Assembly (NCBI RefSeq): GCF_004634425.1
Contig: NZ_SBJL01000001.1
Span: 1,461,001 to 1,525,000, forward strand
Length of the DNA: 64,000 nt
Reading direction: 5' to 3'
DNA from: Vitreimonas flagellata
Lineage (GTDB): Bacteria > Pseudomonadota > Alphaproteobacteria > Caulobacterales > Aquidulcibacteraceae
In this document: in pieces, positions 1-64,000 of the stretch
Position numbering within the stretch: position 1 is the stretch's first letter
Layout of the letters: each line of letters opens with the position of its first letter
The notes under the pieces: generated by a model
Seen by the model: only the letters and a program-made list of their open reading frames with translations
Database searches by the model: none
Told to the model about the DNA's origin: nothing
Position numbers and translations under genes: made by a program

Positions 1-545
1 CCCTCGGCGACATAAACGCGACCGCCCCAATGGTTTCCGGGGATGTGCCAGACGCGCACCTGGGTCCAATCATTGTTCGGCGAGACATCAATCACCGGCA
101 CGCCGACGCTAATCTCGCCGTTGTTCAGCCAATTGGCCTGATCAACCCGAATAATCCGGCTCGATTCCACGTGGGTCACCACCGCGACGTGGCCGCGCGT
201 GGTCGTATTAAAGCCGCGCGTCACCAAAACAGCGCCCGGCGCCGGCGAATTGGAGCGCGGATAGCGGCCTTCGGCTTGGCGCCACCAGGTATTGGCGTCG
301 CCGAAGATCTCGACGCCGGATTCACGGCGCGCAAACGGCACGCATTGCAGGCGGGCGTTGGCGTCAGTCACACGCGGCGGCGAATCCGGATCAAACGGCG
401 GCCGCGGCAGGGCGGCAATGTTGCCATAGCGCCCCAGCGCGCCCGAGCTGATCGGCGCGGGCGTGGAGGCGCAGGCACTCAAAACCGCCGCCATCAGTCC
501 AAGCGCCAGCGCCCGGACTGCCGGATGTGTCCTCAGAATCGACAT
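1..545 (-). CDS. CHAP-domain lipoprotein (C-terminus cut by window edge)
   Basis: A minus-strand frame opens at 545 and runs off the window, giving about 181 visible residues. The N-terminus is a lipoprotein signal with lipobox VLSAC (Cys25), so the product is probably anchored in the periplasm or outer membrane. A CHAP-type cysteine amidase fold follows: the putative nucleophile Cys68 sits in LQCVPFAR, His119 in RGHVAVV, and N138 in VDQANW. CHAP enzymes usually cut peptidoglycan amide bonds, so cell-wall remodelling is the likely role. The RBS is modest (TTAGGA upstream of the ATG). The facing plus-strand open frame over the same bases has no recognisable domain and is rejected. The C-terminus cannot be judged. 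Confidence 0.85.
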   Translation of the reverse strand, partial: MSILRTHPAVRALALGLMAAVLSACASTPAPISSGALGRYGNIAALPRPPFDPDSPPRVTDANARLQCVPFARRESGVEIFGDANTWWRQAEGRYPRSNSPAPGAVLVTRGFNTTTRGHVAVVTHVESSRIIRVDQANWLNNGEISVGVPVIDVSPNNDWTQVRVWHIPGNHWGGRVYVAE

Positions 546-654
546 TTCGGAGGCGATCCTAACCGATAGGAGTTGGGATTGGATAAATGCGCCCCGGCGC
601 CGCAGCGGCCGACCTTGACCCAGGGGCGCAAAGCGGGCCACCGGATTTGTCCAC

Positions 655-1200
655 ATGCCCGACGCCAAGACCCCCGACATCATCGTCCGGCCCTGCTTCC
701 AGCAGGACCTGCAATACGTGCAGCTGATCTACGCCCATCATTGCCTGACCGGCACCGGCACCTTCGAAATCGAGCCGCCGTCGCTGGTAGAGATGACCGA
801 GCGCTGGAGCAAAATCGTCGATCGCGGCTGGCCCTTCCTGGTGGCCTCCCCGCCCAGTGATTTCAGCCGCGTGCTTGGCTTTTGCTACGCCGCCCAATTC
901 CGCGATCGCGCCGCCTATTCAAAGACATTCGAAGTCTCGATCTACGCCGCGCCGACAACAATGCGCCAAGGCGTCGGCAGCCAAATGCTTGCGCAACTCC
1001 TAACGCAACTCCGCGACGACGGCGTGCGCGAGGCGTTGGCGGTCATCGGCGATTCCCACAACGCCGCCTCCATCGGCCTGCACCAGAAGCTTGGCTTTCG
1101 CCGCGTGGGCGCGATGACTAATGTCGGCGAAAAATTCGGCCGCCTGCTCGATGTGGTCATCATGCAGCGTTCGCTGCCTGCGAAAGACGCGATTTCGTAA
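655..1200 (+). CDS. GNAT family N-acetyltransferase, phosphinothricin-acetyltransferase-like
   Basis: This 181-residue protein has the PAT-like GNAT pattern. An N-terminal IVRPCFQQDLQYVQLIYAHH segment is followed by GTGTFE, a central strand SIYAAP, the acetyl-CoA pyrophosphate loop RQGVGSQML (about residues 104-112) and the C-terminal NAASIGLHQKLGF segment typical of the family. It should transfer acetyl from acetyl-CoA to a small amine substrate. The substrate is not readable, and resistance to phosphinothricin must not be assumed. The gene stands alone between the divergent CHAP gene and a hairpin directly after its stop. A GGAT element lies 8 nt before the ATG. Confidence 0.85.
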   Translation: MPDAKTPDIIVRPCFQQDLQYVQLIYAHHCLTGTGTFEIEPPSLVEMTERWSKIVDRGWPFLVASPPSDFSRVLGFCYAAQFRDRAAYSKTFEVSIYAAPTTMRQGVGSQMLAQLLTQLRDDGVREALAVIGDSHNAASIGLHQKLGFRRVGAMTNVGEKFGRLLDVVIMQRSLPAKDAIS

Positions 1201-1227
1201 GGGCGCCGCTGCTTCTGCGGGCGCCCT
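1200..1227 (+). terminator. candidate hairpin terminator after the GNAT gene
   Basis: AGGGCGCC (1200-1207) pairs perfectly with GGCGCCCT (1220-1227) and starts at the last base of the stop codon. No T tract follows, so intrinsic termination is uncertain. It could instead protect the 3' end. Confidence 0.45.
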
Positions 1228-1293
1228 CCAGCGCCATTAAGAACTCGATAACCAAACTAACCACATCCTTCATGTAGGTCAGGAGGGATCGCG

Positions 1294-1986
1294 ATGCTCT
1301 TACGCAAGCTCGTGGTCGTTGGGTTGGTAAGTTTCGTTAGTTTCGCGGCCAATATTGCAACCGCCGAAGATGCGGTCGGGCCGAGCGCTTCCTACGTTGG
1401 CATGAGCGGCGTCAGCTTCTCCGATCCAACGCAACCATTTGAATCCGATCGCTTCAGTTTGAGCGTTGGCGAAGCCGATGCGCAGCGGTTCAGCCTCAGC
1501 TCACAAACGCCGTCGCAGCCCTCGGATCGCGATTTGCGCCGCTACGAACTCGCACTCGTCGCCCGCGCCACCTCAGACATCGACGTGTCGTTCGCACAGA
1601 GCGAAGGCTTTGGCGTCGATGAGAACGGCGACATCTCCCGCCGGTCGCGCGGCTCCGAACTCCGCCTCGGTCGCGGCCTGCGCAATCTGCGTCAGGAAAG
1701 CCGCGAACCGCGCATGGAAGGCAGCTGGTACATCTTCGCGGCGTCGGAAGACGAAGCGCTGACGTGGCAGCCCGGCCAACGCAACGCCTTCGGCGGGTCA
1801 GGTTCCTCGTTCGGTCTGCAAGAACGCGTGGAAATCGGCGACGTCCAAGCCGGCGTGACGTACGAATCCAATGGCTGGCAGGCGTCTTTGGCGTATGTTG
1901 AGCGCGAGTTCAGCATGCGCTCGGGCTCACGTACGATTAGCCAAGACGAGGACTTCACCGGCTTCACGCTAACCATGCGCCACTAG
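1294..1986 (+). CDS. secreted protein of unknown function, tandem paralogue A
   Basis: The protein has 230 residues, a clear Sec signal peptide (MLLRKLVVVGLVSF...ATA, cleavage near residue 24) and no transmembrane helix after it. The start is fixed by the strong RBS AGGAGG 7 nt upstream. The C-terminal half alternates polar and apolar residues (LQERVEIGDV, AGVTYESNGWQASLAYVERE) and ends in FTLTMRH, which suggests an outer-membrane or periplasmic beta structure. A short acidic DENGD stretch near residue 110 resembles half of an EF-hand loop but lacks the full pattern. About two thirds of the last 85 residues match the next gene, so the pair arose by duplication. I do not recognise the family; a lipid A deacylase-like barrel is one possibility. 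Confidence 0.75.
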   Translation: MLLRKLVVVGLVSFVSFAANIATAEDAVGPSASYVGMSGVSFSDPTQPFESDRFSLSVGEADAQRFSLSSQTPSQPSDRDLRRYELALVARATSDIDVSFAQSEGFGVDENGDISRRSRGSELRLGRGLRNLRQESREPRMEGSWYIFAASEDEALTWQPGQRNAFGGSGSSFGLQERVEIGDVQAGVTYESNGWQASLAYVEREFSMRSGSRTISQDEDFTGFTLTMRH

Positions 1987-2084
1987 GCGCGCTGCGTTCG
2001 CGGTTGCACAAAAGCTTAACTTCACGCGGAACCTGTGGCAGCCATTATGCATTGCTGCTTCGTAGGCACAGGGACGAGGCTGTC

Positions 2085-2768
2085 ATGGGTGGAATTAAGT
2101 TTCTCCGCACGGCTTTCGTCGCAAGCACAGCACTTGCGGCGACAATGGTCGGCGCGCGTTTCGCCAGCGCCCAAGACGCCGCCTTGGGCCCTGGCCAAGT
2201 CGATTTCACCGACCCCGCAGCGGCCCTTTCCCAGCCAGAAGCGCCGATCGTGGCGATGGACGTTCGCGACGACCTGCGCCCGCGCTTCGCCGCCCCTGCC
2301 CTGACCAATGATGGTGAATCGCCGCGCCGGCTCGAACTCGAACTCGCTGCCGGCGGCGGCAATTCGCCGATCGACGTCTCCATCGCCCAGCGCGCCACCC
2401 TCGGCGCTGACCGCAATGGCGACCTCGACCGCAGCGGACGCGGCGCGGAAGTCCGCATCGGCCAAGGCTTGGTCGATCGCCGTGAAAACAGCGAAAACGG
2501 CCGCGCCGTTTATATGTTTGTGGCCTCCGAAGACGAAGCGCTGACGTGGCAACCCGGCGCGCGCAGCGAATTTGGCGGCGCAGGCTCCTCGGTCGCCCTG
2601 CAGGACCGCGTCGAAGTCGGCGACGTCTCGGCCGGCGTCACCTATGAGCAGAACGGCGTCCAAGCCTCGCTGGCTTACGTCGAGCGCGAGGAAAGCACCC
2701 GCGTCGGCCGCCAGAACTTCAATCAAGACCAGAGCTTCACCGGCGTCACGGTCACGATGCGCCGCTGA
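2085..2768 (+). CDS. secreted protein of unknown function, tandem paralogue B
   Basis: The protein has 227 residues from the ATG at 2085, supported by GGGACGAGG 6 nt upstream. A longer reading from 2004 would put a non-signal tail before the signal peptide. The signal peptide is KFLRTAFVASTALAATMVGA and cleavage is likely after ASA. The mature protein shares EDEALTWQPG, FGG.GSS, GVTYE.NG.QASLAYVERE and a TMR ending with the upstream gene, and carries the related DRNGDLDRSG stretch. The two sit 98 nt apart on one strand. A surface or periplasmic structural role is inferred only from the signal peptide and strand-rich C-terminus. Confidence 0.75.
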   Translation: MGGIKFLRTAFVASTALAATMVGARFASAQDAALGPGQVDFTDPAAALSQPEAPIVAMDVRDDLRPRFAAPALTNDGESPRRLELELAAGGGNSPIDVSIAQRATLGADRNGDLDRSGRGAEVRIGQGLVDRRENSENGRAVYMFVASEDEALTWQPGARSEFGGAGSSVALQDRVEVGDVSAGVTYEQNGVQASLAYVEREESTRVGRQNFNQDQSFTGVTVTMRR

Positions 2769-2805
2769 GAGCATTAACGCGCATTAGTCTTGCATTGGCT
2801 GGGGC

Positions 2806-2964
2806 ATGGCCCCGCCGAACTTTAAATCCCAAGTCCGCGCCCAACGCCGACGCCGCGCGCTCAACGATTTCCGCCGCCGCGTCTGGATTGGCCGCTGGTT
2901 TTTGCTCAAAACCGCCGCGGCCGTGACGCTGGCCTACGTCGTCTCCAAGTGGATCGCGGGCTAA
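2806..2964 (+). CDS. small basic single-pass membrane protein (52 aa), hypothetical
   Basis: A 52-residue frame begins at ATG 2806 after the G-rich stretch TGGGG. Residues 1-30 are very basic (RRRR, FRRRV), and residues 31-50 form one hydrophobic segment (FLLKTAAAVTLAYVVSKW). That arrangement suits a small inner-membrane protein with its N-terminus in the cytoplasm. It lies 37 nt after the secreted paralogue pair. No family is recognised, and its short length makes it uncertain that it is expressed. Confidence 0.45.
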   Translation: MAPPNFKSQVRAQRRRRALNDFRRRVWIGRWFLLKTAAAVTLAYVVSKWIAG

Positions 2965-3141
2965 TTCTCCACAGCCCCGCGCCCGTTCCCGGCTTCCGTC
3001 GGCGCTGAATCGCTCCATGGTCGGCTTCGGGCGGCTGGTAACCTTTCCTAAAGGCGACTCGCGCCCAACTAGCCTAGATATGGTGGCCATTAGGTCGCTA
3101 AATCCCTACATCTAGACGACGTTGCGAAGTGGAGACGATTT

Positions 3142-4173
3142 ATGGCTGGCGCAAACGGGGACAAACTGACGGGCCTTCGCACACCGTCGATCGGCTACAA
3201 GCCGTTCCGCTACCCCTGGGCTTACGAATTCTGGCGCCGCCAGCAGCAAGTGCACTGGATGCCGGAAGAAGTCCCGCTCGGCGAGGACGTGAAGGATTGG
3301 GCCTCCAAGCTCAACGACCAGGAGCGCAACCTCCTCACCCAGATCTTCCGCTTCTTCACGCAAGCAGACGTCGAGGTGAACGACAATTACATGGAGCGCT
3401 ACGCGCGCGTGTTTAAGCCGACCGAGATCAAGATGATGCTCGCGTCGTTCTCAAACATCGAGACGATCCACATCGCCGCCTACGCGCTGCTGCTCGAAAC
3501 CATCGGCATGCCGGAAACCGAGTTCGAGGCCTTCCTCGATTATCAGGCGATGCGCGACAAGCACGATTACATGGGCACGTTCGGCGTCGAGACCGACGAA
3601 GACATTCTGCGCACGCTCGCCATGTTCGGCGCCTTCACCGAAGGTCTGCAGCTCTTTGCGTCGTTCGCGATGCTGATGAACTTCCCGCGCTTCAACAAGA
3701 TGAAGGGCATGGGCCAGATCGTGACCTGGTCGGTGCGCGACGAAAGCTTGCACTGCGAAGGCATGATCAAGCTCTTCCATGCATATGCAAAAGAGACCAA
3801 CGCACTCACGCAAGCTGTGAAGGACGACATCGTCGAATGCTGCCGCACCGTCGTCGGCATCGAAGATCGCTTCATCGATCTCGCCTTCGAGATGGGCCCG
3901 GTCCAAGGCATGACTGCCGACGACATCAAACAATATATCCGCTACATCGCCGATTGGCGTTTGGGCCAACTCGGCCTGCCAAAAATCTACGGCGTCACTG
4001 AGCACCCGATCCCGTGGCTCACGGCGATCCTCAACGGCGTCGAACACGCGAACTTCTTCGAGGCGCGCGCCACCGAATATTCCAAGGCCGCCACCAAAGG
4101 TGAATGGCACGGCGATGCCGGCGTCTGGTCGAACTTCGATCAGATGATGGAAAAGCGCAAAGCCGCCGGCTGA
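3142..4173 (+). CDS. nrdB: class Ia ribonucleotide reductase beta subunit
   Basis: The small subunit holds the diiron-tyrosyl radical that the alpha subunit uses to reduce ribonucleotides to deoxyribonucleotides. All expected ligands are visible in the 343-residue protein: Asp76 (TQADVEVN), Glu107 and His110 (ETIH), radical Tyr114, Glu167 (FTEGLQ), and Glu201/His204 (RDESLHCEG). Because the Tyr is present, this should be a tyrosyl-radical enzyme and not a Mn/Fe type lacking it. The RBS GTGGAGACG precedes the ATG. The alpha-subunit gene is not in the window, so the gene is transcribed alone. I found no convincing NrdR box in the 177-nt upstream gap. Confidence 0.97.
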   Translation: MAGANGDKLTGLRTPSIGYKPFRYPWAYEFWRRQQQVHWMPEEVPLGEDVKDWASKLNDQERNLLTQIFRFFTQADVEVNDNYMERYARVFKPTEIKMMLASFSNIETIHIAAYALLLETIGMPETEFEAFLDYQAMRDKHDYMGTFGVETDEDILRTLAMFGAFTEGLQLFASFAMLMNFPRFNKMKGMGQIVTWSVRDESLHCEGMIKLFHAYAKETNALTQAVKDDIVECCRTVVGIEDRFIDLAFEMGPVQGMTADDIKQYIRYIADWRLGQLGLPKIYGVTEHPIPWLTAILNGVEHANFFEARATEYSKAATKGEWHGDAGVWSNFDQMMEKRKAAG

Positions 4174-4197
4174 CGCGCGCTTACATCGCCCGCAAAC

Positions 4198-4229
4198 AAT
4201 CCCAGCCGCTAACGCGCGCCGGGATTTTT
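4198..4229 (+). terminator. rho-independent terminator candidate after nrdB
   Basis: AATCCC (4198-4203) and GGGATT (4221-4226) can pair around a GC-rich loop and run straight into a T tract ending at 4229. It lies 25 nt after the nrdB stop. The stem is short, so strength is uncertain. Confidence 0.5.
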
Positions 4230-4262
4230 GTTCGCGGGGCCTGGATGATAAGCGAGGTGGCA

Positions 4263-4529
4263 ATGACGAACGAACGAGCACCAATACCCGTTGTCACGGC
4301 GCTGGAGCTGATCCGGAAACGTCCCGAGATGTTTTTCGATGCAGAGAGTCCACGGATGGATCAACTCATCGAACTCGTCGTCGAGGACGTCACTGCGGCG
4401 AGCAACAGCGTCGAGTACCGAGTCGAGACGTCCGAACACTTCACCGTAAAGCCGCCGACATTGATTGGATGCGAGCGGACAGAGCGTGTCCGGGATGACG
4501 ATAGAGTGAAATCACCGCGCGTCGCTTGA
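4263..4529 (+). CDS. 88-aa protein resembling the extreme N-terminus of GyrB/ParE
   Basis: From ATG 4263 (GCGAGG upstream) the protein reads VTALELIRKRPEMFF, then MDQLIELVVEDVTAAS. The first part closely follows the GyrB/ParE opening LEAVRKRPGMYIG, and the second follows the LHH.V.EVVDNAIDEA helix of the GHKL ATPase. The catalytic Glu and the Mg-binding Asn of that helix are not conserved (VVEDVT), and the protein stops after about 88 residues without the ATP lid or transducer. It therefore cannot be a working ATPase. It could be a decayed gyrase-like gene, a small regulator, or a diverged standalone family. Its codon use looks less GC-biased than the neighbours. Confidence 0.5.
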   Translation: MTNERAPIPVVTALELIRKRPEMFFDAESPRMDQLIELVVEDVTAASNSVEYRVETSEHFTVKPPTLIGCERTERVRDDDRVKSPRVA

Positions 4530-4551
4530 ACAGCGCGGCGCCTGCGCGCGC

Positions 4552-5331
4552 CTATTCCAAATAATTCTTCTTCAGCGCAGCGCGTTCGGCGGGGCCTACG
4601 CCCAGCGCGTTCGTCATGTATGCATCAGCCGAACCAAACTCCGCGTCGATCGCATCGAACGCGGTGCGCAGATATTCCACGCGCACGCCGAGCATCGGCT
4701 TCAGCGCTTCGGGGTCGAGCGTGCGGCCGAGGCGCACTTCCATGCGGTCTTTGATGTGATGCAGACGCTCATCCAAGTTAATCGCAGCGTTGGTGAATTC
4801 ATAATCGGCGATCACCGCCTCTTCCGGCACGCCGAGCGCCATCAGAGTCAGCGCGCAGCCAAGCCCCGTGCGATCCTTGCCAGCGGCGCAATGGATCAAG
4901 CCCGGCCCGCCTTCCACGAGTTCGCGAAACCAATTCCTATAGAGATCGATGTGGCGCGGGTTCGACGCGAATTCGCGATAGAGCATGTGCATGTAGGCGG
5001 TCACGCTCTCGGGCGTGATGTCGTCTTGCATCAACGCTTGCAGGTGCGGCGGCAAACCATCTTGCGGACCTTCATTGTTGATGATCACGCGCGCGCGATC
5101 GCCGGGCCATTTGTTCGGCTCGCGATTGCGCTCTTCCGGCCGGCGCAGATCGACCATGAAGCGAATACCCATCGCATGCAGGCGCTCAATATCCGTTTCC
5201 GTTGCGTCACTAAACGCGGCCGAACGATAGAGTTTGCCGCGCGCCACCCGCGCCCCGCCGGCGGTGTCGTAGCCGCCAAAATCGCGGAAATTCAAAACGC
5301 GGTCGAATGGAACGAGACGATCTGGGGTCAT
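4552..5331 (-). CDS. tyrosine-protein phosphatase, dual-specificity-like
   Basis: The 259-residue protein contains the P-loop HCAAGKDRTG (CX5R) with the nucleophile Cys and the phosphate-binding Arg, plus the N-terminal NFRDFGGYDTAGG and FRDFGG/LYRSAAFSDAT signatures of the bacterial tyrosine/lipid phosphatase family (Y_phosphatase3). It should hydrolyse phosphotyrosine or phosphoinositide-like esters in the cytoplasm. The start at 5331 (MTPDRLVPFDRV) is chosen because an upstream extension would translate the G-rich repeat between this gene and amn. It is convergent with the GyrB-like gene and lies downstream of amn on the same strand. Confidence 0.9.
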   Translation of the reverse strand: MTPDRLVPFDRVLNFRDFGGYDTAGGARVARGKLYRSAAFSDATETDIERLHAMGIRFMVDLRRPEERNREPNKWPGDRARVIINNEGPQDGLPPHLQALMQDDITPESVTAYMHMLYREFASNPRHIDLYRNWFRELVEGGPGLIHCAAGKDRTGLGCALTLMALGVPEEAVIADYEFTNAAINLDERLHHIKDRMEVRLGRTLDPEALKPMLGVRVEYLRTAFDAIDAEFGSADAYMTNALGVGPAERAALKKNYLE

Positions 5332-5338
5332 AAGCTTA

Positions 5339-5362
5339 GGGATTAGGGGCTCGGGATTAGGG
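5339..5362. repeat. G-rich repeat with G-quadruplex pattern
   Basis: The plus strand reads GGG-ATTA-GGGG-CTC-GGG-ATTA-GGG, four G runs with 3-4 nt loops. The first 18 bases match the element at 50468-50485 in 16 positions. It lies in the 67-nt spacer between amn and the phosphatase gene. Confidence 0.7.
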
Positions 5363-5373
5363 ACGCAATGCGG

Positions 5374-5394
5374 CCCACTGCCCACTGCCCACTG
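5374..5394. repeat. three tandem copies of CCCACTG
   Basis: Three perfect 7-bp units (5374-5380, 5381-5387, 5388-5394) follow the G-rich repeat and end 5 bases before the amn stop codon. This looks like replication slippage in noncoding DNA. Confidence 0.85.
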
Positions 5395-5398
5395 CCCC

Positions 5399-6847
5399 CT
5401 ACCTAAACGGCGGCTCGTCAAACGCCCGCAATTTCCGCGAGTGGAGCCGATCGCGGTTCTGCTTCAGCAGCGTGATCGTCTCGAGGCCGATGCGCAAATG
5501 GCCGCCGATCGCGCTGTCATAAAAGCGATCGGAAACGCCGGGGAGTTTGATCTCGCCATGCGCAGGCTTATCGGAGATACAGAGCAGTACGCCATACGGC
5601 ACGCGCAGACGGAAGCCCTGCGTCGCGATGCAGGCGCTTTCCATATCCACGGCAACCGCGCGCGATTGGCTGAGCAGCTGGCGCTCTTGATTGTAATTCA
5701 GCTCCCAGTTGCGATCCGCGTACGAGACCACAGTGCCCGTGCGCAAACGCCGACGCAGTTCTTCCTTGTCGTCGCCGCCGACAATCGCCGTCGCCGCTTG
5801 CTGCAAGGCGATCTGGATTTCCGCGATCGCCGGGATCGGGATTTCGAGCGGAACCCGATCATCGAGAATTTTGTCGCGACGCAGATACGCGTGCGCGAGC
5901 ACGTAATCACCGATGCGTTGCGTGTGACGAAGCCCGCCGCAATGGCCGATCATCAACCAGCAATGCGGCCGCAGCACAGCCAAGTGATCGGTGATCGTCT
6001 TGGCATTCGACGGGCCAACGCCAATATTCACCAGCGTGACGCCATCGCTATCCGGCGTCTTCAAGTGATAAGCTGGCATCTGATATTTGCGCCACGGCGC
6101 ATCGAGCGCTTTGGCTTCCGCATCTTGATCGCCGCTTTCGATCAGCACATTACCGGGGCACGACAGCGACCAACCCTTCGGGCCGTCCTTCACTGCGGCC
6201 GCGGCCCAGCGCACGAATTCTTCGACGTAACGCTGGTAGTTCGTGAACAAGATCCACGGCTGCACATCGCTCCACGGCGCGCCCGTGTAATGTTGAATGC
6301 GCTTTAGCGAATAATCGATGCGCGGCGCATCGAACAACGCCAGCGGCCGCATGCCATCGAGGCGCTCAATGCGCAGCCCGTCGACGACAGCGTCCCCCAC
6401 TTGCGTCAAACGCGGCGCGGGGAAATGGCGGGCGAGATCTTCGGCCGGCACGTTTTCAAATGCCGCTGCACCAGCGGCGTCGAGCACGAACGAATACGGG
6501 ATTTCAGAACCCGACACCCGCACGCTCAATTCAGCGCCGTAATCGGCGACGAGTAATTCGAGTTGCTCAAGTAGATAGCGCCGGAAATACGCCGGCTGCG
6601 TGATCGTCACGCCGTACTCACCTGGCCACATCAGCTGGCCATACGCGCGCGCCAGTTTCGGCACGCGGGCGCTATTGAGATACGTGACCCGGAGTTCGGG
6701 ATAACGGAAGAGCGCGCGTTCGTCCGGCGTGGGCGGCACGCCCGTCTCGGCAAAGCGGCTGATGGATTGAGTGAGCGCGTTTACGGCCCGCGCATAAAGG
6801 CTCTCAAGGAGATCGACGGCTTCGATCGGTGTTTTAGGCTGTTCCAT
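5399..6847 (-). CDS. amn: AMP nucleosidase
   Basis: The 482-residue protein matches the Amn family from its N-terminal domain (LFRYPELRVTY, WPGEYGVTITQPAYFRRYL) through the nucleoside-phosphorylase-like catalytic domain (NIGVGPSNAKTITDHLAVLR, GHCGGLRHTQRIGDYVLAHAYLR, AVAVDMESACIATQGF) to the characteristic end AFDEPPFR. It cleaves AMP to adenine and ribose 5-phosphate in the cytoplasm and helps set the adenylate pool. Length is that of the family. The gene is alone in its transcription unit unless it reads through the short G-rich spacer into the phosphatase gene. Confidence 0.96.
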   Translation of the reverse strand: MEQPKTPIEAVDLLESLYARAVNALTQSISRFAETGVPPTPDERALFRYPELRVTYLNSARVPKLARAYGQLMWPGEYGVTITQPAYFRRYLLEQLELLVADYGAELSVRVSGSEIPYSFVLDAAGAAAFENVPAEDLARHFPAPRLTQVGDAVVDGLRIERLDGMRPLALFDAPRIDYSLKRIQHYTGAPWSDVQPWILFTNYQRYVEEFVRWAAAAVKDGPKGWSLSCPGNVLIESGDQDAEAKALDAPWRKYQMPAYHLKTPDSDGVTLVNIGVGPSNAKTITDHLAVLRPHCWLMIGHCGGLRHTQRIGDYVLAHAYLRRDKILDDRVPLEIPIPAIAEIQIALQQAATAIVGGDDKEELRRRLRTGTVVSYADRNWELNYNQERQLLSQSRAVAVDMESACIATQGFRLRVPYGVLLCISDKPAHGEIKLPGVSDRFYDSAIGGHLRIGLETITLLKQNRDRLHSRKLRAFDEPPFR

Positions 6848-6898
6848 CGCGGGAGCATCGCCATAAAGCGCGCCCCGTCAAGAGCCCCAAACGCAGAC

Positions 6899-7432
6899 CT
6901 AGTCGCGCGGAATCGGATCGATCAGGCGCGAGCGGCGATAAGCGTCATGGATCATGCGCATATTGCTCGTCTGCAGAATGCCGATCACCGGCACGTAATC
7001 GAACTCGGTTTCAGCGTAAATAATGCTGGTGCCCGGCACCATCATTTGATCCGGCAGATCGACGGTCGTGTTCTCGACGCGCGCCACCAGGCCATTGCCC
7101 TCGCTCCAGACCACGCGGGCCGTGGATTCGTCGATGATGCTGATGCTGGAGACACGTGTCCGCAGCGTGGACACACTCTCAGGATACATGAGCACTTCCG
7201 TCGCGCGCCAGATGCCCGTGATCTCGTCGTCGCTGACGGAGGTGTCGCGCGAAATCACGTCGGCCACCGAAGCGGCGACGTTTTGGACGCGACGATTGGC
7301 GATCACCATGTCGATCAGTTCGATCGCGCCAAACAACAGGAAGATCATCATCGGCAGGATGATGGCGAATTCGAGCGCGGCGAGACCACCCGTTGCGCGT
7401 GCGAACCGACGGAGGCGTTGCATCAATCTCAT
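6899..7432 (-). CDS. TadE-like minor pilin, second of pair
   Basis: The 177-residue protein has a short basic leader (RLMQRLRRFARATGG), the pseudopilin-like junction LAALEF with Glu in the +5-type position, and a hydrophobic helix IILPMMIFLLFGAIELIDMVI. The rest should be periplasmic. TadE-like pseudopilins are processed by the CpaA peptidase and needed for Flp pilus assembly. The gene overlaps the upstream tadE-like stop by ATGA, so the two are co-translated. The longer TadG-type VWA domain is absent. Confidence 0.88.
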   Translation of the reverse strand: MRLMQRLRRFARATGGLAALEFAIILPMMIFLLFGAIELIDMVIANRRVQNVAASVADVISRDTSVSDDEITGIWRATEVLMYPESVSTLRTRVSSISIIDESTARVVWSEGNGLVARVENTTVDLPDQMMVPGTSIIYAETEFDYVPVIGILQTSNMRMIHDAYRRSRLIDPIPRD

Positions 7433-7989
7433 GAGTTCGGCGCCGATTCATAAGGCTCGTTGCGGAACATCATGGTCGAAACGACCAGACGCTCGCCGCC
7501 ATTGGTGTTCGCCAAGATGCGGTCGAACATCGGCGTCAGCACGTGCCAGCGATAATAGGTGCGCACGACAACGATGTCCGAAGGCTCGCCTGGTTCGTAG
7601 GCGAAACCATCGGTTTGCAATTCGCCGTCAACCACCGGCGGATCGACGTTGATATCGGTGAACGCCTCATAGGTGCGGACATCGACAAAGAGCTTGGCCT
7701 CGCAATCGACGGCCATGAAGCGTCCGAAATTCAGGCAGACAGCCTCTTTAATTTCTTCCTCGGTCACGCCGCCCATCTGGGCGCGGCCTGTGCGGATTTC
7801 GCGGCCGGCTTCCGAGGTGGCGTAGTCGAGATTGGTTTGCGCAAGGCCCATCAGCGACACTTCGGCCAGGCCAAACGTCAACATGAAAAACGGGACCGCG
7901 ACGAAGCCGAACTCAAGCGCCACCGCCCCGTCTTCGGTGCGGGCGAAACGGCGCAAAGCGCGTCGAGCAGCTTTGAATGGCGCAAACAT
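7429..7989 (-). CDS. tadE: TadE-like minor pilin, first of pair
   Basis: This 186-residue protein begins at the ATG at 7989, preceded by GGAGG with a 6-nt spacer. An in-frame upstream ATG has no such site. The leader ends TEDGAVALEFGFVAVPFF, a TadE processing site and transmembrane helix; after it comes a soluble periplasmic domain. It is expected to be cleaved by the prepilin peptidase CpaA encoded across the divergent promoter region and to act in Flp pilus assembly. It is followed with a 4-nt overlap by a second TadE-like gene. Confidence 0.88.
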   Translation of the reverse strand: MFAPFKAARRALRRFARTEDGAVALEFGFVAVPFFMLTFGLAEVSLMGLAQTNLDYATSEAGREIRTGRAQMGGVTEEEIKEAVCLNFGRFMAVDCEAKLFVDVRTYEAFTDINVDPPVVDGELQTDGFAYEPGEPSDIVVVRTYYRWHVLTPMFDRILANTNGGERLVVSTMMFRNEPYESAPNS

Positions 7990-8064
7990 TTCTAGCCTCC
8001 GGATCGCCAAGCTTAGGCGCCGAAGGGCTGAGAAACTGTCAAAAGAGGTGGTAAACGCCCCGAT

Positions 8065-8466
8065 TTATTGGGGCGAGGGATTGCTGCCCGGGGCTTCGGA
8101 ACGCTCGCGACAGAGCGGCGTGCATTCCAAGCGCGCCGTTTCTACGCCACGCGTCACCATCACGACGTCGGTTTCATCCGGCGTCACGACCACGCGGCCT
8201 GAATAGAGAACGCGACCGCCGTCGCCGATGACGACGAGATTGGTCGAGCCGTACGCGCGGCCCGTTACAAAGAGGAAGCGATCATTCTGGACGGAGACCG
8301 CCGCGATATCGGGATTGCCGATTGCGACGCCCTCAGCCGGTTCAGCAAGTCGGATCGGGAACGCTTGATCGCGCGCCACGCGGATATCGCGCGCGATGGC
8401 AGGCGCAGATGTCGCGAACACAAGGGCAGCTGCAACAAGAGCAATGACAGGGCGCAAGCTGCGCAT
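8065..8466 (-). CDS. pilus assembly protein, standalone CpaC/RcpA N-terminal-type domain
   Basis: The protein has 133 residues with a Sec signal peptide (LRPVIALVAAALVFATSAPAIA). The mature part matches the N-terminal domain of Flp-pilus secretins: IRVARDQAFPIRLAEPAEGVAIGNPDIAAVSV, then GRAYGSTNLVVIGDGGRVL. The secretin pore domain is missing, so it is a periplasmic partner and not a channel. The start at 8466 is preferred because GGAAGG lies 9 nt upstream, whereas the ATG at 8475 directly abuts it. It heads the minus-strand group with the two TadE-like genes and diverges from pilA. The C-terminus carries two Cys (ARLECTPLCRE) that could pair. Confidence 0.82.
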   Translation of the reverse strand: MRSLRPVIALVAAALVFATSAPAIARDIRVARDQAFPIRLAEPAEGVAIGNPDIAAVSVQNDRFLFVTGRAYGSTNLVVIGDGGRVLYSGRVVVTPDETDVVMVTRGVETARLECTPLCRERSEAPGSNPSPQ

Positions 8467-8741
8467 CGACGTCATCCTTCCAAACTCACACTATAATATG
8501 AGCTACGCGCCAATCGTTTCCGCATCGCTAAAACGCGCACGCACGCACGCATAAGCACGTATAAGAATGTCGCGCGTGAAAAAGGCTGCAAGGCTCATCG
8601 CGGTAAACCTTATTTTCACTATTCTCATAGGCCGGAACGTTAAGGGCGTCGCGCTATTGTCCTCCTGCGTCTGGTATGGGTGTCGGGTGCGACGCTTTGC
8701 CGGGCCGGTAAAAAAGCACTCGACAAAGTTGGAGTATGACA
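8467..8741. promoter_or_regulatory. divergent regulatory region of the pilus genes
   Basis: This 275-nt noncoding region separates the minus-strand CpaC-N/TadE group from pilA. It is AT-richer than its surroundings. On the minus strand a TATTATAG stretch near 8490 could be a -10 element for the CpaC-N gene. Positions 8534-8553 are 20 nt of strictly alternating pyrimidine-purine (GCAC units). A single TTAA at 8640 is the only CtrA-like half-site; I see no full TTAA-N7-TTAA and no clear sigma-54 -24/-12 pair. Confidence 0.5.
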
Positions 8742-8921
8742 ATGGTTTCTCTGAAGAAGTTCCTGAACAACGAAGACGGCGCCACCGCGATTGAATACGG
8801 CCTCATCGCCGCCCTGATCGGCGTTGCGATCATCGTCGCCGTTTCGGCTGTTGGCACGAGCCTCGACACGACCTTCACGGACGTTTCGACGGCCCTCGAC
8901 GGCGCGCCGGCCGCTCCGTAA
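8742..8921 (+). CDS. pilA: Flp/Fap-type major pilin
   Basis: The prepilin is 59 residues: leader MVSLKKFLNNEDG, processing after Gly before ATAIEYGLIAALIGVAIIV, with the Glu and Tyr of the Flp motif, then a short polar tail. CpaA cleaves it at the inner membrane and it polymerises into the Flp pilus used for surface attachment. The start at 8742 is chosen over the ATG at 8736 because GGAG lies 7 nt upstream of it and only 1 nt from the other. A hairpin and a strong terminator follow, so pilA is probably made as its own abundant short transcript. Confidence 0.95.
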   Translation: MVSLKKFLNNEDGATAIEYGLIAALIGVAIIVAVSAVGTSLDTTFTDVSTALDGAPAAP

Positions 8922-8934
8922 TGCGGAAGTCGTG

Positions 8935-8960
8935 ACATGGGATCGTGAGCGATCCCATGT
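8935..8960 (+). other. perfect hairpin just after pilA
   Basis: ACATGGGATCG (8935-8945) is perfectly complementary to CGATCCCATGT (8950-8960) with a TGAG loop. It lies 13 nt after the pilA stop and has no T tract, so an mRNA-stabilising or processing role is more likely than termination. Confidence 0.7.
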
Positions 8961-8986
8961 TGCGCCCTTATTCCCCTCCTCTCTGG

Positions 8987-9013
8987 AAACGCCGCCCCCT
9001 CGGGGCGGCGTTT
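8987..9013 (+). terminator. strong rho-independent terminator of pilA
   Basis: AAACGCCGCCCC (8987-8998) pairs with GGGGCGGCGTTT (9002-9013) over a 3-nt loop and is followed by further T-rich sequence. It should end most pilA transcripts before cpaA. Confidence 0.92.
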
Positions 9014-9111
9014 TTCTTTGCGCAAGTTTCGTTAGCGCTTTGCCGCCTTTTGCCGCGAAAAGCGGTTCCTTTTAAGTGTTTCTTATAGCGGCACAGCACA
9101 AACATTGAGCT

Positions 9112-9618
9112 ATGCTTGTTATACTTGCGCTGATCGTGTTCGCCGGACTGCTGATCTACGCAGCAGGTAAAGACGTCACCAGCCTCACCATTCCGAACTG
9201 GATTTCGCTGGCGCTGATCGGCGCGTTTCCAGTATTCGCATTCGCGCTCGGCATGCCGCTCGCTGAGATCGGCAAGCACTTTATTCTTGGCTTGGCCGTG
9301 CTGTGCGTCGGCTTTGCTCTGTTTCAATTGAACATCTTCGGCGGCGGCGATGCAAAGCTGATCGCAGCGGCCGCCGTTTGGACTGGCTTCGCCGTCTTCC
9401 TTCCCTTTCTATTTTGGACCGCAGCCGCGGGCGGCATGCTCGCGCTCTCACTGTTGGCGGCGCGCCAATTTGTTAAGCAAACAGAAACCAATCCACCTTT
9501 CGTGAACCGATTGCTCACGGGGCAAACGGGCATTCCCTACGGCGTCGCCATTCTCGCGGGCGGGCTCATGACTTTGCCCGCGCTCGCCACCCGATTCCAT
9601 TCGTTAACCCTGCCTTAG
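9112..9618 (+). CDS. cpaA: prepilin peptidase CpaA/TadV
   Basis: This 168-residue polytopic protein is an inner-membrane aspartic peptidase that removes leader peptides from PilA and the TadE-like pseudopilins. The two catalytic Asp positions are visible: DVTSLTIPNW near residue 21 and GGGDAKL near residue 77. Several hydrophobic helices surround them, and the long N-terminal methylase domain of PilD is absent, as in other Tad peptidases. No strong RBS precedes the ATG (TTGAGC). It starts about 100 nt after the pilA terminator and is the first gene of the plus-strand cpa/tad operon. Confidence 0.93.
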   Translation: MLVILALIVFAGLLIYAAGKDVTSLTIPNWISLALIGAFPVFAFALGMPLAEIGKHFILGLAVLCVGFALFQLNIFGGGDAKLIAAAAVWTGFAVFLPFLFWTAAAGGMLALSLLAARQFVKQTETNPPFVNRLLTGQTGIPYGVAILAGGLMTLPALATRFHSLTLP

Positions 9619-9680
9619 CCATGAGCGTGGTCTGGTCGCAAAGCTGATTTGCGGCCGGTTGCACGCGGGGAGTATTGATC

Positions 9681-10478
9681 ATGTCAGCCCGTCAGCTGAT
9701 CGTTTTGGGCATTGCCGCGCTCGCCGCAATCTTGGCGCTCGTCCTTATTCGCGGCGTCATAGGTTCGCGCCCAGCGGAAACGGCCGAAGCGGCTACCCCC
9801 GTCGCCGGTGAGCAAGTGCTCGTGATCACGCGCGACGTTGCGCAGGGCGCGGCGCTCACGCCGAGCGATCTGGGCGTCGCCCTCTTCCCTGAGGGCTCGA
9901 TTTCGCAGGCTTACGTGCGCATCTCCAGTCAACCTTCCGCGCAAGCTGATTTCGTCGGCGCGATCACACGTCGCCCGTTCGTCGCTGGTGAACCGGTCAC
10001 GACGGCTTCGGTCGTGCAGCCTGAAGGTCGCGGCGCGATGGCCGCCTTGCTGCAGCCAGGCTTCCGCGCGGTCGCGATCGAGATCGATCCCGAGACGGCC
10101 GTCGGCGGCTATCTGCAACCAAACGACCATGTCGACGTGCTCGTCACGCACACGGACAATAGCGGCGGCACGGAACAAGTGCGCAGCGACGTCGTGCTCG
10201 AAGACATCCGCATCCTCGCGCTCGGCGACACAACCCAACCGAACAACGGTGGCGAAGGCCCGACCAAAGTCGTCGCCGCCGTCGCCGTACTTGAATTGAG
10301 CGCCGACGACGCGCGTGCGCTGGCGATGGCGACCGAGCTTGGCACGGTCAGCCTCGCGCTCCGTGGCGTGCAAGCAGAAACCGTCGGCATGAGCGCCAAC
10401 AGCTCTCGGCACGGCGTCAGTCAACAATCAGGCGCCGTACGCGTGCATGCGTATGGCAACGTGGTCGGAGGCAATTGA
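9681..10478 (+). CDS. cpaB: Flp pilus assembly protein CpaB (RcpC)
   Basis: The 265-residue protein has an N-terminal membrane anchor (QLIVLGIAALAAILALVLI). It then has an SAF/antifreeze-like domain (VLVITRDVAQGAALTPSDLGVALFP) and the RcpC/CpaB domain with GFRAVAIEIDPETAVGGYLQPNDHVDVLVT. It is a periplasmic component thought to link the CpaC secretin to the inner-membrane machinery. The ATG at 9681 is 8 nt after GGGGAG. Its stop overlaps the cpaC start (TGATG), showing tight translational coupling. Confidence 0.94.
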   Translation: MSARQLIVLGIAALAAILALVLIRGVIGSRPAETAEAATPVAGEQVLVITRDVAQGAALTPSDLGVALFPEGSISQAYVRISSQPSAQADFVGAITRRPFVAGEPVTTASVVQPEGRGAMAALLQPGFRAVAIEIDPETAVGGYLQPNDHVDVLVTHTDNSGGTEQVRSDVVLEDIRILALGDTTQPNNGGEGPTKVVAAVAVLELSADDARALAMATELGTVSLALRGVQAETVGMSANSSRHGVSQQSGAVRVHAYGNVVGGN

Positions 10479-12136
10479 TGAGCCCCGGAAAGTCCCTTCG
10501 CGTCACTTTGGCCACGGCGCTCTCCGCCGCTATGGCCATGACGCCCGGCTACGCCGCCGCGCAAGTCGAGCCGCCAAGCGCGAGTTCGATGCGGATCAGC
10601 CACGGCGGCGGCGCGCAATCGGCGTCGCTGGTTCTGCCATTCGGCAAGTCCGCAATCATCGATCTCCCGGCTGACGCCCGCGACGTCCTGATCTCGAACC
10701 CCGCCATCGCCGATGCGACGGTGCGTACAGCGCGCCGCGCCTATGTGATCGGCCGCGCGCTCGGCCAAACCAACATCTTCTTCTTCGACGCGCAGGGCCG
10801 TCAGATCGCCAACGTCGAAATCCGCGTTGAGCCGGACGTCGATCCGCTCAACGAAATCCTGCGTCGTCACGCGCCGGATGCGAACCTGCGCGCCGAAGCG
10901 GTGAACGGCTCGGTCGTGCTTTCTGGCAATGCCCGCAGCGCGTCGGAATCCGACCGCGCGCAGCAGATCGCCAACCAATATATCGCCACCAGCGGCGCGA
11001 ACGCGGGCGGGCAAAACCGCGTCGTGAACCTGATCGCCGTGCAAGGCAGCGAGCAGGTGCTCGTGCGCGTGCGCGTGGTTGAGATGAGCCGCACGCTGGT
11101 GCGCCAGCTTGGCATCAACGGCAATTACGAGGAGATGATCAATCGTCTCCTGCCGGAAGACGCCTTCGTCTCGCTGCTCACGCAGAACGGCTTCTCGATT
11201 AACGGCCAGGTCCTTGGCGGCCTGACCGGCTCCGGCGGCGTCGCCGAAAACATCTTGGTCCCAGGCTCCCTCACCTATCCGAGCGGCACGGCGGGCAACG
11301 GTGCGAACCCAAGCGCCGGCGGCGTCGGCGGCTATGGCTTCGACAATGGCGGCACGGCTGATCCGATCGACGACGTGGTGACCTACGGCCCCGCGCAAAC
11401 GCAAACCACGCGTCAAACCGACGCCTCGATCGAAGCGTTCGAGCGCGCCGGCCTGCTCCGTGTGTTGGCCGAACCGAATCTCACCGCCATCTCGGGCGAA
11501 GCCGCACGCTTCCTCGCTGGCGGCGAATTTCCGGTGCCTATCAATTCGGACGACGGCCAGATCACGGTTGAGTTCAAGCCGTTCGGTGTCGGCCTTGCCT
11601 TTACGCCAGTCGTGATGTCGGGCGGCCGCATCTCGCTCAAGGTATCGACCGAGGTCTCCGAACTCACATCAGACGGCGCCATCTCCACCGGCGACGTGCC
11701 GATCCGCAACGCGGACGGCACCACGACCGTGATTCGCGGCATCAACATTCCGGCGCTGCAAGTGCGCCGCGCCGAAACGACGGTCGAAATGTCGTCCGGC
11801 AGCTCGATCGTGCTTGCCGGCCTCATTCAAGAACGTACGCGCCATGCCGTCGAAGGCGTGCCGGGCGCGATGAATACGCCGGTTCTCGGCGCACTCTTCC
11901 GCTCACGCGACTTCATCAACAACGAGACAGAGCTCGTGATCATCGCGACGCCTTACCTCGTGCGCCCGACCTCGCCGGAAAATCTCCGCACGCCGGCCGA
12001 CGGCTTCATGAACCCGAGCGAGGGCGAAAGCGTCCTCACCGGCCGTCTCAACTCCATTTATCGCCCCGCCAACGGTTCGCGCACGGCCAGCAATGACGGC
12101 CGCCTGCAAGGCCCGCACGGCCACGTCATCGAATGA
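10478..12136 (+). CDS. cpaC: Flp pilus outer-membrane secretin CpaC (RcpA)
   Basis: The 552-residue protein starts at the ATG that overlaps the cpaB stop, with GGAGG 6 nt upstream. After a signal peptide it has the pilus N-domain (FGKSAIIDLPADARDVLISNPAIADATV), a BON-like segment around residues 110-190, and the C-terminal secretin domain (VLAEPNLTAISGEAARFLAGGEFPVP, VEMSSGSSIVLAGLIQE, GVPGAMNTPVLGALFRS, ELVIIATPYLV). It forms the outer-membrane channel through which the pilus exits. A glycine-rich insert lies near residues 255-300 (GGLTGSGG, GVGGYGFDNGG). Confidence 0.96.
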   Translation: MSPGKSLRVTLATALSAAMAMTPGYAAAQVEPPSASSMRISHGGGAQSASLVLPFGKSAIIDLPADARDVLISNPAIADATVRTARRAYVIGRALGQTNIFFFDAQGRQIANVEIRVEPDVDPLNEILRRHAPDANLRAEAVNGSVVLSGNARSASESDRAQQIANQYIATSGANAGGQNRVVNLIAVQGSEQVLVRVRVVEMSRTLVRQLGINGNYEEMINRLLPEDAFVSLLTQNGFSINGQVLGGLTGSGGVAENILVPGSLTYPSGTAGNGANPSAGGVGGYGFDNGGTADPIDDVVTYGPAQTQTTRQTDASIEAFERAGLLRVLAEPNLTAISGEAARFLAGGEFPVPINSDDGQITVEFKPFGVGLAFTPVVMSGGRISLKVSTEVSELTSDGAISTGDVPIRNADGTTTVIRGINIPALQVRRAETTVEMSSGSSIVLAGLIQERTRHAVEGVPGAMNTPVLGALFRSRDFINNETELVIIATPYLVRPTSPENLRTPADGFMNPSEGESVLTGRLNSIYRPANGSRTASNDGRLQGPHGHVIE

Positions 12137-12144
12137 GGCATCCC

Positions 12145-12828
12145 ATGAAAAACCGCCTCCCCGTTCTTGTTCTGGGTCTCAGCGCACTCGGCGCCTGCGC
12201 CAGCGTGCCGACACCCGAAGGCCCGCCCGTCCCGACCGCGGCCGATCGCCACCGCATCGAGGTGACGCAATCGAACGAGCGTGTCGAAATCCCGGTGTCC
12301 GCCGGCGACGCTTCGCTCTCGACTGGCGCGCGCGCGCAAGTGCGCAATTTCGCCAGCGGTTATCTGCGCTACGGCCACGGCGCGCTGGTCATGAGCACGC
12401 CGTCGAACAGCGCGAATGCGGATGCCGCGTCGCTGCTCGCCAACGAAACCCGTATGGCGCTGGTTGAAGCTGGCGTCTCCTACGTCGCCGTCGCCGGCTC
12501 GACCTACGATGCATCTGGCGCGGGCGACGCGCCGATCGTGTTGAGCTTCGCGCGGTTTGAAGCCGAAGCGCCGGAATGCGCCCCGCTCTGGGAGCAAGAC
12601 CTCGCGCACCAAAGCAACAACCAACCTTGGGCGAGCTTCGGTTGCGCCACCAACGCCAATCTTGCGGCGATGATCGAAGATCCGGCCGACCTGCTGCGTC
12701 CGCGGGACATGGACCCGCGCGACAGCAACCGTCGCAGCACCGTTATGGAAGCGTATCGCGCGGGTGAGCAAACCCACGCGGATCGTAGCGCGGACGAACG
12801 CGTCAGCATCAGCAACGCGGTACAATAG
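12145..12828 (+). CDS. cpaD: pilus assembly lipoprotein CpaD
   Basis: The 227-residue lipoprotein has lipobox LGAC. The rest matches CpaD/RcpB: IPVSAGDASLSTGARAQVRNFASGYLRYGHGALVMSTPS, later SNNQPWASFGCATNANLAAM and RPRDMDPRDSNRR. CpaD assists the secretin at the outer membrane. I chose the ATG at 12145 (GAGG 6 nt upstream), which places the signal peptide at the very start. The ATG at 12133 overlaps the cpaC stop and would add four residues. The cpaE start follows 8 nt after the stop. Confidence 0.93.
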   Translation: MKNRLPVLVLGLSALGACASVPTPEGPPVPTAADRHRIEVTQSNERVEIPVSAGDASLSTGARAQVRNFASGYLRYGHGALVMSTPSNSANADAASLLANETRMALVEAGVSYVAVAGSTYDASGAGDAPIVLSFARFEAEAPECAPLWEQDLAHQSNNQPWASFGCATNANLAAMIEDPADLLRPRDMDPRDSNRRSTVMEAYRAGEQTHADRSADERVSISNAVQ

Positions 12829-12836
12829 GACCGGCC

Positions 12837-14285
12837 ATGAACCAGTCGAATCCTGATCCTTCCTGGAGCCTCGGTGCGGACGACGAGTTCGTGCTTGAGG
12901 ACGATGACACCTTTGGCACGGGTGATCTCGAAGGTGGCGACTTGCCGCCGTTCGATGTGGCGCCAGCGCCCGCCGCCGCAAATGACGACGCAGCCGCGTT
13001 CGAGGCTGCGCAGCAAACCGAGTCCTACGGGCTCAGTGCACCGATCGTCGCCACCCCGGTGCTGCCGCGCGACATGGGCGTGATCACCGAACAACCGGTG
13101 CCGCGCATCACCATCCATGCGGTGTGCGATCGTCCTGAAATCGCTGATATGTTCGCCGGTATCAGCGCCGATCGCCGCATGGCGCGCGCTGAGATCACGG
13201 TCGAAGGCGGCGGCATCGAAGCCGCGATCGTGCGCTTCGCCAGCCAAGCCAGCCCCAACCTGCTCATCATCGACTCGATGCAGCAGGGCCCGATGATGCT
13301 GCACAATCTCGACCGGCTGGCCGAGGTGATCGAGCAAGGCACGAAAGTTGTCATCATCGGCGCGGTGAACGATATCGCGCTCTTCCGCGAATTGATGGCG
13401 CGCGGCATCAGCGAATACATCGTGCCGCCTCTCCAACCGCTGGATATCATCCGCACAATCTGCGGGCTCTACGTCAATCCAGACAAACCATTTGCCGGTC
13501 GCGTCGTCGCGGTCATCGGCGCACGTGGCGGCATCGGCGCCTCCACGATCGCGCACAATCTGGCCTGGTCGATCGCCGAGCGTCAGGAATCGAGCGCAAC
13601 GCTGCTCGATCTCGATCTCTCGTTCGGCACCGCCGCACTCGATTTCAACCAAGACCCGCAGCAAAATATCGCCGACGCCCTGCTCGCGCCGGATCGCGTG
13701 GATGACGTGTTCCTTGAGCGCGTGATGACGAAGCAGACGCAACGTCTGCAGATGCTCACCGCGCCGGCGACGCTCGAACGTGAATTCGAACTCGACTCGC
13801 AATCGTTCGAAATGGTGATCGACCGTGTACGCCGCACGAGCCCCTACGTGGTGCTCGATCTGCCGCACGTCTGGACATCGTGGGTGAAGCAAACGCTGCT
13901 TTCGGCCGATGACGCCATCATCGTGGCCGGTCCAGATTTGGCCAGCCTACGCAACACAAAGAACATCATGGACCTGCTGAAGGCCATGCGCCCCTACGAT
14001 TCACCGCCGACCGTGGTGCTCTCGATGGTGGGCGTGCCGAAGCGTCCGGAAATTCCGTTCAAAGATTTCGCCGAAGCATTGGGCGCAGAGCCCATCGCCT
14101 CGTTCCCCTTTGACCCGCCGCTCTATGGCATGGCCGCCAACAACGGCCAGATGATCGGCGAAGTCGCAGCGCAGTCGAAGGCAGCGCTTTCCATCGATGC
14201 GCTCGCCGCATCGCTGACGGGTCGCAAACCGGTGGAGACGAAGAAGCCGTCTCTCGCGGACAAGATCCCGTTCTTGAAGCGCTAG
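12837..14285 (+). CDS. cpaE: pilus assembly ATPase-like protein CpaE (TadZ)
   Basis: The 482-residue protein has an acidic N-terminal tail, a receiver-like atypical domain (about residues 95-210, LLIIDSM, VVIIGAVNDIALFRELMARG) and a MinD/ParA-like domain. The P-loop reads IGARGGIGASTIAHNLAW: the family's usual deviant form, where the second lysine is replaced by Ala. CpaE marks the cell pole and recruits the rest of the Tad machine. Switch motifs DLDLSFGTAALDFN and VLDLPHVW are intact. It sits in the operon directly before cpaF, as in Caulobacter. Confidence 0.94.
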   Translation: MNQSNPDPSWSLGADDEFVLEDDDTFGTGDLEGGDLPPFDVAPAPAAANDDAAAFEAAQQTESYGLSAPIVATPVLPRDMGVITEQPVPRITIHAVCDRPEIADMFAGISADRRMARAEITVEGGGIEAAIVRFASQASPNLLIIDSMQQGPMMLHNLDRLAEVIEQGTKVVIIGAVNDIALFRELMARGISEYIVPPLQPLDIIRTICGLYVNPDKPFAGRVVAVIGARGGIGASTIAHNLAWSIAERQESSATLLDLDLSFGTAALDFNQDPQQNIADALLAPDRVDDVFLERVMTKQTQRLQMLTAPATLEREFELDSQSFEMVIDRVRRTSPYVVLDLPHVWTSWVKQTLLSADDAIIVAGPDLASLRNTKNIMDLLKAMRPYDSPPTVVLSMVGVPKRPEIPFKDFAEALGAEPIASFPFDPPLYGMAANNGQMIGEVAAQSKAALSIDALAASLTGRKPVETKKPSLADKIPFLKR

Positions 14286-14293
14286 GGTTTTGA

Positions 14294-15802
14294 ATGTTCG
14301 GAAAGCGTAGCCAGGACGGAACGCCGAGCGCTCAGCCGATGGCGCCAGCTTCTGCTGCGCCGCGACCAGCAGCAGCGCCTGCAGCTGCACGTCCAGCCGT
14401 GGCCCCAGCGCCGCGTCCGGCTGCAGCGCCCGCGCCACGCCCTTCCGCGCCTGCCGCCAGCGCACCGACGCGCTCGCCGCCGCCGCCGCCCGCGCCCGAA
14501 CCTGCTGACGGCCCAGAATATCGTTCCGAGGCGTATTACCGCGTCAAATCGACAATTTTCAACGCGCTGATCGAAACCATCGATCTGACGCAACTCGCGC
14601 AGCTCGATCCAGAATCGTCGCGCGACGAAATCCGCGACATCGTTGCGGAAATCATCTCGATCAAGAACGTCGTTATGTCGATCTCCGAGCAGGAAGCCCT
14701 GCTCGATGACATCTGCAACGACGTGTTGGGCTACGGCCCGCTGGAGCCGTTGCTCGCGCGCGACGATATCGCCGACATCATGGTCAACGGCGCCAACGCC
14801 GTGTTCATCGAAGTCAACGGCAAGATTTCCAAGACCGGCATCCGCTTCCGTGACAACGGCCAGCTGATGAACATCTGCCAACGCATCGTGAGCCAAGTTG
14901 GCCGCCGCGTGGATGAAAGCTCACCGATCTGCGACGCGCGCTTGCCGGACGGCTCACGTGTCAACGTTATCGCGCCGCCGCTTGCGATCGATGGCGCAAC
15001 CCTCACCATCCGGAAATTCAAAAAAGACAAGCTGAAGCTCAGCAACCTCGTTGAGTTCGGCTCGATCTCGCCGGCCGGCGCAAAAATCCTGCAGATTATC
15101 GGCGCATGCCGATGCAATGTGCTGATCTCCGGCGGTACCGGCTCGGGCAAGACGACTTTGCTCAACACGCTGACCGCCTTCATCGATCCGACCGAACGCG
15201 TCATCACCTGCGAAGACGCCGCGGAATTGCAGCTGCAACAGCCGCATGTGGTGCGTCTCGAAACGCGACCGCCAAACCTGGAAGGTTCAGGCGCGGTCAC
15301 GATGCGCGATCTGGTCAAGAACTGCCTGCGTATGCGCCCTGAACGCATCATCGTCGGCGAAGTCCGCGGCCCTGAAGCGTTCGATTTGCTTCAGGCCATG
15401 AACACCGGCCACGACGGCTCGATGGGCACGCTGCACGCCAACACGCCGCGCGAAGCGCTTTCCCGTCTTGAATCCATGATCACGATGGGCGGCTTCTCGC
15501 TGCCGGCGAAAACCATTCGCGAAATCATCGTCGCCGCTGTCGATGTCGTCATCCAAGCGCAACGTCTGCGCGACGGCTCGCGTCGGATCACGCAGATCAC
15601 CGAAGTGCTCGGCCTTGAAGGCGACACCATCATCACACAAGATTTGCTGCTCTACGAAATTCAAGGCGAAGACCAGAACGGCCGCATAATTGGTCGCCAC
15701 AAAGGCACGGGCGTCGGCCGTCCGCGCTTTTGGGAGCGCGCGCGCTATTTCGGTCTTGAGAAAGAATTGGCGCAAGCTCTCGACGAGACGGAGAACGCTT
15801 GA
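14294..15802 (+). CDS. cpaF: Flp pilus assembly/retraction ATPase CpaF (TadA)
   Basis: This is a 502-residue type II/IV secretion ATPase. Residues 5-75 form a low-complexity Ala/Pro-rich linker; the catalytic core follows. Walker A is GGTGSGKTTLLN, the Asp box lies in ERVITCEDAAELQL, Walker B is RPERIIVGEVRGPEAFDLL, and the His box is NTGHDGSMGTLHAN. As a cytoplasmic hexamer it powers both extension and retraction of the Flp pilus. It starts 9 nt after cpaE, and its stop overlaps the tadB start (TGATG). Confidence 0.97.
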   Translation: MFGKRSQDGTPSAQPMAPASAAPRPAAAPAAARPAVAPAPRPAAAPAPRPSAPAASAPTRSPPPPPAPEPADGPEYRSEAYYRVKSTIFNALIETIDLTQLAQLDPESSRDEIRDIVAEIISIKNVVMSISEQEALLDDICNDVLGYGPLEPLLARDDIADIMVNGANAVFIEVNGKISKTGIRFRDNGQLMNICQRIVSQVGRRVDESSPICDARLPDGSRVNVIAPPLAIDGATLTIRKFKKDKLKLSNLVEFGSISPAGAKILQIIGACRCNVLISGGTGSGKTTLLNTLTAFIDPTERVITCEDAAELQLQQPHVVRLETRPPNLEGSGAVTMRDLVKNCLRMRPERIIVGEVRGPEAFDLLQAMNTGHDGSMGTLHANTPREALSRLESMITMGGFSLPAKTIREIIVAAVDVVIQAQRLRDGSRRITQITEVLGLEGDTIITQDLLLYEIQGEDQNGRIIGRHKGTGVGRPRFWERARYFGLEKELAQALDETENA

Positions 15803-16782
15803 TGGATCCGACGCTGATCGCCGCCGTCTTGGCGTTCGTCGCGATTGGCGGCATTGGCCTCGCATTCACCGGCGGCGCCAATCAGCCGGCCATGGGTTCC
15901 AAGCGCGTCAAGGCCGTCGCGAATGCGCGCACCGCGAACAAGAGCAAGCAATCGGCGGATTCTGCGGCACTGAAGCGCCGTCAATCCACACAAGAAGCGT
16001 TGAAGGAGCTCTCGGCCAACGAGAAGCAATCGCGCAAGCGGCGCCACTCGGTGAAAGGCCTGATCGCGCAAGCTGGTCTCAGCATCACGCCAAGCGTGTT
16101 CTGGATCATCTCGGCCGTGGTCGGCGTCGTGCTCGCCGCTATCGGCTTCTTCATCAAGGGCCCGCTCGGCGCAGCTTTGGGCTTCTTCATTGGCTTTCTC
16201 GGCCTGCCACGCTGGGCGCTGGGCGTCATGGTCGGCAAGCGCCAGAAGATTTTCGCGAACCAGCTGGCCGACGCCATCGACGTGATCGTGCGCGGTGTGA
16301 AATCGGGCCTGCCGCTCAATCAATGCTTGCGCATCATTTCCGCGGAAAGCCCTGAGCCGTTGAAGAGCGAGTTCCAAGCCCTGGTCGATGGCCAAGCCAT
16401 GGGCGTGCCGCTCGATGTCGGCATGCAGCGTATGTACGAAAACATGCCGCTGCCCGAAGTGAACTTCTTTTCGATTGTGCTCGTCATCCAGCAAAAAACC
16501 GGCGGCAACCTTTCGGAATCGCTGGGCAACCTCTCGACGGTGCTGCGCTCACGTAAGCTGATGAAGGAAAAGGTGAAGGCGCTCTCGGCGGAAGCCAATG
16601 CGTCGGCCATGATTATCGGCTCGCTGCCGGTTATCGTCATGGCGCTCGTGTATTTCACGCGCCCCTCCTACATCATGATCCTCTTCAACGAACCAGCGGG
16701 CCACCTCGTGCTGATGGGTGCGGCGACCATGATGTCGCTGGGCATCTTCATCATGCACAAGATGGTCAACTTCAAATTCTGA
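15802..16782 (+). CDS. tadB: Flp pilus inner-membrane platform protein TadB
   Basis: The 326-residue protein carries the type II secretion F domain typical of TadB: an N-terminal membrane helix, a charged linker, a helix pair around residues 90-135, then FANQLADAIDVIVRGVKSGLPLNQCLRII and VLVIQQKTGGNLSESLGNLS, and C-terminal transmembrane helices. With TadC it forms the inner-membrane platform that CpaF rotates. The ATG at 15802 overlaps the cpaF stop by one base; a TTG one codon earlier is not needed. Confidence 0.95.
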   Translation: MDPTLIAAVLAFVAIGGIGLAFTGGANQPAMGSKRVKAVANARTANKSKQSADSAALKRRQSTQEALKELSANEKQSRKRRHSVKGLIAQAGLSITPSVFWIISAVVGVVLAAIGFFIKGPLGAALGFFIGFLGLPRWALGVMVGKRQKIFANQLADAIDVIVRGVKSGLPLNQCLRIISAESPEPLKSEFQALVDGQAMGVPLDVGMQRMYENMPLPEVNFFSIVLVIQQKTGGNLSESLGNLSTVLRSRKLMKEKVKALSAEANASAMIIGSLPVIVMALVYFTRPSYIMILFNEPAGHLVLMGAATMMSLGIFIMHKMVNFKF

Positions 16783-16792
16783 GGCCTTGGCA

Positions 16793-17761
16793 ATGGATAT
16801 CGTCAAGACCCTCACCGACCCCACCAACATCGCGGCCTTCCTCGCCGCCGGCGCATGTTTCGCGACGGTGATGACGCTCGCCTCGCCGATGTTAAGCGGC
16901 AACAAGCTCGACTCGCGCTTGAAGGAAGTCGCCAAGAAGCGCGAAGAATTGCGCAAGAAGAGCCGCGCCGATCTCGCGCGCGGAGGTTTGCAGCACAAAG
17001 GCGCCAACCAATTCGCCAAAGGCCTGGTCGACAAATTCGATCTGCAAAAGGCGCTGGCCGACGAAACGCTTTCGGAAAAGCTCATCCGCGCTGGCCTTCG
17101 CGGCCAAGCCGCGCAGACGATGTTCTATTTCTATCGCGCAGCGCTGCCGATTGGCTTTGCCGTCGCCGCCTTGGCCTACGTGTTCATTCTTGGCGGCCAT
17201 CACCAATTTCAAATGAAGCTGGCGATTGTCGTCGGCGCGGTGGCGGCCGGCTTCTATGCGCCGGGCCTCTATCTTAAGAACCTCGCCGAGACTCGTCGCA
17301 GCAAGATCATGGAAGCGTTTCCGGACAGTCTGGACATGCTGCTGATCTGCGTCGAAAGCGGCATGTCCGTGGAAATGGGTCTGCAGCGCGTCGGTCAGGA
17401 AATTGCGCCGGCCTCGGTCGAACTCGCGGAAGAGTTTGCGCTGACGACGGCAGAGCTCTCCTATTTGCCCGAGCGCCGTATGGCGTACGAAAATCTCGCG
17501 CGCCGCACTGATCACCCCGGCGTCAAAGCTGTCGCTATGGCGCTGACGCAAGCCGAGAAATACGGCACGCCCGTGGGCCAAGCGCTGCGCGTGATGGCCA
17601 AGGAAAATCGCGAAATGCGCTTGGCCGAAGCGGAGAAGAAAGCCGCGTCGCTGCCGCCGAAGCTGACGGTGCCGATGATCGTGTTTTTCCTGCCCGTGCT
17701 GTTCGCCGTGATCATTGGCCCGGCCATCATCCAAGTCTCGCAGATGATGAACGGCCAATAG
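16793..17761 (+). CDS. tadC: Flp pilus inner-membrane platform protein TadC
   Basis: The 322-residue protein has an F-domain architecture like TadB: an N-terminal helix, a basic linker, two central transmembrane helices (near 115-160), the cytoplasmic motif AFPDSLDMLLICVESGMSVE with LGVEVALTT-type helices, and a C-terminal helix (PMIVFFLPVLFAVIIGPAII). GAGG lies 8 nt before the ATG. It is the last plus-strand gene of the locus; the next gene is convergent with only a 3-nt gap. Confidence 0.95.
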   Translation: MDIVKTLTDPTNIAAFLAAGACFATVMTLASPMLSGNKLDSRLKEVAKKREELRKKSRADLARGGLQHKGANQFAKGLVDKFDLQKALADETLSEKLIRAGLRGQAAQTMFYFYRAALPIGFAVAALAYVFILGGHHQFQMKLAIVVGAVAAGFYAPGLYLKNLAETRRSKIMEAFPDSLDMLLICVESGMSVEMGLQRVGQEIAPASVELAEEFALTTAELSYLPERRMAYENLARRTDHPGVKAVAMALTQAEKYGTPVGQALRVMAKENREMRLAEAEKKAASLPPKLTVPMIVFFLPVLFAVIIGPAIIQVSQMMNGQ

Positions 17762-17764
17762 GCC

Positions 17765-18529
17765 TTACTCTTTGTAGCGAACGCCCATCCGGTCGAGCTT
17801 GCGCGTGAGCGCCGGCCAGAAGAACTCACGCATCAACGGCCCAAGCTTGCCCTCACCTGTCTGCTCGAAGACCTTGTCCTGCGCGTCCGCCGACGGCAGG
17901 TGCAGCCCCTGCGCCATCGAGAGCGTGCGCACTTGGATCTGACACGCCTGCTCCAGCAGATACATTTTCACAAACGCCTCGGCGACCGTGCCGCCCACTG
18001 AAAGCGTGCCGTGATTGCGCAGCAGCATGAGTGATTTGTCGCCAAGATCACGCTGTAACCGTTCCCGCTCATCCAGCTCAAGCGCCACGCCCTCGTAATC
18101 GTGGTACGCCAGATCGTGGATCACGCTTAAAGCGCCTTGATTGAGCGGCATAAGCCCCTGCGCGATCGCAGAAACAGCGATGCCGTCGCGTGTATGCAAA
18201 TGCATCACGCAGCCCGCGTCGGGTCGCGCCAAATGGATCGCGCTATGGATGACGAAGCCCGCTGGATTGATCGCGTGCGGCGTGGGCGACAAGATTTCGC
18301 CCTCCGCATTGATCTTCACCAGATTGGACGCGGTGATTTCATCGAACATCAGCCCCATCGGGTTGATGAGAAAATCCTCCGTGCCCGGCACGCGCGCTGA
18401 GATGTGCGTGGCGATCAAATCGTCCCAGCCGAACAGCGCCGTGAGCTGATAGCAAGCTGCAAGGTCGCAGCGCACGCCCCATTCGGCCGCACTCACGCTT
18501 TCCCTGATCGAATGGATCGTCGCCGACAT
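17765..18529 (-). CDS. class II aldolase/adducin family protein
   Basis: The 254-residue protein has the class II aldolase fold: WDDLIATHISARVP, the zinc-binding pair His110/His112 in MHLHTRDG, and His173 in RNHGTLSVG. It may cleave a sugar phosphate or act as a decarboxylase/aldolase on a hydroxy acid. The substrate is not readable, and several members of this adducin-like branch lack a known reaction. GGAG lies 7 nt before the ATG. It follows the TauD-type dioxygenase gene by 10 nt on the same strand, so the two likely serve one catabolic task. Confidence 0.85.
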   Translation of the reverse strand: MSATIHSIRESVSAAEWGVRCDLAACYQLTALFGWDDLIATHISARVPGTEDFLINPMGLMFDEITASNLVKINAEGEILSPTPHAINPAGFVIHSAIHLARPDAGCVMHLHTRDGIAVSAIAQGLMPLNQGALSVIHDLAYHDYEGVALELDERERLQRDLGDKSLMLLRNHGTLSVGGTVAEAFVKMYLLEQACQIQVRTLSMAQGLHLPSADAQDKVFEQTGEGKLGPLMREFFWPALTRKLDRMGVRYKE

Positions 18530-18539
18530 CGCGCCGCTC

Positions 18540-19574
18540 CTAATTCATCAACGCGACTTGGACGTTGCGATCGCCTTGGTACGGGTTGCGGCCGTGCGCG
18601 ACGAAGAAATTGTCGAGCAACATCACATCGCCCGCACGCCACGGAAACGCGACGGTGAGTGAATCATAGATCGGGAAAACGGAATCGATATCGTCCGGAT
18701 CGACAGGCTCGCCGTCGCCGTAGCACGCTTCATAGGGCTTCGGCTTGCCGCCATAGATGCGCTGGAACATCGCCGAGCGCTCGGGCCCCAGATTTTTCGG
18801 CGACCAGAAATGTTGCTGCGCGAGTTGGTTGAACCAAATCTCCTCGCCCGTGACCGGATGCTTGCGCACGCCCTCGCCGCGATAGCGCGTCGTCATGCTG
18901 CCATCGGCGCACCATTCGACCTCGAGCCCCATATCCTCGCACGCCGCCTGCGCCACGGCGGGATCGGTCGTTGAAAACGCGTCCGTCCAAGGCCGATGCA
19001 CTGCGTCGAGTGCTGCGTCGCCTGTGCTCACGTCAGGTGTGCGGAAATTGCGCGTGTAGAGCACGCCGCGTTCACGCACCCGGTCGCGGAAGTTCGGATT
19101 GAGCGCACGATCGAACTTGCGCATGTCGGCGATGATCGTCTCCCCGCCCGTATGCGGCGCGACTTGGCAGAAGAACGCCAGGCGCTTCGGGAAATGCGGC
19201 AGGTACGCCATTTCCTGGTGCAGCACGATCTTCATGTCCGGCGGCGCACGCGTCGCTTCAAACACTTTGCCCGCCACAGCGGCGCGTGGCGTCGCCCCGC
19301 CCGCATAGTCGAACGCCGTCGACGGAAAGAGCTCGACCAGCGCATTGAACGCGTTGGTGTCCGGAAATGGTAACCCACGCAGCACGATCGCGCCAACGAT
19401 CACCTGCAGCGCATCGAGTTCCTTGCGCCGCGTCGTCACCCAATCGAGTGCGGCGGCGAGATCGGTGCGCAGCACCTCACGACGCGGCTCGATGAAGGCC
19501 GGCAAACCAAACGGATGCAGCGTGACGGATACGTCGTCGCCCAGCACGGCTGTCGCCGCGTCATAGCCCTTCAT
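18540..19574 (-). CDS. TauD/TfdA-family Fe(II)/2-oxoglutarate dioxygenase
   Basis: The 344-residue protein shows the dioxygenase facial triad: His119 and Glu121 in LHQEMAYLPHFP and His327 in VAHGRNPYQGDR, with Arg336 placed to bind 2-oxoglutarate. The HxE form and the MAYLP...FFCQ context resemble the SyrP/taurine-dioxygenase-like clade. It should hydroxylate a small molecule at the expense of 2-oxoglutarate and oxygen; the substrate is unknown. The ATG at 19574 has GGGAG upstream; the GTG at 19589 would put that site inside the gene. It is transcribed toward the class II aldolase, 10 nt away. Confidence 0.86.
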   Translation of the reverse strand: MKGYDAATAVLGDDVSVTLHPFGLPAFIEPRREVLRTDLAAALDWVTTRRKELDALQVIVGAIVLRGLPFPDTNAFNALVELFPSTAFDYAGGATPRAAVAGKVFEATRAPPDMKIVLHQEMAYLPHFPKRLAFFCQVAPHTGGETIIADMRKFDRALNPNFRDRVRERGVLYTRNFRTPDVSTGDAALDAVHRPWTDAFSTTDPAVAQAACEDMGLEVEWCADGSMTTRYRGEGVRKHPVTGEEIWFNQLAQQHFWSPKNLGPERSAMFQRIYGGKPKPYEACYGDGEPVDPDDIDSVFPIYDSLTVAFPWRAGDVMLLDNFFVAHGRNPYQGDRNVQVALMN

Positions 19575-19687
19575 GCGCTTCTCCCTCACGGCGCGATCGA
19601 TGCGCGCTCGAATTTGGGAGAGAGCGTAACCGCGGTTTTTGCGATCACGTTCTGCAGAACACGGCAGGCTTCGGTGTTTTTGGGGCG

Positions 19688-20476
19688 TTAGCCGCCGCGG
19701 CCGAGATCGCCCCAGCGACGCGGATCACTCAGCAAACCGCGCAGATATTGAATATTCGCCGCGGCTTGCGCCGGCGGCAGGTCGATCCGTTCAATTTGTT
19801 CCGCCTCGTCGAACCGGCCTTGCAGCGCAAGCGAGATCGCCAGATTTTGGCGCGCTTCGGCCGGCGCATTCGGCAGCGCGATCGCTTGGCGTAGGATCGG
19901 CTCAGCATTTTCCGGCTCACCCGCCATAAGGTGCGACACGCCCATATTCGTCAGCACGCGCGGATCATTGGGCTGGATCGCCAGCGCTTCCTGGTAGGCG
20001 CGCCGCGCTTCGGTGTAACGGCCGAGCTGATCGAGTGCTGCGCCCAGCGCCGAACGTACGCGCCAATTCTGCGGGTCCGCCCGCGCCACGAGAGCAAGCG
20101 GACGCAACGCCTCCTGCGGCCGGCCGCTGGCGATCTGCGCCAGGCCGTACGTTGTGAGCAATTGGGGATCCTCAGGAAAGCGGCCGAGCGCTTCCGCCGA
20201 CATTTGCACAGCGCGGTCGATACGCCCGCCCTTGCGCAGCGCTTCTGAAAACCGTTGCGCCGCTTCGATGTCGTTCGGGAAGGTCTGATACTCAGCCGCC
20301 CAGAACGCCATTTGCGTCAGCATATCTTCACGGGCGATACGCTGGCGCGCCTCGCGATCCACACGCGGCGTATCGGCGGTCAGCGCTGCACTTGCGCCGC
20401 CGCCAGCGCCGTCGCCAGTCGTGGCGCAGGCGGCGAGCGTGGAGAGGGCGAGCAAAGCAGCGGGCAAACGGGACAT
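19688..20476 (-). CDS. tadD: TadD-like tetratricopeptide lipoprotein
   Basis: The 262-residue lipoprotein has lipobox LAAC and several TPR units: AQRFSEALRKGGRIDRAVQ, DPQLLTTYGLAQIASGRPQEAL, NWRVRSALGAALDQLGRYTEA, PNDPRVLTNMGVSHLMAGEPENA. TPR lipoproteins of this kind (TadD) accompany Tad pilus loci and help assemble the secretin or platform. Position near tadC supports the call. It is on the opposite strand, however, and separated from tadC by two catabolic genes, so it is not in the main operon. Confidence 0.85.
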   Translation of the reverse strand: MSRLPAALLALSTLAACATTGDGAGGGASAALTADTPRVDREARQRIAREDMLTQMAFWAAEYQTFPNDIEAAQRFSEALRKGGRIDRAVQMSAEALGRFPEDPQLLTTYGLAQIASGRPQEALRPLALVARADPQNWRVRSALGAALDQLGRYTEARRAYQEALAIQPNDPRVLTNMGVSHLMAGEPENAEPILRQAIALPNAPAEARQNLAISLALQGRFDEAEQIERIDLPPAQAAANIQYLRGLLSDPRRWGDLGRGG

Positions 20477-20555
20477 GGGCCGCGAATCCTAACAATTCCG
20501 CACACGCTGCCCCGACATGCTCAACAAAGGCCTAACGGCGTACTAGGTATTTGAA

Positions 20556-21938
20556 ATGACCAGCCTGCCCTTCCTGACCGACAAAGACGCCCCCGCCGTT
20601 CCGATCCACGCCATCCGCACCGGCGAATGGAGCCAGTGGATCGAGCGCCACTCGGAAACCCTGCGCCGGCTCGCCGCCGCGCACGATTTTCAGGCGCAGA
20701 ACGCCCGCATCCTGCTCGTGCCGGCCACGGACGGCGCGATTGAGCGCGTGCTGTTTGGCGTCGGCGACAAAGCCAACGTCAACGTCATGGGCGCGCTGGC
20801 GCAGCATCTGCCGGCGGGCGATTATCGCATCGCGTTCGGCCCGCGCGAATTTGCGCCGACGCAGGTGGCGATCGCTTGGGGTTTGGGCGCCTACGCGTTC
20901 GATCGCTACAAGAAGCGCAAGCGCCCCGCACCCAACCTCGCGCCGCAGGACGGCGCCGACATGGCCGAAGCGGCGCGCATCGTTTCGGCGACTTGGCTGG
21001 TGCGCGATCTCGTCAACACACCCACCAACGATATGGGCCCGGACGCGCTGCACGCCGCGGCCGAAGCCATCGCGCAAGCCCACGGCGCGGATTTCGAAGC
21101 GATCGTCGGCGACGCGCTGATGGAACAGAATTATCCGCTGATCCACGCCGTGGGACGCGCCGCAGCGCAAGCGCCGCGTCTGCTGCACCTCTCGTGGGGC
21201 GACATCAGTGCGCCCCGCTTGGCGCTCGTCGGCAAAGGCGTGACGTTCGATACGGGCGGGCTCGACATCAAGCCCTCCGCCGGCATGCGCATGATGAAGA
21301 AAGACATGGGCGGCGCCGCCCACGCGCTCGCGCTGGCGCAGATCGTGATGGAGGCGAAACTGAATGTGCGCCTCGATCTCTTCTTGCCCGTCGTCGAGAA
21401 CGCGATTTCGGCGGATGCCTTCCGACCAGGCGATGTGATCAAGAGCCGCAAAGGTTTGACGGTCGAGATCGACAACACCGATGCCGAAGGTCGCTTGATC
21501 CTCGCCGATGCTCTCGCGCGCGCGAGCGAAGATAAGCCTGCGCTGTTGCTCGATTTCGCCACGCTTACGGGCGCTGCGCGCACCGCGCTTGGCCCCGATA
21601 TCCCGCCCTTCTTCGCCAATGACGAAGCGCTGGCCACCGAGTACGCGCAAGCCTCGCTCGAAACCTCCGATCCGATTTGGCGCATGCCGCTTTGGGATGC
21701 ATATGACGGCGACATGGATTCCGGCATCGCCGATCTGAAGAACACCGGCGACGGCGCATTCGCCGGGGCGATCTTCGGCGCACTCTTCCTGCGCAAATTC
21801 GTGAGCGCGCCAGCGTGGGCGCATTTCGATGTCTTCGCCTGGGCGCCCAAGGAAAAGCCGTCGCGTCCAGCAGGCGGCGAAGCGCAAGCGTTGCGCGCCT
21901 CCTGGCGTGTGATCAAGGGCCGTTTCGGCGGCGCTTAA
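20556..21938 (+). CDS. M17 leucyl aminopeptidase family protein
   Basis: The 460-residue cytosolic metallopeptidase has the M17 core: GKGVTFDTGGLDIKPSAGM, MKKDMGGAAHALALAQ, and the signature NTDAEGRLILADALA with Asp and Glu metal ligands. It removes N-terminal residues from peptides using two metal ions. The N-terminal domain is shorter than in PepA, as in the PepB-like alphaproteobacterial branch. It is monocistronic; its last 4 bases overlap the end of the convergent DUF6768-like gene. Confidence 0.93.
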   Translation: MTSLPFLTDKDAPAVPIHAIRTGEWSQWIERHSETLRRLAAAHDFQAQNARILLVPATDGAIERVLFGVGDKANVNVMGALAQHLPAGDYRIAFGPREFAPTQVAIAWGLGAYAFDRYKKRKRPAPNLAPQDGADMAEAARIVSATWLVRDLVNTPTNDMGPDALHAAAEAIAQAHGADFEAIVGDALMEQNYPLIHAVGRAAAQAPRLLHLSWGDISAPRLALVGKGVTFDTGGLDIKPSAGMRMMKKDMGGAAHALALAQIVMEAKLNVRLDLFLPVVENAISADAFRPGDVIKSRKGLTVEIDNTDAEGRLILADALARASEDKPALLLDFATLTGAARTALGPDIPPFFANDEALATEYAQASLETSDPIWRMPLWDAYDGDMDSGIADLKNTGDGAFAGAIFGALFLRKFVSAPAWAHFDVFAWAPKEKPSRPAGGEAQALRASWRVIKGRFGGA

Positions 21939-22309
21939 ACCGCGTCGCGCGCCGACAAGCGCGCAACCTGAAGCTCAAGCCGCTTCACTTCGCGGAGGAT
22001 CATGTTCTTGTGCATGTCCATCCAGAAATAGATTTTGAGCATCGCAACACCGAGCATCGAAAGCAGCGCGCCGCCGACCCAAAGCACGACATCGCGCAAG
22101 TCCGCGACGCTGAACGCGTTCCAGGCGCACCAGACGAAAACGCCAAACAGCGCGAACGTCACGATTGCCGCGAACACGTTCAGCGCGCCCCATTGACCGC
22201 GGAACGTGCCCAGCACTTCGCCGAACGGCGTTTCATTTTCGAAGCGCGCCAAGAAGGCCGCGTCCTCCGCCGACAAAGCCTGGCGGATGGCTTGATCGAG
22301 ATTGGTCAT
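21935..22309 (-). CDS. two-TM membrane protein paired with an ECF sigma factor (DUF6768-like)
   Basis: The 124-residue protein has a soluble N-terminus (LDQAIRQALSAEDAAFLARFENE), two membrane helices (about residues 45-65 and 75-95) and a C-terminal amphipathic charged helix (MHKNMILREVKRLELQVARL). Its start overlaps the stop of the upstream ECF sigma gene by ATGA. Pairing and topology suggest that it modulates the sigma factor at the membrane. I recall small proteins of this layout beside ECF factors as DUF6768, but the anti-sigma function is inferred. Confidence 0.7.
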   Translation of the reverse strand: MTNLDQAIRQALSAEDAAFLARFENETPFGEVLGTFRGQWGALNVFAAIVTFALFGVFVWCAWNAFSVADLRDVVLWVGGALLSMLGVAMLKIYFWMDMHKNMILREVKRLELQVARLSARDAV

Positions 22310-22881
22310 TTCGCTTCTCCAAAATGTTTGCGCAGCGTTTGGCGCGCGGCGAACAAACGTGATTTCACAGTACCGGCCGGAACACCGGTGATGGCGGCGA
22401 TGTCGGCAACGCTCATGTCCTCACCGAAAAACAAACTGACGGCGACACGCTGCTCCACCGGAAGCTGTTTGAGCGCCGCGACAAGATCGATGCGCGCATC
22501 ATCGGTTGCCGGCGCGATCGTTTCGCAACGCTCCGCGACAGCGTCGCCAATGCGTTTGTCGCGATATTTCGCCCGCAGCGCGTCCGTACATTTGCGTGCG
22601 GCGATGGCGTAGAGCCATGGTGCAAAGCGTGCTGGATCGTCCAGCCGCGCGAGCCCGCGCAGAGCACTCTCCCACGTGTCCTGCACCGCATCGCGCGCCG
22701 GCTCAACGGCTCCAAGCGTGCGCCCCGCGAAAGCCAGCAGCTTCGGCGACCAGCGCGCCACCAGCCGCTCGGCCGCCTCGCGCGAGCCGCCCTGGGCCAG
22801 CAGAACGAGATACTCGTCCAGCGCATGTTCTAAACCTCGCGTCACACCCACAGCCCTTCTGCGCTTTAAGTCGCGCGGCAA
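22306..22881 (-). CDS. ECF-type RNA polymerase sigma factor
   Basis: The protein is up to 191 residues. Region 2 (RDAVQDTWESALRGLARLDDPARFAPWLYAIAARKCTD) binds core and the -10 element, and region 4 (LPVEQRVAVSLFFGEDMSVADIAAITGVPAGTVKSRLFAARQTLRK) contacts the -35 element. The start is uncertain: AGAAGG lies inside the N-terminal reading, 3 or 9 nt before two in-frame GTG codons, so translation may begin around residue 11-13. It is co-translated with the two-TM partner gene. I found no convincing autoregulatory promoter in the 192-nt region upstream. Confidence 0.92.
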   Translation of the reverse strand: MPRDLKRRRAVGVTRGLEHALDEYLVLLAQGGSREAAERLVARWSPKLLAFAGRTLGAVEPARDAVQDTWESALRGLARLDDPARFAPWLYAIAARKCTDALRAKYRDKRIGDAVAERCETIAPATDDARIDLVAALKQLPVEQRVAVSLFFGEDMSVADIAAITGVPAGTVKSRLFAARQTLRKHFGEAK

Positions 22882-22972
22882 GTGGATTTGGTTCGATCGG
22901 CGCTGGCGAAATCGGCGCCCTTAAAGCCCATGAGCGCTAAGGCTCGTTCCGGGTTCCGAAGGATAGATGTTG

Positions 22973-22980
22973 TTAACCAT
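22973..22980 (+). promoter_or_regulatory. possible CtrA half-site upstream of the MarR gene
   Basis: TTAACCAT lies 94 nt upstream of the MarR-family ATG. This octamer is a known short CtrA-type binding motif in Caulobacter relatives. A single 8-mer can occur by chance. Confidence 0.3.
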
Positions 22981-23073
22981 TTCGGCTTGCCCACAAGATG
23001 TTGTGGTTGCGGACTTGCATCGACCCCCAAATCAGCGAATCTTCCACTTGCGATTCAATTGAAGGGGAGCGGC

Positions 23074-23448
23074 ATGGAGCTCGGTCAGAACCAAGTAGAA
23101 GCTTTGGACCTGTGGCGTCGGGTTACCGTCACCACGGTTCGTTCGGATGCGCCGGATCTCACGGCCCGCCAACTCGCGGTGCTGATGACGGTGCGTCTGC
23201 AGCCGGCGCCGCACACGGTGCGGGGCCTCGCCTCCGCGCTGAACGTCGGCAAGCCGGCGATCACCCGCGCGCTCGACACGCTGTCGCGTCTGGGCTTCGT
23301 CCAGCGCCGTCGCGATCCGAAGGACGGCCGCAACGTGTTCGTGGAGCGCACCGATAAGGGCGACGCCTTCCTCGACATGCTGGGCTCGACGATCCTGCAG
23401 GGCGAAGGCGAAACTCAAGCTCGTCCGGCGCTCGCGGTCGCTTCGTAA
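23074..23448 (+). CDS. MarR-family winged-helix transcriptional regulator
   Basis: The 124-residue protein has a winged helix over residues 30-105: LTARQLAVLMTVRLQP, recognition region RGLASALNVGKPAITRALDTLSRLGFVQRRRDPKDGRNVFVERTDKG. It probably binds DNA as a dimer. AGGGGAG lies 5 nt before ATG 23074; a longer in-frame reading from 22882 has no conserved content. The gene stands alone and ends at a strong terminator, so no target operon can be inferred from its neighbours. Confidence 0.9.
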   Translation: MELGQNQVEALDLWRRVTVTTVRSDAPDLTARQLAVLMTVRLQPAPHTVRGLASALNVGKPAITRALDTLSRLGFVQRRRDPKDGRNVFVERTDKGDAFLDMLGSTILQGEGETQARPALAVAS

Positions 23449-23473
23449 ACGGCAGCGACACGGCAGATACAAG

Positions 23474-23503
23474 AACGGCGTCTCGGGAGACCGAGACGCC
23501 GTT
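23474..23503 (+). terminator. strong rho-independent terminator of the MarR gene
   Basis: AACGGCGTCTCGG (23474-23486) pairs perfectly with CCGAGACGCCGTT (23491-23503) over a GAGA loop, followed by TTCTTT. It may also end transcription of the convergent cytochrome gene. Confidence 0.92.
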
Positions 23504-23526
23504 TTCTTTGGTCGATCTTGAAATCG

Positions 23527-24165
23527 TTACGGCGTGGCCGGCGGCGGCGCGCCTTCGGCGGGAGGCGCCGCGCCATCGGCTGGTGCGCCCTCGGCCGGCG
23601 CAGCTTCCGGCAACGGCGCCGGCAGCGGCACGCTGTTCGGCGAGATCGAGCGCAGATAGGCGATCATGGCGACGCGGTCGGTATCATTACGAAGGCCCGC
23701 AAAGGCCATCTTCGTGCCGCGCACCGCTGTGGACGGCGAACGCAGGAAATCATCTAGCGCCAGATAATCCCAAGTGCCGCCGTGCGCCTGCATGCCCTCG
23801 GAATATTCAAAGCCGGCGTGCGCAGCGACCGCATGGCCGAACGCTTCGTGGAGGTTCGGGCCAATGCGGTTCGGGCCGCCCGCTTCGAACGTGTGGCAGG
23901 ACGTGCACTGCGCTGAGACGCGTTGGCCTCGGGCGATCAATTCTTCCAGCTGCGCAGCGTCAGCAAAGAGACGACCGAAATCCGGCGGGCCAGCTGGTTC
24001 GGCGGGGCCGCCGCCGCCGGGCGTTTCAACGACCTCGGGTAGGAAGCCGGCCTTCTCCGGATAATTGGCGTGCACGATCGCGTCGGCGCCGACGCCCACC
24101 ACCATCACGCCTAGAACCGAAGCGAGAACCGCCCCGAAAATCGAATTCAGCCGAAGATCGCTCAT
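23527..24165 (-). CDS. membrane-anchored cytochrome c (cytochrome c552/CycM type)
   Basis: The 212-residue protein has an uncleaved N-terminal helix (IFGAVLASVLGVMVVGVGADAI) and one class I c-type haem site: Cys87, Cys90, His91 (QCTSCH), with Met153 (GTKMAF) as the sixth ligand. It should shuttle electrons in the periplasm between the bc1 complex and a terminal oxidase. Residues 45-60 and the last 35 residues are low-complexity Pro/Ala/Gly linkers (repeated PAEGAP), unusual as a tail on this class. It is monocistronic and convergent with the MarR gene. Confidence 0.92.
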   Translation of the reverse strand: MSDLRLNSIFGAVLASVLGVMVVGVGADAIVHANYPEKAGFLPEVVETPGGGGPAEPAGPPDFGRLFADAAQLEELIARGQRVSAQCTSCHTFEAGGPNRIGPNLHEAFGHAVAAHAGFEYSEGMQAHGGTWDYLALDDFLRSPSTAVRGTKMAFAGLRNDTDRVAMIAYLRSISPNSVPLPAPLPEAAPAEGAPADGAAPPAEGAPPPATP

Positions 24166-24304
24166 TGCCCTGCCCTGATGGCCGATCGCTTAAAAGTTCG
24201 GGGCGTTATGACCTGCGTCGGGGCGCTCGCCAAGCTGGGCGCGGCGTCTTGGCGCCCCTCCAGCGCACTTGCGCGGCGAACCGCCGCACGGAATACCCGA
24301 GCGC

Positions 24305-25021
24305 ATGAAGTCTGTCGTCGTCATCCCGGCCCGCATGGCCTCCACCCGCCTGCCCGGCAAACCGCTGGCCGATATCCACGGGAGGCCGATGATCGCCTGG
24401 ATGGTCGAGCTGGCGCAGCGCGCGAATGCCGGCCCTGTGCTCGTTGCAGCGGCGGAACCGGAAGTTGCCGCCGCCGCGCGCGCCGCTGGCGCCGAGGTCG
24501 CAATGACTGATCCCGATTTGCCGTCAGGCTCAGACCGCGTGCACGCCGCGCTACAAGCGTTCGATCCAGGCGGCGCCTACGATGTGGCGGTAAACCTGCA
24601 AGGCGACATGCCGACGATGCGCGCGCAAGATGTTGCGAAAGCACTCGCGGCACTGCGTGACGGCGCCGATATCGCAACCTTGGTGTCGCCATCGACCGAT
24701 GCTGGCGAACGCGAAAATCCAAACGTCGTAAAAGCCATCCGCGCCGTGGACGGCCGCTGCCTCGCCTTCACACGCGCCGCCGCGCCGTGGGGAGACGGTC
24801 CGATCGAACGCCACGTTGGCGTCTATGTTTACAGACGCGATGCGCTGGCGCGCTTCGTCGTCGCCGCGCCTTCACCGCTGGAATTGCGCGAAAAGCTCGA
24901 ACAACTCCGCGCGCTCGAAATGGGCATGATCATCCGCGCGGACGCGATCAGCGATTTCCCCAAAGGCGTCGACAGCCCGCCCGACCTCGAAGCCGCGCGG
25001 GCTGTGCTAGCCAAGCGTTAG
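24305..25021 (+). CDS. kdsB: 3-deoxy-manno-octulosonate cytidylyltransferase, divergent
   Basis: The 238-residue enzyme activates Kdo with CTP for lipopolysaccharide inner-core synthesis. N-terminal VVIPARMASTRLPGKPLADI is the nucleotide-binding signature; later come SGSDRVHAAL, NLQGDMP, ERHVGVYVYRRDAL, SPLELREKLEQLRALE and GVDSPPDLEAARA. The usual QGDEP is QGDMP here, keeping the metal-binding Asp but losing Glu. The protein is shorter than the typical ~250 residues. Its stop overlaps the convergent lipoprotein gene by 4 bases. Confidence 0.88.
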   Translation: MKSVVVIPARMASTRLPGKPLADIHGRPMIAWMVELAQRANAGPVLVAAAEPEVAAAARAAGAEVAMTDPDLPSGSDRVHAALQAFDPGGAYDVAVNLQGDMPTMRAQDVAKALAALRDGADIATLVSPSTDAGERENPNVVKAIRAVDGRCLAFTRAAAPWGDGPIERHVGVYVYRRDALARFVVAAPSPLELREKLEQLRALEMGMIIRADAISDFPKGVDSPPDLEAARAVLAKR

Positions 25022-25566
25022 CCAGGAAACGTCTGGAGCCCGACCTGCTCGATGCCGCCGTCGCCGTAGATCACGCAGCTCAAGCTCTCCATGCCCTGCA
25101 CGTAGCAGAACATCGGGTCATTCGCCGTGCGCATCGCTTCGTAGCTTTCGCGCGTGTAGCCATCGTTCAGATAGAATGGAAACTCGCCATTCTCCGGGCC
25201 CGTCGCGTTCACCGGCCATTCCGGCAGCGCCGACGTACTCTGCATCGTAGAGCTGTTCGTCGTCCATTCGCCAAGCGCCGCGTTCATCGCGGCCGGATCG
25301 TGCGCGGGCGCGAGCGTCATGATGTCGGACGATATCCGCGCATCCGCCCAAATCGGCTCGCCGCTTTGGTTGCGGATCACAAACGTCGCGACAGCGCGCG
25401 CGCAATCTGGCCCGACCGTATTGGCTTCGACGGACAAACTCTCTTCGCCCACAGTCCAAACGCCGACGCCACGCGCGTCGCAGCCCTCGGACATGACCTC
25501 CGCCTCTTGCGCTGGCGTACAAGCGGCCAGCAACGTCAGCGCGCCAGCGATCAACATCATCCGCAT
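25018..25566 (-). CDS. lipoprotein of unknown function
   Basis: The 182-residue protein has lipobox LAAC (MRMMLIAGALTLLAAC) and a soluble domain with four further Cys (EGCDARG, PDCARA, FCYVQG, LSCVIYGDGG) that could form two disulfides. I recognise no domain. It lies between kdsB (convergent, 4-base overlap) and an alpha/beta hydrolase gene 26 nt upstream on the same strand, with which it may share a transcript. Confidence 0.72.
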   Translation of the reverse strand: MRMMLIAGALTLLAACTPAQEAEVMSEGCDARGVGVWTVGEESLSVEANTVGPDCARAVATFVIRNQSGEPIWADARISSDIMTLAPAHDPAAMNAALGEWTTNSSTMQSTSALPEWPVNATGPENGEFPFYLNDGYTRESYEAMRTANDPMFCYVQGMESLSCVIYGDGGIEQVGLQTFPG

Positions 25567-25591
25567 CTGCGTCTTCCTCCCCGCCGGGAGC

Positions 25592-26464
25592 TTAGCGCGC
25601 CAATCCCTCGCGCATCAATGCGCCAACTTCTTGCAGCGCCTTGATCGCGGTTTTGGAGGATGCCGTCAGATTGAGCCCACCATGCGTCAGCGCCGCGTAT
25701 TTGCGCTCGGTCACGCGCACGCCCGCCTCGCGCAATTTACCGACAAACGCCTTCGCGTCCGCGCGCACCGGATCAAGCGGCCCACCACCTGCAACGATCG
25801 TCGCCGGTGACGCCGAGAGATCGACATCTAGCAAGGATGGCAACGCTTCCGCGCCCAAGAAGCGCGCGATATAGAACGCGGCGGCGCGGCCGAGGAAACG
25901 GAAATTCCGCAACTCTTCTTCCGCCCATAGAGAATCCTGCACGTGGATCAACGGATAGAGCAGTACTTGCAGTGGCACGGCGCCCGGTGTGATCCGATTA
26001 ATCTCCAACGCCATCGTGGCGGCGAGATACGCGCCAGCACTATCGCCGGCGAGCGCGAGCTTATCGGGCGCTGCGCCAAAGCTCTGCGCATTCTGAAACG
26101 CCCACGCGCACGCCGCGCGCGCATCTTCGATCTGCCCAGGAAAACGTGTCTCTGGCGCGAGCCGATAATCAACAGACAGCACACGCCCCGCGGATTCCTT
26201 GGCGAGATGCGAGCAAATGGAATCGTGCGTATCGATATCGCAAGTGACGAAGCCGCCGCCGTGGAAGAAGAGCGTCATGGGTGCAGGCGTCGCGTCGACC
26301 GCCTCGTAATAGCGCGCGCGCAGCTGACCAGCCGGTCCGGGAATGTGCAGGTCTTCGACCTTCGCCAAGCCGCTCGCCCGCGCCTTCGGCGTCACCAGAA
26401 GCGCACGCAAAGCGCGCCGGTTCTGCTCCAGGACCGCGAGTTCAGCTTTTTCAATGAAACTCAT
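25592..26464 (-). CDS. alpha/beta hydrolase fold-3 esterase (hormone-sensitive-lipase family)
   Basis: The 290-residue protein has the HSL-family oxyanion motif HGGGF (residues 68-72) and a complete triad: Ser142 in GDSAGAYLA, Asp231 in GPLDPVRADA, His261 in THGGLNL. It should hydrolyse short-chain esters in the cytoplasm; no signal peptide is present. The physiological substrate is not readable. It starts 52 nt from the divergent prephenate dehydratase gene. Confidence 0.92.
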   Translation of the reverse strand: MSFIEKAELAVLEQNRRALRALLVTPKARASGLAKVEDLHIPGPAGQLRARYYEAVDATPAPMTLFFHGGGFVTCDIDTHDSICSHLAKESAGRVLSVDYRLAPETRFPGQIEDARAACAWAFQNAQSFGAAPDKLALAGDSAGAYLAATMALEINRITPGAVPLQVLLYPLIHVQDSLWAEEELRNFRFLGRAAAFYIARFLGAEALPSLLDVDLSASPATIVAGGGPLDPVRADAKAFVGKLREAGVRVTERKYAALTHGGLNLTASSKTAIKALQEVGALMREGLAR

Positions 26465-26516
26465 GAGGCGACGCCCCTACCCGAACCCTGGCGCTTACGC
26501 TAACGCTCGCCGCGTC

Positions 26517-27368
26517 ATGTCAAAGCTAGTTGTCCACGACCGCATTTCATTTCAAGGCGAACCTGGCGCGAATTCCCATATCGCGGCCAACGAAGCCTTT
26601 CCCGAACTCGAAGCTCTGCCGTGCCCGAGCTTTGAAGACGCGTTCGCGGCGGTGAGCGAAGGTGCGGCGCGCTATGCGATGATCCCGGTGGAAAACTCTG
26701 TCGCGGGCCGCGTCGCTGACGTGCACCACCTCATTCCCGAATCGGGACTGTTCATTATCGGCGAACATTTCGTCCCGATCCGGCATCAATTGATGGGGCT
26801 TGAAGGCGCGACGCTTGAAGGCCTCACGCATGTGCGCTCGCATCCTCAAGCGCTTGGCCAATGCCGCAAGCAATTGCGTGCGATGGGCGTTGAGGCGGTC
26901 AAGACGGCGGACACCGCAGGCGCGGCGCGCGAGATCAAAGAACTCGGCGATCCAAAAATCGGCGCGCTCGCCTCTTCGTTGGCGGCGGATATCTACGGCC
27001 TAAAGATTCTCAAGGCCGACATGGCCGACGCGGCGCACAACACGACGCGCTTTCTCGTGTTCGCACGCGAACCGCAAGACGCCGCACAAGACAGCGGGCC
27101 GTGCATGACAAGCTTCGTCTTCCGCGTGCGCAACGTGCCGGCCGCCCTTTACAAAGCACTCGGCGGTTTCGCGACCAATGGCGTTCAGATGACCAAGCTC
27201 GAAAGCTACATCGAAGGCGGCGCGTTCTCGGCGGCAATGTTCTTCGCCGAAGTGGAAGGCCACCCCGAAGACCGCAACGTGCGGCTGGCCCTGGAAGAAG
27301 CCAGCTTCTTCTCGTCCATGCTCAAAGTGTTGGGCGTTTACCCTGCAGCGCCGTTCCGGCGGCAGTAA
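26517..27368 (+). CDS. pheA: prephenate dehydratase
   Basis: The 283-residue monofunctional enzyme converts prephenate to phenylpyruvate for phenylalanine synthesis. The catalytic domain shows ISFQGEPGANSHIAA, PVENSVAGRVADVHHLI, HVRSHPQALGQC and the conserved NTTRFLVF. A C-terminal ACT domain (CMTSFVFRVRNVPAALYKALGGFATNGVQMTKLESY) should bind phenylalanine for feedback control. The chorismate mutase partner is encoded separately at 51.5 kb. The -35 element of the downstream sigF promoter overlaps its stop codon. Confidence 0.96.
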   Translation: MSKLVVHDRISFQGEPGANSHIAANEAFPELEALPCPSFEDAFAAVSEGAARYAMIPVENSVAGRVADVHHLIPESGLFIIGEHFVPIRHQLMGLEGATLEGLTHVRSHPQALGQCRKQLRAMGVEAVKTADTAGAAREIKELGDPKIGALASSLAADIYGLKILKADMADAAHNTTRFLVFAREPQDAAQDSGPCMTSFVFRVRNVPAALYKALGGFATNGVQMTKLESYIEGGAFSAAMFFAEVEGHPEDRNVRLALEEASFFSSMLKVLGVYPAAPFRRQ

Positions 27369-27390
27369 CCGGGGCGCTCCCCCAATCGTA
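27365..27390 (+). promoter_or_regulatory. SigF-type promoter upstream of sigF (autoregulation)
   Basis: GTAACC (27365-27370), a 16-nt spacer and CGTA (27387-27390) match the GTAACC-N16-CGAA form reported for Caulobacter SigF. The predicted start of transcription is about 10 nt before the sigF ATG. A second copy precedes doxX. Confidence 0.7.
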
Positions 27391-27406
27391 GAAAGCTCTG
27401 GAGGGA

Positions 27407-27949
27407 ATGGCGGACGAAGCCGAACTCAGAGCCTTGTTGCTCAAGGGCCTCGCCGGCGACGAGGCGGCCCACCGCGCATTCCTGACGGAAGCGGCGGCGC
27501 TGTTGCGCGCCTTCTTCCGCAATCGTTTGCGAAGCCGGCCTGAGGACGCCGAGGATCTGGTGCAAGAGACATTGGTGGCGCTGCACACCCGCCGCGACAG
27601 CTACGACCCGAGCTACCCGCTGACAGCCTGGATGTACGCGATCGCGCGCTATCGCCTGATCGATTTCCTCCGCCGCGCCGGCCGCCGCAATCATGCTTCG
27701 CTCGACGGCGTCGATGTCGGCGACGTCGATCCCGTTTATGAGGCGACGGACGCTAAGCACGACATCGGCGTGCTGCTCGGTCAATTGCCGGAGAAGCAGC
27801 GCAAGGCGATCCAGCTTGTGAAGCTCGAAGAGAAAAGCGTCCGCGACGCCGCGACCGAAACGGGCCTCACCGAATCCGACATCAAAATCTCCATCCATCG
27901 CGGCTTGAAGACGCTCATGCGTCTGATGGCCGGGGAAGGCGCGTCATGA
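27407..27949 (+). CDS. sigF: ECF sigma factor of the SigF/ECF16 type
   Basis: The 180-residue protein has region 2 (RPEDAEDLVQETLVALHTRRDSYDPSYPLTAWMYAIARYRLIDFLRR) and region 4 (LPEKQRKAIQLVKLEEKSVRDAATETGLTESDIKISIHRGLKTL). The ESDIKISIHRGLK form of the recognition helix and the adjacent nrsF mark it as the SigF branch, which in Caulobacter answers to dichromate and cadmium. GGAGGG lies just before the ATG. Its stop overlaps nrsF by ATGA. Confidence 0.94.
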   Translation: MADEAELRALLLKGLAGDEAAHRAFLTEAAALLRAFFRNRLRSRPEDAEDLVQETLVALHTRRDSYDPSYPLTAWMYAIARYRLIDFLRRAGRRNHASLDGVDVGDVDPVYEATDAKHDIGVLLGQLPEKQRKAIQLVKLEEKSVRDAATETGLTESDIKISIHRGLKTLMRLMAGEGAS

Positions 27950-28584
27950 AGACCGATCAACTCATCGACATGCTCTCGCGCGGCGTCGAACCCGCCGACA
28001 AGCCGCGCTGGAAGCGCAAACTGGCGATCACGTTGCTGGTTGGCTTGGTGGTTGGCGTGCTGCTTGTGGCGATTGGCTTGGGCGTGCGGCCCGACATTGG
28101 CGCAGCGCGCATGCCGGTGATGTGGAAGACGTTGTTCTCCGCTGCGGCGGCGGTCGTGATCTTGCCGCTGGCGTTGCAATTGATGCGGCCTGGCCGCCCA
28201 CTCGGCTGGCGCATGGGCGCGGTGGCGATCTTCTTCGCGCTGTGCGCCTTGGCGACGATCATCGCGCTTATGGGCGAAATGCCGGAGCGACGCTGGGAAG
28301 CGTGGATGGGCGGCGCGGCCTTCCCGTGGTGCGTGGTGCTGATCCCCGTGATCGCAGCGCCGACGGCCATCCTGCTCGTTTGGTTGATGCGCGCCTTCGC
28401 GCCGACACGGCTCACAATGGCGGGCGCTGCGATAGGCGCGCTCTCCGGCGGCATCGGCGCAATGGCCTACGCGATGTATTGCCCAACGGATTCGGTAGCG
28501 TTCGTGACGACCTGGTATTCACTGGCGATCGCCGTGTGTGCAGCACTGGGCGCGCTGATCGTCTCCAAGTTTTTGCGCTGGTAA
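27946..28584 (+). CDS. nrsF: NrsF-family membrane anti-sigma factor (DUF1109)
   Basis: The 212-residue protein has six hydrophobic helices and a short cytoplasmic N-terminus (KTDQLIDMLSRGVEP) typical of DUF1109. Cys129 (FPWCVV) and Cys179 (MYCPTDS) stand 50 residues apart, as do the two Cys of Caulobacter NrsF that are needed to release SigF under metal stress. It should hold SigF at the inner membrane until stress. The gene is coupled to sigF by a 4-nt overlap. Confidence 0.94.
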   Translation: MKTDQLIDMLSRGVEPADKPRWKRKLAITLLVGLVVGVLLVAIGLGVRPDIGAARMPVMWKTLFSAAAAVVILPLALQLMRPGRPLGWRMGAVAIFFALCALATIIALMGEMPERRWEAWMGGAAFPWCVVLIPVIAAPTAILLVWLMRAFAPTRLTMAGAAIGALSGGIGAMAYAMYCPTDSVAFVTTWYSLAIAVCAALGALIVSKFLRW

Positions 28585-28594
28585 CCAACTTTCT

Positions 28595-28682
28595 GACCGC
28601 CGGCTTCCAGCGGCTGTAACCACGCACGAGCTTCAAACGACCTTCCCTCCATAGACCACATGCCGGCTGGAAGCCGGCGGTC
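28595..28682. repeat. 17-bp inverted repeat (REP-like arms) flanking a SigF promoter
   Basis: GACCGCCGGCTTCCAGC (28595-28611) is the exact reverse complement of GCTGGAAGCCGGCGGTC (28666-28682), with a 54-nt spacer. The right arm also folds on itself (CCGGCT-GGA-AGCCGG), as REP units do. The SigF promoter of doxX lies inside the spacer. Confidence 0.8.
28616..28641 (+). promoter_or_regulatory. SigF-type promoter upstream of doxX
   Basis: GTAACC (28616-28621), a 16-nt spacer and CGAC (28638-28641) repeat the pattern found upstream of sigF. It lies 54 nt before the doxX ATG and makes doxX and the YHS gene likely SigF targets. Confidence 0.65.
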
Positions 28683-28694
28683 CGAGGGATTGTC

Positions 28695-29216
28695 ATGCTC
28701 AGCCACATCAAGCGCTATGCGCCGATCGGCATTTCGTTGTTCGCAGCCGTCGTGTTTCTCGACAGCCTGCGCTTCAAATTCACCGATCACCCCAACACGC
28801 AAGAAATCTTCGGCCGGCTTGACGGCTGGGCCGGTACGCTCGGCGCACCGGGCCTCTTCGGTCATACCGGCCTCTTTAGCCAATACGTCATCGGCTCGGC
28901 CGAATTGTTGGCGTCGACACTGCTGCTCGTCGGCCTGCTGCCACGCTTCGTCCGCCTCAACGCGCTCGGCGCTCTGATCGGCTTCGCCGTGATGAGCGGC
29001 GCAGTCAGCTTCCACCTTTTCACGCCGCTCGGCATCGACCCGAACAATGACGGCGGCGGCTTGTTCGCCGCGGCTCTCACCATCTGGTTCAGCGCGATCG
29101 CGCTGCTCATGATCCGTCGCGCCGAACTCATCGGCCTCGTGCGCGATCTCGCCCGCGCTTTCGTTCCAACACCCACACCTGCCGCCGCGCCACGCCGCGC
29201 GCCAGCTCACGCTTGA
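28695..29216 (+). CDS. DoxX-family membrane protein
   Basis: The 173-residue protein has four membrane helices (about 10-30, 67-87, 95-115, 125-145) with the DoxX layout, including LRFKFTDHPNTQEIFGRLDGW in the first loop and a Pro/Ala-rich basic C-terminal tail. DoxX proteins have been linked to oxidative or thiol stress. Its position behind a SigF-type promoter fits a role in a metal/oxidative stress response. The YHS gene follows 11 nt later. Confidence 0.85.
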   Translation: MLSHIKRYAPIGISLFAAVVFLDSLRFKFTDHPNTQEIFGRLDGWAGTLGAPGLFGHTGLFSQYVIGSAELLASTLLLVGLLPRFVRLNALGALIGFAVMSGAVSFHLFTPLGIDPNNDGGGLFAAALTIWFSAIALLMIRRAELIGLVRDLARAFVPTPTPAAAPRRAPAHA

Positions 29217-29227
29217 GAGTACACGCC

Positions 29228-29677
29228 ATGCGCAAACTCCTCCTCGCCATCGCGATCGCGACCGCCTCCATCACCACGCCAGCGTTCGCCGACCAAGCGC
29301 CAGTGCACACAGCGCTCCTCTCCCGTCTCGCCGTCGGCGGCTATGATCCGGTAGCGTATTTCACAGATGGACGCGCTGTGCGCGGCTCAACCGAACATCG
29401 CCTCACGCACCAAGGCTACGAATACCGTTTCGCCTCGGCCGAGCATCTCGCAGTCTTCCGGGCCAACCCTTCGCGCTATCTGCCCCAATATGGCGGCTAT
29501 TGCGCCTGGGCGGTCGCCAACGGCTACACGGCGGCCGGCAATCCGAACAATTGGCGCATCGTCGATGGCCGGCTCTACCTCAACTACAACGATGAAATCC
29601 AAAGCCGCTGGGAACGCGACATCCCCGGCTTCATCCGCAGCGCCAATTCCAACTGGCCAAGCGTGCTCAGTCGCTAG
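29228..29677 (+). CDS. secreted YHS-domain protein
   Basis: The 149-residue protein has a signal peptide (KLLLAIAIATASITTPAFA) and a YHS domain: VGGYDPVAYFTDGRAVRGS, YRFASAEHLAVFRANPSRYLPQYGGYCAWAVANG. YHS domains are small modules often tied to metal handling; the Cys in GGYCAWA is the only one. It is the second gene after the SigF-type promoter. Its end overlaps the convergent hydrolase gene by 11 bases. Confidence 0.9.
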   Translation: MRKLLLAIAIATASITTPAFADQAPVHTALLSRLAVGGYDPVAYFTDGRAVRGSTEHRLTHQGYEYRFASAEHLAVFRANPSRYLPQYGGYCAWAVANGYTAAGNPNNWRIVDGRLYLNYNDEIQSRWERDIPGFIRSANSNWPSVLSR

Positions 29678-31067
29678 CGACGGCCTCCGCTGCACTCGCA
29701 AGCGCTGAGCCCACGGCCGGCGCAGCGGGTGGGCGGCCATCGTTTGCAGCGGCGACAGCCGCAACGCCGCGTGCAGGATCGGCGAGCACTTCTGCATACC
29801 AGATCGTGTTCGAGCCATTGTGCCAGAGCGTATCGCCGCGCTTGATCCAGCCCATCGCATAATCACCACCAAACGGTGGCGTGTGCAGGATCGACCAACT
29901 TTCAGCGGTCAAAAAATCGCTGCGATCACGATGCGCGGCCAGATATTTGAGCATGTCGGCGAAGCCCACATGGACGCGGCCCGCGGGCCCGAGCACTGCG
30001 GGGTTGTCCGTCAGGTCGGCGCCCGGCGGATGCGCGCGAACGCCGAGCAAACCTGCGGAATGGCCCACCGGTTGATCATGCGCGCCTTCCCGCCCCGGCG
30101 CGCCAAAGCCGGCGCTGTCCATACCGAGTGGCGTGAATACATGCGTGCGGATGAGGTTCTCCCACGATGCGCCAAGCTTCGCCTCCAGCATGGCGCCGGC
30201 GATCACATAGCCATTGTTGGAATATTCGAAGCTCTGCTCTTTTGGGCCCACCGGCTCTTGCCGCAACGCTTGCCGCGCAAACGCTACGCGTTCCTCACGC
30301 GGATCGTCATTGTGGCGGCGATAGCGGATGAAATCGGTGATCGGCAGATTTCCTTGCAAGCCCGCGCGATGGCTGAGCAGATGCCGGAAATTCGCGTCGC
30401 GATATTCCGCGCGCATGTCGCCGATGGCGCCGCCCAGGATAGCACCAACGCTATCGTCCCAGCGCACCAATCCGGCCTCGATACAGCGCGCCACGAGCGT
30501 GGCCGTCATCGATTTGGTGATCGAACCCACGTGCCAGACATCCGCCGCGGTCACAGCCTCCGGCCGTCTGTGCTCGCGCGCCCCCAGCGCCAGCGAGATC
30601 GCACGTCCATCGCGATGCGCCGCCGCAGCGCCAAGCGCGATCGCGCCGGATTGCTGTCGCAGCTGCGCCAGCAGCTCCGGCGTTAGAGCTGGCGGCGCCT
30701 CGGCCGCCGCGGGTTCGCCGCGGACGAAAGTCAGCGGCAGCGCCGCCCCTTGTGTGAATGCGCCAACGATCGCGCCGTCCTGCAACCGGCCGTCATAGGC
30801 GCCGCGGATGGACGGAAAGCGCATGCGGATGCGATCGCCCTCGATACGCAGGTCATCCGCCGGAATTTCATCGCCGCCCTGATCGAGGCTGTAGAGCGAG
30901 GCGGCGCGGTCGCGCACCACAAGCCGAAGACGCAGACGCTGGGGGCCAGCTTGAAGCGCGCCGCGCCACTCGCCGTCGAAGTCCGCCGCCGTTTCCTGGG
31001 CGCAGGCCGGCGCGGCAAACAGGCCTGACGCTAGGGCGCCGGCAAAAAACGGTCTGCGCGTCATCAT
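29667..31067 (-). CDS. penicillin-binding-protein-like serine hydrolase (beta-lactamase class C fold)
   Basis: The 466-residue protein has a twin-arginine signal ([14 protein letters not shown]), an N-terminal beta-rich domain (about 25-120), then the serine beta-lactamase-like domain with SITK (Ser182, Lys185), YSN (Tyr282, Asn284) and a C-terminal HNGS in place of KTG. Such proteins act as periplasmic peptidases or esterases; true beta-lactamase activity is not implied. GAGAGG lies 7 nt before the ATG at 31067. It is convergent with the YHS gene. Confidence 0.88.
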
Positions 31068-31208
31068 GTGGTTTCCTCTCCGACTTGCCCGGCCGACGCG
31101 GCCTTCTGTCAACACAGTCGCATTGACGAGCGTTTTCTTACGCCGCTAGTGTCCGGCCGCGATTGTGCGCTCGCGAAGGCGCTGGCGATTGTCTCAAGGA
31201 TTTCAAGC

Positions 31209-31973
31209 ATGAAGGTGCTCGTCCCGGTCAAGCGGGTGCTCGACTATAATCTCAAAGTTCGCGTCAAGCCGGACGGCTCGGGCGTGGACCTCTCCAATCT
31301 CAAGATGTCGATCAACCCATTCTGCGAAATCGCGGTCGAAGAGGCCGTGCGCATGAAGGAAGGTGGCGGCGGGCACGCAGCGGGCGCTGCGACCGAAGTC
31401 ATCGCCGTCTCGATCGGCCCCGACCAGGCCCAGGAAACCATCCGCAACGCGCTGGCCATCGGCGCCGACCGCGGCATCCTCGTGAAGGCCGACGGCGAGA
31501 TTGAGCCGCTGGCCGTCGCCAAGATTTTGAAGGGCGTGATCGACGCCGAAAAGCCGGACCTCGTCATCCTCGGCAAGCAAGCCATCGACGACGACGCCAA
31601 CCAGACCGGCCAAATGCTGGCCGCCCTGCTCGGCTGGCCGCAAGCGACGTTCGCCTCGAAGATCGTGCTGCAAGGCGGCAAGGCCACCGTGACGCGCGAA
31701 GTCGACGGCGGCCTGCAAACCATCGACGTCGAACTGCCGGCGATCATCACCACCGACCTGCGCTTGAATGAACCGCGCTACGCGTCGCTGCCGAACATCA
31801 TGAAGGCTAAGAAGAAGCCGATCGACGTGAAGGCGCCGGCCGACTTTGGCGTCGATACGACGCCGCGTCTGAAAGTTGTGAAGACGGCCGAGCCGGGCAA
31901 GCGCGCCGGCGGCATCAAAGTGAAAACGGCTGGCGAACTCGTCGGCAAACTCAAAGAAGCGGGAGTGATCTAA
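31209..31973 (+). CDS. etfB: electron transfer flavoprotein beta subunit
   Basis: The 254-residue protein follows EtfB throughout: [60 protein letters not shown] and [29 protein letters not shown]. With EtfA it accepts electrons from acyl-CoA dehydrogenases and passes them to ETF-ubiquinone oxidoreductase. AAGGA precedes the ATG. etfA follows after one base, and hydroxybutyryl-CoA dehydrogenase lies downstream, consistent with fatty-acid oxidation. Confidence 0.96.
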
Positions 31974-31974
31974 C

Positions 31975-32919
31975 ATGGCCGTTCTTGTTGTTGCTGAGCA
32001 CGACAATGCGTCCGTGAAGGACGCGACCAATAAAGTCGTCAGCGCCGCGAAAGCGATGGGCGGCGATGTGGATGTTCTCGTTGCCGGCTCGAATGCAGGC
32101 GGCGCGGCCGCTGCTGCAGCGAAAATCGAAGGCGTGCGCAAGGTTCTGCACGCCGATGGCGCCACGCTCGCCAAGCAAATGGCTGAAGCGCTCGAAGCGC
32201 TTATCGTGCCGCTGATGGCGAATTACGACGCCGTGCTGTTCCCCGCCTCGACGACGGGTAAGAACGCGGCGCCCCGCGTCGCCGCGAAGCTCGACGTGAT
32301 GCAAGTCTCAGGCGTCATCGGCGTTGAAGGCGCCGACACGTTCGTGCGCCCGATCTATGCCGGCAACGCCATCGTCACCGTGAAGGACGAGCAGCCGAAG
32401 AAGGTGCTCACCGTGCAGCCGACCGCGTTCAAAGCGGCGGGCGAAGGCGGCAGCGCGGCGGTGGAAACCGTTGCGGCGCCGGGCGGCCCGTTCAAGGCGG
32501 CGTTCGTCTCGGAAGAGATGGCGAAGTCGGATCGTCCGGAGCTCGCGTCGGCGAAGCGCGTCGTCTCGGGCGGCCGTGCGCTGGGTTCGAGCGAAGAATT
32601 CAACCGCGTGCTTGAGCCGTTGGCCGACAAGCTCGGCGCTGCTGTCGGCGCCTCGCGCGCCGCGGTCGACGCCGGCTACGCGCCGAACGATTACCAAGTC
32701 GGTCAAACTGGCAAAGTGGTCGCGCCCGAATTGTACGTGGCCGTCGGCATCTCCGGCGCCATCCAACACCTCGCCGGCATGAAGGACTCGAAGGTCATCG
32801 TCGCGATCAACAAGGACGAAGAAGCCCCGATCTTCCAGATCGCGGATTACGGCTTGGTCGCTGACTACAAGGCCGCTGTGCCTGAGTTGATGGACGAGCT
32901 GACCAAAGCGGGCGTCTAG
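31975..32919 (+). CDS. etfA: electron transfer flavoprotein alpha subunit
   Basis: The 314-residue protein has an N-terminal domain ([24 protein letters not shown]) and the C-terminal FAD-binding domain with [61 protein letters not shown] and [22 protein letters not shown]. It binds the FAD cofactor of the ETF heterodimer. Spacing of one base to etfB indicates a single transcript, which ends at the hairpin at 32970. Confidence 0.97.
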
Positions 32920-32969
32920 ATCTCGACCTTTGGCCCATCTGGAAAGCCAGAGATTCAACCGCTAGGGTG

Positions 32970-32997
32970 CGCCGTCGCGATTTGCTTCGCGGCGGCG
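32970..32997 (+). terminator. rho-independent terminator of etfBA
   Basis: CGCCGTCGCGA (32970-32980) pairs with TCGCGGCGGCG (32987-32997) with one G-T wobble and a 6-nt loop; TTT follows. It lies 51 nt after the etfA stop. Confidence 0.75.
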
Positions 32998-33098
32998 TTT
33001 CCGCTTTTGGCGGCCTGTAGAAAAGATGCTGCGCTGCAACATTGGCCGTGCTAAATGGTCGGTTTCGCGCAGAAGAAAAGCGTGATGGCCGGAGCAAG

Positions 33099-33977
33099 AT
33101 GACCGACATTCGCACCGTGGGCGTGGTAGGCGCCGGACAAATGGGCAATGGCATCGCGCACGTGTGCGCGTTGGCCGGCTATGATGTGTTGCTGAACGAC
33201 GCGGACGCCTCACGGATCGACGCCGCCGTTGAGACCATCCGCGGCAATCTCAACCGCCAGGTCCATCGCAACATCATTGCCCAGGCGGATTCAGACGCGG
33301 CGTTGAAGCGCATCAAAGGCGCCAGCAAACTGACCGATCTGGGCGCGGCTGATCTCGTGATTGAATCGATCGTCGAGCAAGACGAAGCCAAGCGCAAAAT
33401 TTTCGCTGATCTGAAAGCAGCGCTGAAGCCGACGACGATCCTTGCTTCGAACACGTCCTCGATCTCGATCACGCGCCTCGCCGCGACCACGGATCGTCCG
33501 GACAAATTCATCGGCATTCACTTCATGAACCCGGCGCCGGTGATGAAGCTCGTCGAGCTCATCCGCGGCCTCGCCACCAGCCAAGAGACGTACGACACGT
33601 CGGTGAAGTTCGTCGAAAGCCTGCACAAGACGATCGCCAATGCCGAAGACTTCCCGGCCTTCATCGTCAACCGCGTTCTGGTGCCGATGATCAACGAGGC
33701 GATCTACACGCTGTATGAAGGCGTGGGCTCGGTCGAAGCGATCGATAAGGCGATGAAGCTGGGCGCCAATCACCCGATGGGCCCGCTCGAACTGGCGGAC
33801 TTCATTGGCCTCGATACGTGTCTGTCGATCATGCAGGTGCTGTATGACGGCTTGGCGGATTCGAAGTACCGCCCCTGCCCGCTGCTCGTAAAATACGTCG
33901 AAGCTGGTTGGCTCGGCCGCAAGACGCAGCGCGGCTTCTACGACTATCGCACCGACCCACCGACACCGACACGCTAA
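33099..33977 (+). CDS. 3-hydroxybutyryl-CoA dehydrogenase
   Basis: The 292-residue NAD-dependent enzyme oxidises 3-hydroxyacyl-CoA of short chain length. It has the Rossmann motif GVVGAGQMGNGIAHV, the catalytic context ASNTSSISITRLA and GIHFMNPAPVMKLVELI with the catalytic His, and the C-terminal DAIDxxMKLGANHPMGPLELADFIGLDT-type domain. GGAG lies 4 nt before the ATG at 33099. It has its own 100-nt gap after the etfBA terminator, so it may have a separate promoter but serves the same pathway. Confidence 0.95.
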   Translation: MTDIRTVGVVGAGQMGNGIAHVCALAGYDVLLNDADASRIDAAVETIRGNLNRQVHRNIIAQADSDAALKRIKGASKLTDLGAADLVIESIVEQDEAKRKIFADLKAALKPTTILASNTSSISITRLAATTDRPDKFIGIHFMNPAPVMKLVELIRGLATSQETYDTSVKFVESLHKTIANAEDFPAFIVNRVLVPMINEAIYTLYEGVGSVEAIDKAMKLGANHPMGPLELADFIGLDTCLSIMQVLYDGLADSKYRPCPLLVKYVEAGWLGRKTQRGFYDYRTDPPTPTR

Positions 33978-34032
33978 CCAACCGGGCATCGCTCTTGCAT
34001 TCACCGTCCCGACTTAAGGGACGCGTGGACGC

Positions 34033-34533
34033 ATGAGCATTGCGAGTATTGGCGCGAGTTCGCTTTCGGCTCTGTTTGCGCTTGGCAGATCAACGGAAAT
34101 CGGTGAGCAGCAGGCATTTCAGCCGCCAGTTGGCGCGCCCATCGAGGCGGCAAGTCCTGCCGCGTCCGGGACGATTTTGCCGGCCGCGAACACCAGCCTC
34201 AGCCTCTCGTTAGAGACCATCCTTCAACTGCAAGGCCAAGCCGATGAGGACGCGAAAGCCACGGCGCTCGAGGATAGCGCCTCGCTGAAGCCGCCGACAG
34301 CGGAAGAGCTCTTCCTCGAAGAAGCGCGGAAGTCGCCGATCGAGCGTATGCGTGAGCAAATCCTTGAAGCGCTCGGGCTAACCGAGGAAAGCCTCGCCGC
34401 GCTGCCGCCGGATGAGAAGCGCGCGATGGAAGATAAGATCGCAAAAATGATCGAGGAAAAGCTGCGTGAAAGCGCGGGTGGTGAGCCCGGCGCTGAAACC
34501 AGCAACGCGTCGATGATCGCACTGGTCGCTTAA
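34033..34533 (+). CDS. conserved hypothetical protein with charged C-terminal helix
   Basis: The 166-residue protein has no signal peptide. Residues 1-50 are Ser/Ala-rich (MSIASIGASSLSALFALG), and residues 85-145 are predicted helical and highly charged (TAEELFLEEARKSPIERMRE, LGLTEESLAALPPDEKRAME, KIAKMIEEKLRES). I do not recognise a domain and propose no function. It ends with a 4-base overlap to the convergent DUF938 pseudogene. Confidence 0.7.
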   Translation: MSIASIGASSLSALFALGRSTEIGEQQAFQPPVGAPIEAASPAASGTILPAANTSLSLSLETILQLQGQADEDAKATALEDSASLKPPTAEELFLEEARKSPIERMREQILEALGLTEESLAALPPDEKRAMEDKIAKMIEEKLRESAGGEPGAETSNASMIALVA

Positions 34534-35128
34534 CGCGCAAACACCAGCGCCAGATTATTGGCAGGCATTTCGATGACCTCGTTCAGCACGAGCCCTTCGA
34601 CTTTCGCGGCGGCCTCAACCGCCTCCAGATCGCGCACGCCAAAGCGCGGATCGCGCTCTTTCAGCCATTGGTCGAAGCTTTCGTTTGATGGCGCGGTGTG
34701 CGCGCCGCCGCGCTTGTATGCGCCATAGGTGAAGAGCACGCCGCCCGGCCGCAACAATCGGCCCGCACCGGCCATCAAACCCAGCGTCGCCTCCCAAGGC
34801 GAGATGTGGATCATGTTGATCGCCACGAGCGCATCAAACGGGCCCTCCACGCCCCATTCCGCCGCTGAGACATCGATCGCCCGCGGCGCCAACACGTTGG
34901 CGCCCCCCTCGGCTTCGATCCAGGCGGCGATGCTCGCGTGCGCGGCGAGATCAGGATCGCTGGTTTGCCAAGTCACGCCCGGCAGCGCCCCAGCGAAGAA
35001 CACGGCGTGCTACCCGTGCCGGAAGCTAGTTCCAAGACCCGTGCATCGGCCGACAGGACACGTTGCAACACGGCAAGAATAGGCTCGCGATTGCGCGCAA
35101 CCGAGGGCGAGTGCTGACGGGCGTCCAT
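34530..35128 (-). pseudogene. DUF938 SAM-dependent methyltransferase with a -1 frameshift
   Basis: From the ATG at 35128 the frame reads MDARQHSPSVARNREPILAV...VLELASGTGS, the DUF938 N-terminus including SAM motif I. It is then lost near 35010. Another frame resumes at once as VFFAGALPGVTWQTSDPD and continues to the normal end (NLALVFAR at 34530). Adding one base in the AGCACGCC stretch (about 35006-35011) restores the family sequence GSHAVFFA. So one base is missing in the SAM-binding loop. Either the gene is inactivated or the assembly has an error there. The second half alone (157 residues) could not bind SAM. Members modify an unknown small molecule. Confidence 0.82.
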
Positions 35129-35224
35129 GCGCGATCACAAAGCACGCGACGCCTTCTGGGGAAAGCGCGTCGCCCCACGATTGCGCCCCAGTGACGCCGC
35201 GAATTTCGCATCTAAGCTAGCGCC

Positions 35225-35719
35225 ATGAAAGGCCCGCCCATACCGCAGCGCATCCCGCCGCTGACCTGGCGCAAGCCGGCGTTCCTCTGGACGCCGATCG
35301 CGCTGGCTTTGGCCATCAGCTGGCCGCTCGCTCTGTTCTATGGAAACCCCGGTTCGCAGCGTCTGGCGGTGACGGCGCTCTTTGCCGTGTTTGGGCTTTC
35401 GCTGATCACGCTCGGCGCGCGTTGGGCGATAGGCAAAGCGCCAAAGATGCGCAGCATTGTCGTCTCGCACATCGTTTTGGTCGCGCTCGTGACCGCGCTG
35501 CTTTCGCCGTTCGCGCTCGGCCAATTGCTTGGCGGCGCGCGCGCAGGCGAACAGGTGACGTTCTCGATGTCGCTTTCGGTGTTGCCGCTGCTTCTGCTCG
35601 TCGGCCTGCCGATCGCGCTAATCTCCGGCGTGCTGTTTGCCTGGACGGCGCTCACGCGACCGAAAAGCACGGACGATCTGATCGTTACATTCAACGGCGA
35701 CGTGCAGCCCTTCCGCTAA
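35225..35719 (+). CDS. four-helix membrane protein, hypothetical
   Basis: The 164-residue protein has a Pro-rich cytoplasmic N-terminus (KGPPIPQRIPPLTWRKP) and four membrane helices (about 21-40, 48-66, 78-98, 118-140). It ends with a short soluble tail (STDDLIVTFNGDVQPFR). I recognise no family. It is separated by 96 nt from the divergent methyltransferase remnant and is convergent with the PKHD hydroxylase (4-base overlap). Confidence 0.65.
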   Translation: MKGPPIPQRIPPLTWRKPAFLWTPIALALAISWPLALFYGNPGSQRLAVTALFAVFGLSLITLGARWAIGKAPKMRSIVVSHIVLVALVTALLSPFALGQLLGGARAGEQVTFSMSLSVLPLLLLVGLPIALISGVLFAWTALTRPKSTDDLIVTFNGDVQPFR

Positions 35720-36387
35720 CGCGCCCACATCCGCAGCAGGTTCGAGATCGACTTGTCCATCAGCAGCAATTGTTCGCGCGGCGCGCCGGCTTCAGCAAAA
35801 CGCGTGCGCGCAACAGAGAGATCGAACAACGTCTCGCGTTGCGCCGCGTCCGCGACAAAGCTCTGAATCCAACCCACGGCCGCGATGCGCGCGCCGCTGG
35901 TGACAGGCGCGACATAATGAATTGAGGTAGCCGGATAAAGAATGGCGTCGCCAGCATCGAGCTTAAGCGCCTGATCGCCAAGCGCGCTTTCGGTGACGAG
36001 TTCGCCGCCCTCATACGCGTTGCGATCCTCCAGGAAGATCGTGAAAGCGAGATCAGTGCGGAGCTTATCGTCCGCCGGCCCCATCAGCGCGTCGTCCGTG
36101 TGTGCGCCATAGGTCATGCCTGGCTCGTAGCGGGAGAACAGCAGCCGCGTGATCCGCGCCGGGCGGGCGGCAATATCGAACAAGGGATGCCGGCGCAACG
36201 CCTCGACGACGAAGCGCTCCAGCGCCTGAATTTTGCTCGATGCGCCGTCGGCCTGAAGATTGTCCTTCACCCCACGCGCCGCGGCGCCAGCCGTACGCTT
36301 GCCGGAAATCCAGCCGGTTTCAGCTAGCTCGGCGCGGACCTTGGCTAGATCCTCCCCCACCAGCACCTGCTGCAGAATGACGCTCAT
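35716..36387 (-). CDS. PKHD-type Fe(II)/2-oxoglutarate hydroxylase (PiuC/YbiX family)
   Basis: The 223-residue protein has the Fe(II) triad His96, Asp98 (YGAHTDDA) and His157 (SIHYV), and Arg167 for 2-oxoglutarate. Family segments include VKDNLQADG, RYEPGMTYGAHTD, FLEDRNAYEGGELV and LYPATSIHYVAPV. PiuC-like enzymes often sit with TonB-dependent iron receptors, but none is adjacent here. The start at 36387 (MSVILQQVLVGEDL) is the family start; the open frame upstream to 36852 is a shadow of the facing lipoprotein gene. Confidence 0.93.
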   Translation of the reverse strand: MSVILQQVLVGEDLAKVRAELAETGWISGKRTAGAAARGVKDNLQADGASSKIQALERFVVEALRRHPLFDIAARPARITRLLFSRYEPGMTYGAHTDDALMGPADDKLRTDLAFTIFLEDRNAYEGGELVTESALGDQALKLDAGDAILYPATSIHYVAPVTSGARIAAVGWIQSFVADAAQRETLFDLSVARTRFAEAGAPREQLLLMDKSISNLLRMWAR

Positions 36388-36467
36388 AAACCCGCCCGCC
36401 TGTTGTTGCGAACCATTTGCATTTGGTCCAGTTTGCGCGTCAGATTTGGAATTTGGGAGTGGGTCGA

Positions 36468-37301
36468 ATGATCGCGTGGAAGCTGAAACATTGGCGCGTT
36501 GTCGGCGTAGCGGCGGCCTTCTCGGTGGCGGCCTGCGGCGGCGAAGGCGGCGAAACGGGCGCTTCCGGCGGTGAGGGCGGCGAAGCTGGTGAGGGCGGCG
36601 ACGTGGTTGCTCCCCCCACACCGGCCCCGAGCGCCGAAGCGCCTGCCCCCGCAGCTGGCGGTGAAGCCGGCGAAGCTGGCGCGCAAACGGCCTATGCAGG
36701 TCTCGAAGGCGATCAACGCATCGCGCTGCGCCTGCATCATTTGCTTGGCTTCGTGCTCGCCGCGGAACGTGCACTGCAGGACAACAACGTCCAGCCGATG
36801 GACGCGGCCATCCTCGTCCAACAGGGCGTGCTCGAAGTGTATGACGCTGCACCCACCGAGTTCGGCACGCTCAATGCAGACGTCATCCGCGCCGCCGCAG
36901 ATATGGAGCTGCCGCGCGACCAGCTCACGCAACGCCTCAACGCCGCGAAGGCGGAAATCGCGCGCGCTTCGGGCGCGCTTGACGACGACGCCGCGATCAC
37001 GGTGGCGCGTTTGGTCGATATCTCGACCGGCCTCTACCAACTCGTGATCCAGCAAGATTTCGTCGACCCGATCGAATACCAGCACAGCATGGGCGCAGCC
37101 CTCGCCGCGCGCGCGGCGCTGCGTGAGGCGCAATCGGATCTGCGCGGCCGCGACGCGGGCGCTTACACCGAAGCCAATCGCGAGCTGGATCGTTTCGTCG
37201 CGCTCTGGCCGTCAGCCACCGCGCCTGAGGCGCCGACGCCATACAACCAGCTGCTCGCAGCCGGTTCACGCATCCGCTTCGCGCTGTCGCCGTACCTCTA
37301 A
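36468..37301 (+). CDS. lipoprotein with Gly/Glu-rich linker, unknown function
   Basis: The 277-residue protein begins at ATG 36468, 8 nt after GGGAG. Its lipobox is VAAC. Right after the lipidated Cys come about 60 residues of Gly/Glu/Ala/Pro-rich sequence with GGEGGE-, GEAGEGG- and GGEAGEAG-type units, then a mostly helical domain of about 190 residues (IALRLHHLLGFVLAAERALQ, PRDQLTQRLNAAKAEIARAS, LVDISTGLYQLVIQ). The linker probably holds the helical domain off the membrane. I do not recognise the domain; an imelysin-like helical fold is possible but unproven. Confidence 0.72.
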   Translation: MIAWKLKHWRVVGVAAAFSVAACGGEGGETGASGGEGGEAGEGGDVVAPPTPAPSAEAPAPAAGGEAGEAGAQTAYAGLEGDQRIALRLHHLLGFVLAAERALQDNNVQPMDAAILVQQGVLEVYDAAPTEFGTLNADVIRAAADMELPRDQLTQRLNAAKAEIARASGALDDDAAITVARLVDISTGLYQLVIQQDFVDPIEYQHSMGAALAARAALREAQSDLRGRDAGAYTEANRELDRFVALWPSATAPEAPTPYNQLLAAGSRIRFALSPYL

Positions 37302-37810
37302 GTGCGGCGCAGCAGGATCGAGAGCGAGCCTTTGTAATCGGCGCGGCCATATTCGGCATAGCCGAGTTTGGCGGCGAGCTTGAGCGAAGGCGCGTTCTCG
37401 GGCGCGATCATGCAGACGAAATCGGTGCGGCCAAAATGCGCCACGCCCCAATCCAAAGCCGCGCGCATCGCCTCAAACGCATAGCCTTTGCCGTGCGCCG
37501 AGGTCGCCAGCGCCCAGCCTTGCTCGGGCGCTTCAAAACGCGGCTCGATCTCGCGCTTGAAATTGCCCCAACCGCCTTCGCCGACGAAAGCGCCGGTGGC
37601 CTTTTCCTCGATCAGCCAAAAGCCGTGGCCGAGCAGCTGCCAATGGCCGACATAGCGGAGCAAGCGCCCCCAGGTGTCTTCGCGCGATGAGGGCTTGCCG
37701 CCGATGAAGCGCGCGACGTCAGGATCCGCCCACATGGCGACGCTGGACTCGAAATCGCTCAATTCATGCCGCCGCAGCCGCAGGCGTTCAGTTTCGATCA
37801 CAGGCGCCAT
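37298..37810 (-). CDS. GNAT acetyltransferase, RimJ/RimL type
   Basis: The 170-residue protein opens with IETERLRLRRHELSDFESSVAMW, the hallmark of the RimJ/RimL-like GNAT branch. It continues with GFWLIEEKATGAFVGEGG, the acetyl-CoA loop AHGKGYAFEAMRAALDWG and PENAPSLKLAAKLGY. It acetylates an N-terminal or side-chain amine; the partner is unknown. It starts directly at the end of the TlpA gene with no gap, so the two are probably one transcript. Confidence 0.9.
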   Translation of the reverse strand: MAPVIETERLRLRRHELSDFESSVAMWADPDVARFIGGKPSSREDTWGRLLRYVGHWQLLGHGFWLIEEKATGAFVGEGGWGNFKREIEPRFEAPEQGWALATSAHGKGYAFEAMRAALDWGVAHFGRTDFVCMIAPENAPSLKLAAKLGYAEYGRADYKGSLSILLRRT

Positions 37811-38425
37811 CTATTCCCCCGCGAGCACCGCCTCCAGCAGTGCGATCGCTTCGGGGCTAGCCCAATCGGCGCCGCCGGCCAAGCGGGCGCGCTCGTTGCC
37901 TTCGCGGTCGTAGATGATCGTCACCGGCATACCGGCGGCTTGGGCGTCGAACAGCACGCCGCGCGTCATGTCCATGAGGAAGGGCAACGAATTGTCGCTG
38001 AGTTCGCCCAGCTGACGCACGGCGTTTTCGCGCTGGGCCTCGCTATCGACGCTGATCGGGATCACTTTGAGCCGATCGCCGAAATGGCGCTGTAGCGCGC
38101 CAAGCGTCGGCATCTCCTCGACGCAGGGCGCGCACCATGTCGCCCAGAGGTTCAACACGATCACTTCGCCCTGATAGGCCTGCAGATTGGTCTCCACCCC
38201 TTGCGCGTCTGTCAGCGTCCGTGTGGGCATGGGTGGGGCAGCTTCCATGATCTGGAGCCGGCGCATCTCGCCTTGGGCATATTGCATCAGCCCAAGGCTC
38301 GCTTCGGGCTTTGAAGACGCTGCGAAAAGCACGTAAAGGAGCGCGACTAGTCCGGCCGCGAGCATCAGCATCGCAGCCCATAAGGCCCAATTGCGCGGCG
38401 CCTTGGAGCTTGTGTTCGTGTCCAA
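37811..38425 (-). CDS. TlpA-family thiol:disulfide oxidoreductase
   Basis: The 204-residue protein is anchored by an N-terminal helix (ALWAAMLMLAAGLVALLYVL) with a periplasmic thioredoxin domain. The redox site is WCAPC (Cys98, Cys101) in VIVLNLWATWCAPCVEEMPT, and the cis-Pro lies in AAGMPVTIIYD. TlpA-like proteins keep cytochrome-related or other periplasmic thiols reduced. The start codon appears to be TTG at 38425, preceded by GAGGAATAGGAA; no ATG is available before the helix. It overlaps the divergent argH start by 8 bases. Confidence 0.9.
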   Translation of the reverse strand: MDTNTSSKAPRNWALWAAMLMLAAGLVALLYVLFAASSKPEASLGLMQYAQGEMRRLQIMEAAPPMPTRTLTDAQGVETNLQAYQGEVIVLNLWATWCAPCVEEMPTLGALQRHFGDRLKVIPISVDSEAQRENAVRQLGELSDNSLPFLMDMTRGVLFDAQAAGMPVTIIYDREGNERARLAGGADWASPEAIALLEAVLAGE

Positions 38426-39824
38426 TTCCTATTCCTCAGGCGGCCAAAAGATGTGGGGCGGCCGTTTTGCGGCGCAGCCCGCGGACGCCATGCAAGCCAT
38501 CAACGCTTCGATCGATGTCGATCAACGCTTGTGGCGCGAGGACATCGAAGGCTCGAAGGCGCACGCTGACATGCTGGCGGCCCGTGGGATCATTACGCAA
38601 GAAGACAATCAAGCGATACAGGGCGGCCTGGATCAGATCGCCGCGGAAATCGCTGCGGGCGAGTTCAAATTCTCCACGGAACTTGAGGACATCCACCTCA
38701 ATATCGAAGCGCGGCTGACCGAGCGCATCGGCGAAGCCGGCAAGCGCCTGCACACCGGCCGTTCGCGCAACGACCAAGTGGCGACCGATTTCAAGCTCTG
38801 GACCATGCGCGCCGCCCGCGAAGCCGGCGACGGCCTGCGCGCGCTGCAGAAGGCGCTGGTGAAGCAAGCCTCAGCGCACGCCGATTGGATTATGCCGGGC
38901 TTCACGCACCTGCAAACGGCGCAGCCGATCACCCTGGGCCACCATTTGCTCGCCTACGTCTCGATGTTCGAACGCGACCGCGTGCGCATTATTGGCGGCG
39001 CACTCGAAGCCGCGTGGGAATGCCCGCTGGGTTCGGCGGCACTCGCCGGCACGCCTTATCCGATTGATCGCGAGATGACGGCGCAGGCGTTGGGCTTCCA
39101 CGCCCCCGCCAGCAATTCGCTCGACGCCGTCGGCTCCCGCGATTTCGCGCTGGCCGCACTCGCCAATCTCTCCATCGCCGCCACGCATCTTTCGCGCCTC
39201 GCTGAAGAGATCGTGCTCTGGACAAGCCCGCAATTTGCCTTCGCATCACTCAGCGACGCATGGTCGACCGGCTCATCGATCATGCCGCAAAAGCGCAATC
39301 CGGATGCGGCAGAGCTCATCCGCGCCAAGGCCGCGCGCGTCGGCGCCGATTTCGCTGCGCTCAACGGCATCGTACAGAAACTGCCGCTCGCCTACGCCAA
39401 GGATTTGCAGGACGACAAGGCGCTCACCTTCAACGCCTTCGATTCCTTTGCGCTCTCGATCACCGCCATGATTGGCATGATCGAAACCATGCGCTTCAAG
39501 CGCGAAGCCATGCGCGCCGCCGCTGCCCGCGGCTATTCCACCGCGACCGACCTTGCCGATTGGCTGGTGCGCGAGCTCAAAGTCCCGTTCCGGGAAGCAC
39601 ACGAGATCACCGGCAAAATCGTCCGCCGCGCCGAGGATAGCGGCGTCAGCGAGCTTGGCCTGCTGCCGATCGAGGATTTCCAGGCCGTCGATCCGCGCAT
39701 TACCGATGCCGCACGCGGCTTGTTGACGGTTGAAAAGTCGGTCGAGAGCCGGGATAGCTATGGCGGAACCGCGCCGCAGCGCGTGCGCGAGCAAGTCGAG
39801 CGCTGGAAGGAGATGTTCGAATGA
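38418..39824 (+). CDS. argH: argininosuccinate lyase
   Basis: The enzyme catalyses the last step of arginine synthesis, splitting argininosuccinate into arginine and fumarate. Features include KMWGGRFAAQPADAM, HTGRSRNDQVATDFKLW, MPGFTHLQTAQPITLGHH and the superfamily signature GSSIMPQKRNPD. I take GTG at 38418 as start because GGAG lies 9 nt upstream, giving 468 residues; ATG 38451 would begin at MWGGRF with a weaker site. The following lipoprotein gene overlaps by ATGA. The argH-lipoprotein-lysA order is conserved in alphaproteobacteria. Confidence 0.96.
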   Translation: MSNSYSSGGQKMWGGRFAAQPADAMQAINASIDVDQRLWREDIEGSKAHADMLAARGIITQEDNQAIQGGLDQIAAEIAAGEFKFSTELEDIHLNIEARLTERIGEAGKRLHTGRSRNDQVATDFKLWTMRAAREAGDGLRALQKALVKQASAHADWIMPGFTHLQTAQPITLGHHLLAYVSMFERDRVRIIGGALEAAWECPLGSAALAGTPYPIDREMTAQALGFHAPASNSLDAVGSRDFALAALANLSIAATHLSRLAEEIVLWTSPQFAFASLSDAWSTGSSIMPQKRNPDAAELIRAKAARVGADFAALNGIVQKLPLAYAKDLQDDKALTFNAFDSFALSITAMIGMIETMRFKREAMRAAAARGYSTATDLADWLVRELKVPFREAHEITGKIVRRAEDSGVSELGLLPIEDFQAVDPRITDAARGLLTVEKSVESRDSYGGTAPQRVREQVERWKEMFE

Positions 39825-40018
39825 AACGGACCGTACTTATCCTGGCGGCGCTGACTTTGCTTTCGGCTTGCGGCATCCCCGGCGATCTCGAGCGCCCCGA
39901 TCCGCTCTGGGATCGCGAAGGCGCGATCCGTCGCGAGTGCCAGCAACAAGCCGAGCGCAACCAGCCGCAAGACGCGCGCTGCGCCCAATACGAAACCGGG
40001 GCGCAGACCAACCCGTGA
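39821..40018 (+). CDS. LptM-like small lipoprotein
   Basis: The 65-residue lipoprotein has lipobox LLSAC followed at once by GIPGDLERP. The CGxxGxLxxP pattern is the attachment motif of LptM (YifL), which in E. coli assists maturation of the LptD-LptE LPS translocon. Here the gene is squeezed between argH and lysA with 4-base overlaps on both sides. The rest is short and charged. The function is inferred from the motif; yifL of E. coli similarly sits beside a lysine-pathway gene (dapF). Confidence 0.78.
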   Translation: MKRTVLILAALTLLSACGIPGDLERPDPLWDREGAIRRECQQQAERNQPQDARCAQYETGAQTNP

Positions 40019-41274
40019 ACCATTTCGACTATCGCGGCGGCGTGCTCTGCTGCGAAGGCGTTTCGCTGGAAGCCATCGCGGAAGCCGTCGGCACGCCGGT
40101 CTATGTCTATTCGAGCGCCACGCTTGAGCGGCACTACGAAGTGTTCAAGCAGGCGTTCGCGCCGCGCGACACGCTGGTCGCCTTCGCCGTCAAAGCCAAT
40201 GCGAACATCGCGGTCATCAACACGCTCGCACGCAAAGGCGCGGGCGCCGATACGGTGAGCCAAGGCGAGATCGAGCGCGCGCTTGTTGCAGGCGTGCCGC
40301 CCGAGCGCATCATTTTCTCCGGCGTTGGCAAAACCGAAGACGAACTGGCGTTCGCGGTGAAAACCGGCGTGCACCAGATCAATGTCGAGAGCATCGCCGA
40401 ACTCGAAACGCTCTCGCAGATCGCGGCGAGCCTGAACGCCAAGCCTTCGATCGCCATTCGTGTGAACCCGGATGTCGGCGCTGGCGGGCACGAGAAGATC
40501 ACCACCGGCAAGGGCGACACGAAGTTCGGCGTCTCCATCGACCAAGCGCTGCAATATTATGGTCGCGCCCATAGCGATCCGCATCTGCACGCGCGCGGCC
40601 TCGCCGTACACATCGGCAGCCAGATCAAAGACCTCGGCCCGCTCGAAGAAGCGTTCAAAGCGATGCGTGGCATGGCGGAGCGCTTGCGGGCTGCGGGACT
40701 CAGCATTGATCGGCTCGATCTCGGCGGCGGCCTGGGCGTGCCCTATTTCAACGAACCCGATCCGCCGACGCCGGCCGAATACGCCGCGATGGTCAATCGC
40801 GTGTTCGACGGCTTGGATATTGGCCTTGCGTTCGAGCCCGGCCGCATGATCGCGGGCAATGCGGGCGTACTGCTCTCTCGCGTGATCCGCCTGCAGGAGC
40901 GCCCGACGCGGCCAATCGTGGTGCTGGATGCGGGCATGAACGATCTCATCCGTCCCGCCATTTACGACGCCTATCACGGCATCAAACCGGTGCGTGAACC
41001 GAAGGGCGGCGCGGAAACGGCGTACGATGTCGTCGGCCCCATTTGCGAAACCGGCGATCTCTTCACGCGCAATCGCGCGCTGCCGCCGCTCGAAGCGGGC
41101 GATCTCGTCGCCTTCATGACGGCTGGCGCGTACGGCGCGACGATGTCATCCACCTACAACGCCCGCGCGCTTGTCGCCGAAGTTTTGGTGCGCGGCGACA
41201 AATACGAAATCGTGCGCAAGAGATGGGAGCTGAAAGATCAGCTCGCACTCGAGCAGATTCCAAGCTGGGAGTAG
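40015..41274 (+). CDS. lysA: diaminopimelate decarboxylase
   Basis: The 419-residue PLP enzyme makes lysine from meso-diaminopimelate. The start is GTG at 40015, overlapping the upstream stop (GTGA); a longer in-frame reading from 39730 is shadow sequence. The PLP lysine is Lys60 in AFAVKANAN; other motifs are GADTVSQGEIERAL, HIGSQIKDL, DRLDLGGGLGVPY, EPGRMIAGNAG and CETGDLFT. Length is as usual for LysA. Lysine and arginine synthesis genes share this operon. Confidence 0.96.
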   Translation: MNHFDYRGGVLCCEGVSLEAIAEAVGTPVYVYSSATLERHYEVFKQAFAPRDTLVAFAVKANANIAVINTLARKGAGADTVSQGEIERALVAGVPPERIIFSGVGKTEDELAFAVKTGVHQINVESIAELETLSQIAASLNAKPSIAIRVNPDVGAGGHEKITTGKGDTKFGVSIDQALQYYGRAHSDPHLHARGLAVHIGSQIKDLGPLEEAFKAMRGMAERLRAAGLSIDRLDLGGGLGVPYFNEPDPPTPAEYAAMVNRVFDGLDIGLAFEPGRMIAGNAGVLLSRVIRLQERPTRPIVVLDAGMNDLIRPAIYDAYHGIKPVREPKGGAETAYDVVGPICETGDLFTRNRALPPLEAGDLVAFMTAGAYGATMSSTYNARALVAEVLVRGDKYEIVRKRWELKDQLALEQIPSWE

Positions 41275-41276
41275 AG

Positions 41277-41855
41277 ATGCGAACGATCCTGACCGCGCTG
41301 GCCGCCCTTGCCTTGAGCGCCTGCGCCAACACACCTGCGCCATCGCCGCAAGACACGTTCTTCGCCAATCTCTCGACGCTCTGCGGCAATGCTTATTCTG
41401 GCCGCGTCGTCACGACAGACGCAGCCGACGCGAGCTTCGCCAGCCAGCCGCTCGTGATGCATGTGCGTGATTGCAGCACGAGTGAAATCCGTGTGCCGTT
41501 CAATGTCGGCGAAAATCGCTCGCGCACCTGGGTGATCACGCGCACGGCCGAAGGCCTGCGCCTGAAGCACGATCACCGCCACGAAGACGGCAGCGAAGAC
41601 GTGCTCACCCAATATGGCGGCGACACCGCCAATTCCGGCTCGTCCACGCGCCAAGAATTCCCGGCCGACGAGCATTCCAAGCAACTCTTCAGGGCCAACA
41701 ACATCCCCGCCTCTGTGGACAACGTCTGGGCGGTCGAGGTGCATCCCGGCCAAACCTTCGCTTACGAATTACGCCGCCCGAACCGGCATTTCCGTGTCGA
41801 GTTCGATCTGACGCGCCCAGTTCCCGCACCGCCCGCCTCCTGGGGCGCAAATTAA
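41277..41855 (+). CDS. lipoprotein of unknown function downstream of lysA
   Basis: The 192-residue protein starts at ATG 41277 just 2 nt after the lysA stop, with GGGAG inside the end of lysA. The lipobox is LSAC. The mature domain contains TFFANLSTLCGNAYSGRVVT, VMHVRDCSTSEIRVPFNVGE, RTWVITRTAEGLRLKHDHRHEDGS and ends beta-rich. Two Cys (LCGNAY, VRDCST) could form a disulfide. Its family is found beside lysA in related genomes as far as I recall; the function is unknown. Confidence 0.78.
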   Translation: MRTILTALAALALSACANTPAPSPQDTFFANLSTLCGNAYSGRVVTTDAADASFASQPLVMHVRDCSTSEIRVPFNVGENRSRTWVITRTAEGLRLKHDHRHEDGSEDVLTQYGGDTANSGSSTRQEFPADEHSKQLFRANNIPASVDNVWAVEVHPGQTFAYELRRPNRHFRVEFDLTRPVPAPPASWGAN

Positions 41856-41940
41856 GCCTTTTTCAGCGGCGGCCACGGCGACTCTCTGGGGTTTGGTCAT
41901 GGTTTGGCCAGACAGCGACTGTTAGGCTCGCGTCGCCGGC

Positions 41941-44472
41941 ATGAGACATCAGGACGCCCTCGCCCAGCTCGCCCGCGAAACCCAGCGCGCCAAGGGCCGG
42001 CTGGCGCTGGAACGCGGCTTGCGCGCGGCGTTCTTTCTCGCCGCCGCCATTGGCCTCTGGGCCCTCATCGCGCTGATCGGCGGCCACGAGAGGCTGCCGC
42101 TCTTGCTGCAAAGCTTGACCGCGATCGCCGCGCTGCTCGTGTTTGCGTGGCTCGGCGTTCGCGCCAAGCGCGCCTGGCGCCAACCCACGGAAGAAGAAGC
42201 CCGCGCTCGGCTCGCCGAAGACGCGCGGCTCGATGCCGGCGCGTTCGAAGCGCTGCGCGATCAGCCGACACGCTATGACGCATTTTCCGTTGCGCTCTGG
42301 CAGCGCGAGCGCGAACGCGCGATCGAGCGCGCCGAAAAAGCACGCGCGGGCCCGCCACGCGTGCGGCTGGACGAACTTGATCCTTACAAGCTGCGCTACG
42401 GCTTGCTCGTGGCGCTGCTGCTTGGCCTACTGATCGCAAACGTGAACGCGCCGGATCGTTTGGCGCGCGCGTTCTTGCCTGATCCCGGCCCATTGCTCGG
42501 CGATCAGGAAATGGCGATCGAAGCCTGGGCGACGCCAGCGGACTACACGCACGCCGGCCCGGTTTCTCTTAGCGAAGTGATTGGCGAGCGCGTCGAGACG
42601 CCGCCCAGCGTGGAAGTCACGGTGCGTCTCACCGGCCCGACTGGCGCGCCCGCGCTGGTGTTTGACGGCGGCAGCGAACACTTACGCCAACGCTTTGCGC
42701 GCGCGGCCGACGGCGCCTGGGAAGCACGCATGCAAATCCCGCGTGGCGGTCAGCTCAAAATCGTGCGCTTTCACACCCGCGCGCAATGGCGCCTCGCGCC
42801 AGCGCCCGACGCCGCGCCGACGGCCGATTTCATCGCGCCTATGGCGAGCTTGCCGGACGAACACGTCGCCATCTCTTGGCGCGCGCGCGACGATTTCGGC
42901 GTACGCCGAATGGCGCTGCGTGTCCGCCCGATCAATCCGCCCGAAGGCTTGGTGCGCGCTGATCCGGTCGATACCGAACTGGAAGTCCCCGCTGGCGATC
43001 CCGCCGAGGCGCAATCTGAAACCACGATCGATCTCGCCGCCCACCCGTACGCCGGCATGGAAGTCGAAGCGCGCGTCGTCGCCTTCGATGCGCTGGGCCA
43101 AGAGGGTGTCAGCGATCCGATGCGCTTTACGCTGCCGGAAAAAATCTTCCTGCAGCCGCTGGCGCAAGCCGCGATTGAAATTCGCCGGCACATCCTGGCC
43201 GAGCGCCGCGCCTACAATGAGGAGCGCAGCGCCGAACGCCGCACCATTCCTGCGGGCGGCATCATTCTTGGCACACAGCGCATCGAAGTCCGCGACTATG
43301 ATCGCCAGCCAGCTTTGCAGCGCGCGCCCGAAGGCATTCGCCGCGCCGCGCGCCTGATCGATGCGCTCACCATGGAGCCGCACGACGGTTATTTCCGCGA
43401 CCTCGCCGTCTTCCTCGGCCTCAGCTCCGCCCGCGCGCAACTCGATGTCGCGCGCGATATCGATGCGACCGAGGTGGCCGCAGACACGCTCTGGCGCACG
43501 GCTCTGCGTGCTGAGTACGGCGGCGCCGCTGATGCGCGGCGCGCGTTGGAAGAAGCGCAGCGCCAATTGGCCGAAGCGCTTGCGCAGAACGCGCCACAAG
43601 AGCGCATCCGTCAATTGATGGAAGCGCTCCGCCGCGCCACCGACAATTACATGCAAGCTCTGGTGCAAGAAGCGCTGCGCAACGGCGACCGCGCCAACAT
43701 GGAAGACACCGAGGATCAAACCAATATCAGCGGCCAGGACATCCAGCAGATGCTGGAGCAGGTTCAGCGTCTCTCAGAACAAGGCCGCAATGAAGAGGCC
43801 AACCAGCTTCTACAACAGCTGGCGAACATCCTCGCCAATATGGAAGTGCAGCTCGAGCAAGCGCAGGGCGAAGGTGGCGAGCAATCTGACGAACAAATGC
43901 AGCAAAGCATGGACGCCCTCTCCGAGCAGATGGGCGAACAGCGCGCGCTGCGCGACGAAACACGCCAGCAGCAAGGCCAAGGCGGCAATCAGCAAGGCAG
44001 CCAAGGCCTTGCCCAACGCCAATCCGAAATCCGCCAAGGCCTCGCTGAAGCACAGCGTATGGCCGAAGACTCCGGCGCAGCGCCGAACGAAAACCTCAAC
44101 GCCGCTGGCGAAGCGATGCGCCAAGCCGAGGACGCCCTGCGGCGCGGCGATCTGGAAGACGCGGAACGCGCGCAGAGTGCGGCGTTGGAAAACCTACGCG
44201 AAGGCGCGGAATCACTTGCGGCTGAAATGCGCGAACGCGGCCAGCAGAATGGGAACCAAGAGCAATCCGGCGACGGCGCGCGCGATCCGCTGAACCGCCC
44301 CGTCAACGGCGCCGGCGCCTCAAGCGGCGAAGGCGAAATTCCAAGCCAAGCGGATCCGGTGCGCGCGCGCGAAATTTTCGACGAAATCCGCCGCCGCGCG
44401 CAAGATCCCAATAGACCTGAAGCCGAGCGCGAATATCTAAGACGCTTGCTCGACCGCTTCGGCGATTCATAA
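41941..44472 (+). CDS. TIGR02302 family protein (DUF4175), large envelope protein
   Basis: The 843-residue protein matches the alphaproteobacterial TIGR02302/DUF4175 family in length, position after lysA and layout. It has two N-terminal membrane helices (about 24-65) and a third near 137-155. A periplasmic beta-rich region (160-400) has WATPADYTHAGP and SWRARDDFGV. A long Gln/Glu/Ala-rich helical region (510-800) has QRLSEQGRNEEANQLLQQLA, RQQQGQGGNQQGSQG and AERAQSAALENLREG. The end is PVNGAGASSGEGEIPSQADP. No catalytic motif is visible. An envelope structural role is inferred from topology. Confidence 0.92.
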   Translation: MRHQDALAQLARETQRAKGRLALERGLRAAFFLAAAIGLWALIALIGGHERLPLLLQSLTAIAALLVFAWLGVRAKRAWRQPTEEEARARLAEDARLDAGAFEALRDQPTRYDAFSVALWQRERERAIERAEKARAGPPRVRLDELDPYKLRYGLLVALLLGLLIANVNAPDRLARAFLPDPGPLLGDQEMAIEAWATPADYTHAGPVSLSEVIGERVETPPSVEVTVRLTGPTGAPALVFDGGSEHLRQRFARAADGAWEARMQIPRGGQLKIVRFHTRAQWRLAPAPDAAPTADFIAPMASLPDEHVAISWRARDDFGVRRMALRVRPINPPEGLVRADPVDTELEVPAGDPAEAQSETTIDLAAHPYAGMEVEARVVAFDALGQEGVSDPMRFTLPEKIFLQPLAQAAIEIRRHILAERRAYNEERSAERRTIPAGGIILGTQRIEVRDYDRQPALQRAPEGIRRAARLIDALTMEPHDGYFRDLAVFLGLSSARAQLDVARDIDATEVAADTLWRTALRAEYGGAADARRALEEAQRQLAEALAQNAPQERIRQLMEALRRATDNYMQALVQEALRNGDRANMEDTEDQTNISGQDIQQMLEQVQRLSEQGRNEEANQLLQQLANILANMEVQLEQAQGEGGEQSDEQMQQSMDALSEQMGEQRALRDETRQQQGQGGNQQGSQGLAQRQSEIRQGLAEAQRMAEDSGAAPNENLNAAGEAMRQAEDALRRGDLEDAERAQSAALENLREGAESLAAEMRERGQQNGNQEQSGDGARDPLNRPVNGAGASSGEGEIPSQADPVRAREIFDEIRRRAQDPNRPEAEREYLRRLLDRFGDS

Positions 44473-44482
44473 CGGAGGAAAC

Positions 44483-45007
44483 ATGCGCACGCTTTTCGCA
44501 ACGGCCGCTCTGGCCGCACTCGTCGCCTGCTCGCCGCCCGCGCAAGCGCCACAGCACGACACGCCCACACCGCCGCCGACTGAGATCGCGTGCAACAGCG
44601 TGGAACCAAACCTCTCGCGCCAAGTCGGCGTTGAAGAGGAACTCGCGGTCGCTGCCGCCGCCTCAGATCTGCGCGGCGGCCGCATCGCGCCCGGCACGTA
44701 TGATCTGACGCAAGCCGTACGCATCGGTGCGGCCACAGGATGGACCAACACACGCTCGGTCGCGCTCGAAGTAACAGAAGCTGCCGATGGCGGCGTTACG
44801 TTCAACTGGGCGGGCGCCGCGCCCGACGGGGCGATCGATCGCTGGACAGCGGACTTCAGCGAAACGCCCAGCGCCAGCATCACCTATACATGCGGCCGCG
44901 TCGGCAATGTCGCGGCGGAGTTCAGCGCAACGCCGGACTCGCTGGAGCTGCGCCTACCTGACGGCGCCAACGGCCGGCTGAATCTGAGCTTCGCGCGACG
45001 GCCTTAA
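44483..45007 (+). CDS. lipoprotein of unknown function
   Basis: The 174-residue protein follows TIGR02302 by 10 nt, with a strong RBS (GGAGG, 5 nt before ATG). The lipobox is LVAC, followed by a Pro-rich linker (QAPQHDTPTPPPTEI). The mature domain is beta-rich (GGRIAPGTYDLTQAVRIGAA, SVALEVTEAADGGVTFNWAG) with two Cys that could pair. No family is recognised. It ends with a 4-base overlap to the convergent hpt gene. Confidence 0.75.
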   Translation: MRTLFATAALAALVACSPPAQAPQHDTPTPPPTEIACNSVEPNLSRQVGVEEELAVAAAASDLRGGRIAPGTYDLTQAVRIGAATGWTNTRSVALEVTEAADGGVTFNWAGAAPDGAIDRWTADFSETPSASITYTCGRVGNVAAEFSATPDSLELRLPDGANGRLNLSFARRP

Positions 45008-45522
45008 TCGATGGCGGCGATGTATGGCAGGCCGCGATAACGGCCTGCGTCGTCCATGCCGTAGCCGACGAGAAAATCGCCCGGCGCGTCCCAGCCGATC
45101 GCATCGATGTGTTCGCCCATCGCCAGCGGCTTGCGCACAAACGCGCACGCCAACGTCCGCGTCGCGCCCTTGGCCATCAAATGCGCGCGCGCATACGCAA
45201 TGGTGCGGCCGCTATCGAACACGTCATCGACGATCAAAGCGGGCCGGCCTTCGACCGAGCGCGAAATATCAGCGCGCACCACGACCTTGCCCGAGCTTTC
45301 GCGCGCGTCGCGATAGCTCTCCAGCCACAGTGAATCGTAGATCGGATGTTTGCCGCGCTTCTCGATCGCACGCATGAGATCAGCCGCGAACGGGATTGCG
45401 CCTTGCAGCAAAGCGATGACGGTCCAACCGTCATCGACTTCGCTCAATTGATCGGCAATCTGTTCGACGCGCGCCGCTATGCCCGCTTCATCAAGCAGAA
45501 CGCGCAATCGCGCGTCAGCCAT
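45004..45522 (-). CDS. hpt: hypoxanthine phosphoribosyltransferase
   Basis: The 172-residue enzyme salvages hypoxanthine (and possibly guanine) to its nucleotide with PRPP. The PRPP-binding loop is LIVDDVFDSGRT, the N-terminal flexible region is IALLQGAIPFAADLMRAIE, and the purine-site segment is DFLVGYGMDDAGRYRGLPYI. The start at 45522 (MADARLRVLLDEAGI) overlaps the end of the zinc-ribbon gene by 8 bases, so the two are co-transcribed. The longer in-frame extension is inside that gene. Confidence 0.94.
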   Translation of the reverse strand: MADARLRVLLDEAGIAARVEQIADQLSEVDDGWTVIALLQGAIPFAADLMRAIEKRGKHPIYDSLWLESYRDARESSGKVVVRADISRSVEGRPALIVDDVFDSGRTIAYARAHLMAKGATRTLACAFVRKPLAMGEHIDAIGWDAPGDFLVGYGMDDAGRYRGLPYIAAID

Positions 45523-46408
45523 TCGTGAAGCGCAGGCCCGCGACCGGCTCAAGCGCGCTGGTCGTCGCCGGATGCGCGTCAACCGGCTGGTCGAGCGTCA
45601 GCGGCTCTTCGCCATGCTCAGCCGCCGGCGCTGCTTCCGGCGAAACGCGCGGCAGGCTGTCGGCGATCGACATTTCCGAGAAGCTCGCAAACGTCGTCTC
45701 GAGATCGACAGCGTCAGCCGGCGGGTTTTCGACGCGAATTTGGAACGGAATCGATTCACCCGCCGTCAGCGGCTGATCGGTGACCGTATTCACGAGCTCG
45801 AAGATTTCCTGCGAACGCGTGTCGCGCAGCGAGACGCGCACCGGCGGCACGAGCTTGTCGTCACGGCCAATGTTACGGACTTCGCCCGAGACCAGAAGGA
45901 TCGGCGTCGGGCCATCGAAGGCGCGCTCGACCGAGAGGTCATAGAATTCGAGGCCATAGACGTTCACGTCCAGACCAAGTGCGGCGAACGCACTGGCCGA
46001 ACGCGGCCAAATCTCGGCGACGTCCTGGCGGAACGCCACCATGCCCGTGGCCGAAGCCGCGAGCGCTGCACCGGTCGCGGTCCACACGACGGCGGCGGCG
46101 CGGGCGCGTTCTTTGCGCATCCGGTCAGCTTGTTGGGCGCGGAATTTCGCGGCGGCGGACGGGGCCGGGCCCGGCTGCTCGGCGGCGCGACGCAATCTTT
46201 CGACACGTTCGCGTGTCAGTGGCTCATTGGCCGACGCTTCGGCCCGAACGCCTTCCGCCATTGGCTCAGCCGCCGTCCGCAGCTCCAGTTGCGGTTCGGC
46301 AAACCAGGAGAATCCGCATGCCGCACACCGCACCGTCCGCCCAGCGGGTCCGATTGCGGCGTCGTCAGCGTAATAACGCGTCGAGCAAGACGTGCAGGTA
46401 AGGATCAT
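45515..46408 (-). CDS. MJ0042-type zinc-ribbon membrane protein (DUF3426-like)
   Basis: The 297-residue protein opens with a zinc ribbon: CTSC...RYYADDAAIGPAGRTVRCAAC, two CxxC pairs. A basic linker and one membrane helix (AAAVVWTATGAALAASATGMVAF, about residues 105-128) follow. The C-terminal periplasmic domain resembles DUF3426 (LVSGEVRNIGRDDKLVPPVRVSLRD, FQIRVENPPADAVDLETTF). Such proteins sit near ftsEX in alphaproteobacteria; the function is unknown. It diverges from ftsE across 68 nt. Confidence 0.88.
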   Translation of the reverse strand: MILTCTSCSTRYYADDAAIGPAGRTVRCAACGFSWFAEPQLELRTAAEPMAEGVRAEASANEPLTRERVERLRRAAEQPGPAPSAAAKFRAQQADRMRKERARAAAVVWTATGAALAASATGMVAFRQDVAEIWPRSASAFAALGLDVNVYGLEFYDLSVERAFDGPTPILLVSGEVRNIGRDDKLVPPVRVSLRDTRSQEIFELVNTVTDQPLTAGESIPFQIRVENPPADAVDLETTFASFSEMSIADSLPRVSPEAAPAAEHGEEPLTLDQPVDAHPATTSALEPVAGLRFTNG

Positions 46409-46476
46409 GGTAACGATACGTTCAGCTGCCCCAGTGACTGATTTTGGTGCCTTGATTCTAATAAATTTGTCTAGTC

Positions 46477-47223
46477 ATGGCTCGATCTAACCTCGTGGAC
46501 ATAGACCTCTACGAGCGCGGCGCCGTCGTGCGTTTCGCGGGCGTCGACGCGGGCTATGGCGCAGCCACCGTTTTGGTGGGCGTGGATTTCGAAGCGCGCG
46601 CCGGCGAAGTCTCGCTCGTCACGGGCCCCGCCGCCGCTGGCAAGACTACGTTCACGCACCTCTTGCGGCTAGCGCTTGAGCCCCGCTCTGGACGCGCTGT
46701 AATGTTGGGCGTCGACATCGCTCGCGCCAGTGCGCGCGCCAAGGCGAATTTGAAAAAGCGCATCGGCTATGTGGCTGAAAACCCAGTGTTCGTTGAGCAT
46801 TGGAGCGCGTTCGACAACATCGCCATGCCGCTGCGCCTGATGGGTCAGAGGCCGCGCGACTACGATCAGGACGTGCAAGAACTTGTGGATTTCGTCGGCC
46901 TCGGCGACGCCGCTGATCTCACCATCGAAAAACTTTCGAATGCGGAACGACGTCGCGTCGCCATAGCCCGCGCGCTCGCCGCGAAGCCGACACTCATCCT
47001 CGCCGACGATCCAACAGCCGGCATGTCGCCCGCGGACGGGCGGCGCGTTGTGCGTTTGTTAACGGAGATGCGACGCGTCGGCGCTGCAATTGTGATCACG
47101 AGCCAGGACGAAACCCTAGCCGATGTCGGCCCGATCCTGCGCTGGCGCATGGATCGCGGCCACCTCTCCCGCATCGGCTACGAAGCGGCCGACGATGCGG
47201 AGGATGCGGAGGATTATGAATGA
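46477..47223 (+). CDS. ftsE: FtsE-like ABC ATPase with divergent catalytic motifs
   Basis: The 248-residue ATPase should pair with FtsX to control septal peptidoglycan hydrolases. Walker A is intact (GPAAAGKTT, Lys56). Other motifs depart from FtsE consensus: the Q-loop Gln is Glu101 (GYVAENP), the signature is LSNAERRRV, Walker B reads LILADDPTAG with Asp178 for the catalytic Glu, and the switch His is Gln210 (ITSQDET). The C-terminus is very acidic (DDAEDAEDYE). No Shine-Dalgarno is visible; an AT-rich TAATAA at 46459 could be a -10. FtsX overlaps by 4 bases, which supports the name. Confidence 0.85.
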   Translation: MARSNLVDIDLYERGAVVRFAGVDAGYGAATVLVGVDFEARAGEVSLVTGPAAAGKTTFTHLLRLALEPRSGRAVMLGVDIARASARAKANLKKRIGYVAENPVFVEHWSAFDNIAMPLRLMGQRPRDYDQDVQELVDFVGLGDAADLTIEKLSNAERRRVAIARALAAKPTLILADDPTAGMSPADGRRVVRLLTEMRRVGAAIVITSQDETLADVGPILRWRMDRGHLSRIGYEAADDAEDAEDYE

Positions 47224-48080
47224 GGCGGGCGCTGCCGGGGGTTGAACGGGCGCTGTTCTGGACGCTCGTGTTCGCCGCGTTCGCGGCGGTGGCTGTGGCG
47301 TTGGGCGCGCGCGCGGCCGACCGCATCGCAGTGAGCTACGAGCAACAACGCACCAATTACGCCATCGTCCGCGTCATCGCCCCCGAGGGCGAAGAAGCCA
47401 TCACGGCCGCCCAAACCGCGCTCAACACCGCCCCGCACGTAACGAGCGCCGCGCCCATGACGGCAGGTCGCGCCGCGGCACTGCTCCAGCAATGGGGCGG
47501 CTCGGATGTGGCCGCTGAGGATTTGCCGCCGCTGCGCCTGTTCGAGATCGAACTGGCCCCCGCCGAAGCCCAGGTCGACGTGAATGGCGACATCGTCGCC
47601 GCCCTCGCCCAGGGCGGGGTCACGGCCGAAGTCGTCGGCGCGCCGGACACTGGCTCCGGCGGAGGTCTGGCGGGAATCGTTCGTCAGATCGCGCTTTGGG
47701 GCGCGGCGGCGTTCGCGGTTTTGATGGCGGTGATCGTCTGGCTTGCGGCGCGCGGGCTGGCGGCGCGGCGGCGCGAAATGGTCACCGTCATGTGTGACCT
47801 GGGCGCGACCCAAGGCGAAACCGCGGGCCGGATTGCCGACGAAGCGGCCATGACCGGGCTCGTTGCTGGCGTCGTTGGCGGCGTGCTGGCCGGAATCACG
47901 GCGCTTGTCGTGTTGATGCTGGCCATTCCTGGCGTGCAGCTTGAAACTCTGCGCGACATGATTCTGCCGATCGATCTTCTCCCCATCGCCGCAGCGCCCA
48001 TCGGCGTCGCCATCGCCGCCGGCGCTGGCGCGCGTGCGGCCGCGGCCACGATCCATCGGCAGGCCGCGAGGCTGGGCTGA
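47220..48080 (+). CDS. ftsX: FtsX-like cell division permease
   Basis: The 286-residue protein has the FtsX topology: an N-terminal helix (LFWTLVFAAFAAVAVALGA), a periplasmic domain of about 125 residues, and three further helices (near 160-185, 210-235, 250-272). The conserved cytoplasmic loop RRREMVTVMCDLGATQGETAGRIADEA precedes helix three, as in FtsX where the phrase is usually LGA. It should relay FtsE state to periplasmic hydrolase activators. Sequence conservation is weak outside the loop. It overlaps ftsE by ATGA and the next gene by TGATG. Confidence 0.88.
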   Translation: MRRALPGVERALFWTLVFAAFAAVAVALGARAADRIAVSYEQQRTNYAIVRVIAPEGEEAITAAQTALNTAPHVTSAAPMTAGRAAALLQQWGGSDVAAEDLPPLRLFEIELAPAEAQVDVNGDIVAALAQGGVTAEVVGAPDTGSGGGLAGIVRQIALWGAAAFAVLMAVIVWLAARGLAARRREMVTVMCDLGATQGETAGRIADEAAMTGLVAGVVGGVLAGITALVVLMLAIPGVQLETLRDMILPIDLLPIAAAPIGVAIAAGAGARAAAATIHRQAARLG

Positions 48081-48712
48081 TGCGTTCAATATTGCTGTGG
48101 GCTGCGCTCTTGGGAGTCGTCGCGTTTCTTGGCGGCTTCTGGAGCTTCGCGACGCGCGTGCGCACTGAAGCGCCCGAGCCGCCGCAGGCGCAAGCCATCG
48201 TCGCACTCACCGGCGGCTCGCTGGAGCGACTCTCAACCGGCGTGCGTTTGCTTGAAGAGCAAAAAGGCGAGCGGCTCTTGATCTCTGGCGTCAACCGCAT
48301 CGTCACCGATGACGAGCTTTACGCCGTGCTCAACGTCGATCCCGAACTTGGCGCATGCTGCATCGATCTTGGCCGGCGCGCGGAAGATACGCTCGGCAAT
48401 GCGTCGGAGACGGCGTCCTGGGCGCGCGAGCGGCGCTACACGCAGCTCATTCTCGTCACCGACGATTATCACATGCCGCGCTCGTACGCGGAACTCTCGC
48501 TGGCGATGCCCGAAGCGCAAATCTACGCCTACCCGGTGCGCACACGTTTTACCGATCCCGCGCTCTGGCGCAGCGATTGGCCAACAGCCAGCCGGCTCGT
48601 CTCGGAATACGTGAAATACCTTGTCATTCGCGGTCGTGAGGCGTTGATCAGCCTGGGCACGCCCGAGGAAGAGGCGCCGCAGGACGAGACAAAGGCCGAC
48701 GCACCCGCATGA
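48080..48712 (+). CDS. YdcF/ElyC/SanA-family protein (DUF218)
   Basis: The 210-residue protein has an N-terminal membrane helix and a DUF218 domain: AIVALTGGSLERLSTGVRLLEE, RLLISGVN, DTLGNASETASWARERRYTQLILVTDDYHMPRSYAEL. Members act in envelope or undecaprenyl/vancomycin-related processes (ElyC, SanA). The gene sits between ftsX and plsC with overlapping starts on both sides, the usual place in alphaproteobacteria. Confidence 0.92.
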   Translation: MRSILLWAALLGVVAFLGGFWSFATRVRTEAPEPPQAQAIVALTGGSLERLSTGVRLLEEQKGERLLISGVNRIVTDDELYAVLNVDPELGACCIDLGRRAEDTLGNASETASWARERRYTQLILVTDDYHMPRSYAELSLAMPEAQIYAYPVRTRFTDPALWRSDWPTASRLVSEYVKYLVIRGREALISLGTPEEEAPQDETKADAPA

Positions 48713-49449
48713 GACTCATCCGCTCCATCATCTTCGTCATCTGGCTCTACGCTTCGATGGCCGTGGTCGGTTTGACGTTGTGGCCGTTCGTGCTGATGGA
48801 CGAGCGTCACGTCTGGACCGCACTCCGCTCATGGGGCCGCGCGACAGTGTGGGGCCTGCGCTGGATCGTGGGCGCACGTGTTTCGTTTGAAGGCTTAGAG
48901 CATGTGCCGCAAGGCGGCGCGCTGATCGCGATGAAGCACCAATCCATGCTCGACACGGTGGCGCCTGCGCTGTTTTTGTCGCGCCCTGTCTATGTATACA
49001 AAGCCGAGCTCGGCGGCACGCCAGTGATGGGCGCATACCTCAAGAAAAATCAAATCGCGGTGGATCGTGGTGGCTACGCGAAGGCGTTGAAAAGCATTGT
49101 GCGCGGCGCGCGCGTTGCAGTCGCCAAGGGCGGCCAAGTGCTGATCTTCCCGGAAGGCACGCGCCAAGAAGTCGATGCGCCACCGGACTACAAGCCGGGC
49201 ATTGCCGCGATGTACAAGGACCTTGGCATTCCGGTCACGCCCGTCGCCTGCAACACCGGACTCATCTGGAAGCCAAAGGGCATCATGCGCAGCCCCGGCC
49301 ACGTCACTTTCAAAGTGTTGCCGGCCATTCCGCCCGGCCTGCCGCGCGAGGAATTCATGCGTGAACTTGAAGAGCGGATCGAAAGCGAGAGCCAAGCGTT
49401 ATTGCCGCCCGAGAAGCGGCGCAAAGCGCAACCAGCGGCGGCGGCATGA
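48709..49449 (+). CDS. plsC: 1-acyl-sn-glycerol-3-phosphate acyltransferase
   Basis: The 246-residue membrane enzyme adds the second acyl chain to lysophosphatidate in phospholipid synthesis. The catalytic HX4D motif is His77-Asp82 (KHQSMLDT). The acceptor-site motifs are QIAVDRGG-type, FPEGTRQ, and a later PVACNTGLIWKP. One N-terminal hydrophobic helix (about 5-30) anchors it to the inner membrane. It overlaps its neighbours by ATGA on both sides. Confidence 0.95.
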   Translation: MRLIRSIIFVIWLYASMAVVGLTLWPFVLMDERHVWTALRSWGRATVWGLRWIVGARVSFEGLEHVPQGGALIAMKHQSMLDTVAPALFLSRPVYVYKAELGGTPVMGAYLKKNQIAVDRGGYAKALKSIVRGARVAVAKGGQVLIFPEGTRQEVDAPPDYKPGIAAMYKDLGIPVTPVACNTGLIWKPKGIMRSPGHVTFKVLPAIPPGLPREEFMRELEERIESESQALLPPEKRRKAQPAAAA

Positions 49450-50450
49450 ACAAAAAATATCTCTGGCTGGCCATTCCGTGGGCGGTCGCTCTGCTGCTCG
49501 CGGGCGGCTGGGCGCTCTATTGGAACACTGTCGCCGGCGAAGCCGAACGCCGCTTGAATGCAGCGATCGCTGAACAGCAAGCGGATGGCGCCACGGCAAG
49601 CATTGGCTCGATCTCGCGTCACGGCTTTCCCGCCATCATGCGCTTGCAGCTCAATGAAGTGTCGTACGCCCCCGCTCGCGGCGGCTGGCGCGCGCGCACC
49701 GATCGCGTCGACCTGCACATCAATCTGATGAACACCGAGCACGTGACGATCAAAGCTGAGGCGCCGATCGCCATCGCGCGCGAAGATGGGTCGGTCACCA
49801 ATGTCGCGGCCGACACGATCATCGGCAGCTTCCGCACCGCCAACGGCGCGCTCGCGCAAGCCGGCGTCGAAGCCGACAATATGACTCTTGATGATCCGAA
49901 CGAAGACGGCGTGCTCACTGCACGCAAGCTCGTCATCAATGTGCGCCCAGATGCCCGCGCGGCGGGCGAGTATCAATTGTCGTTCGACGCAACCGAGCTT
50001 CTGCTGCCGCGCCCGGTGCGCAGTTTCGAGGCGTTCGGCCAAGAGGTTGCGGCGCTCCGCGCGGCGATCGTGATCGAGCAAGGCGCTGCCCTTCTTGAGT
50101 CCGCACCAGGCGATCCAACAGGTCCGTGGCGCGAAGCGGGCGGGCGTTTGCGCTTTGAAGCGCTGGCCCTGAATTGGGGACCATTGCAGGCCACCGGCAC
50201 AGGCTTCGGCGGCCTCGATTCCGAGCGCCGCCTCACCGGCGATCTGGAACTCCCGATCGAAGAACCCGCACCGATTTTCACCGCTCTCGCACAGGCGCCC
50301 GACACCAGCGAAGACGCGCGCCGCGCCTTAGGTCTCCTCGCCGCCGCCTTCGCCATCAGCGGCGACGACATCGATCTCGATGTGGAAGCGGAAGGCGGTG
50401 TGCTGCGGCTCGAAGGGCTCAGCGTGCGCGAGCTGCCGCCTGTTTACTAG
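49446..50450 (+). CDS. DUF2125 domain-containing envelope protein
   Basis: The 334-residue protein has an N-terminal membrane helix (YLWLAIPWAVALLLAGGWALYW) and a long periplasmic domain of the DUF2125 family: RRLNAAIAEQQADGATASIGSISRHGFPAIMRLQLNEVSY, VHINL-type strands, and DDIDLDVEAEGGVLRLEGLSV at the end. The family resembles AsmA-like lipid-handling proteins in strand pattern, which is an inference. It closes the ftsEX-plsC operon and is convergent with tyrC. Confidence 0.9.
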   Translation: MNKKYLWLAIPWAVALLLAGGWALYWNTVAGEAERRLNAAIAEQQADGATASIGSISRHGFPAIMRLQLNEVSYAPARGGWRARTDRVDLHINLMNTEHVTIKAEAPIAIAREDGSVTNVAADTIIGSFRTANGALAQAGVEADNMTLDDPNEDGVLTARKLVINVRPDARAAGEYQLSFDATELLLPRPVRSFEAFGQEVAALRAAIVIEQGAALLESAPGDPTGPWREAGGRLRFEALALNWGPLQATGTGFGGLDSERRLTGDLELPIEEPAPIFTALAQAPDTSEDARRALGLLAAAFAISGDDIDLDVEAEGGVLRLEGLSVRELPPVY

Positions 50451-50452
50451 AG

Positions 50453-50539
50453 CGGTTTTCGGTTGTCGGGATTCGGGGTTCGGGACGCCTCGGGGATAAT
50501 TCCGCGCGCGACCACGGCCACCGCCGCCCCCGAAAACCG
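50453..50539. repeat. inverted repeat enclosing a G-quadruplex-type tract between convergent genes
   Basis: CGGTTTTCGG (50453-50462) is the exact reverse complement of CCGAAAACCG (50530-50539). Inside lies GGG-ATTC-GGGG-TTC-GGG-(7 nt)-GGGG (50468-50495). The inner 18 bases match the element at 5339-5356 in 16 positions. It fills most of the 114-nt gap between DUF2125 and tyrC and may serve as a two-way terminator. Confidence 0.75.
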
Positions 50540-50564
50540 ATCCCCGAACACCGAAACCGAACCC

Positions 50565-51482
50565 TTAGTTCTCCCGCCCCCAGTTCGGCGCAGCCGTGTC
50601 TTGGCCGGCATCGATAACTTCGCGACGCATCCGGCGGGCGCGGTCGAAGAGGTCGTAGAGTGTCTTGCCGTCGCCCCAGCGGATCGCGCGCTGCAAAGCC
50701 GCAAGGTCTTCCGAAAAACGGCCGAGCACTTCCAGCACCGCTTCGCGATTGTTCAAAAACACATCGCGCCACATCGTCGGATCGGACGCCGCGATGCGCG
50801 TGAAGTCGCGGAAACCTGACGCGGAATATTTCACCACTTCACTTTCGGTGACGCTCTCAAGATCTTCCGCCATCGCGACGATGTTGAATGCGATCAAGTG
50901 CGGCAAATGGCTGACGACCGCGAGCACAACGTCGTGCCGCTCCGCATCCATGCGCTCCACATTCGCGCCAAGCGCGCGCCAGAACGCTTCGAGCTTATCG
51001 ACAGCCTGCGCGTATTCCGGCCGCGTATCTTCAAGCGGCGTCAAAATATGCCAGCGGCCTTTGAACAGCGTAGAAAAACCCGCGTCCGGCCCCGAATGCT
51101 CCGTACCGGCAATCGGATGGCCTGGCACGTGGAAGGCATGCGCCGGCACGTGTGTGTTCGTCGCGGAGATCACCGCGCCCTTCACCGAACCCACGTCGGT
51201 GACGATTGCGCCGGGCTTCAATCCCGGCGCAGCAGCTTCAAGCGCATAGCCCATCGCGCCGACGGGCGTTGCGAGCACAACGAGGTCGGCGCCGGCGACC
51301 GCGCTCGCCGCGTCATCGAACACCTCGCCAATCGCCAATTCGCGCAGCCGCGCCCGCGCCGCTTCACTTGCGTCGTAGAGCGCGACCGAGCCCGCCGCGC
51401 CAAATTCCGCCGCGCCGCGCGCTATGGATGCGCCAATAAGGCCAACGCCGATGATGGCGATGCGATCGAATACCTGGGTCAT
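50565..51482 (-). CDS. tyrC: prephenate/arogenate dehydrogenase (cyclohexadienyl dehydrogenase)
   Basis: The 305-residue enzyme oxidises prephenate or arogenate on the tyrosine pathway. The NAD(P) site is IAIIGVGLIGASIARG, and the catalytic segment is HPIAGTEHSGPDAGFSTLFKGRWHILTP. The helical C-terminal domain includes HDVVLAVVSHLPHLIAFNIV and FRDFTRIAASDPTMWRDVFLNNR. The ATG at 51482 follows the chorismate mutase stop by 2 nt; a TTG at 51488 overlaps it. Cofactor and substrate preference cannot be read with confidence. Confidence 0.94.
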   Translation of the reverse strand: MTQVFDRIAIIGVGLIGASIARGAAEFGAAGSVALYDASEAARARLRELAIGEVFDDAASAVAGADLVVLATPVGAMGYALEAAAPGLKPGAIVTDVGSVKGAVISATNTHVPAHAFHVPGHPIAGTEHSGPDAGFSTLFKGRWHILTPLEDTRPEYAQAVDKLEAFWRALGANVERMDAERHDVVLAVVSHLPHLIAFNIVAMAEDLESVTESEVVKYSASGFRDFTRIAASDPTMWRDVFLNNREAVLEVLGRFSEDLAALQRAIRWGDGKTLYDLFDRARRMRREVIDAGQDTAAPNWGREN

Positions 51483-51484
51483 GT

Positions 51485-52294
51485 TCAAACGCGCGCGTAG
51501 GAGCCGAGCACGCGCACGCTATCGAGGCCCGCACGCGACAGCATCGCTGCACGCGGATCATCGAGTGCAACGAAACCGTCAACGCGCACCAGCACGCGCG
51601 GCTCGGCGCGCGCAATCTCCTTGCCGACCAAGCCCGCTTCGTTCAGCGCACGCTGCAAACGGTGATGCGGATCGAACGCCAGCAACAACGACACATCGCC
51701 GCCCGCCGCCTCATTCGGGCTCGCCGCAAACAAGGCCGCCTCCGGCTCTTCGCCCGCGCCAAGCAAAGGCAGACCGGCGATCAGATGCAGACTGTGGAAG
51801 CGCCGCTCCGTCAGCGCCGGCCACCACGCGCCAACGCCCGGTGCGGACGGCCATGACGTCACCGCAACGATCGTCTCGGGATTCTCAGCCGCTTTCTGCA
51901 GCGCCAGCTGCGGCTCGCCCAAATCCTTGATCCGCGTTCGGGCGCCGAAATGACGCCGCGCCACATCGAACAAACGCGCCGGATCGCCGCGTCCGCCCCC
52001 GACCACGACATCGATCACACGCTGGCGGCGCAGACCCGCCGTCATCAAGGCGCGCCACTGCTCCAGCACGAATTCACGATCGAGCGGCGCCGGCGCATTC
52101 GCCATTAACCGTCTCAGCATCGCCACTTCGCGCCCAGGGCGCAGCGGCAGGCCGGTTTGATTGGCTTTCAGCGCCGTCAGTTTGTCGGCCTGCTGCAAGC
52201 GTTGCGCGAACAGCGCAAGCAATTGATCGTCGATCTTGTCGATCTCATTGCGGATCGGTTCGAGCGGATCGCCAGGAGGGGTGACGTCATTCAT
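51485..52294 (-). CDS. chorismate mutase with long C-terminal extension
   Basis: The 269-residue protein has an AroQ chorismate mutase domain over residues 8-95: LEPIRNEIDKIDDQLLALFAQRLQQADKLTALK, then RREVAMLRRLM-type helix and EFVLEQWRALM. The mutase makes prephenate for PheA and TyrC. The remaining 175 residues (VIDVVVGGGRGDPARLFDVARRHFGA, IVAVTSWPSAPGVGAWWPALTERR, ARAEPRVLVRVDGFVALDDPRA) resemble no named domain I know, though the alternating strands and helices echo a prephenate dehydratase-like lobe. It starts at ATG 52294 and is coupled to tyrC. Confidence 0.88.
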   Translation of the reverse strand: MNDVTPPGDPLEPIRNEIDKIDDQLLALFAQRLQQADKLTALKANQTGLPLRPGREVAMLRRLMANAPAPLDREFVLEQWRALMTAGLRRQRVIDVVVGGGRGDPARLFDVARRHFGARTRIKDLGEPQLALQKAAENPETIVAVTSWPSAPGVGAWWPALTERRFHSLHLIAGLPLLGAGEEPEAALFAASPNEAAGGDVSLLLAFDPHHRLQRALNEAGLVGKEIARAEPRVLVRVDGFVALDDPRAAMLSRAGLDSVRVLGSYARV

Positions 52295-52402
52295 ACCGCC
52301 GCGACCATAACGACCTTTCACGCCGCTCGCCAATCTCCGCGCCAGATGCGCGTCATTAACAGGGAGCTGCTCTCCCGGGGGATGCTTAACCGGCGACGCA
52401 GT

Positions 52403-52416
52403 TTATACATTCGCGG
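52403..52416 (+). promoter_or_regulatory. possible -10 element directly before metX
   Basis: TTTATACAT places a TATACA hexamer at 52404-52409, 7 nt from the metX ATG, and no Shine-Dalgarno is visible. A leaderless mRNA is possible. A small palindrome (GGGAG-N5-CTCCC, 52362-52376) lies just upstream. I see no SAM riboswitch. Confidence 0.3.
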
Positions 52417-53583
52417 ATGATTCACGCAGGCGGAGCGGCGGCGGCGAAGCTTCAGGCGGCTGGGGGCGTACGCACCCTGGCTTTTGAGGCGAATGCAGCG
52501 CTGCAACTTTCCAGCGGGGAAACGCTCTCCCCGCTTTCGATCGCTTTCGAAACGTACGGCGCATTGAACGCCGAACGCACAAATGCAGTGCTGGTATGCC
52601 ATTCGCTGACAGGCGACCAATTCGTGGCCGGCCCAAACCCGATCACGGGACGCCCCGCGTGGTGGCCGCGCATCGTCGGCCCCGGCCGCCCGATCGACAC
52701 CAATCGATTTTTCGTCGTTTGCACTAATGTGCTCGGCGGCTCGATGGGCACGACAGGCCCCGGCTCGCCTGCCGCCGATGGCCAACCGTACGGTCTGCGT
52801 TTCCCGCCGATCAGCATCGCCGACACCGTGCGCGCCCAAAGCATGCTGGTCGAAGCGCTCGGCATTCAGAGCCTCTTCCTTGTCATCGGCCCCGGCATGG
52901 GCGGCATGCAGGCGCTGAATTGGGCGAGCGCCTATCCGCGCCGTGTGTTTGCGTGCGCGACCGTTGCGGCCGCCGCGGCACAGTCCGCGCAGAACATCGC
53001 CTTCGCCGAACTCGGCCGCCAAGCGATCATGGCCGATCCTGATTGGCGAAATGGCAGTTATCTCCAACACGGCGTGCGCCCGAACAAAGGCGCCAATGTC
53101 GCGCGCACAGCGACATTGATCGCGGGCCTGCCCGAGAGCGACGTGCGCGCGAAATTCGACAGCGCCCGCGCCAAGGAGCGTTTCTCCTTCGCGCTCGACA
53201 GCGCCGAAGCGCCGCGCGTGCCGAACGGCGGCTTTGTCGATCGCTTCGACGCCAACTCGTTCCTCTATCTCTCGCGCGCGATGGACGCCTTCGATCTCGG
53301 CGCCGATTTCGGCGGGCGCTTGGCCAATGCGTTCCAAGGCGGCGCGACGCGTCACGCCGTGTTCGCCTTCACCAGCGACTGGCGCTATCCGCCCGAAGAA
53401 AGCCGCGCCGTGGCGCGCGCTCTGATCGCTGGCGGCGCCGAAACCTCTTACGTCGAAATCCAAACCGAAGCCGGCCACGACGCCTATCTCGGCGAAGAGC
53501 CGGCGTTTGAATCGGCGCTCACCGGCTTCATCGATTCTGCCGCCACCGCGCGCGGCCTGGCGCTGCACGGAGGGGCCGGCTGA
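52417..53583 (+). CDS. metX: homoserine O-acyltransferase family protein (MetX) lacking the catalytic serine
   Basis: The 388-residue alpha/beta hydrolase-fold protein matches MetX: LSIAFETYGALNAERTNAVLVCHSLTGD, TNVLGGSMGTTGPGSPAADG, ALNWASAYPRRV, DSFLYLSRAMDAFDLG. MetX acylates homoserine from acetyl- or succinyl-CoA for methionine synthesis. The nucleophile elbow reads GPGMGGMQ where the family has GGSMGGMQ, so residue 160 is Gly (codon GGC at 52894). Asp321 (SDWRYPP) and His354 (GHDAYL) are present at the spacings of known MetX (161 and 194 residues from the nucleophile). Activity is therefore doubtful. metW follows with an overlap, as in normal metXW operons. Confidence 0.92.
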   Translation: MIHAGGAAAAKLQAAGGVRTLAFEANAALQLSSGETLSPLSIAFETYGALNAERTNAVLVCHSLTGDQFVAGPNPITGRPAWWPRIVGPGRPIDTNRFFVVCTNVLGGSMGTTGPGSPAADGQPYGLRFPPISIADTVRAQSMLVEALGIQSLFLVIGPGMGGMQALNWASAYPRRVFACATVAAAAAQSAQNIAFAELGRQAIMADPDWRNGSYLQHGVRPNKGANVARTATLIAGLPESDVRAKFDSARAKERFSFALDSAEAPRVPNGGFVDRFDANSFLYLSRAMDAFDLGADFGGRLANAFQGGATRHAVFAFTSDWRYPPEESRAVARALIAGGAETSYVEIQTEAGHDAYLGEEPAFESALTGFIDSAATARGLALHGGAG

Positions 53584-54215
53584 TGGCGCAACTCGAACTG
53601 GTTCATCCAGCGCCTATCGATCTCGACGCACCGTTGAGCGCGCGCGGCGATCACAACATCATCGCCCAGATGGTCGATGACGGCGCGCGCGTGCTCGATA
53701 TCGGCAGCGGCGACGGCGCACTGATCACCTTACTCACCCGCGAAGGCGCCAAAGCGCGCGGCTTGGAGATCGATCCGGCCAAGGTTCATGGCTGCGTGAA
53801 GCGTGGCCTGTCCGTCGTGCAAGGCGATGCGGATCGCGATCTCGCCGCTTTTCCGAGCGCCAGCTTCGAATACGTCGTGTTCTCGCGCTCCCTGCAACGC
53901 CTACGCGATCCAGAGGCGGCGCTGCGCGAAGCCGCGCGCATCGGCGAACGCGTCATCGTCACGATTGCCAATTCAGGCCATTGGAGCGGGCGCTTCGAGC
54001 TCATGTTCGGCGGCCGCATCAACAAAGCGCGGCGCGGGCGTGAAATTCTGCACCCCATGAGCGTGCGCGATTTCGTGGCGTTGGCGCGCGGCATGCGCAT
54101 GAGCGTGGAGCGGGCAGTCCCGCTCTCGCGCAACAAGCCGGGGGCGCCGTTCGCCAAAGTGCTCTGGCGCGCCAATTGGTTCGCCGAAGAAGCCGTCTTC
54201 CTGCTGACGCCGTAG
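53583..54215 (+). CDS. metW: methionine biosynthesis protein MetW
   Basis: The 210-residue protein has a class I methyltransferase-like fold: ISARGDHNIIAQMVDDGARVLDIGSGDGALITLL, LEIDPAKVHGCVKRGLSVVQGDAD, FEYVVFSRSLQRLRDPE, and the MetW-typical region SGHWSGRFELMFGGRINKARR. MetW works together with MetX to make O-acylhomoserine; its own chemistry is unclear. Its start overlaps the metX stop (TGATG). The family phrase with SQTLQ reads SRSLQ here. Confidence 0.94.
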   Translation: MAQLELVHPAPIDLDAPLSARGDHNIIAQMVDDGARVLDIGSGDGALITLLTREGAKARGLEIDPAKVHGCVKRGLSVVQGDADRDLAAFPSASFEYVVFSRSLQRLRDPEAALREAARIGERVIVTIANSGHWSGRFELMFGGRINKARRGREILHPMSVRDFVALARGMRMSVERAVPLSRNKPGAPFAKVLWRANWFAEEAVFLLTP

Positions 54216-54221
54216 GCACGC

Positions 54222-55316
54222 ATGAAGCGCCTCGTCATTTGCTGCGACGGCACTTGGCAACACCTTTACGGCGACGCGCTCACCAATGTCGCGCTGACAG
54301 CGCGCGCGGTCTCTTCACGTGACGCGCACGGCCATCCGCAGATCGTGTTCTATTCAGCGGGCGTCGGCGCCTCGGTTGATGGCCTCAGTCTCTGGCAAGG
54401 CATGACCGGCGCCGATCTCGACGACAATTTGCTCGAAGCCTGGACGTTCTTGAATCTCAATTACGAGCCCGGCGATCAGCTCTATCTTTTCGGCTTTTCG
54501 CGCGGCGCCTACACCGTCCGCAGCTTGGCCGGCCTGCTGCGCAAAATCGGCATTCTGCGCCGGGCGCACGTCGACAAGGCGCGCGAGGCGCTCGAAATCT
54601 ATCGCCACCGCACCATCAGCGCCGACAGCCCTGAAACAGATCGTTTCCGCCGTGCGCACGCAATTGCGTGGCCGAGGTTGGCTGCACCGTTCACCGCGCC
54701 GCCCGTCGATCTGCGCATCCGCTATCTCGGCGTCTGGGACACGGTGGGCTCACTCGGCATTCCGCGTGTGCTGCCGATCTCGCTTGGGCTGAACAAGCAA
54801 TACGAGTTTCACGACACAGCGCTTTCGCGCTCCGTCGAACACGCACGCCATGCCGTCGCCATAGATGAGCGTCGCGCAGCGTTTGCGCCGACGCTCTGGA
54901 GCAATGTCGACAGCTTCAACACGACGGGCGCGCCGGCGCGCGTGGCGCAAGCCTGGTTTCCCGGAGATCATGGCGGCGTTGGCGGCGGCGCCAATCGCGG
55001 GCTATCCAATTGTTCGCTGCTCTGGGTGCTCGAGGGGGCCGAAGCCGCCGGCCTCTGCATCGCGCGCGAGCCAGGTTCCGTGATCTCCAGCGCACTCGCC
55101 GACATCGATCCGATCAACGCCGCACTCAATGCACGCAAAGGCTTCTCGCTGCTTGGCGCCATGGGGTCACGCTGGCGCAAAGGCCTCAATCGCTTCGAAG
55201 ACCTGCACGAGACCGCGCTGCTGCGCTGGGCCGGCAATGCGAAATATCGGCCGGCGCCGCTCGAGCCGTTTGCCGCGCAAATCACGGCATCGCTACGCCA
55301 GCAGCGCGCCGCTTAA
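54222..55316 (+). CDS. DUF2235 alpha/beta hydrolase
   Basis: The 364-residue protein matches DUF2235 (T6SS phospholipase effector Tle1-like alpha/beta hydrolase): KRLVICCDGTWQ, FYSAGVGAS, YLFGFSRGAYTVRSLAGLLRK with nucleophile Ser93, Asp173 (LGVWDTVGSLGIP) and His250 (AWFPGDHGGVGGG). It has no signal peptide and no T6SS genes are near, so a housekeeping cytoplasmic or lipid-hydrolase role is more likely than a toxin. It follows metW by 6 nt and may be on its transcript. Its stop overlaps the convergent DUF1624 gene by 4 bases. Confidence 0.9.
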   Translation: MKRLVICCDGTWQHLYGDALTNVALTARAVSSRDAHGHPQIVFYSAGVGASVDGLSLWQGMTGADLDDNLLEAWTFLNLNYEPGDQLYLFGFSRGAYTVRSLAGLLRKIGILRRAHVDKAREALEIYRHRTISADSPETDRFRRAHAIAWPRLAAPFTAPPVDLRIRYLGVWDTVGSLGIPRVLPISLGLNKQYEFHDTALSRSVEHARHAVAIDERRAAFAPTLWSNVDSFNTTGAPARVAQAWFPGDHGGVGGGANRGLSNCSLLWVLEGAEAAGLCIAREPGSVISSALADIDPINAALNARKGFSLLGAMGSRWRKGLNRFEDLHETALLRWAGNAKYRPAPLEPFAAQITASLRQQRAA

Positions 55317-56569
55317 AGATACGACAGCCACCAATCGCGCCGTCGCGCCTTCAACCGCTGCCAATAGCGGCAGACCGGATAGAGCAGCGCGAGCACAACC
55401 ACCCAAGCCATATAAACCCAAGGCAGGGAAAAGCCGGCGCCAGCAAGTTTCTCCGGCGCTGTGAACACGTTGATCATATAATTGAACAAGCCGCTCACAT
55501 CATTGCCCGCCGCTGCGTTCGCCGCGATGGCGAGCAGATGGATGAGATAGACGTGCAGCAGGTAGAAGAAGAACGGCACCGCGCCGAACGTGTTCAGCAC
55601 CGATTGCACCATCTTCGGCAATCGCGTCAGCAGCGGCCAGAGAGTCAGCACGATGCCCAACGTCACCAACGTGAATTGCAGTGAGGGCGGATATTTCTGC
55701 ACGTCCAGAAACACCATCAGCATCGCGCCCCAGCTCGTCTGCAGGCGCCAATCCTTCCAATCGCCCTCCGGCCCCGTCGGGAACGACGGATCGCCATAGA
55801 CCATCGCCAAACGCAGCGCCAAGAACGCCGCGAGCATGGCGAGGCCGAGATAGAGAATGTTGCGGTCGCGCTTCTCTGATTTGTCGGCGAACACCTCGCC
55901 TAGACCATAGCCAAGGGCTGCGATGCCGATCCACGGCAGAATCGGATACGCGAACAGACCAATCGGTTGCTCGCCCACAAACACCGGCCCGCCATCGTGC
56001 AGGAAGAGCCACAGAGTCTGCGCCAGGCCCGTCAGTTCGCGCGCATCGATCGGATCGAGCGCATTGTGCCCGAGCGTGATCACGACGCCGATCGCCAGCA
56101 CCGCCACGCGCGGCAACCACACGAGCGCGGCCAGCGCGATCATGCACCAGCCGATGGCCCAGATCACTTGCAGGAAGAACGGGTACGGGAAGCCGAAATT
56201 CCAGCCGAAGCTCAGCACCGTGATCTCAAGAAAGATCAGCCACAGCCCGCGCGTGAACAGGAAGCGCGAAAGGCTCGGCATCGCCTTGCCGTTGACGAAT
56301 TGCAGGTAGGCCGACACGCCAGAGAGAAACACGAAGGTCGGCGCGCAGAGGTGCGTGATCCAGCGCGTCGCGTAGAGCGCGGGCGTCGTTGTGGCCGGAT
56401 CGAGCAGATTGCCGCCGATCCCGGCCATGCCCGGCCCGCCCAGAAAATAATCGCGCACGTGGTCCAAGGCCATCAAGACGATGACGAGGCCGCGCAGCAT
56501 GTCGATTTGCGCGATGCGCGTGCGCGCGTCGTATGATGCTGGCGTCGCAGCCGTTGCGTGTGCTGTCAT
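55313..56569 (-). CDS. DUF1624/heparan-alpha-glucosaminide acetyltransferase-like membrane protein
   Basis: The 418-residue protein has about ten membrane helices. It opens with ARTRIAQIDMLRGLVIVLMALDHVRDYFLGG, the DUF1624/acyltransferase 3-like signature with a membrane His. Other family features are WITHLCAPTFVFLSGVSAYLQ and PWIGIAALGYGLGEVF. Such proteins may transfer acyl groups across the inner membrane to envelope sugars; the substrate is unknown. The gene is single and convergent with the DUF2235 gene. Confidence 0.88.
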   Translation of the reverse strand: MTAHATAATPASYDARTRIAQIDMLRGLVIVLMALDHVRDYFLGGPGMAGIGGNLLDPATTTPALYATRWITHLCAPTFVFLSGVSAYLQFVNGKAMPSLSRFLFTRGLWLIFLEITVLSFGWNFGFPYPFFLQVIWAIGWCMIALAALVWLPRVAVLAIGVVITLGHNALDPIDARELTGLAQTLWLFLHDGGPVFVGEQPIGLFAYPILPWIGIAALGYGLGEVFADKSEKRDRNILYLGLAMLAAFLALRLAMVYGDPSFPTGPEGDWKDWRLQTSWGAMLMVFLDVQKYPPSLQFTLVTLGIVLTLWPLLTRLPKMVQSVLNTFGAVPFFFYLLHVYLIHLLAIAANAAAGNDVSGLFNYMINVFTAPEKLAGAGFSLPWVYMAWVVVLALLYPVCRYWQRLKARRRDWWLSYL

Positions 56570-56645
56570 TGCTCTAGTCCGCCCGCTTTTCAGCGGTAGG
56601 ACTATGCCTCAGGTCACGCCCAGACGCGACAGCAACGTAACAAAT

Positions 56646-57263
56646 TCAGACGTCCGCGTAGGCGAAGGCCAAGCGACCCAGCAGGCCTTGCGGCTGCAGC
56701 CGCCCCTCGGTCGCGAACAGGCACACGCACGCCTCGTCGCCCTGCACCACCGGCTGGTGGTTCACGTCGTGATCGGTGGCGGCGAAATCTCCGGCGCGGA
56801 AAAGCCCCAGCTCGTCGCGATAGGCGCCCTTCAGCACTGTACAAAATTCGGCGCCGGAATGTTCGTGCCGGGCCGTCGGCATGCCGGGCGCGACCGAGAG
56901 CACATAGACCCGGTTCGTCCGCGCATGCGGCGTCTCCACCGCCGCGACCCACACGCCCGGCGCCACCCATTTCCGCGGCTTCAGCGTCAGGCGTTCGGCG
57001 AACGGGCGGCGATCCATCGCCAGCTTCTCGGGTGCGGCGCCATCGAGCCGCGACATCACGCGCGACAGCGCATCATCGCCCATCGCGGCGTCATCGATCT
57101 CGCACAAGGCGTCGCCGGAAATCGCCTCATAGCTCGCGACCTGCCGACGGCACTGCGCGCAGCCGTCGACGTGCGCGGCGACGACGAGGCCAAAGCCTGG
57201 CTCCAAAACGCCGGAGGCGTAGGCCGCCAAAATATCTGCGGAAGGGTGGTGTTGCCCGCTCAC
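56646..57263 (-). CDS. chrR: ChrR-family zinc anti-sigma factor
   Basis: The 205-residue protein has an N-terminal zinc anti-sigma domain with His6, His31, Cys35 and Cys38 (HVDGCAQC). The numbering equals that of Rhodobacter ChrR and confirms the GTG start at 57263, which overlaps the sigma stop (GTGA) and has GGGAG 8 nt upstream. The C-terminal cupin has His133, His135, Glu139 and His169 (RHEHSGAEF, DVNHQP). ChrR holds SigE until singlet oxygen triggers its release. The gene is coupled to the sigma gene. Confidence 0.95.
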   Translation of the reverse strand: MSGQHHPSADILAAYASGVLEPGFGLVVAAHVDGCAQCRRQVASYEAISGDALCEIDDAAMGDDALSRVMSRLDGAAPEKLAMDRRPFAERLTLKPRKWVAPGVWVAAVETPHARTNRVYVLSVAPGMPTARHEHSGAEFCTVLKGAYRDELGLFRAGDFAATDHDVNHQPVVQGDEACVCLFATEGRLQPQGLLGRLAFAYADV

Positions 57264-57844
57264 TTCATCTGCTCCCAATGCGCGCGCAGCTTTATGAGCG
57301 CCAGCCGCAAGCGCGATTTCACTGTGCCGAGCGGTAAAGACAAATGCTCGGCTATTTCCGAATGCGGCCGATCCTCAAAGAAGGAGAGCCGCACCACTTG
57401 TTTCTGCTCTTCAGACAGAAGCTCCAACGCCTCCGCCATCTGCGCTTCGGTCTGCACCCGAGACACCGCGTCATCGGGAAGCTCCTCGTCGCTCGCCTCG
57501 TCGATGATCAACGTGTCGCGATACGCCAGTTCAACCCGTTCGCGCCGGAGTTTGTCGATCCAGGCATTCCGCGCCACCACGTAAATCCATGTCGACGCCT
57601 TCGCCTTGGCTGGATCGAACGACGCCGCGCGCCGCCAGATCGACACCATTACGTCCTGCGCCAGATCCTCCGCTGCTGCGCCACGCGCGCCGAGCTTGAT
57701 CAAATAGCCCTTCACCTTCGAGGCGTAGCGACCGAACAGGCTCGAAAACGCCACGCGATTGCCGGCCGCGATCTGCGTCAGCAACGCCTCGTCCGAAATA
57801 TCGGCGCAATCATCCACGTTAACCGCACCCCTCCGCCGCGGCAT
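57260..57844 (-). CDS. rpoE: ECF sigma factor of the SigE/ECF11 type
   Basis: The protein has 194 residues from ATG 57844. Region 2 is AAAEDLAQDVMVSIWRRAASFDPAKAKASTWIYVVARNAWIDKLRR, and region 4 is LSEEQKQVVRLSFFEDRPHSEIAEHLSLPLGTVKSRLRLALIKLR. With ChrR directly downstream it belongs to the SigE group that answers photo-oxidative stress. Starts further upstream (57889, 57943) would lie at or before the promoter read at 57897-57924, so they are unlikely. The best RBS for a GTG inside the N-terminus is GGAGG, so the exact start stays open. Confidence 0.93.
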   Translation of the reverse strand: MPRRRGAVNVDDCADISDEALLTQIAAGNRVAFSSLFGRYASKVKGYLIKLGARGAAAEDLAQDVMVSIWRRAASFDPAKAKASTWIYVVARNAWIDKLRRERVELAYRDTLIIDEASDEELPDDAVSRVQTEAQMAEALELLSEEQKQVVRLSFFEDRPHSEIAEHLSLPLGTVKSRLRLALIKLRAHWEQMK

Positions 57845-57896
57845 CGGGACCGTACGGATTGAGCCGGGAGAGTAGTCCAGCGCGCGCATGGAACCG

Positions 57897-57924
57897 ATTA
57901 CGCGCTGCCTTCGGGTTTGGATCA
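57897..57924 (-). promoter_or_regulatory. SigE-type promoter for the sigma-chrR operon
   Basis: On the minus strand TGATCC (57924-57919), a 16-nt spacer and CGTAAT (57902-57897) match the TGATC...CGTA form of SigE/ECF11 promoters. Transcription would start about 45 nt before the sigma ATG. Confidence 0.72.
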
Positions 57925-57927
57925 GTG

Positions 57928-57955
57928 TGAACCATGCCGCCACGCGGGCCGTAAA
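57928..57955 (+). promoter_or_regulatory. SigE-type promoter for the FAD oxidase-DUF1365 operon
   Basis: TGAACC (57928-57933), a 16-nt spacer and CGTAAA (57950-57955) repeat the facing promoter with one change in the -35 element. The ATG lies about 40 nt past the predicted start site. Confidence 0.6.
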
Positions 57956-58002
57956 AGCCCTCGAACCAGCCGAACCTCGCTGCGCTGGAGTGGGAACAGA
58001 TA

Positions 58003-59355
58003 ATGGCCTTTACCTCCAGCCTCGCCGAACCCCGGCAAAGTATCGCCGTGATCGGCTCGGGCATAGCGGGAATGTCCGCCGCTTGGCTGCTGAGCCAGAA
58101 GCACGATGTCACGGTGTATGAGAAGAACGGCCGGCTTGGCGGGCACTCGAATACGGTTATCGTCAACACGAGCGCGGGCTCGACGCCCGTCGACACCGGC
58201 TTCATCGTCTTCAACGACGCGACGTATCCCAACCTGATCGCTCTCTTCGATCACCTCGGCGTCGCAACGAAATCCTCGGATATGTCGTTCGGCGTGTCGC
58301 TGAACGGCGGACGCACGGAATATTCGTCCAACGACACCTCCGCGTTTCTCTGTGGCGGCCGCAACCTGATCAGCCCACGCTTCTGGTCTATGACGCTCGA
58401 CCTGCTGCGCTTCTATCGCGACGCGCCAGCTGAGCTTCGCGAGACGCGCGAGGACATGATCTCGCTCGGTGAGTATCTGAAGCGCCGCGGCTATGGCGAC
58501 GCGTTCCAGAACGATCACCTGCTGCCGCAAGCCGCCGCGATCTGGTCGGCGTCGATGGCGGAAATCCACAATTACCCCGCCTGCGCCTTCGTGCGCTTCT
58601 TCGAGAACCACGGTTTGCTGAAGCTCAAAGGCCGCCCGAAATGGCGCACTGTCGAAGGCGGCAGCCGCGCTTATGTGGAGAAGCTTACGGCGGCCTACGC
58701 GGATCGCGTACGACTGAACGCTGGCGCAGTTTCCGTGCAGCGCGATGGCGCGGGCGCTTGGGTGCGCGACGCCAACGGCGAAGCGCAGCGCTACGACGCT
58801 GTCGTGATTGCCACGCACGGCGACGAAGCCCTGGCGATGCTGGACGACCCGAGCGCGGAAGAGCGCGCACTGCTGGGCGCATTTCGCTACAGCAAAAATC
58901 GCGCAATCCTGCACACCGATCCCGCTTTGATGCCACGCCGCCAAGCGCAATGGTCGAGCTGGAATTATGTCGGCGACAATCCCGAGGGCGGCTGCGTTGT
59001 GTCCTATTGGATGAACAAGCTGCAGCGCATCGAAAGCCGCGAGCAAATCTTCCTCACGCTCAACCCACGCACCATGCCGCGCGCCGAAACCATGCTCTAC
59101 GACACCGAATACGAGCACCCGCTCTTCAACGCCGCCGCCATCCGCGCACAGGAACAGCTCTGGTCGCTGCAAGGCGTGCGCAACACTTGGTTCTGCGGCG
59201 CGCATTTCGGCGCCGGTTTCCATGAAGACGGCCTGCAATCCGGTCTTGCCGTCGCCGAGCAGCTTGGCGGCGTGCGGCGACCTTGGAATGTCGCGGACGA
59301 ATCCGGCCGCATTCATCTCGGCCCGCCGCCAGTACGGCCAGCCATCGCTGCATGA
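58003..59355 (+). CDS. FAD-dependent amine oxidase-like flavoprotein
   Basis: The 450-residue flavoprotein has the dinucleotide-binding motif IAVIGSGIAGMSAAWLLSQKHDVTVYEKNGRLGGHSNT and a C-terminal FAD segment FCGAHFGAGFHEDGLQSGL. The middle (GFIVFNDATYPNLIALFDHLGV, NDHLLPQAAAIWSASMAEI, TVEGGSRAYVEKL) matches the flavoprotein paired with DUF1365 in many bacteria. In Rhodobacter similar pairs are in the SigE-ChrR regulon; lipid or fatty-acid modification is the suspected role. The next gene overlaps by ATGA. Confidence 0.88.
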   Translation: MAFTSSLAEPRQSIAVIGSGIAGMSAAWLLSQKHDVTVYEKNGRLGGHSNTVIVNTSAGSTPVDTGFIVFNDATYPNLIALFDHLGVATKSSDMSFGVSLNGGRTEYSSNDTSAFLCGGRNLISPRFWSMTLDLLRFYRDAPAELRETREDMISLGEYLKRRGYGDAFQNDHLLPQAAAIWSASMAEIHNYPACAFVRFFENHGLLKLKGRPKWRTVEGGSRAYVEKLTAAYADRVRLNAGAVSVQRDGAGAWVRDANGEAQRYDAVVIATHGDEALAMLDDPSAEERALLGAFRYSKNRAILHTDPALMPRRQAQWSSWNYVGDNPEGGCVVSYWMNKLQRIESREQIFLTLNPRTMPRAETMLYDTEYEHPLFNAAAIRAQEQLWSLQGVRNTWFCGAHFGAGFHEDGLQSGLAVAEQLGGVRRPWNVADESGRIHLGPPPVRPAIAA

Positions 59356-60107
59356 ACTCAGCGCTCTATATCGGCCACGTCGCGCACAACCGCCCCGGCA
59401 AACACCGGCTGCGCTATAGCGTGTTCATGCTCGCGGTCGATTTGGATGAGCTGAGCGCGCTTGATCTGCGCCTTCTAAAGCACAATCGCGGCGCACTACT
59501 CTCGCTCAAGGATCGCGATCACGGCGCACGCATCGATGCGTCGCTGAAGCCGCAGATCGAATCCAAGCTGCGTGAAGCCGGCATCGCTTGGGACGGCGGG
59601 CAGATCTTCATGCTGACGATGCCGCGCCTCTTCAACTACGTGTTCAACCCGCTCACCGTGTATTTCTGCACCCGCCGCGATGGCGAACTCGCGGCCCTCG
59701 TCCACGAAGTCGCCAATACGTTCGGCGAGCAGCATTTCTACGTGCTCCCGCCCGCGCGCCAGGAGAACGGCATCGTCACCCAATCCTGCGCCAAGGATTT
59801 CTTCGTCTCGCCCTTCCTCGAAATGGATCTGCGCTACGAGTTTCACATCCTGCCGCCGGGCGAAGACGTCACCGTCGCCATGATCGTCAAACGCGGCGCG
59901 CAGATTGCGCTCACAGCCTGGTTCGCCGGCAAACGCCGCCCGCTCACGGACGCGGCACTCTTCCGCGCTTGGCTCGGCAATCCGCTGATGACGTTCAAAG
60001 TCATCGCCGGCATCCATTGGGAAGCGCTCAAGATGATGCTGAAAGGCGTGCGTTTTCTCGGCCGCGGCGGCGCGCACGCGAACCCACAAACAAAAGCGGC
60101 GGCGTGA
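59352..60107 (+). CDS. DUF1365 family protein
   Basis: The 251-residue protein starts at the ATG overlapping the previous stop. Family segments include YIGHVAHNRPGKHRLRYSVFMLAVDLDEL, FMLTMPRLFNYVFNPLTVYFC, EVANTFGEQHFYVL and KDFFVSPFLEMDLRYEF. DUF1365 proteins travel with the adjacent flavoprotein and often with cyclopropane synthases, which suggests work on membrane lipids under oxidative stress. No enzyme activity can be read. The stop codon lies inside a terminator hairpin. Confidence 0.92.
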   Translation: MNSALYIGHVAHNRPGKHRLRYSVFMLAVDLDELSALDLRLLKHNRGALLSLKDRDHGARIDASLKPQIESKLREAGIAWDGGQIFMLTMPRLFNYVFNPLTVYFCTRRDGELAALVHEVANTFGEQHFYVLPPARQENGIVTQSCAKDFFVSPFLEMDLRYEFHILPPGEDVTVAMIVKRGAQIALTAWFAGKRRPLTDAALFRAWLGNPLMTFKVIAGIHWEALKMMLKGVRFLGRGGAHANPQTKAAA

Positions 60108-60123
60108 TCGCTCACGCCGCCGC
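60096..60123. terminator. perfect 12-bp hairpin between convergent DUF1365 and DUF885 genes
   Basis: GCGGCGGCGTGA (60096-60107) pairs with TCACGCCGCCGC (60112-60123) over a TCGC loop and contains the DUF1365 stop codon. No T tract follows on either strand. Confidence 0.6.
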
Positions 60124-60144
60124 CAGAGACGAGGGTTTAAAGGC

Positions 60145-61989
60145 TTAGCCGTTCTGCGCGGCGGCCCATTGCGCCACCAGGGATTCCGACACCGAGAGCG
60201 GCGCTGAGCCATTGGTGAGCAACACGTCGTGGAAACCCTTGATGTCGAAGCGATCGCCCAAGGTCGAACGGGCGCCGTCGCGCATGCGATTGATGGCTTG
60301 GCGGCCGACCATGTACGAGCAGGCTTGACCCGGCCACACACAATAGCGCTCCACTTCCGTGGTGACGTTCGAGCGTTGATCGCCGGTCGCGGCCACCATC
60401 GAGTCTATGGCTTGCTCGCGCGTCCAGCCCTTCGAGTGGATGCCCGTATCGACGACAAGACGTGAAGCGCGGAACGTCATCGATTGCAGATAGCCGATGC
60501 GGCCGAACGGATCGTTGGCATACATGCCCATCTCGTCGGCGAGCTGTTCGGCGTAGAGGCCCCAACCTTCCGAATAGCCGCTGAAGCCCAAGAGCGCACG
60601 GCGGATGAACGGCATCTCGCCCGCTTCCTGTTGGATCGAAAGCTGCCAGTGATGGCCCGGCGTGCCTTCGTGATAGGTCAGCGTCGGCAGCGTGAATTTC
60701 GGCCACTCGTTGGCCGGGTCACGCAGGTTGATGTAGTACGCGCCTGGACGCGAACCATCGAGCGCTGCGACTTGGTAATAGCCGCCCGGCGCGCCCGCTT
60801 CGGTGTAAGCCGGCACGCGCTTGATCTCGAGTGCGGCGCGCGCTTGCACGCCGCACACTTCCGGCATGCGCGCCGTGATCGCCGCCATCTGCGCATTGAG
60901 CAGCGCCAGCAATTGCTCGCGGCCCGCATCCGTCGATGGGAAGATTTGGTCTGGGCGACGGCCCAACGCCACGATGCGCTCGTTCACCGAACCGCGCGTC
61001 ATGCCTTGTTCGCGGAAGATCGCGTCCATCTCGCTGGTGAATTGCGCGATCAGGTCGAGACCCATTTGGTGGATTTCGTCCGGCCCCATGTTGGTGGTCG
61101 TGTAGGCGCGCAGCGCGACCGGATACATTTCCGCCCCTTGTGGGCGGCTGGCGATGCCCGCGTCCGCCGTCGCGCGCGGCAACACCGCATTCAGCGCATC
61201 GATCTGACGGCCATACGCCGGCAGCACTTCGTCGCGCAGGATTTGCTCGGCGCGTTGCACCAACGTGGTTTTATCCGCATCCGAAATTTCGGCGACATCG
61301 GCCAAGCGCGTTTGCAGCGAGGTCACGAGCACGTTCTGCGCCGGCGCAATCGCGGCGAAGCCACGCAGCTGGCCAATCGCGCCGCCTTGGCCGTCCGCAC
61401 CCGCGATCGCGAAGTTCGGCGGAATCAGACCCGCCGCAGCGTCGCTGTTCAGACGCACGATCTCTTGATCCATCACGCGCGCATAAGCCGAAAGACGCGC
61501 CAGATACGCATCCGCCTGATCGCGGTTGGTGACCGGGTGCTGGCTCGCCAGGAAATCCGGAATGTTCGTGTAGGCGCCCGTGAGCTGCGTCAGCACGTAC
61601 GGCGCTTGTGCGCCCGTGCCGTGCTCGAAGGCCGCGCCGTCGACTTGGTCTTGCAGCGCCGTGGTGACGACATCGATCGTCACTTGGTCCTTCGCCTCAA
61701 GGCTATCGCGGTTCAGCGCGCGCAGATCGTTGAGCCCCGTTTGCGCCAAATCGCGCAGACGCAATTGGCCTTCGCGCGACGCATCGCTCAGTCGATCGAT
61801 GTAACGCCCGCCCGCTTGCTCTTCCGGCACAGCAAGGCTCGTCGCGTATTCCGGCACTTCGTGCAGGAAGCCCGTCGAGATGCGATCGAGAATGGGGTTG
61901 AGGTCGCCATTATTGGTCTGGCGAGCGCACGCCGAAAGGGCGACCGCCGCCGCCGTCGCGCCAAGAAGTCCGCGCCGCGTCATCTGCAT
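60145..61989 (-). CDS. DUF885 family metallopeptidase-like lipoprotein
   Basis: The 614-residue protein has a twin-arginine-type lipoprotein signal (MTRRGLLGATAAAVALSAC), so it is exported. The DUF885 core includes PVTNRDQADAYLARL, EIHQMGLDLIAQFTSEMD, YYQVAALDGSRPGAYYINLR and the zinc-like motif YHEGTPGHHWQLSIQQE (HExxxGHH). Later GFSGYSEGWGLYAEQLADE supplies a probable third ligand Glu. These proteins are thought to be periplasmic peptidases. GGGAAA lies upstream of the ATG at 61989. Confidence 0.93.
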   Translation of the reverse strand: MQMTRRGLLGATAAAVALSACARQTNNGDLNPILDRISTGFLHEVPEYATSLAVPEEQAGGRYIDRLSDASREGQLRLRDLAQTGLNDLRALNRDSLEAKDQVTIDVVTTALQDQVDGAAFEHGTGAQAPYVLTQLTGAYTNIPDFLASQHPVTNRDQADAYLARLSAYARVMDQEIVRLNSDAAAGLIPPNFAIAGADGQGGAIGQLRGFAAIAPAQNVLVTSLQTRLADVAEISDADKTTLVQRAEQILRDEVLPAYGRQIDALNAVLPRATADAGIASRPQGAEMYPVALRAYTTTNMGPDEIHQMGLDLIAQFTSEMDAIFREQGMTRGSVNERIVALGRRPDQIFPSTDAGREQLLALLNAQMAAITARMPEVCGVQARAALEIKRVPAYTEAGAPGGYYQVAALDGSRPGAYYINLRDPANEWPKFTLPTLTYHEGTPGHHWQLSIQQEAGEMPFIRRALLGFSGYSEGWGLYAEQLADEMGMYANDPFGRIGYLQSMTFRASRLVVDTGIHSKGWTREQAIDSMVAATGDQRSNVTTEVERYCVWPGQACSYMVGRQAINRMRDGARSTLGDRFDIKGFHDVLLTNGSAPLSVSESLVAQWAAAQNG

Positions 61990-62106
61990 GTTGAATTTCC
62001 CCGTGCTGAGGTAGGTTATTCCTGCCTACCGCATTCTAGCGTTGCGACGGACGCTTGCACCTGGGGCTTGCGACGAATGACGTTCGCCGGGGTTTGGCGG
62101 TATCGG

Positions 62107-62451
62107 CTAACCTTCGATCGCCGCTTGGTCAGTTTCGCCGGTGCGGATGCGGATGACCGTATCCAGATCCGTGACCCAGATTTTGCCGTCGCCGATTTTG
62201 CCGGTCTTGGCCGCGGCGGTGATCGCGTCGACCGCCTTCTCCGCGATCTCCGCGGACGCTGCGACCTCGATTTTGACCTTCGGCAGCAGCTTCACTTCGT
62301 ACTCGGCGCCCCGATAGACCTCGGTCTTGCCCTTCTGCCGGCCAAAGCCACGGACTTCGGACACAGTGAGGCCGGCCACGCCCACGTCTTTCAGCGCTTC
62401 GAGAACCGGGTCGAGACGGCTCGGTTTAATGATGGCGGTGACGAGTTTCAT
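62107..62451 (-). CDS. glnB: P-II family nitrogen regulatory protein
   Basis: The 114-residue trimeric signal protein senses ATP/ADP and 2-oxoglutarate and is modified by uridylylation. The T-loop GFGRQKGKTEVYRGAEYEVKLLPK has the modifiable Tyr51 in RGAEY. The B- and C-loops read AAAKTGKIGDGKIWV and VIRIRTGETDQAAI. The start at 62451 overlaps the upstream methyltransferase stop by ATGA; the long open frame beyond it is shadow. glnA and amtB are not adjacent. Confidence 0.96.
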   Translation of the reverse strand: MKLVTAIIKPSRLDPVLEALKDVGVAGLTVSEVRGFGRQKGKTEVYRGAEYEVKLLPKVKIEVAASAEIAEKAVDAITAAAKTGKIGDGKIWVTDLDTVIRIRTGETDQAAIEG

Positions 62452-63209
62452 GTCCGGAAATAAAAGCGTGATGCGTCGCGCTTCGGCAAGGGGTCCGGGG
62501 CGGTTTGCCGCGATCGCGTGGGTGCTTTGGCCAAAAGGACACGGTCTGCCGAACGCGCGGTGCTCGCATAGAGCCGTTTGACCGCTTCCATCAGCACCAA
62601 GCCGCCCTGCGCCGGCCACATGATCTCGCCGACGCGCTCGAAGGCGTCGGCCGCGCGCACGAACGGCGTCCAGGTCGAAGGCGGCGCATAGAGCGCGCGC
62701 GCCGACACCACCGGCTGAAACATGGAATCGCTCAGAAGCGTCGCCAGCTGCGTGCGGGAATATGGCCGCCCATAGCCGAACGGCGTGGCATCCGATTGCG
62801 CCCAAAGGCTCCAACGATTGGCGGCGATCACAACGAGCCGACCCTCCGGGGCCATCACCCGCCAAATTTCGCGCAGCAGCGCATTCGGCGCTGGCGTCTC
62901 CTCTATCGCGTGCACGATCAGCACGCGGTCGAACACAGCATCCATGAACGGCAGCCGCGCGTCGTCCGCCAAGGCGCTCAGGCCCGGGCCCCAAGGTTCC
63001 GCGCCCTGCGCCGCCGGCATCATCGCCACCGTCCGGCGCGCGTCGGCGCGATAGCGATCGAGGTAGGGCGTCCCATAGCCGACGGCCAAAACGTCCAGCC
63101 CCTCTGCGTGCGGCCACAACGCCGCCAGCCGGCGCGAGGCAGCCCGATGCGCCGCCTCGCCAAGCGGCGACGCGTAAAAACGCTGAAGGGCAAGAACATC
63201 GACGCGCAT
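62448..63209 (-). CDS. class I SAM-dependent methyltransferase
   Basis: The 253-residue protein has a methyltransferase-like fold: LDVLAVGYGTPYLDRYRADARRTVAMMP (motif I with GYGTP), DARLPFMDAVFDRVLIVHAIEETPAPNALLREIWRVMAPEGRLVVIAANRWSLWAQSDATPFGYGRPYSR. The family is found beside gloB in alphaproteobacteria. The substrate is unknown. ATG 63209 is the preferred start (GGAT upstream). It diverges from gloB across 24 nt and is coupled to glnB. Confidence 0.88.
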   Translation of the reverse strand: MRVDVLALQRFYASPLGEAAHRAASRRLAALWPHAEGLDVLAVGYGTPYLDRYRADARRTVAMMPAAQGAEPWGPGLSALADDARLPFMDAVFDRVLIVHAIEETPAPNALLREIWRVMAPEGRLVVIAANRWSLWAQSDATPFGYGRPYSRTQLATLLSDSMFQPVVSARALYAPPSTWTPFVRAADAFERVGEIMWPAQGGLVLMEAVKRLYASTARSADRVLLAKAPTRSRQTAPDPLPKRDASRFYFRT

Positions 63210-63233
63210 GTGATCCAAGCGCTAAGCTAAGAC

Positions 63234-63998
63234 ATGCTTCAAATTCATCAATTCCCGTGCCTGTCCGACAATTACGGTTTCCTCGCGCACGATCCCGCCA
63301 GCGGCGCGACTGCGGCGATCGATACGCCGGACGCTGACGAATATCTGCGCCAGGCCGAGGCCAAAGGCTGGCGCATTACCGACATCTGGAACACGCACTG
63401 GCACCCCGACCACGCTGGCGGCAATGCCGCGATCAAGGCGAAGACAGGCGCCATCGTCACCGGCCCCGCTGAGGTCGAACGCATCGGTCAACCGCCGGAT
63501 CGCATCGTCGTTGAAGGCGACGTCGTCAAACTCGGCGCGCACGAGGCGCGCATTCTAGATGTCGGAGGCCATACGTTGGGCCACATCGCTTACGTGCTGG
63601 ACGATGCGAAGACGGCCTTCGTGGGCGACGCTCTGTTTGCGCTGGGCTGCGGGCGCTTGTTCGAAGGCACGCCGCAGCAAATGTGGGCGAGCCTGCAAAA
63701 ACTCGCGGCATTGCCGGACGACACCACGCTCTATTGCGCGCACGAATACACCCAATCCAACGCCCGCTTCGCCATCACCATCGATCCGATGAACCGCGCG
63801 CTTCAAGCCCGCATCGCCGAGATCGACAAGCTCCGCGCCGAAGGCAAACCGACGGTGCCGATGACGCTGCGGGTCGAGAAAGAAACCAACCCCTTCCTCC
63901 GCGCGCCCGCGCTGAAAGGCGCAGTGATGCTGCCGAATGCCGAAGATTGGGAAGCGTTCGCGGACATCCGCAAACGCAAAGACAATTTCAAAGGATGA
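63234..63998 (+). CDS. gloB: hydroxyacylglutathione hydrolase (glyoxalase II)
   Basis: The 254-residue metallo-beta-lactamase-fold enzyme hydrolyses S-lactoylglutathione to lactate and glutathione, ending methylglyoxal detoxification. The metal ligands are in THWHPDHAGG (His55, His57, Asp59, His60), GGHTLGH (His113) and GDALFALGCGRLFEG (Asp132), with a further His in YCAHEYTQSN. The C-terminal GloB helical domain with a KETNPFLRA segment binds glutathione. The gene is complete, ending 2 nt before the window edge. Confidence 0.96.
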   Translation: MLQIHQFPCLSDNYGFLAHDPASGATAAIDTPDADEYLRQAEAKGWRITDIWNTHWHPDHAGGNAAIKAKTGAIVTGPAEVERIGQPPDRIVVEGDVVKLGAHEARILDVGGHTLGHIAYVLDDAKTAFVGDALFALGCGRLFEGTPQQMWASLQKLAALPDDTTLYCAHEYTQSNARFAITIDPMNRALQARIAEIDKLRAEGKPTVPMTLRVEKETNPFLRAPALKGAVMLPNAEDWEAFADIRKRKDNFKG

Positions 63999-64000
63999 GC

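Follow-up and report, generated by a model that had tools for sequence, protein, structure and literature searches.

A MetX-family protein of Vitreimonas flagellata and most of its congeners without the nucleophile serine: a candidate pseudoenzyme partner of MetW

Positions 52417..53583 (+ strand) of the window, the whole 64,000-nucleotide stretch of Vitreimonas flagellata DNA that was analysed, contain metX1, which encodes a 388-residue alpha/beta hydrolase of the MetX family that lacks the nucleophile serine. The protein scores 403.1 bits against NF001209 (NCBI homoserine O-acetyltransferase MetX; cut-off: 331), against which the Ser-type copies G003 and L071 score 517.5 and 520.9. Its TIGR01392 score (351.7) is below the cut-off of 500, which these two Ser-type copies also miss (450.0 and 451.5, respectively). 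It aligns with the solved MetX 2pl5 with an E-value of 4.4e-90. The nucleophile elbow reads LFLVIGPGMGGMQALNW, and its codon 160 (52894..52896, +; GGC) specifies glycine where the nucleophile serine is expected. A preliminary description of this DNA had reported Gly160 at the elbow; both the reading of the open frame and phmmer alignments to solved MetX chains confirm it, with no gaps near the Ser elbows of 2pl5, 2b61, 3vvm and 6pux. The neighbouring codon 159 (52891..52893, +) is proline, and is glycine in most Ser-type enzymes.

The remainder of the catalytic triad is present. Asp321 (53377..53379, +) and His354 (53476..53478, +) lie 161 and 194 residues beyond position 160, exactly as described earlier. 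In the Mycobacterium tuberculosis (Mtb) enzyme, Thr61, Arg227, Tyr234 and Asp351 are reported to line the substrate tunnel (PMC6937278, consulted in part). The alignment equates these residues with Thr65, Arg230, Tyr237 and Asp355 of the MetX family here; MetX1 has Thr65, Arg230 (53104..53106, +) and Asp355, but residue 237 is glycine (53125..53127, +) where Ser-type enzymes have tyrosine. Codon 323 (53383..53385, +) is arginine, whereas near Ser-type relatives have histidine and most of the class has leucine. The GGSMG string at residues 107-111 is real and, as the preliminary description held, is not the elbow: it belongs to a loop that carries Cys109 in 80/80 class-wide copies and arises here from Ser109 (52741..52743, +). 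This serine was considered as a second nucleophile and rejected, as it replaces the family cysteine and is itself alanine in 4 of 25 related copies that also lack Ser160.

Base 53583 is shared by the metX1 stop codon and the start of metW (53583..54215, +), which encodes the S-adenosylmethionine (SAM)-methyltransferase-like partner (PF07021, MetW: 159.1 bits; gathering cut-off: 21). The gene had been described as intact and overlapping. The open frame and the one-base overlap bear this out, but the protein is atypical: it scores 141.6 against TIGR02081 (cut-off: 189.5) and, although SAM motif I (LDIGSGDG) is present, the motifs PNFG and WxETxNxH are missing. Other TIGR02081 scores are 147.5 for the related L014 copy, which also has Gly160, and 244.9 and 247.8 for the Ser-type copies G003 and L162. 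In a pattern search of MetW from 25 genomes with glycine or glutamate at MetX1 residue 160 (Gly/Glu genomes), motif I was found in 23 and PNFG with WxETxNxH in none. A PNFG-type motif occurs in 22/23 Ser-type MetW copies of the same family, the remaining one being a fragment. However, both motifs are also missing from 15/15 copies of the Henriciella/Hyphomonas group, which stand beside a Ser-type MetX. Absence of the motifs is thus a weaker sign of the change in MetX and cannot be read as its consequence. No MetW match was found within the stretch read near the Ser-type metX of L171 and L184. The metX-metW overlap is kept in 25/25 Gly/Glu copies and is a single base in 22 of them.

Divergent from metX1 lies a type II chorismate mutase gene (51485..52333, -; Pfam CM_2), a neighbour also found at the Ser-type sister loci L071, L073, L075-L077 and L104. 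Directly 3' of metW (54222-55316, +) is a gene for a protein with a Tle1-like phospholipase catalytic domain (PF09994). Of the 24 named Gly/Glu loci, several of which are cut short, 17 have a relative of it after metW.

The genus sample comprises 30 genomes, of which 28 have metX1 (in two frame-shifted pieces each in G022 and G023); the two without a match are 57% and 65% complete. The earlier suggestion that close relatives be compared at residue 160 yields glycine in 26 of the 28 congeners, glutamate in one and serine only in G003. In a second collection of 59 named loci, many of them from species already in the genome set, the residue is glycine in 23, glutamate in one and serine in 34, including Henriciella, Aquidulcibacter, Hyphomonas and Phycosocius; the site is uncovered in the last, L109. 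This MAG contig (L109:3-911) carries a MetX N-terminal part like that of the Gly-bearing proteins, fused in frame to a MetW of a different type. It is probably an assembly chimera and was excluded from the counts. The proposed family Aquidulcibacteraceae groups Terricaulis, Vitreimonas and Aquidulcibacter (PMC12700997, consulted in part). In other genera of the same family, metX was found in 29/30 genomes, and all 24 copies read have Ser160. Class-wide, a metX match is present in 83/144 genomes, that of Vitreimonas flagellata included. Eighty of the 82 other copies were read (G104 and G163, unread, are weak matches of 34-36% identity), and Ser160, Cys109, Arg230, His234, Tyr237, Asp321, His354 and Asp355 are invariant in all 80.

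Codon 160 in the 27 Gly/Glu copies is GGC in 22, GGG in two, GGA and GGT in one each and GAA (Glu) in one, whereas the serine codon is TCN in 25/25 Ser-type relatives checked and so lies at least two base changes from any GGN codon. The one-base AGC to GGC error raised in the preliminary description is thereby refuted. Because glycine is present in independent genomes and is written with four codons, an artefact of sequencing or assembly at this codon, for which no supporting evidence was found, has a negligible chance of being the explanation; Gly160 is real.

The Gly-bearing proteins share one origin. In a comparison set of 68 sequences (66 distinct: 41 Ser-type and 25 Gly/Glu-type; the broken G022 and G023 copies excluded) they form one clade with support of 100/100, whose sister is the Ser-type congener G003. 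After removal of 42 shifted positions the clade retains an SH-aLRT value of 99. Within it, changes have occurred together at several positions that show little or no variation among the 41 Ser-type relatives. Residue 109 is serine in 21 and alanine in four of the 25 clade members (Cys in 41/41 Ser-type relatives, as class-wide); residue 159 is proline in 16 and alanine in nine (Gly in 41/41); and residue 237 is glycine in 15, serine in eight, and aspartate and asparagine in one each (Tyr in 41/41). His234 and Thr236 are lost alongside Cys109 and Tyr237; in the class sample these four residues are invariant save for one T236S. Residue 323 is arginine in 25/25 clade members and histidine in 40/41 near relatives (class-wide, Leu 76, His 2 and Met 2 of 80). 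Gly159 and His323 are weak as diagnostic sites, since class-wide Ser-type copies vary at both, residue 159 being alanine or proline in 3/80. Together with Arg323, Glu254 (25/25), Arg255 (23/25) and Ser286 (23/25) are newly fixed. Asp321 is retained in 27/27 Gly/Glu copies, and His354, Arg230 and Asp355 in 26/27 each, with His354 replaced by asparagine in one member (L020, G021). Thr65, kept in Vitreimonas flagellata, varies across the clade. Compared with MetX proper (PRK00175/TIGR01392; 2pl5, 2b61 and 6pux), MetX1 shares full-length homology, the metW partner, the triad Asp and His, Arg230 and Asp355, but lacks the nucleophile Ser, C109, H234, T236 and Y237. An essential catalytic residue has been lost and the loss is fixed in a lineage, which is one mark of a pseudoenzyme. 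The preliminary description had named a dead enzyme among its readings; for ping-pong acyl transfer this is upheld by the joint loss, in one clade, of the nucleophile and several tunnel residues, which predicts that this chemistry is gone.

A further mark of a pseudoenzyme, purifying selection on the protein, is also found. Among the 14 Gly pairs with the lowest dS, the five that are at least 86% identical have dN/dS values of 0.004, 0.028, 0.085, 0.094 and 0.151, and the nine less similar pairs have values of 0.19-0.29, where dS is probably underestimated. Values in less similar Gly pairs reach 0.30, so some relaxation is possible. Twelve hand-picked Ser-type pairs (83-98% identical) have values of 0.016-0.123. 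Set against MetW, MetX1 has the lower dN/dS in 39 of 40 pairs listed (out of 318), and it is more conserved than MetX2, the second MetX described below, in 190/190 pairs from 20 genomes (median identity 73.6% vs 57.0%). These comparisons indicate that the constraint on metX1 is strong and at most mildly relaxed.

The search for a second metX or metA proposed earlier identifies a likely replacement. Elsewhere in the Vitreimonas flagellata genome (L111:8376-9434) is metX2, which overlaps a metB gene. MetX2 scores 311.8 bits against NF006449 (PRK08775 homoserine O-succinyltransferase; cut-off: 296), the G001 copy falling slightly under the cut-off with 292.4. It belongs to the same superfamily as MetX1 but has the catalytic serine: the triad Ser162, Asp302 and His332 is complete, and each of the three residues is present in 24/24 covering loci, including L148, a paralogue from Vitreimonas flagellata. 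The adjacent MetB scores 575.8 bits against TIGR02080 (cut-off: 504.55), and MetC and MetH are also encoded in the genome. MetX2 was found in 24/30 congeners (threshold: 1e-10), among them 22 of the 27 Gly/Glu genomes, and in 0/30 other family genomes (1e-20); unlike metX1 it lies in a separate operon with metB and, among these 60 family genomes, is confined to this genus. MetB above the cut-off has the same pattern (22/30 congeners vs 0/30), and MetZ above its own cut-off the reverse (27/30 other family genomes vs 1/30 congeners, namely G003, the one with Ser160). Several congener genomes are incomplete drafts. MetA, another candidate replacement, was found in 0/30 congeners. A SAM_alpha riboswitch lies 5' of metX2 at 13 of 18 loci submitted and at that of Vitreimonas flagellata itself (14/19 in all), scoring 36.2-42.5 (gathering score: 36). 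No riboswitch reached the gathering score at metX1 in the 64-kb window or at 11 further metX1 loci. Judged by gene content, methionine synthesis in this genus has apparently moved from MetX1 and MetZ to MetX2 and MetB, and the exchange apparently fell on the branch where MetX1 lost its nucleophile. As the congeners share ancestry, the swap counts as one correlated event and not as many independent ones.

Five Gly genomes depart from this pattern: no MetX2, TIGR02080 MetB, MetZ or MetA was found in G009, G017, G027, G028 and G029 (completeness: 81%, 99%, 96%, 92% and 93%, respectively), and no other homoserine acyltransferase was identified in them. MetH is present in all five. G009 and G028 encode a PRK07811-type cystathionine gamma-synthase, which could use an acylhomoserine. 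The Cys/Met PLP proteins of G017, G027 and G029 are limited to a PRK07049-type protein and MetC, so these three are left with no recognised acylhomoserine user. The five genomes fall in four separate tree lineages among MetX2 carriers, which makes loss of MetX2 (or a missing contig in some) likelier than primitive absence. They may need external methionine, or use an unknown route, or still rely on the Gly-type MetX1. Selection on metX1 persists here (dN/dS for G027/G029: 0.085), and so the function of MetX1 does not appear to depend on MetX2 or simply to serve it. Besides MetH, G027, G029 and G023 encode short proteins resembling MetE, with open frames 352-376 residues long. A PRK07049-type cystathionine gamma-synthase family protein is also encoded in Vitreimonas flagellata (L112:6492-7781, +). 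It is 83-92% identical to its counterparts in G003, G017, G027 and G029 (MetB is 66-71% identical in two other congeners) and is possibly relevant to genomes without MetB.

Direct acyl transfer with the help of MetW, one of the options raised in the preliminary description, is not supported. On this reading the His354-Asp321 pair would deprotonate homoserine, which would then attack acyl-CoA without a covalent intermediate, possibly with MetW assisting. Such a reaction is possible in principle, as Mtb MetX S157A is reported to have 7% of wild-type activity (PMC9376091, consulted in part); near-complete retention of Asp321, His354, Arg230 and Asp355 agrees with it, as does the existence of Gly genomes with neither MetX2 nor MetA, in two of which the PRK07811-type enzyme could take the product. 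It is opposed by the correlated tunnel losses (C109, H234, T236 and Y237, which include the equivalents of Mtb His231 and Tyr234), by the Ser-bearing MetX2 and MetB encoded in the Vitreimonas flagellata genome and the presence of MetX2 in most Gly/Glu genomes, by the lack of a recognised acylhomoserine user in G017, G027 and G029, and by the loss of His354 itself in L020 (G021). That MetX1 still acylates homoserine in this way is therefore quite improbable.

The newly fixed Arg323, Glu254, Arg255 and Ser286, together with purifying selection, would also suit an enzyme of new chemistry or with a new acceptor, which would keep the His-Asp pair as a base, bind its substrate through Arg323 and act in a pathway with MetW. 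However, no new pathway gene was identified alongside, the upstream neighbours are common to Ser-type sisters, and one shared branch can fix new sites without a new function; this reading is unlikely, if less so than direct transfer. It is very improbable that MetX1 is a relic, persisting solely because the stop/start overlap couples its translation to that of metW. The overlap is indeed kept in every Gly/Glu copy, but coupling does not by itself explain why the MetX1 sequence is conserved; the protein is under purifying selection in its own right and is nearly always more constrained than MetW in the pairs listed.

The explanation considered best, and somewhat more likely than not, is that metX1 encodes a MetX pseudoenzyme, one that no longer acylates and is retained for a function shared with MetW. 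The sequences themselves show that the residues were lost, that the clade arose once, that the gene set changed, that metX and metW still overlap and that metX1 is under purifying selection. The proposed sequence of events is as follows. On one branch within a Terricaulis/Vitreimonas-like genus, homoserine acylation by MetX1 and direct sulfhydrylation by MetZ would have given way to MetX2 and MetB (with MetC and MetH), in most cases preceded by a SAM riboswitch. The loss of the nucleophile and of several tunnel residues from MetX1 would fall on that branch too, and any useful acylation of homoserine would have gone with them. MetX1 would then have been retained as a non-acylating partner of MetW with a ligand-binding or scaffolding role. 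MetX1 might still close over a small ligand, given that Arg230, Asp321, His354 and Asp355 remain and Arg323 is new, and might hold or regulate MetW in the manner of GID1. GID1, the plant gibberellin receptor, is described as non-catalytic and is thought to derive from a lipase that lost its active-site histidine (PMC3531792, consulted in part). The likeness is to a hydrolase fold with a lidded pocket and is offered as an analogy, with no sequence relation claimed; GID1 has lost His and kept Ser, whereas MetX1 has lost Ser and kept His. Several findings count against a pseudoenzyme: Asp321, His354 and Arg230 are retained beyond what simple loss of catalysis needs; five Gly genomes have no other identified homoserine acyltransferase, and two of these have the PRK07811-type enzyme; less similar Gly pairs allow for some relaxation; the MetW motifs are also missing beside a Ser-type MetX in Henriciella/Hyphomonas; and the gene-set swap is a single event. 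None of the titles and abstract openings listed in literature searches, which covered few subscription papers, describes a MetX pseudoenzyme.

In a paper on metXW regulation, MetW is no more than "suggested to facilitate" homoserine acylation (PMC4239095, consulted in part, citing Alaminos and Ramos 2001), but here it stands beside a MetX that should not acylate. That the old MetX-MetW pair is kept after the apparent replacement suggests some other job. A tentative extension, less probable than the pseudoenzyme itself, is that besides methionine synthesis the pair has had another role since before this branch, in which a lidded, ligand-binding MetX controls the SAM-binding MetW; takeover by MetX2 and MetB would have left MetX1 with this role alone and so exposed the purpose of MetW. 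A pair kept under selection without the acyltransferase site would allow the two roles to be told apart and the question of MetW to be put to the test. There is also a warning for annotation: metX1 passes the NCBI MetX cut-off, and the working enzyme is likely to be the product of another gene. Metabolic reconstruction would assign the reaction to the wrong protein, and where a genome lacks MetX2 it may include a step that does not exist. Vitreimonas flagellata encodes a third MetX-like protein (L160:5109-6245, -; contig C5 of G000). It is 49% identical to MetX2, has a Ser elbow (AASYGA) and scores 240 bits against NF006449, under the cut-off of 296.
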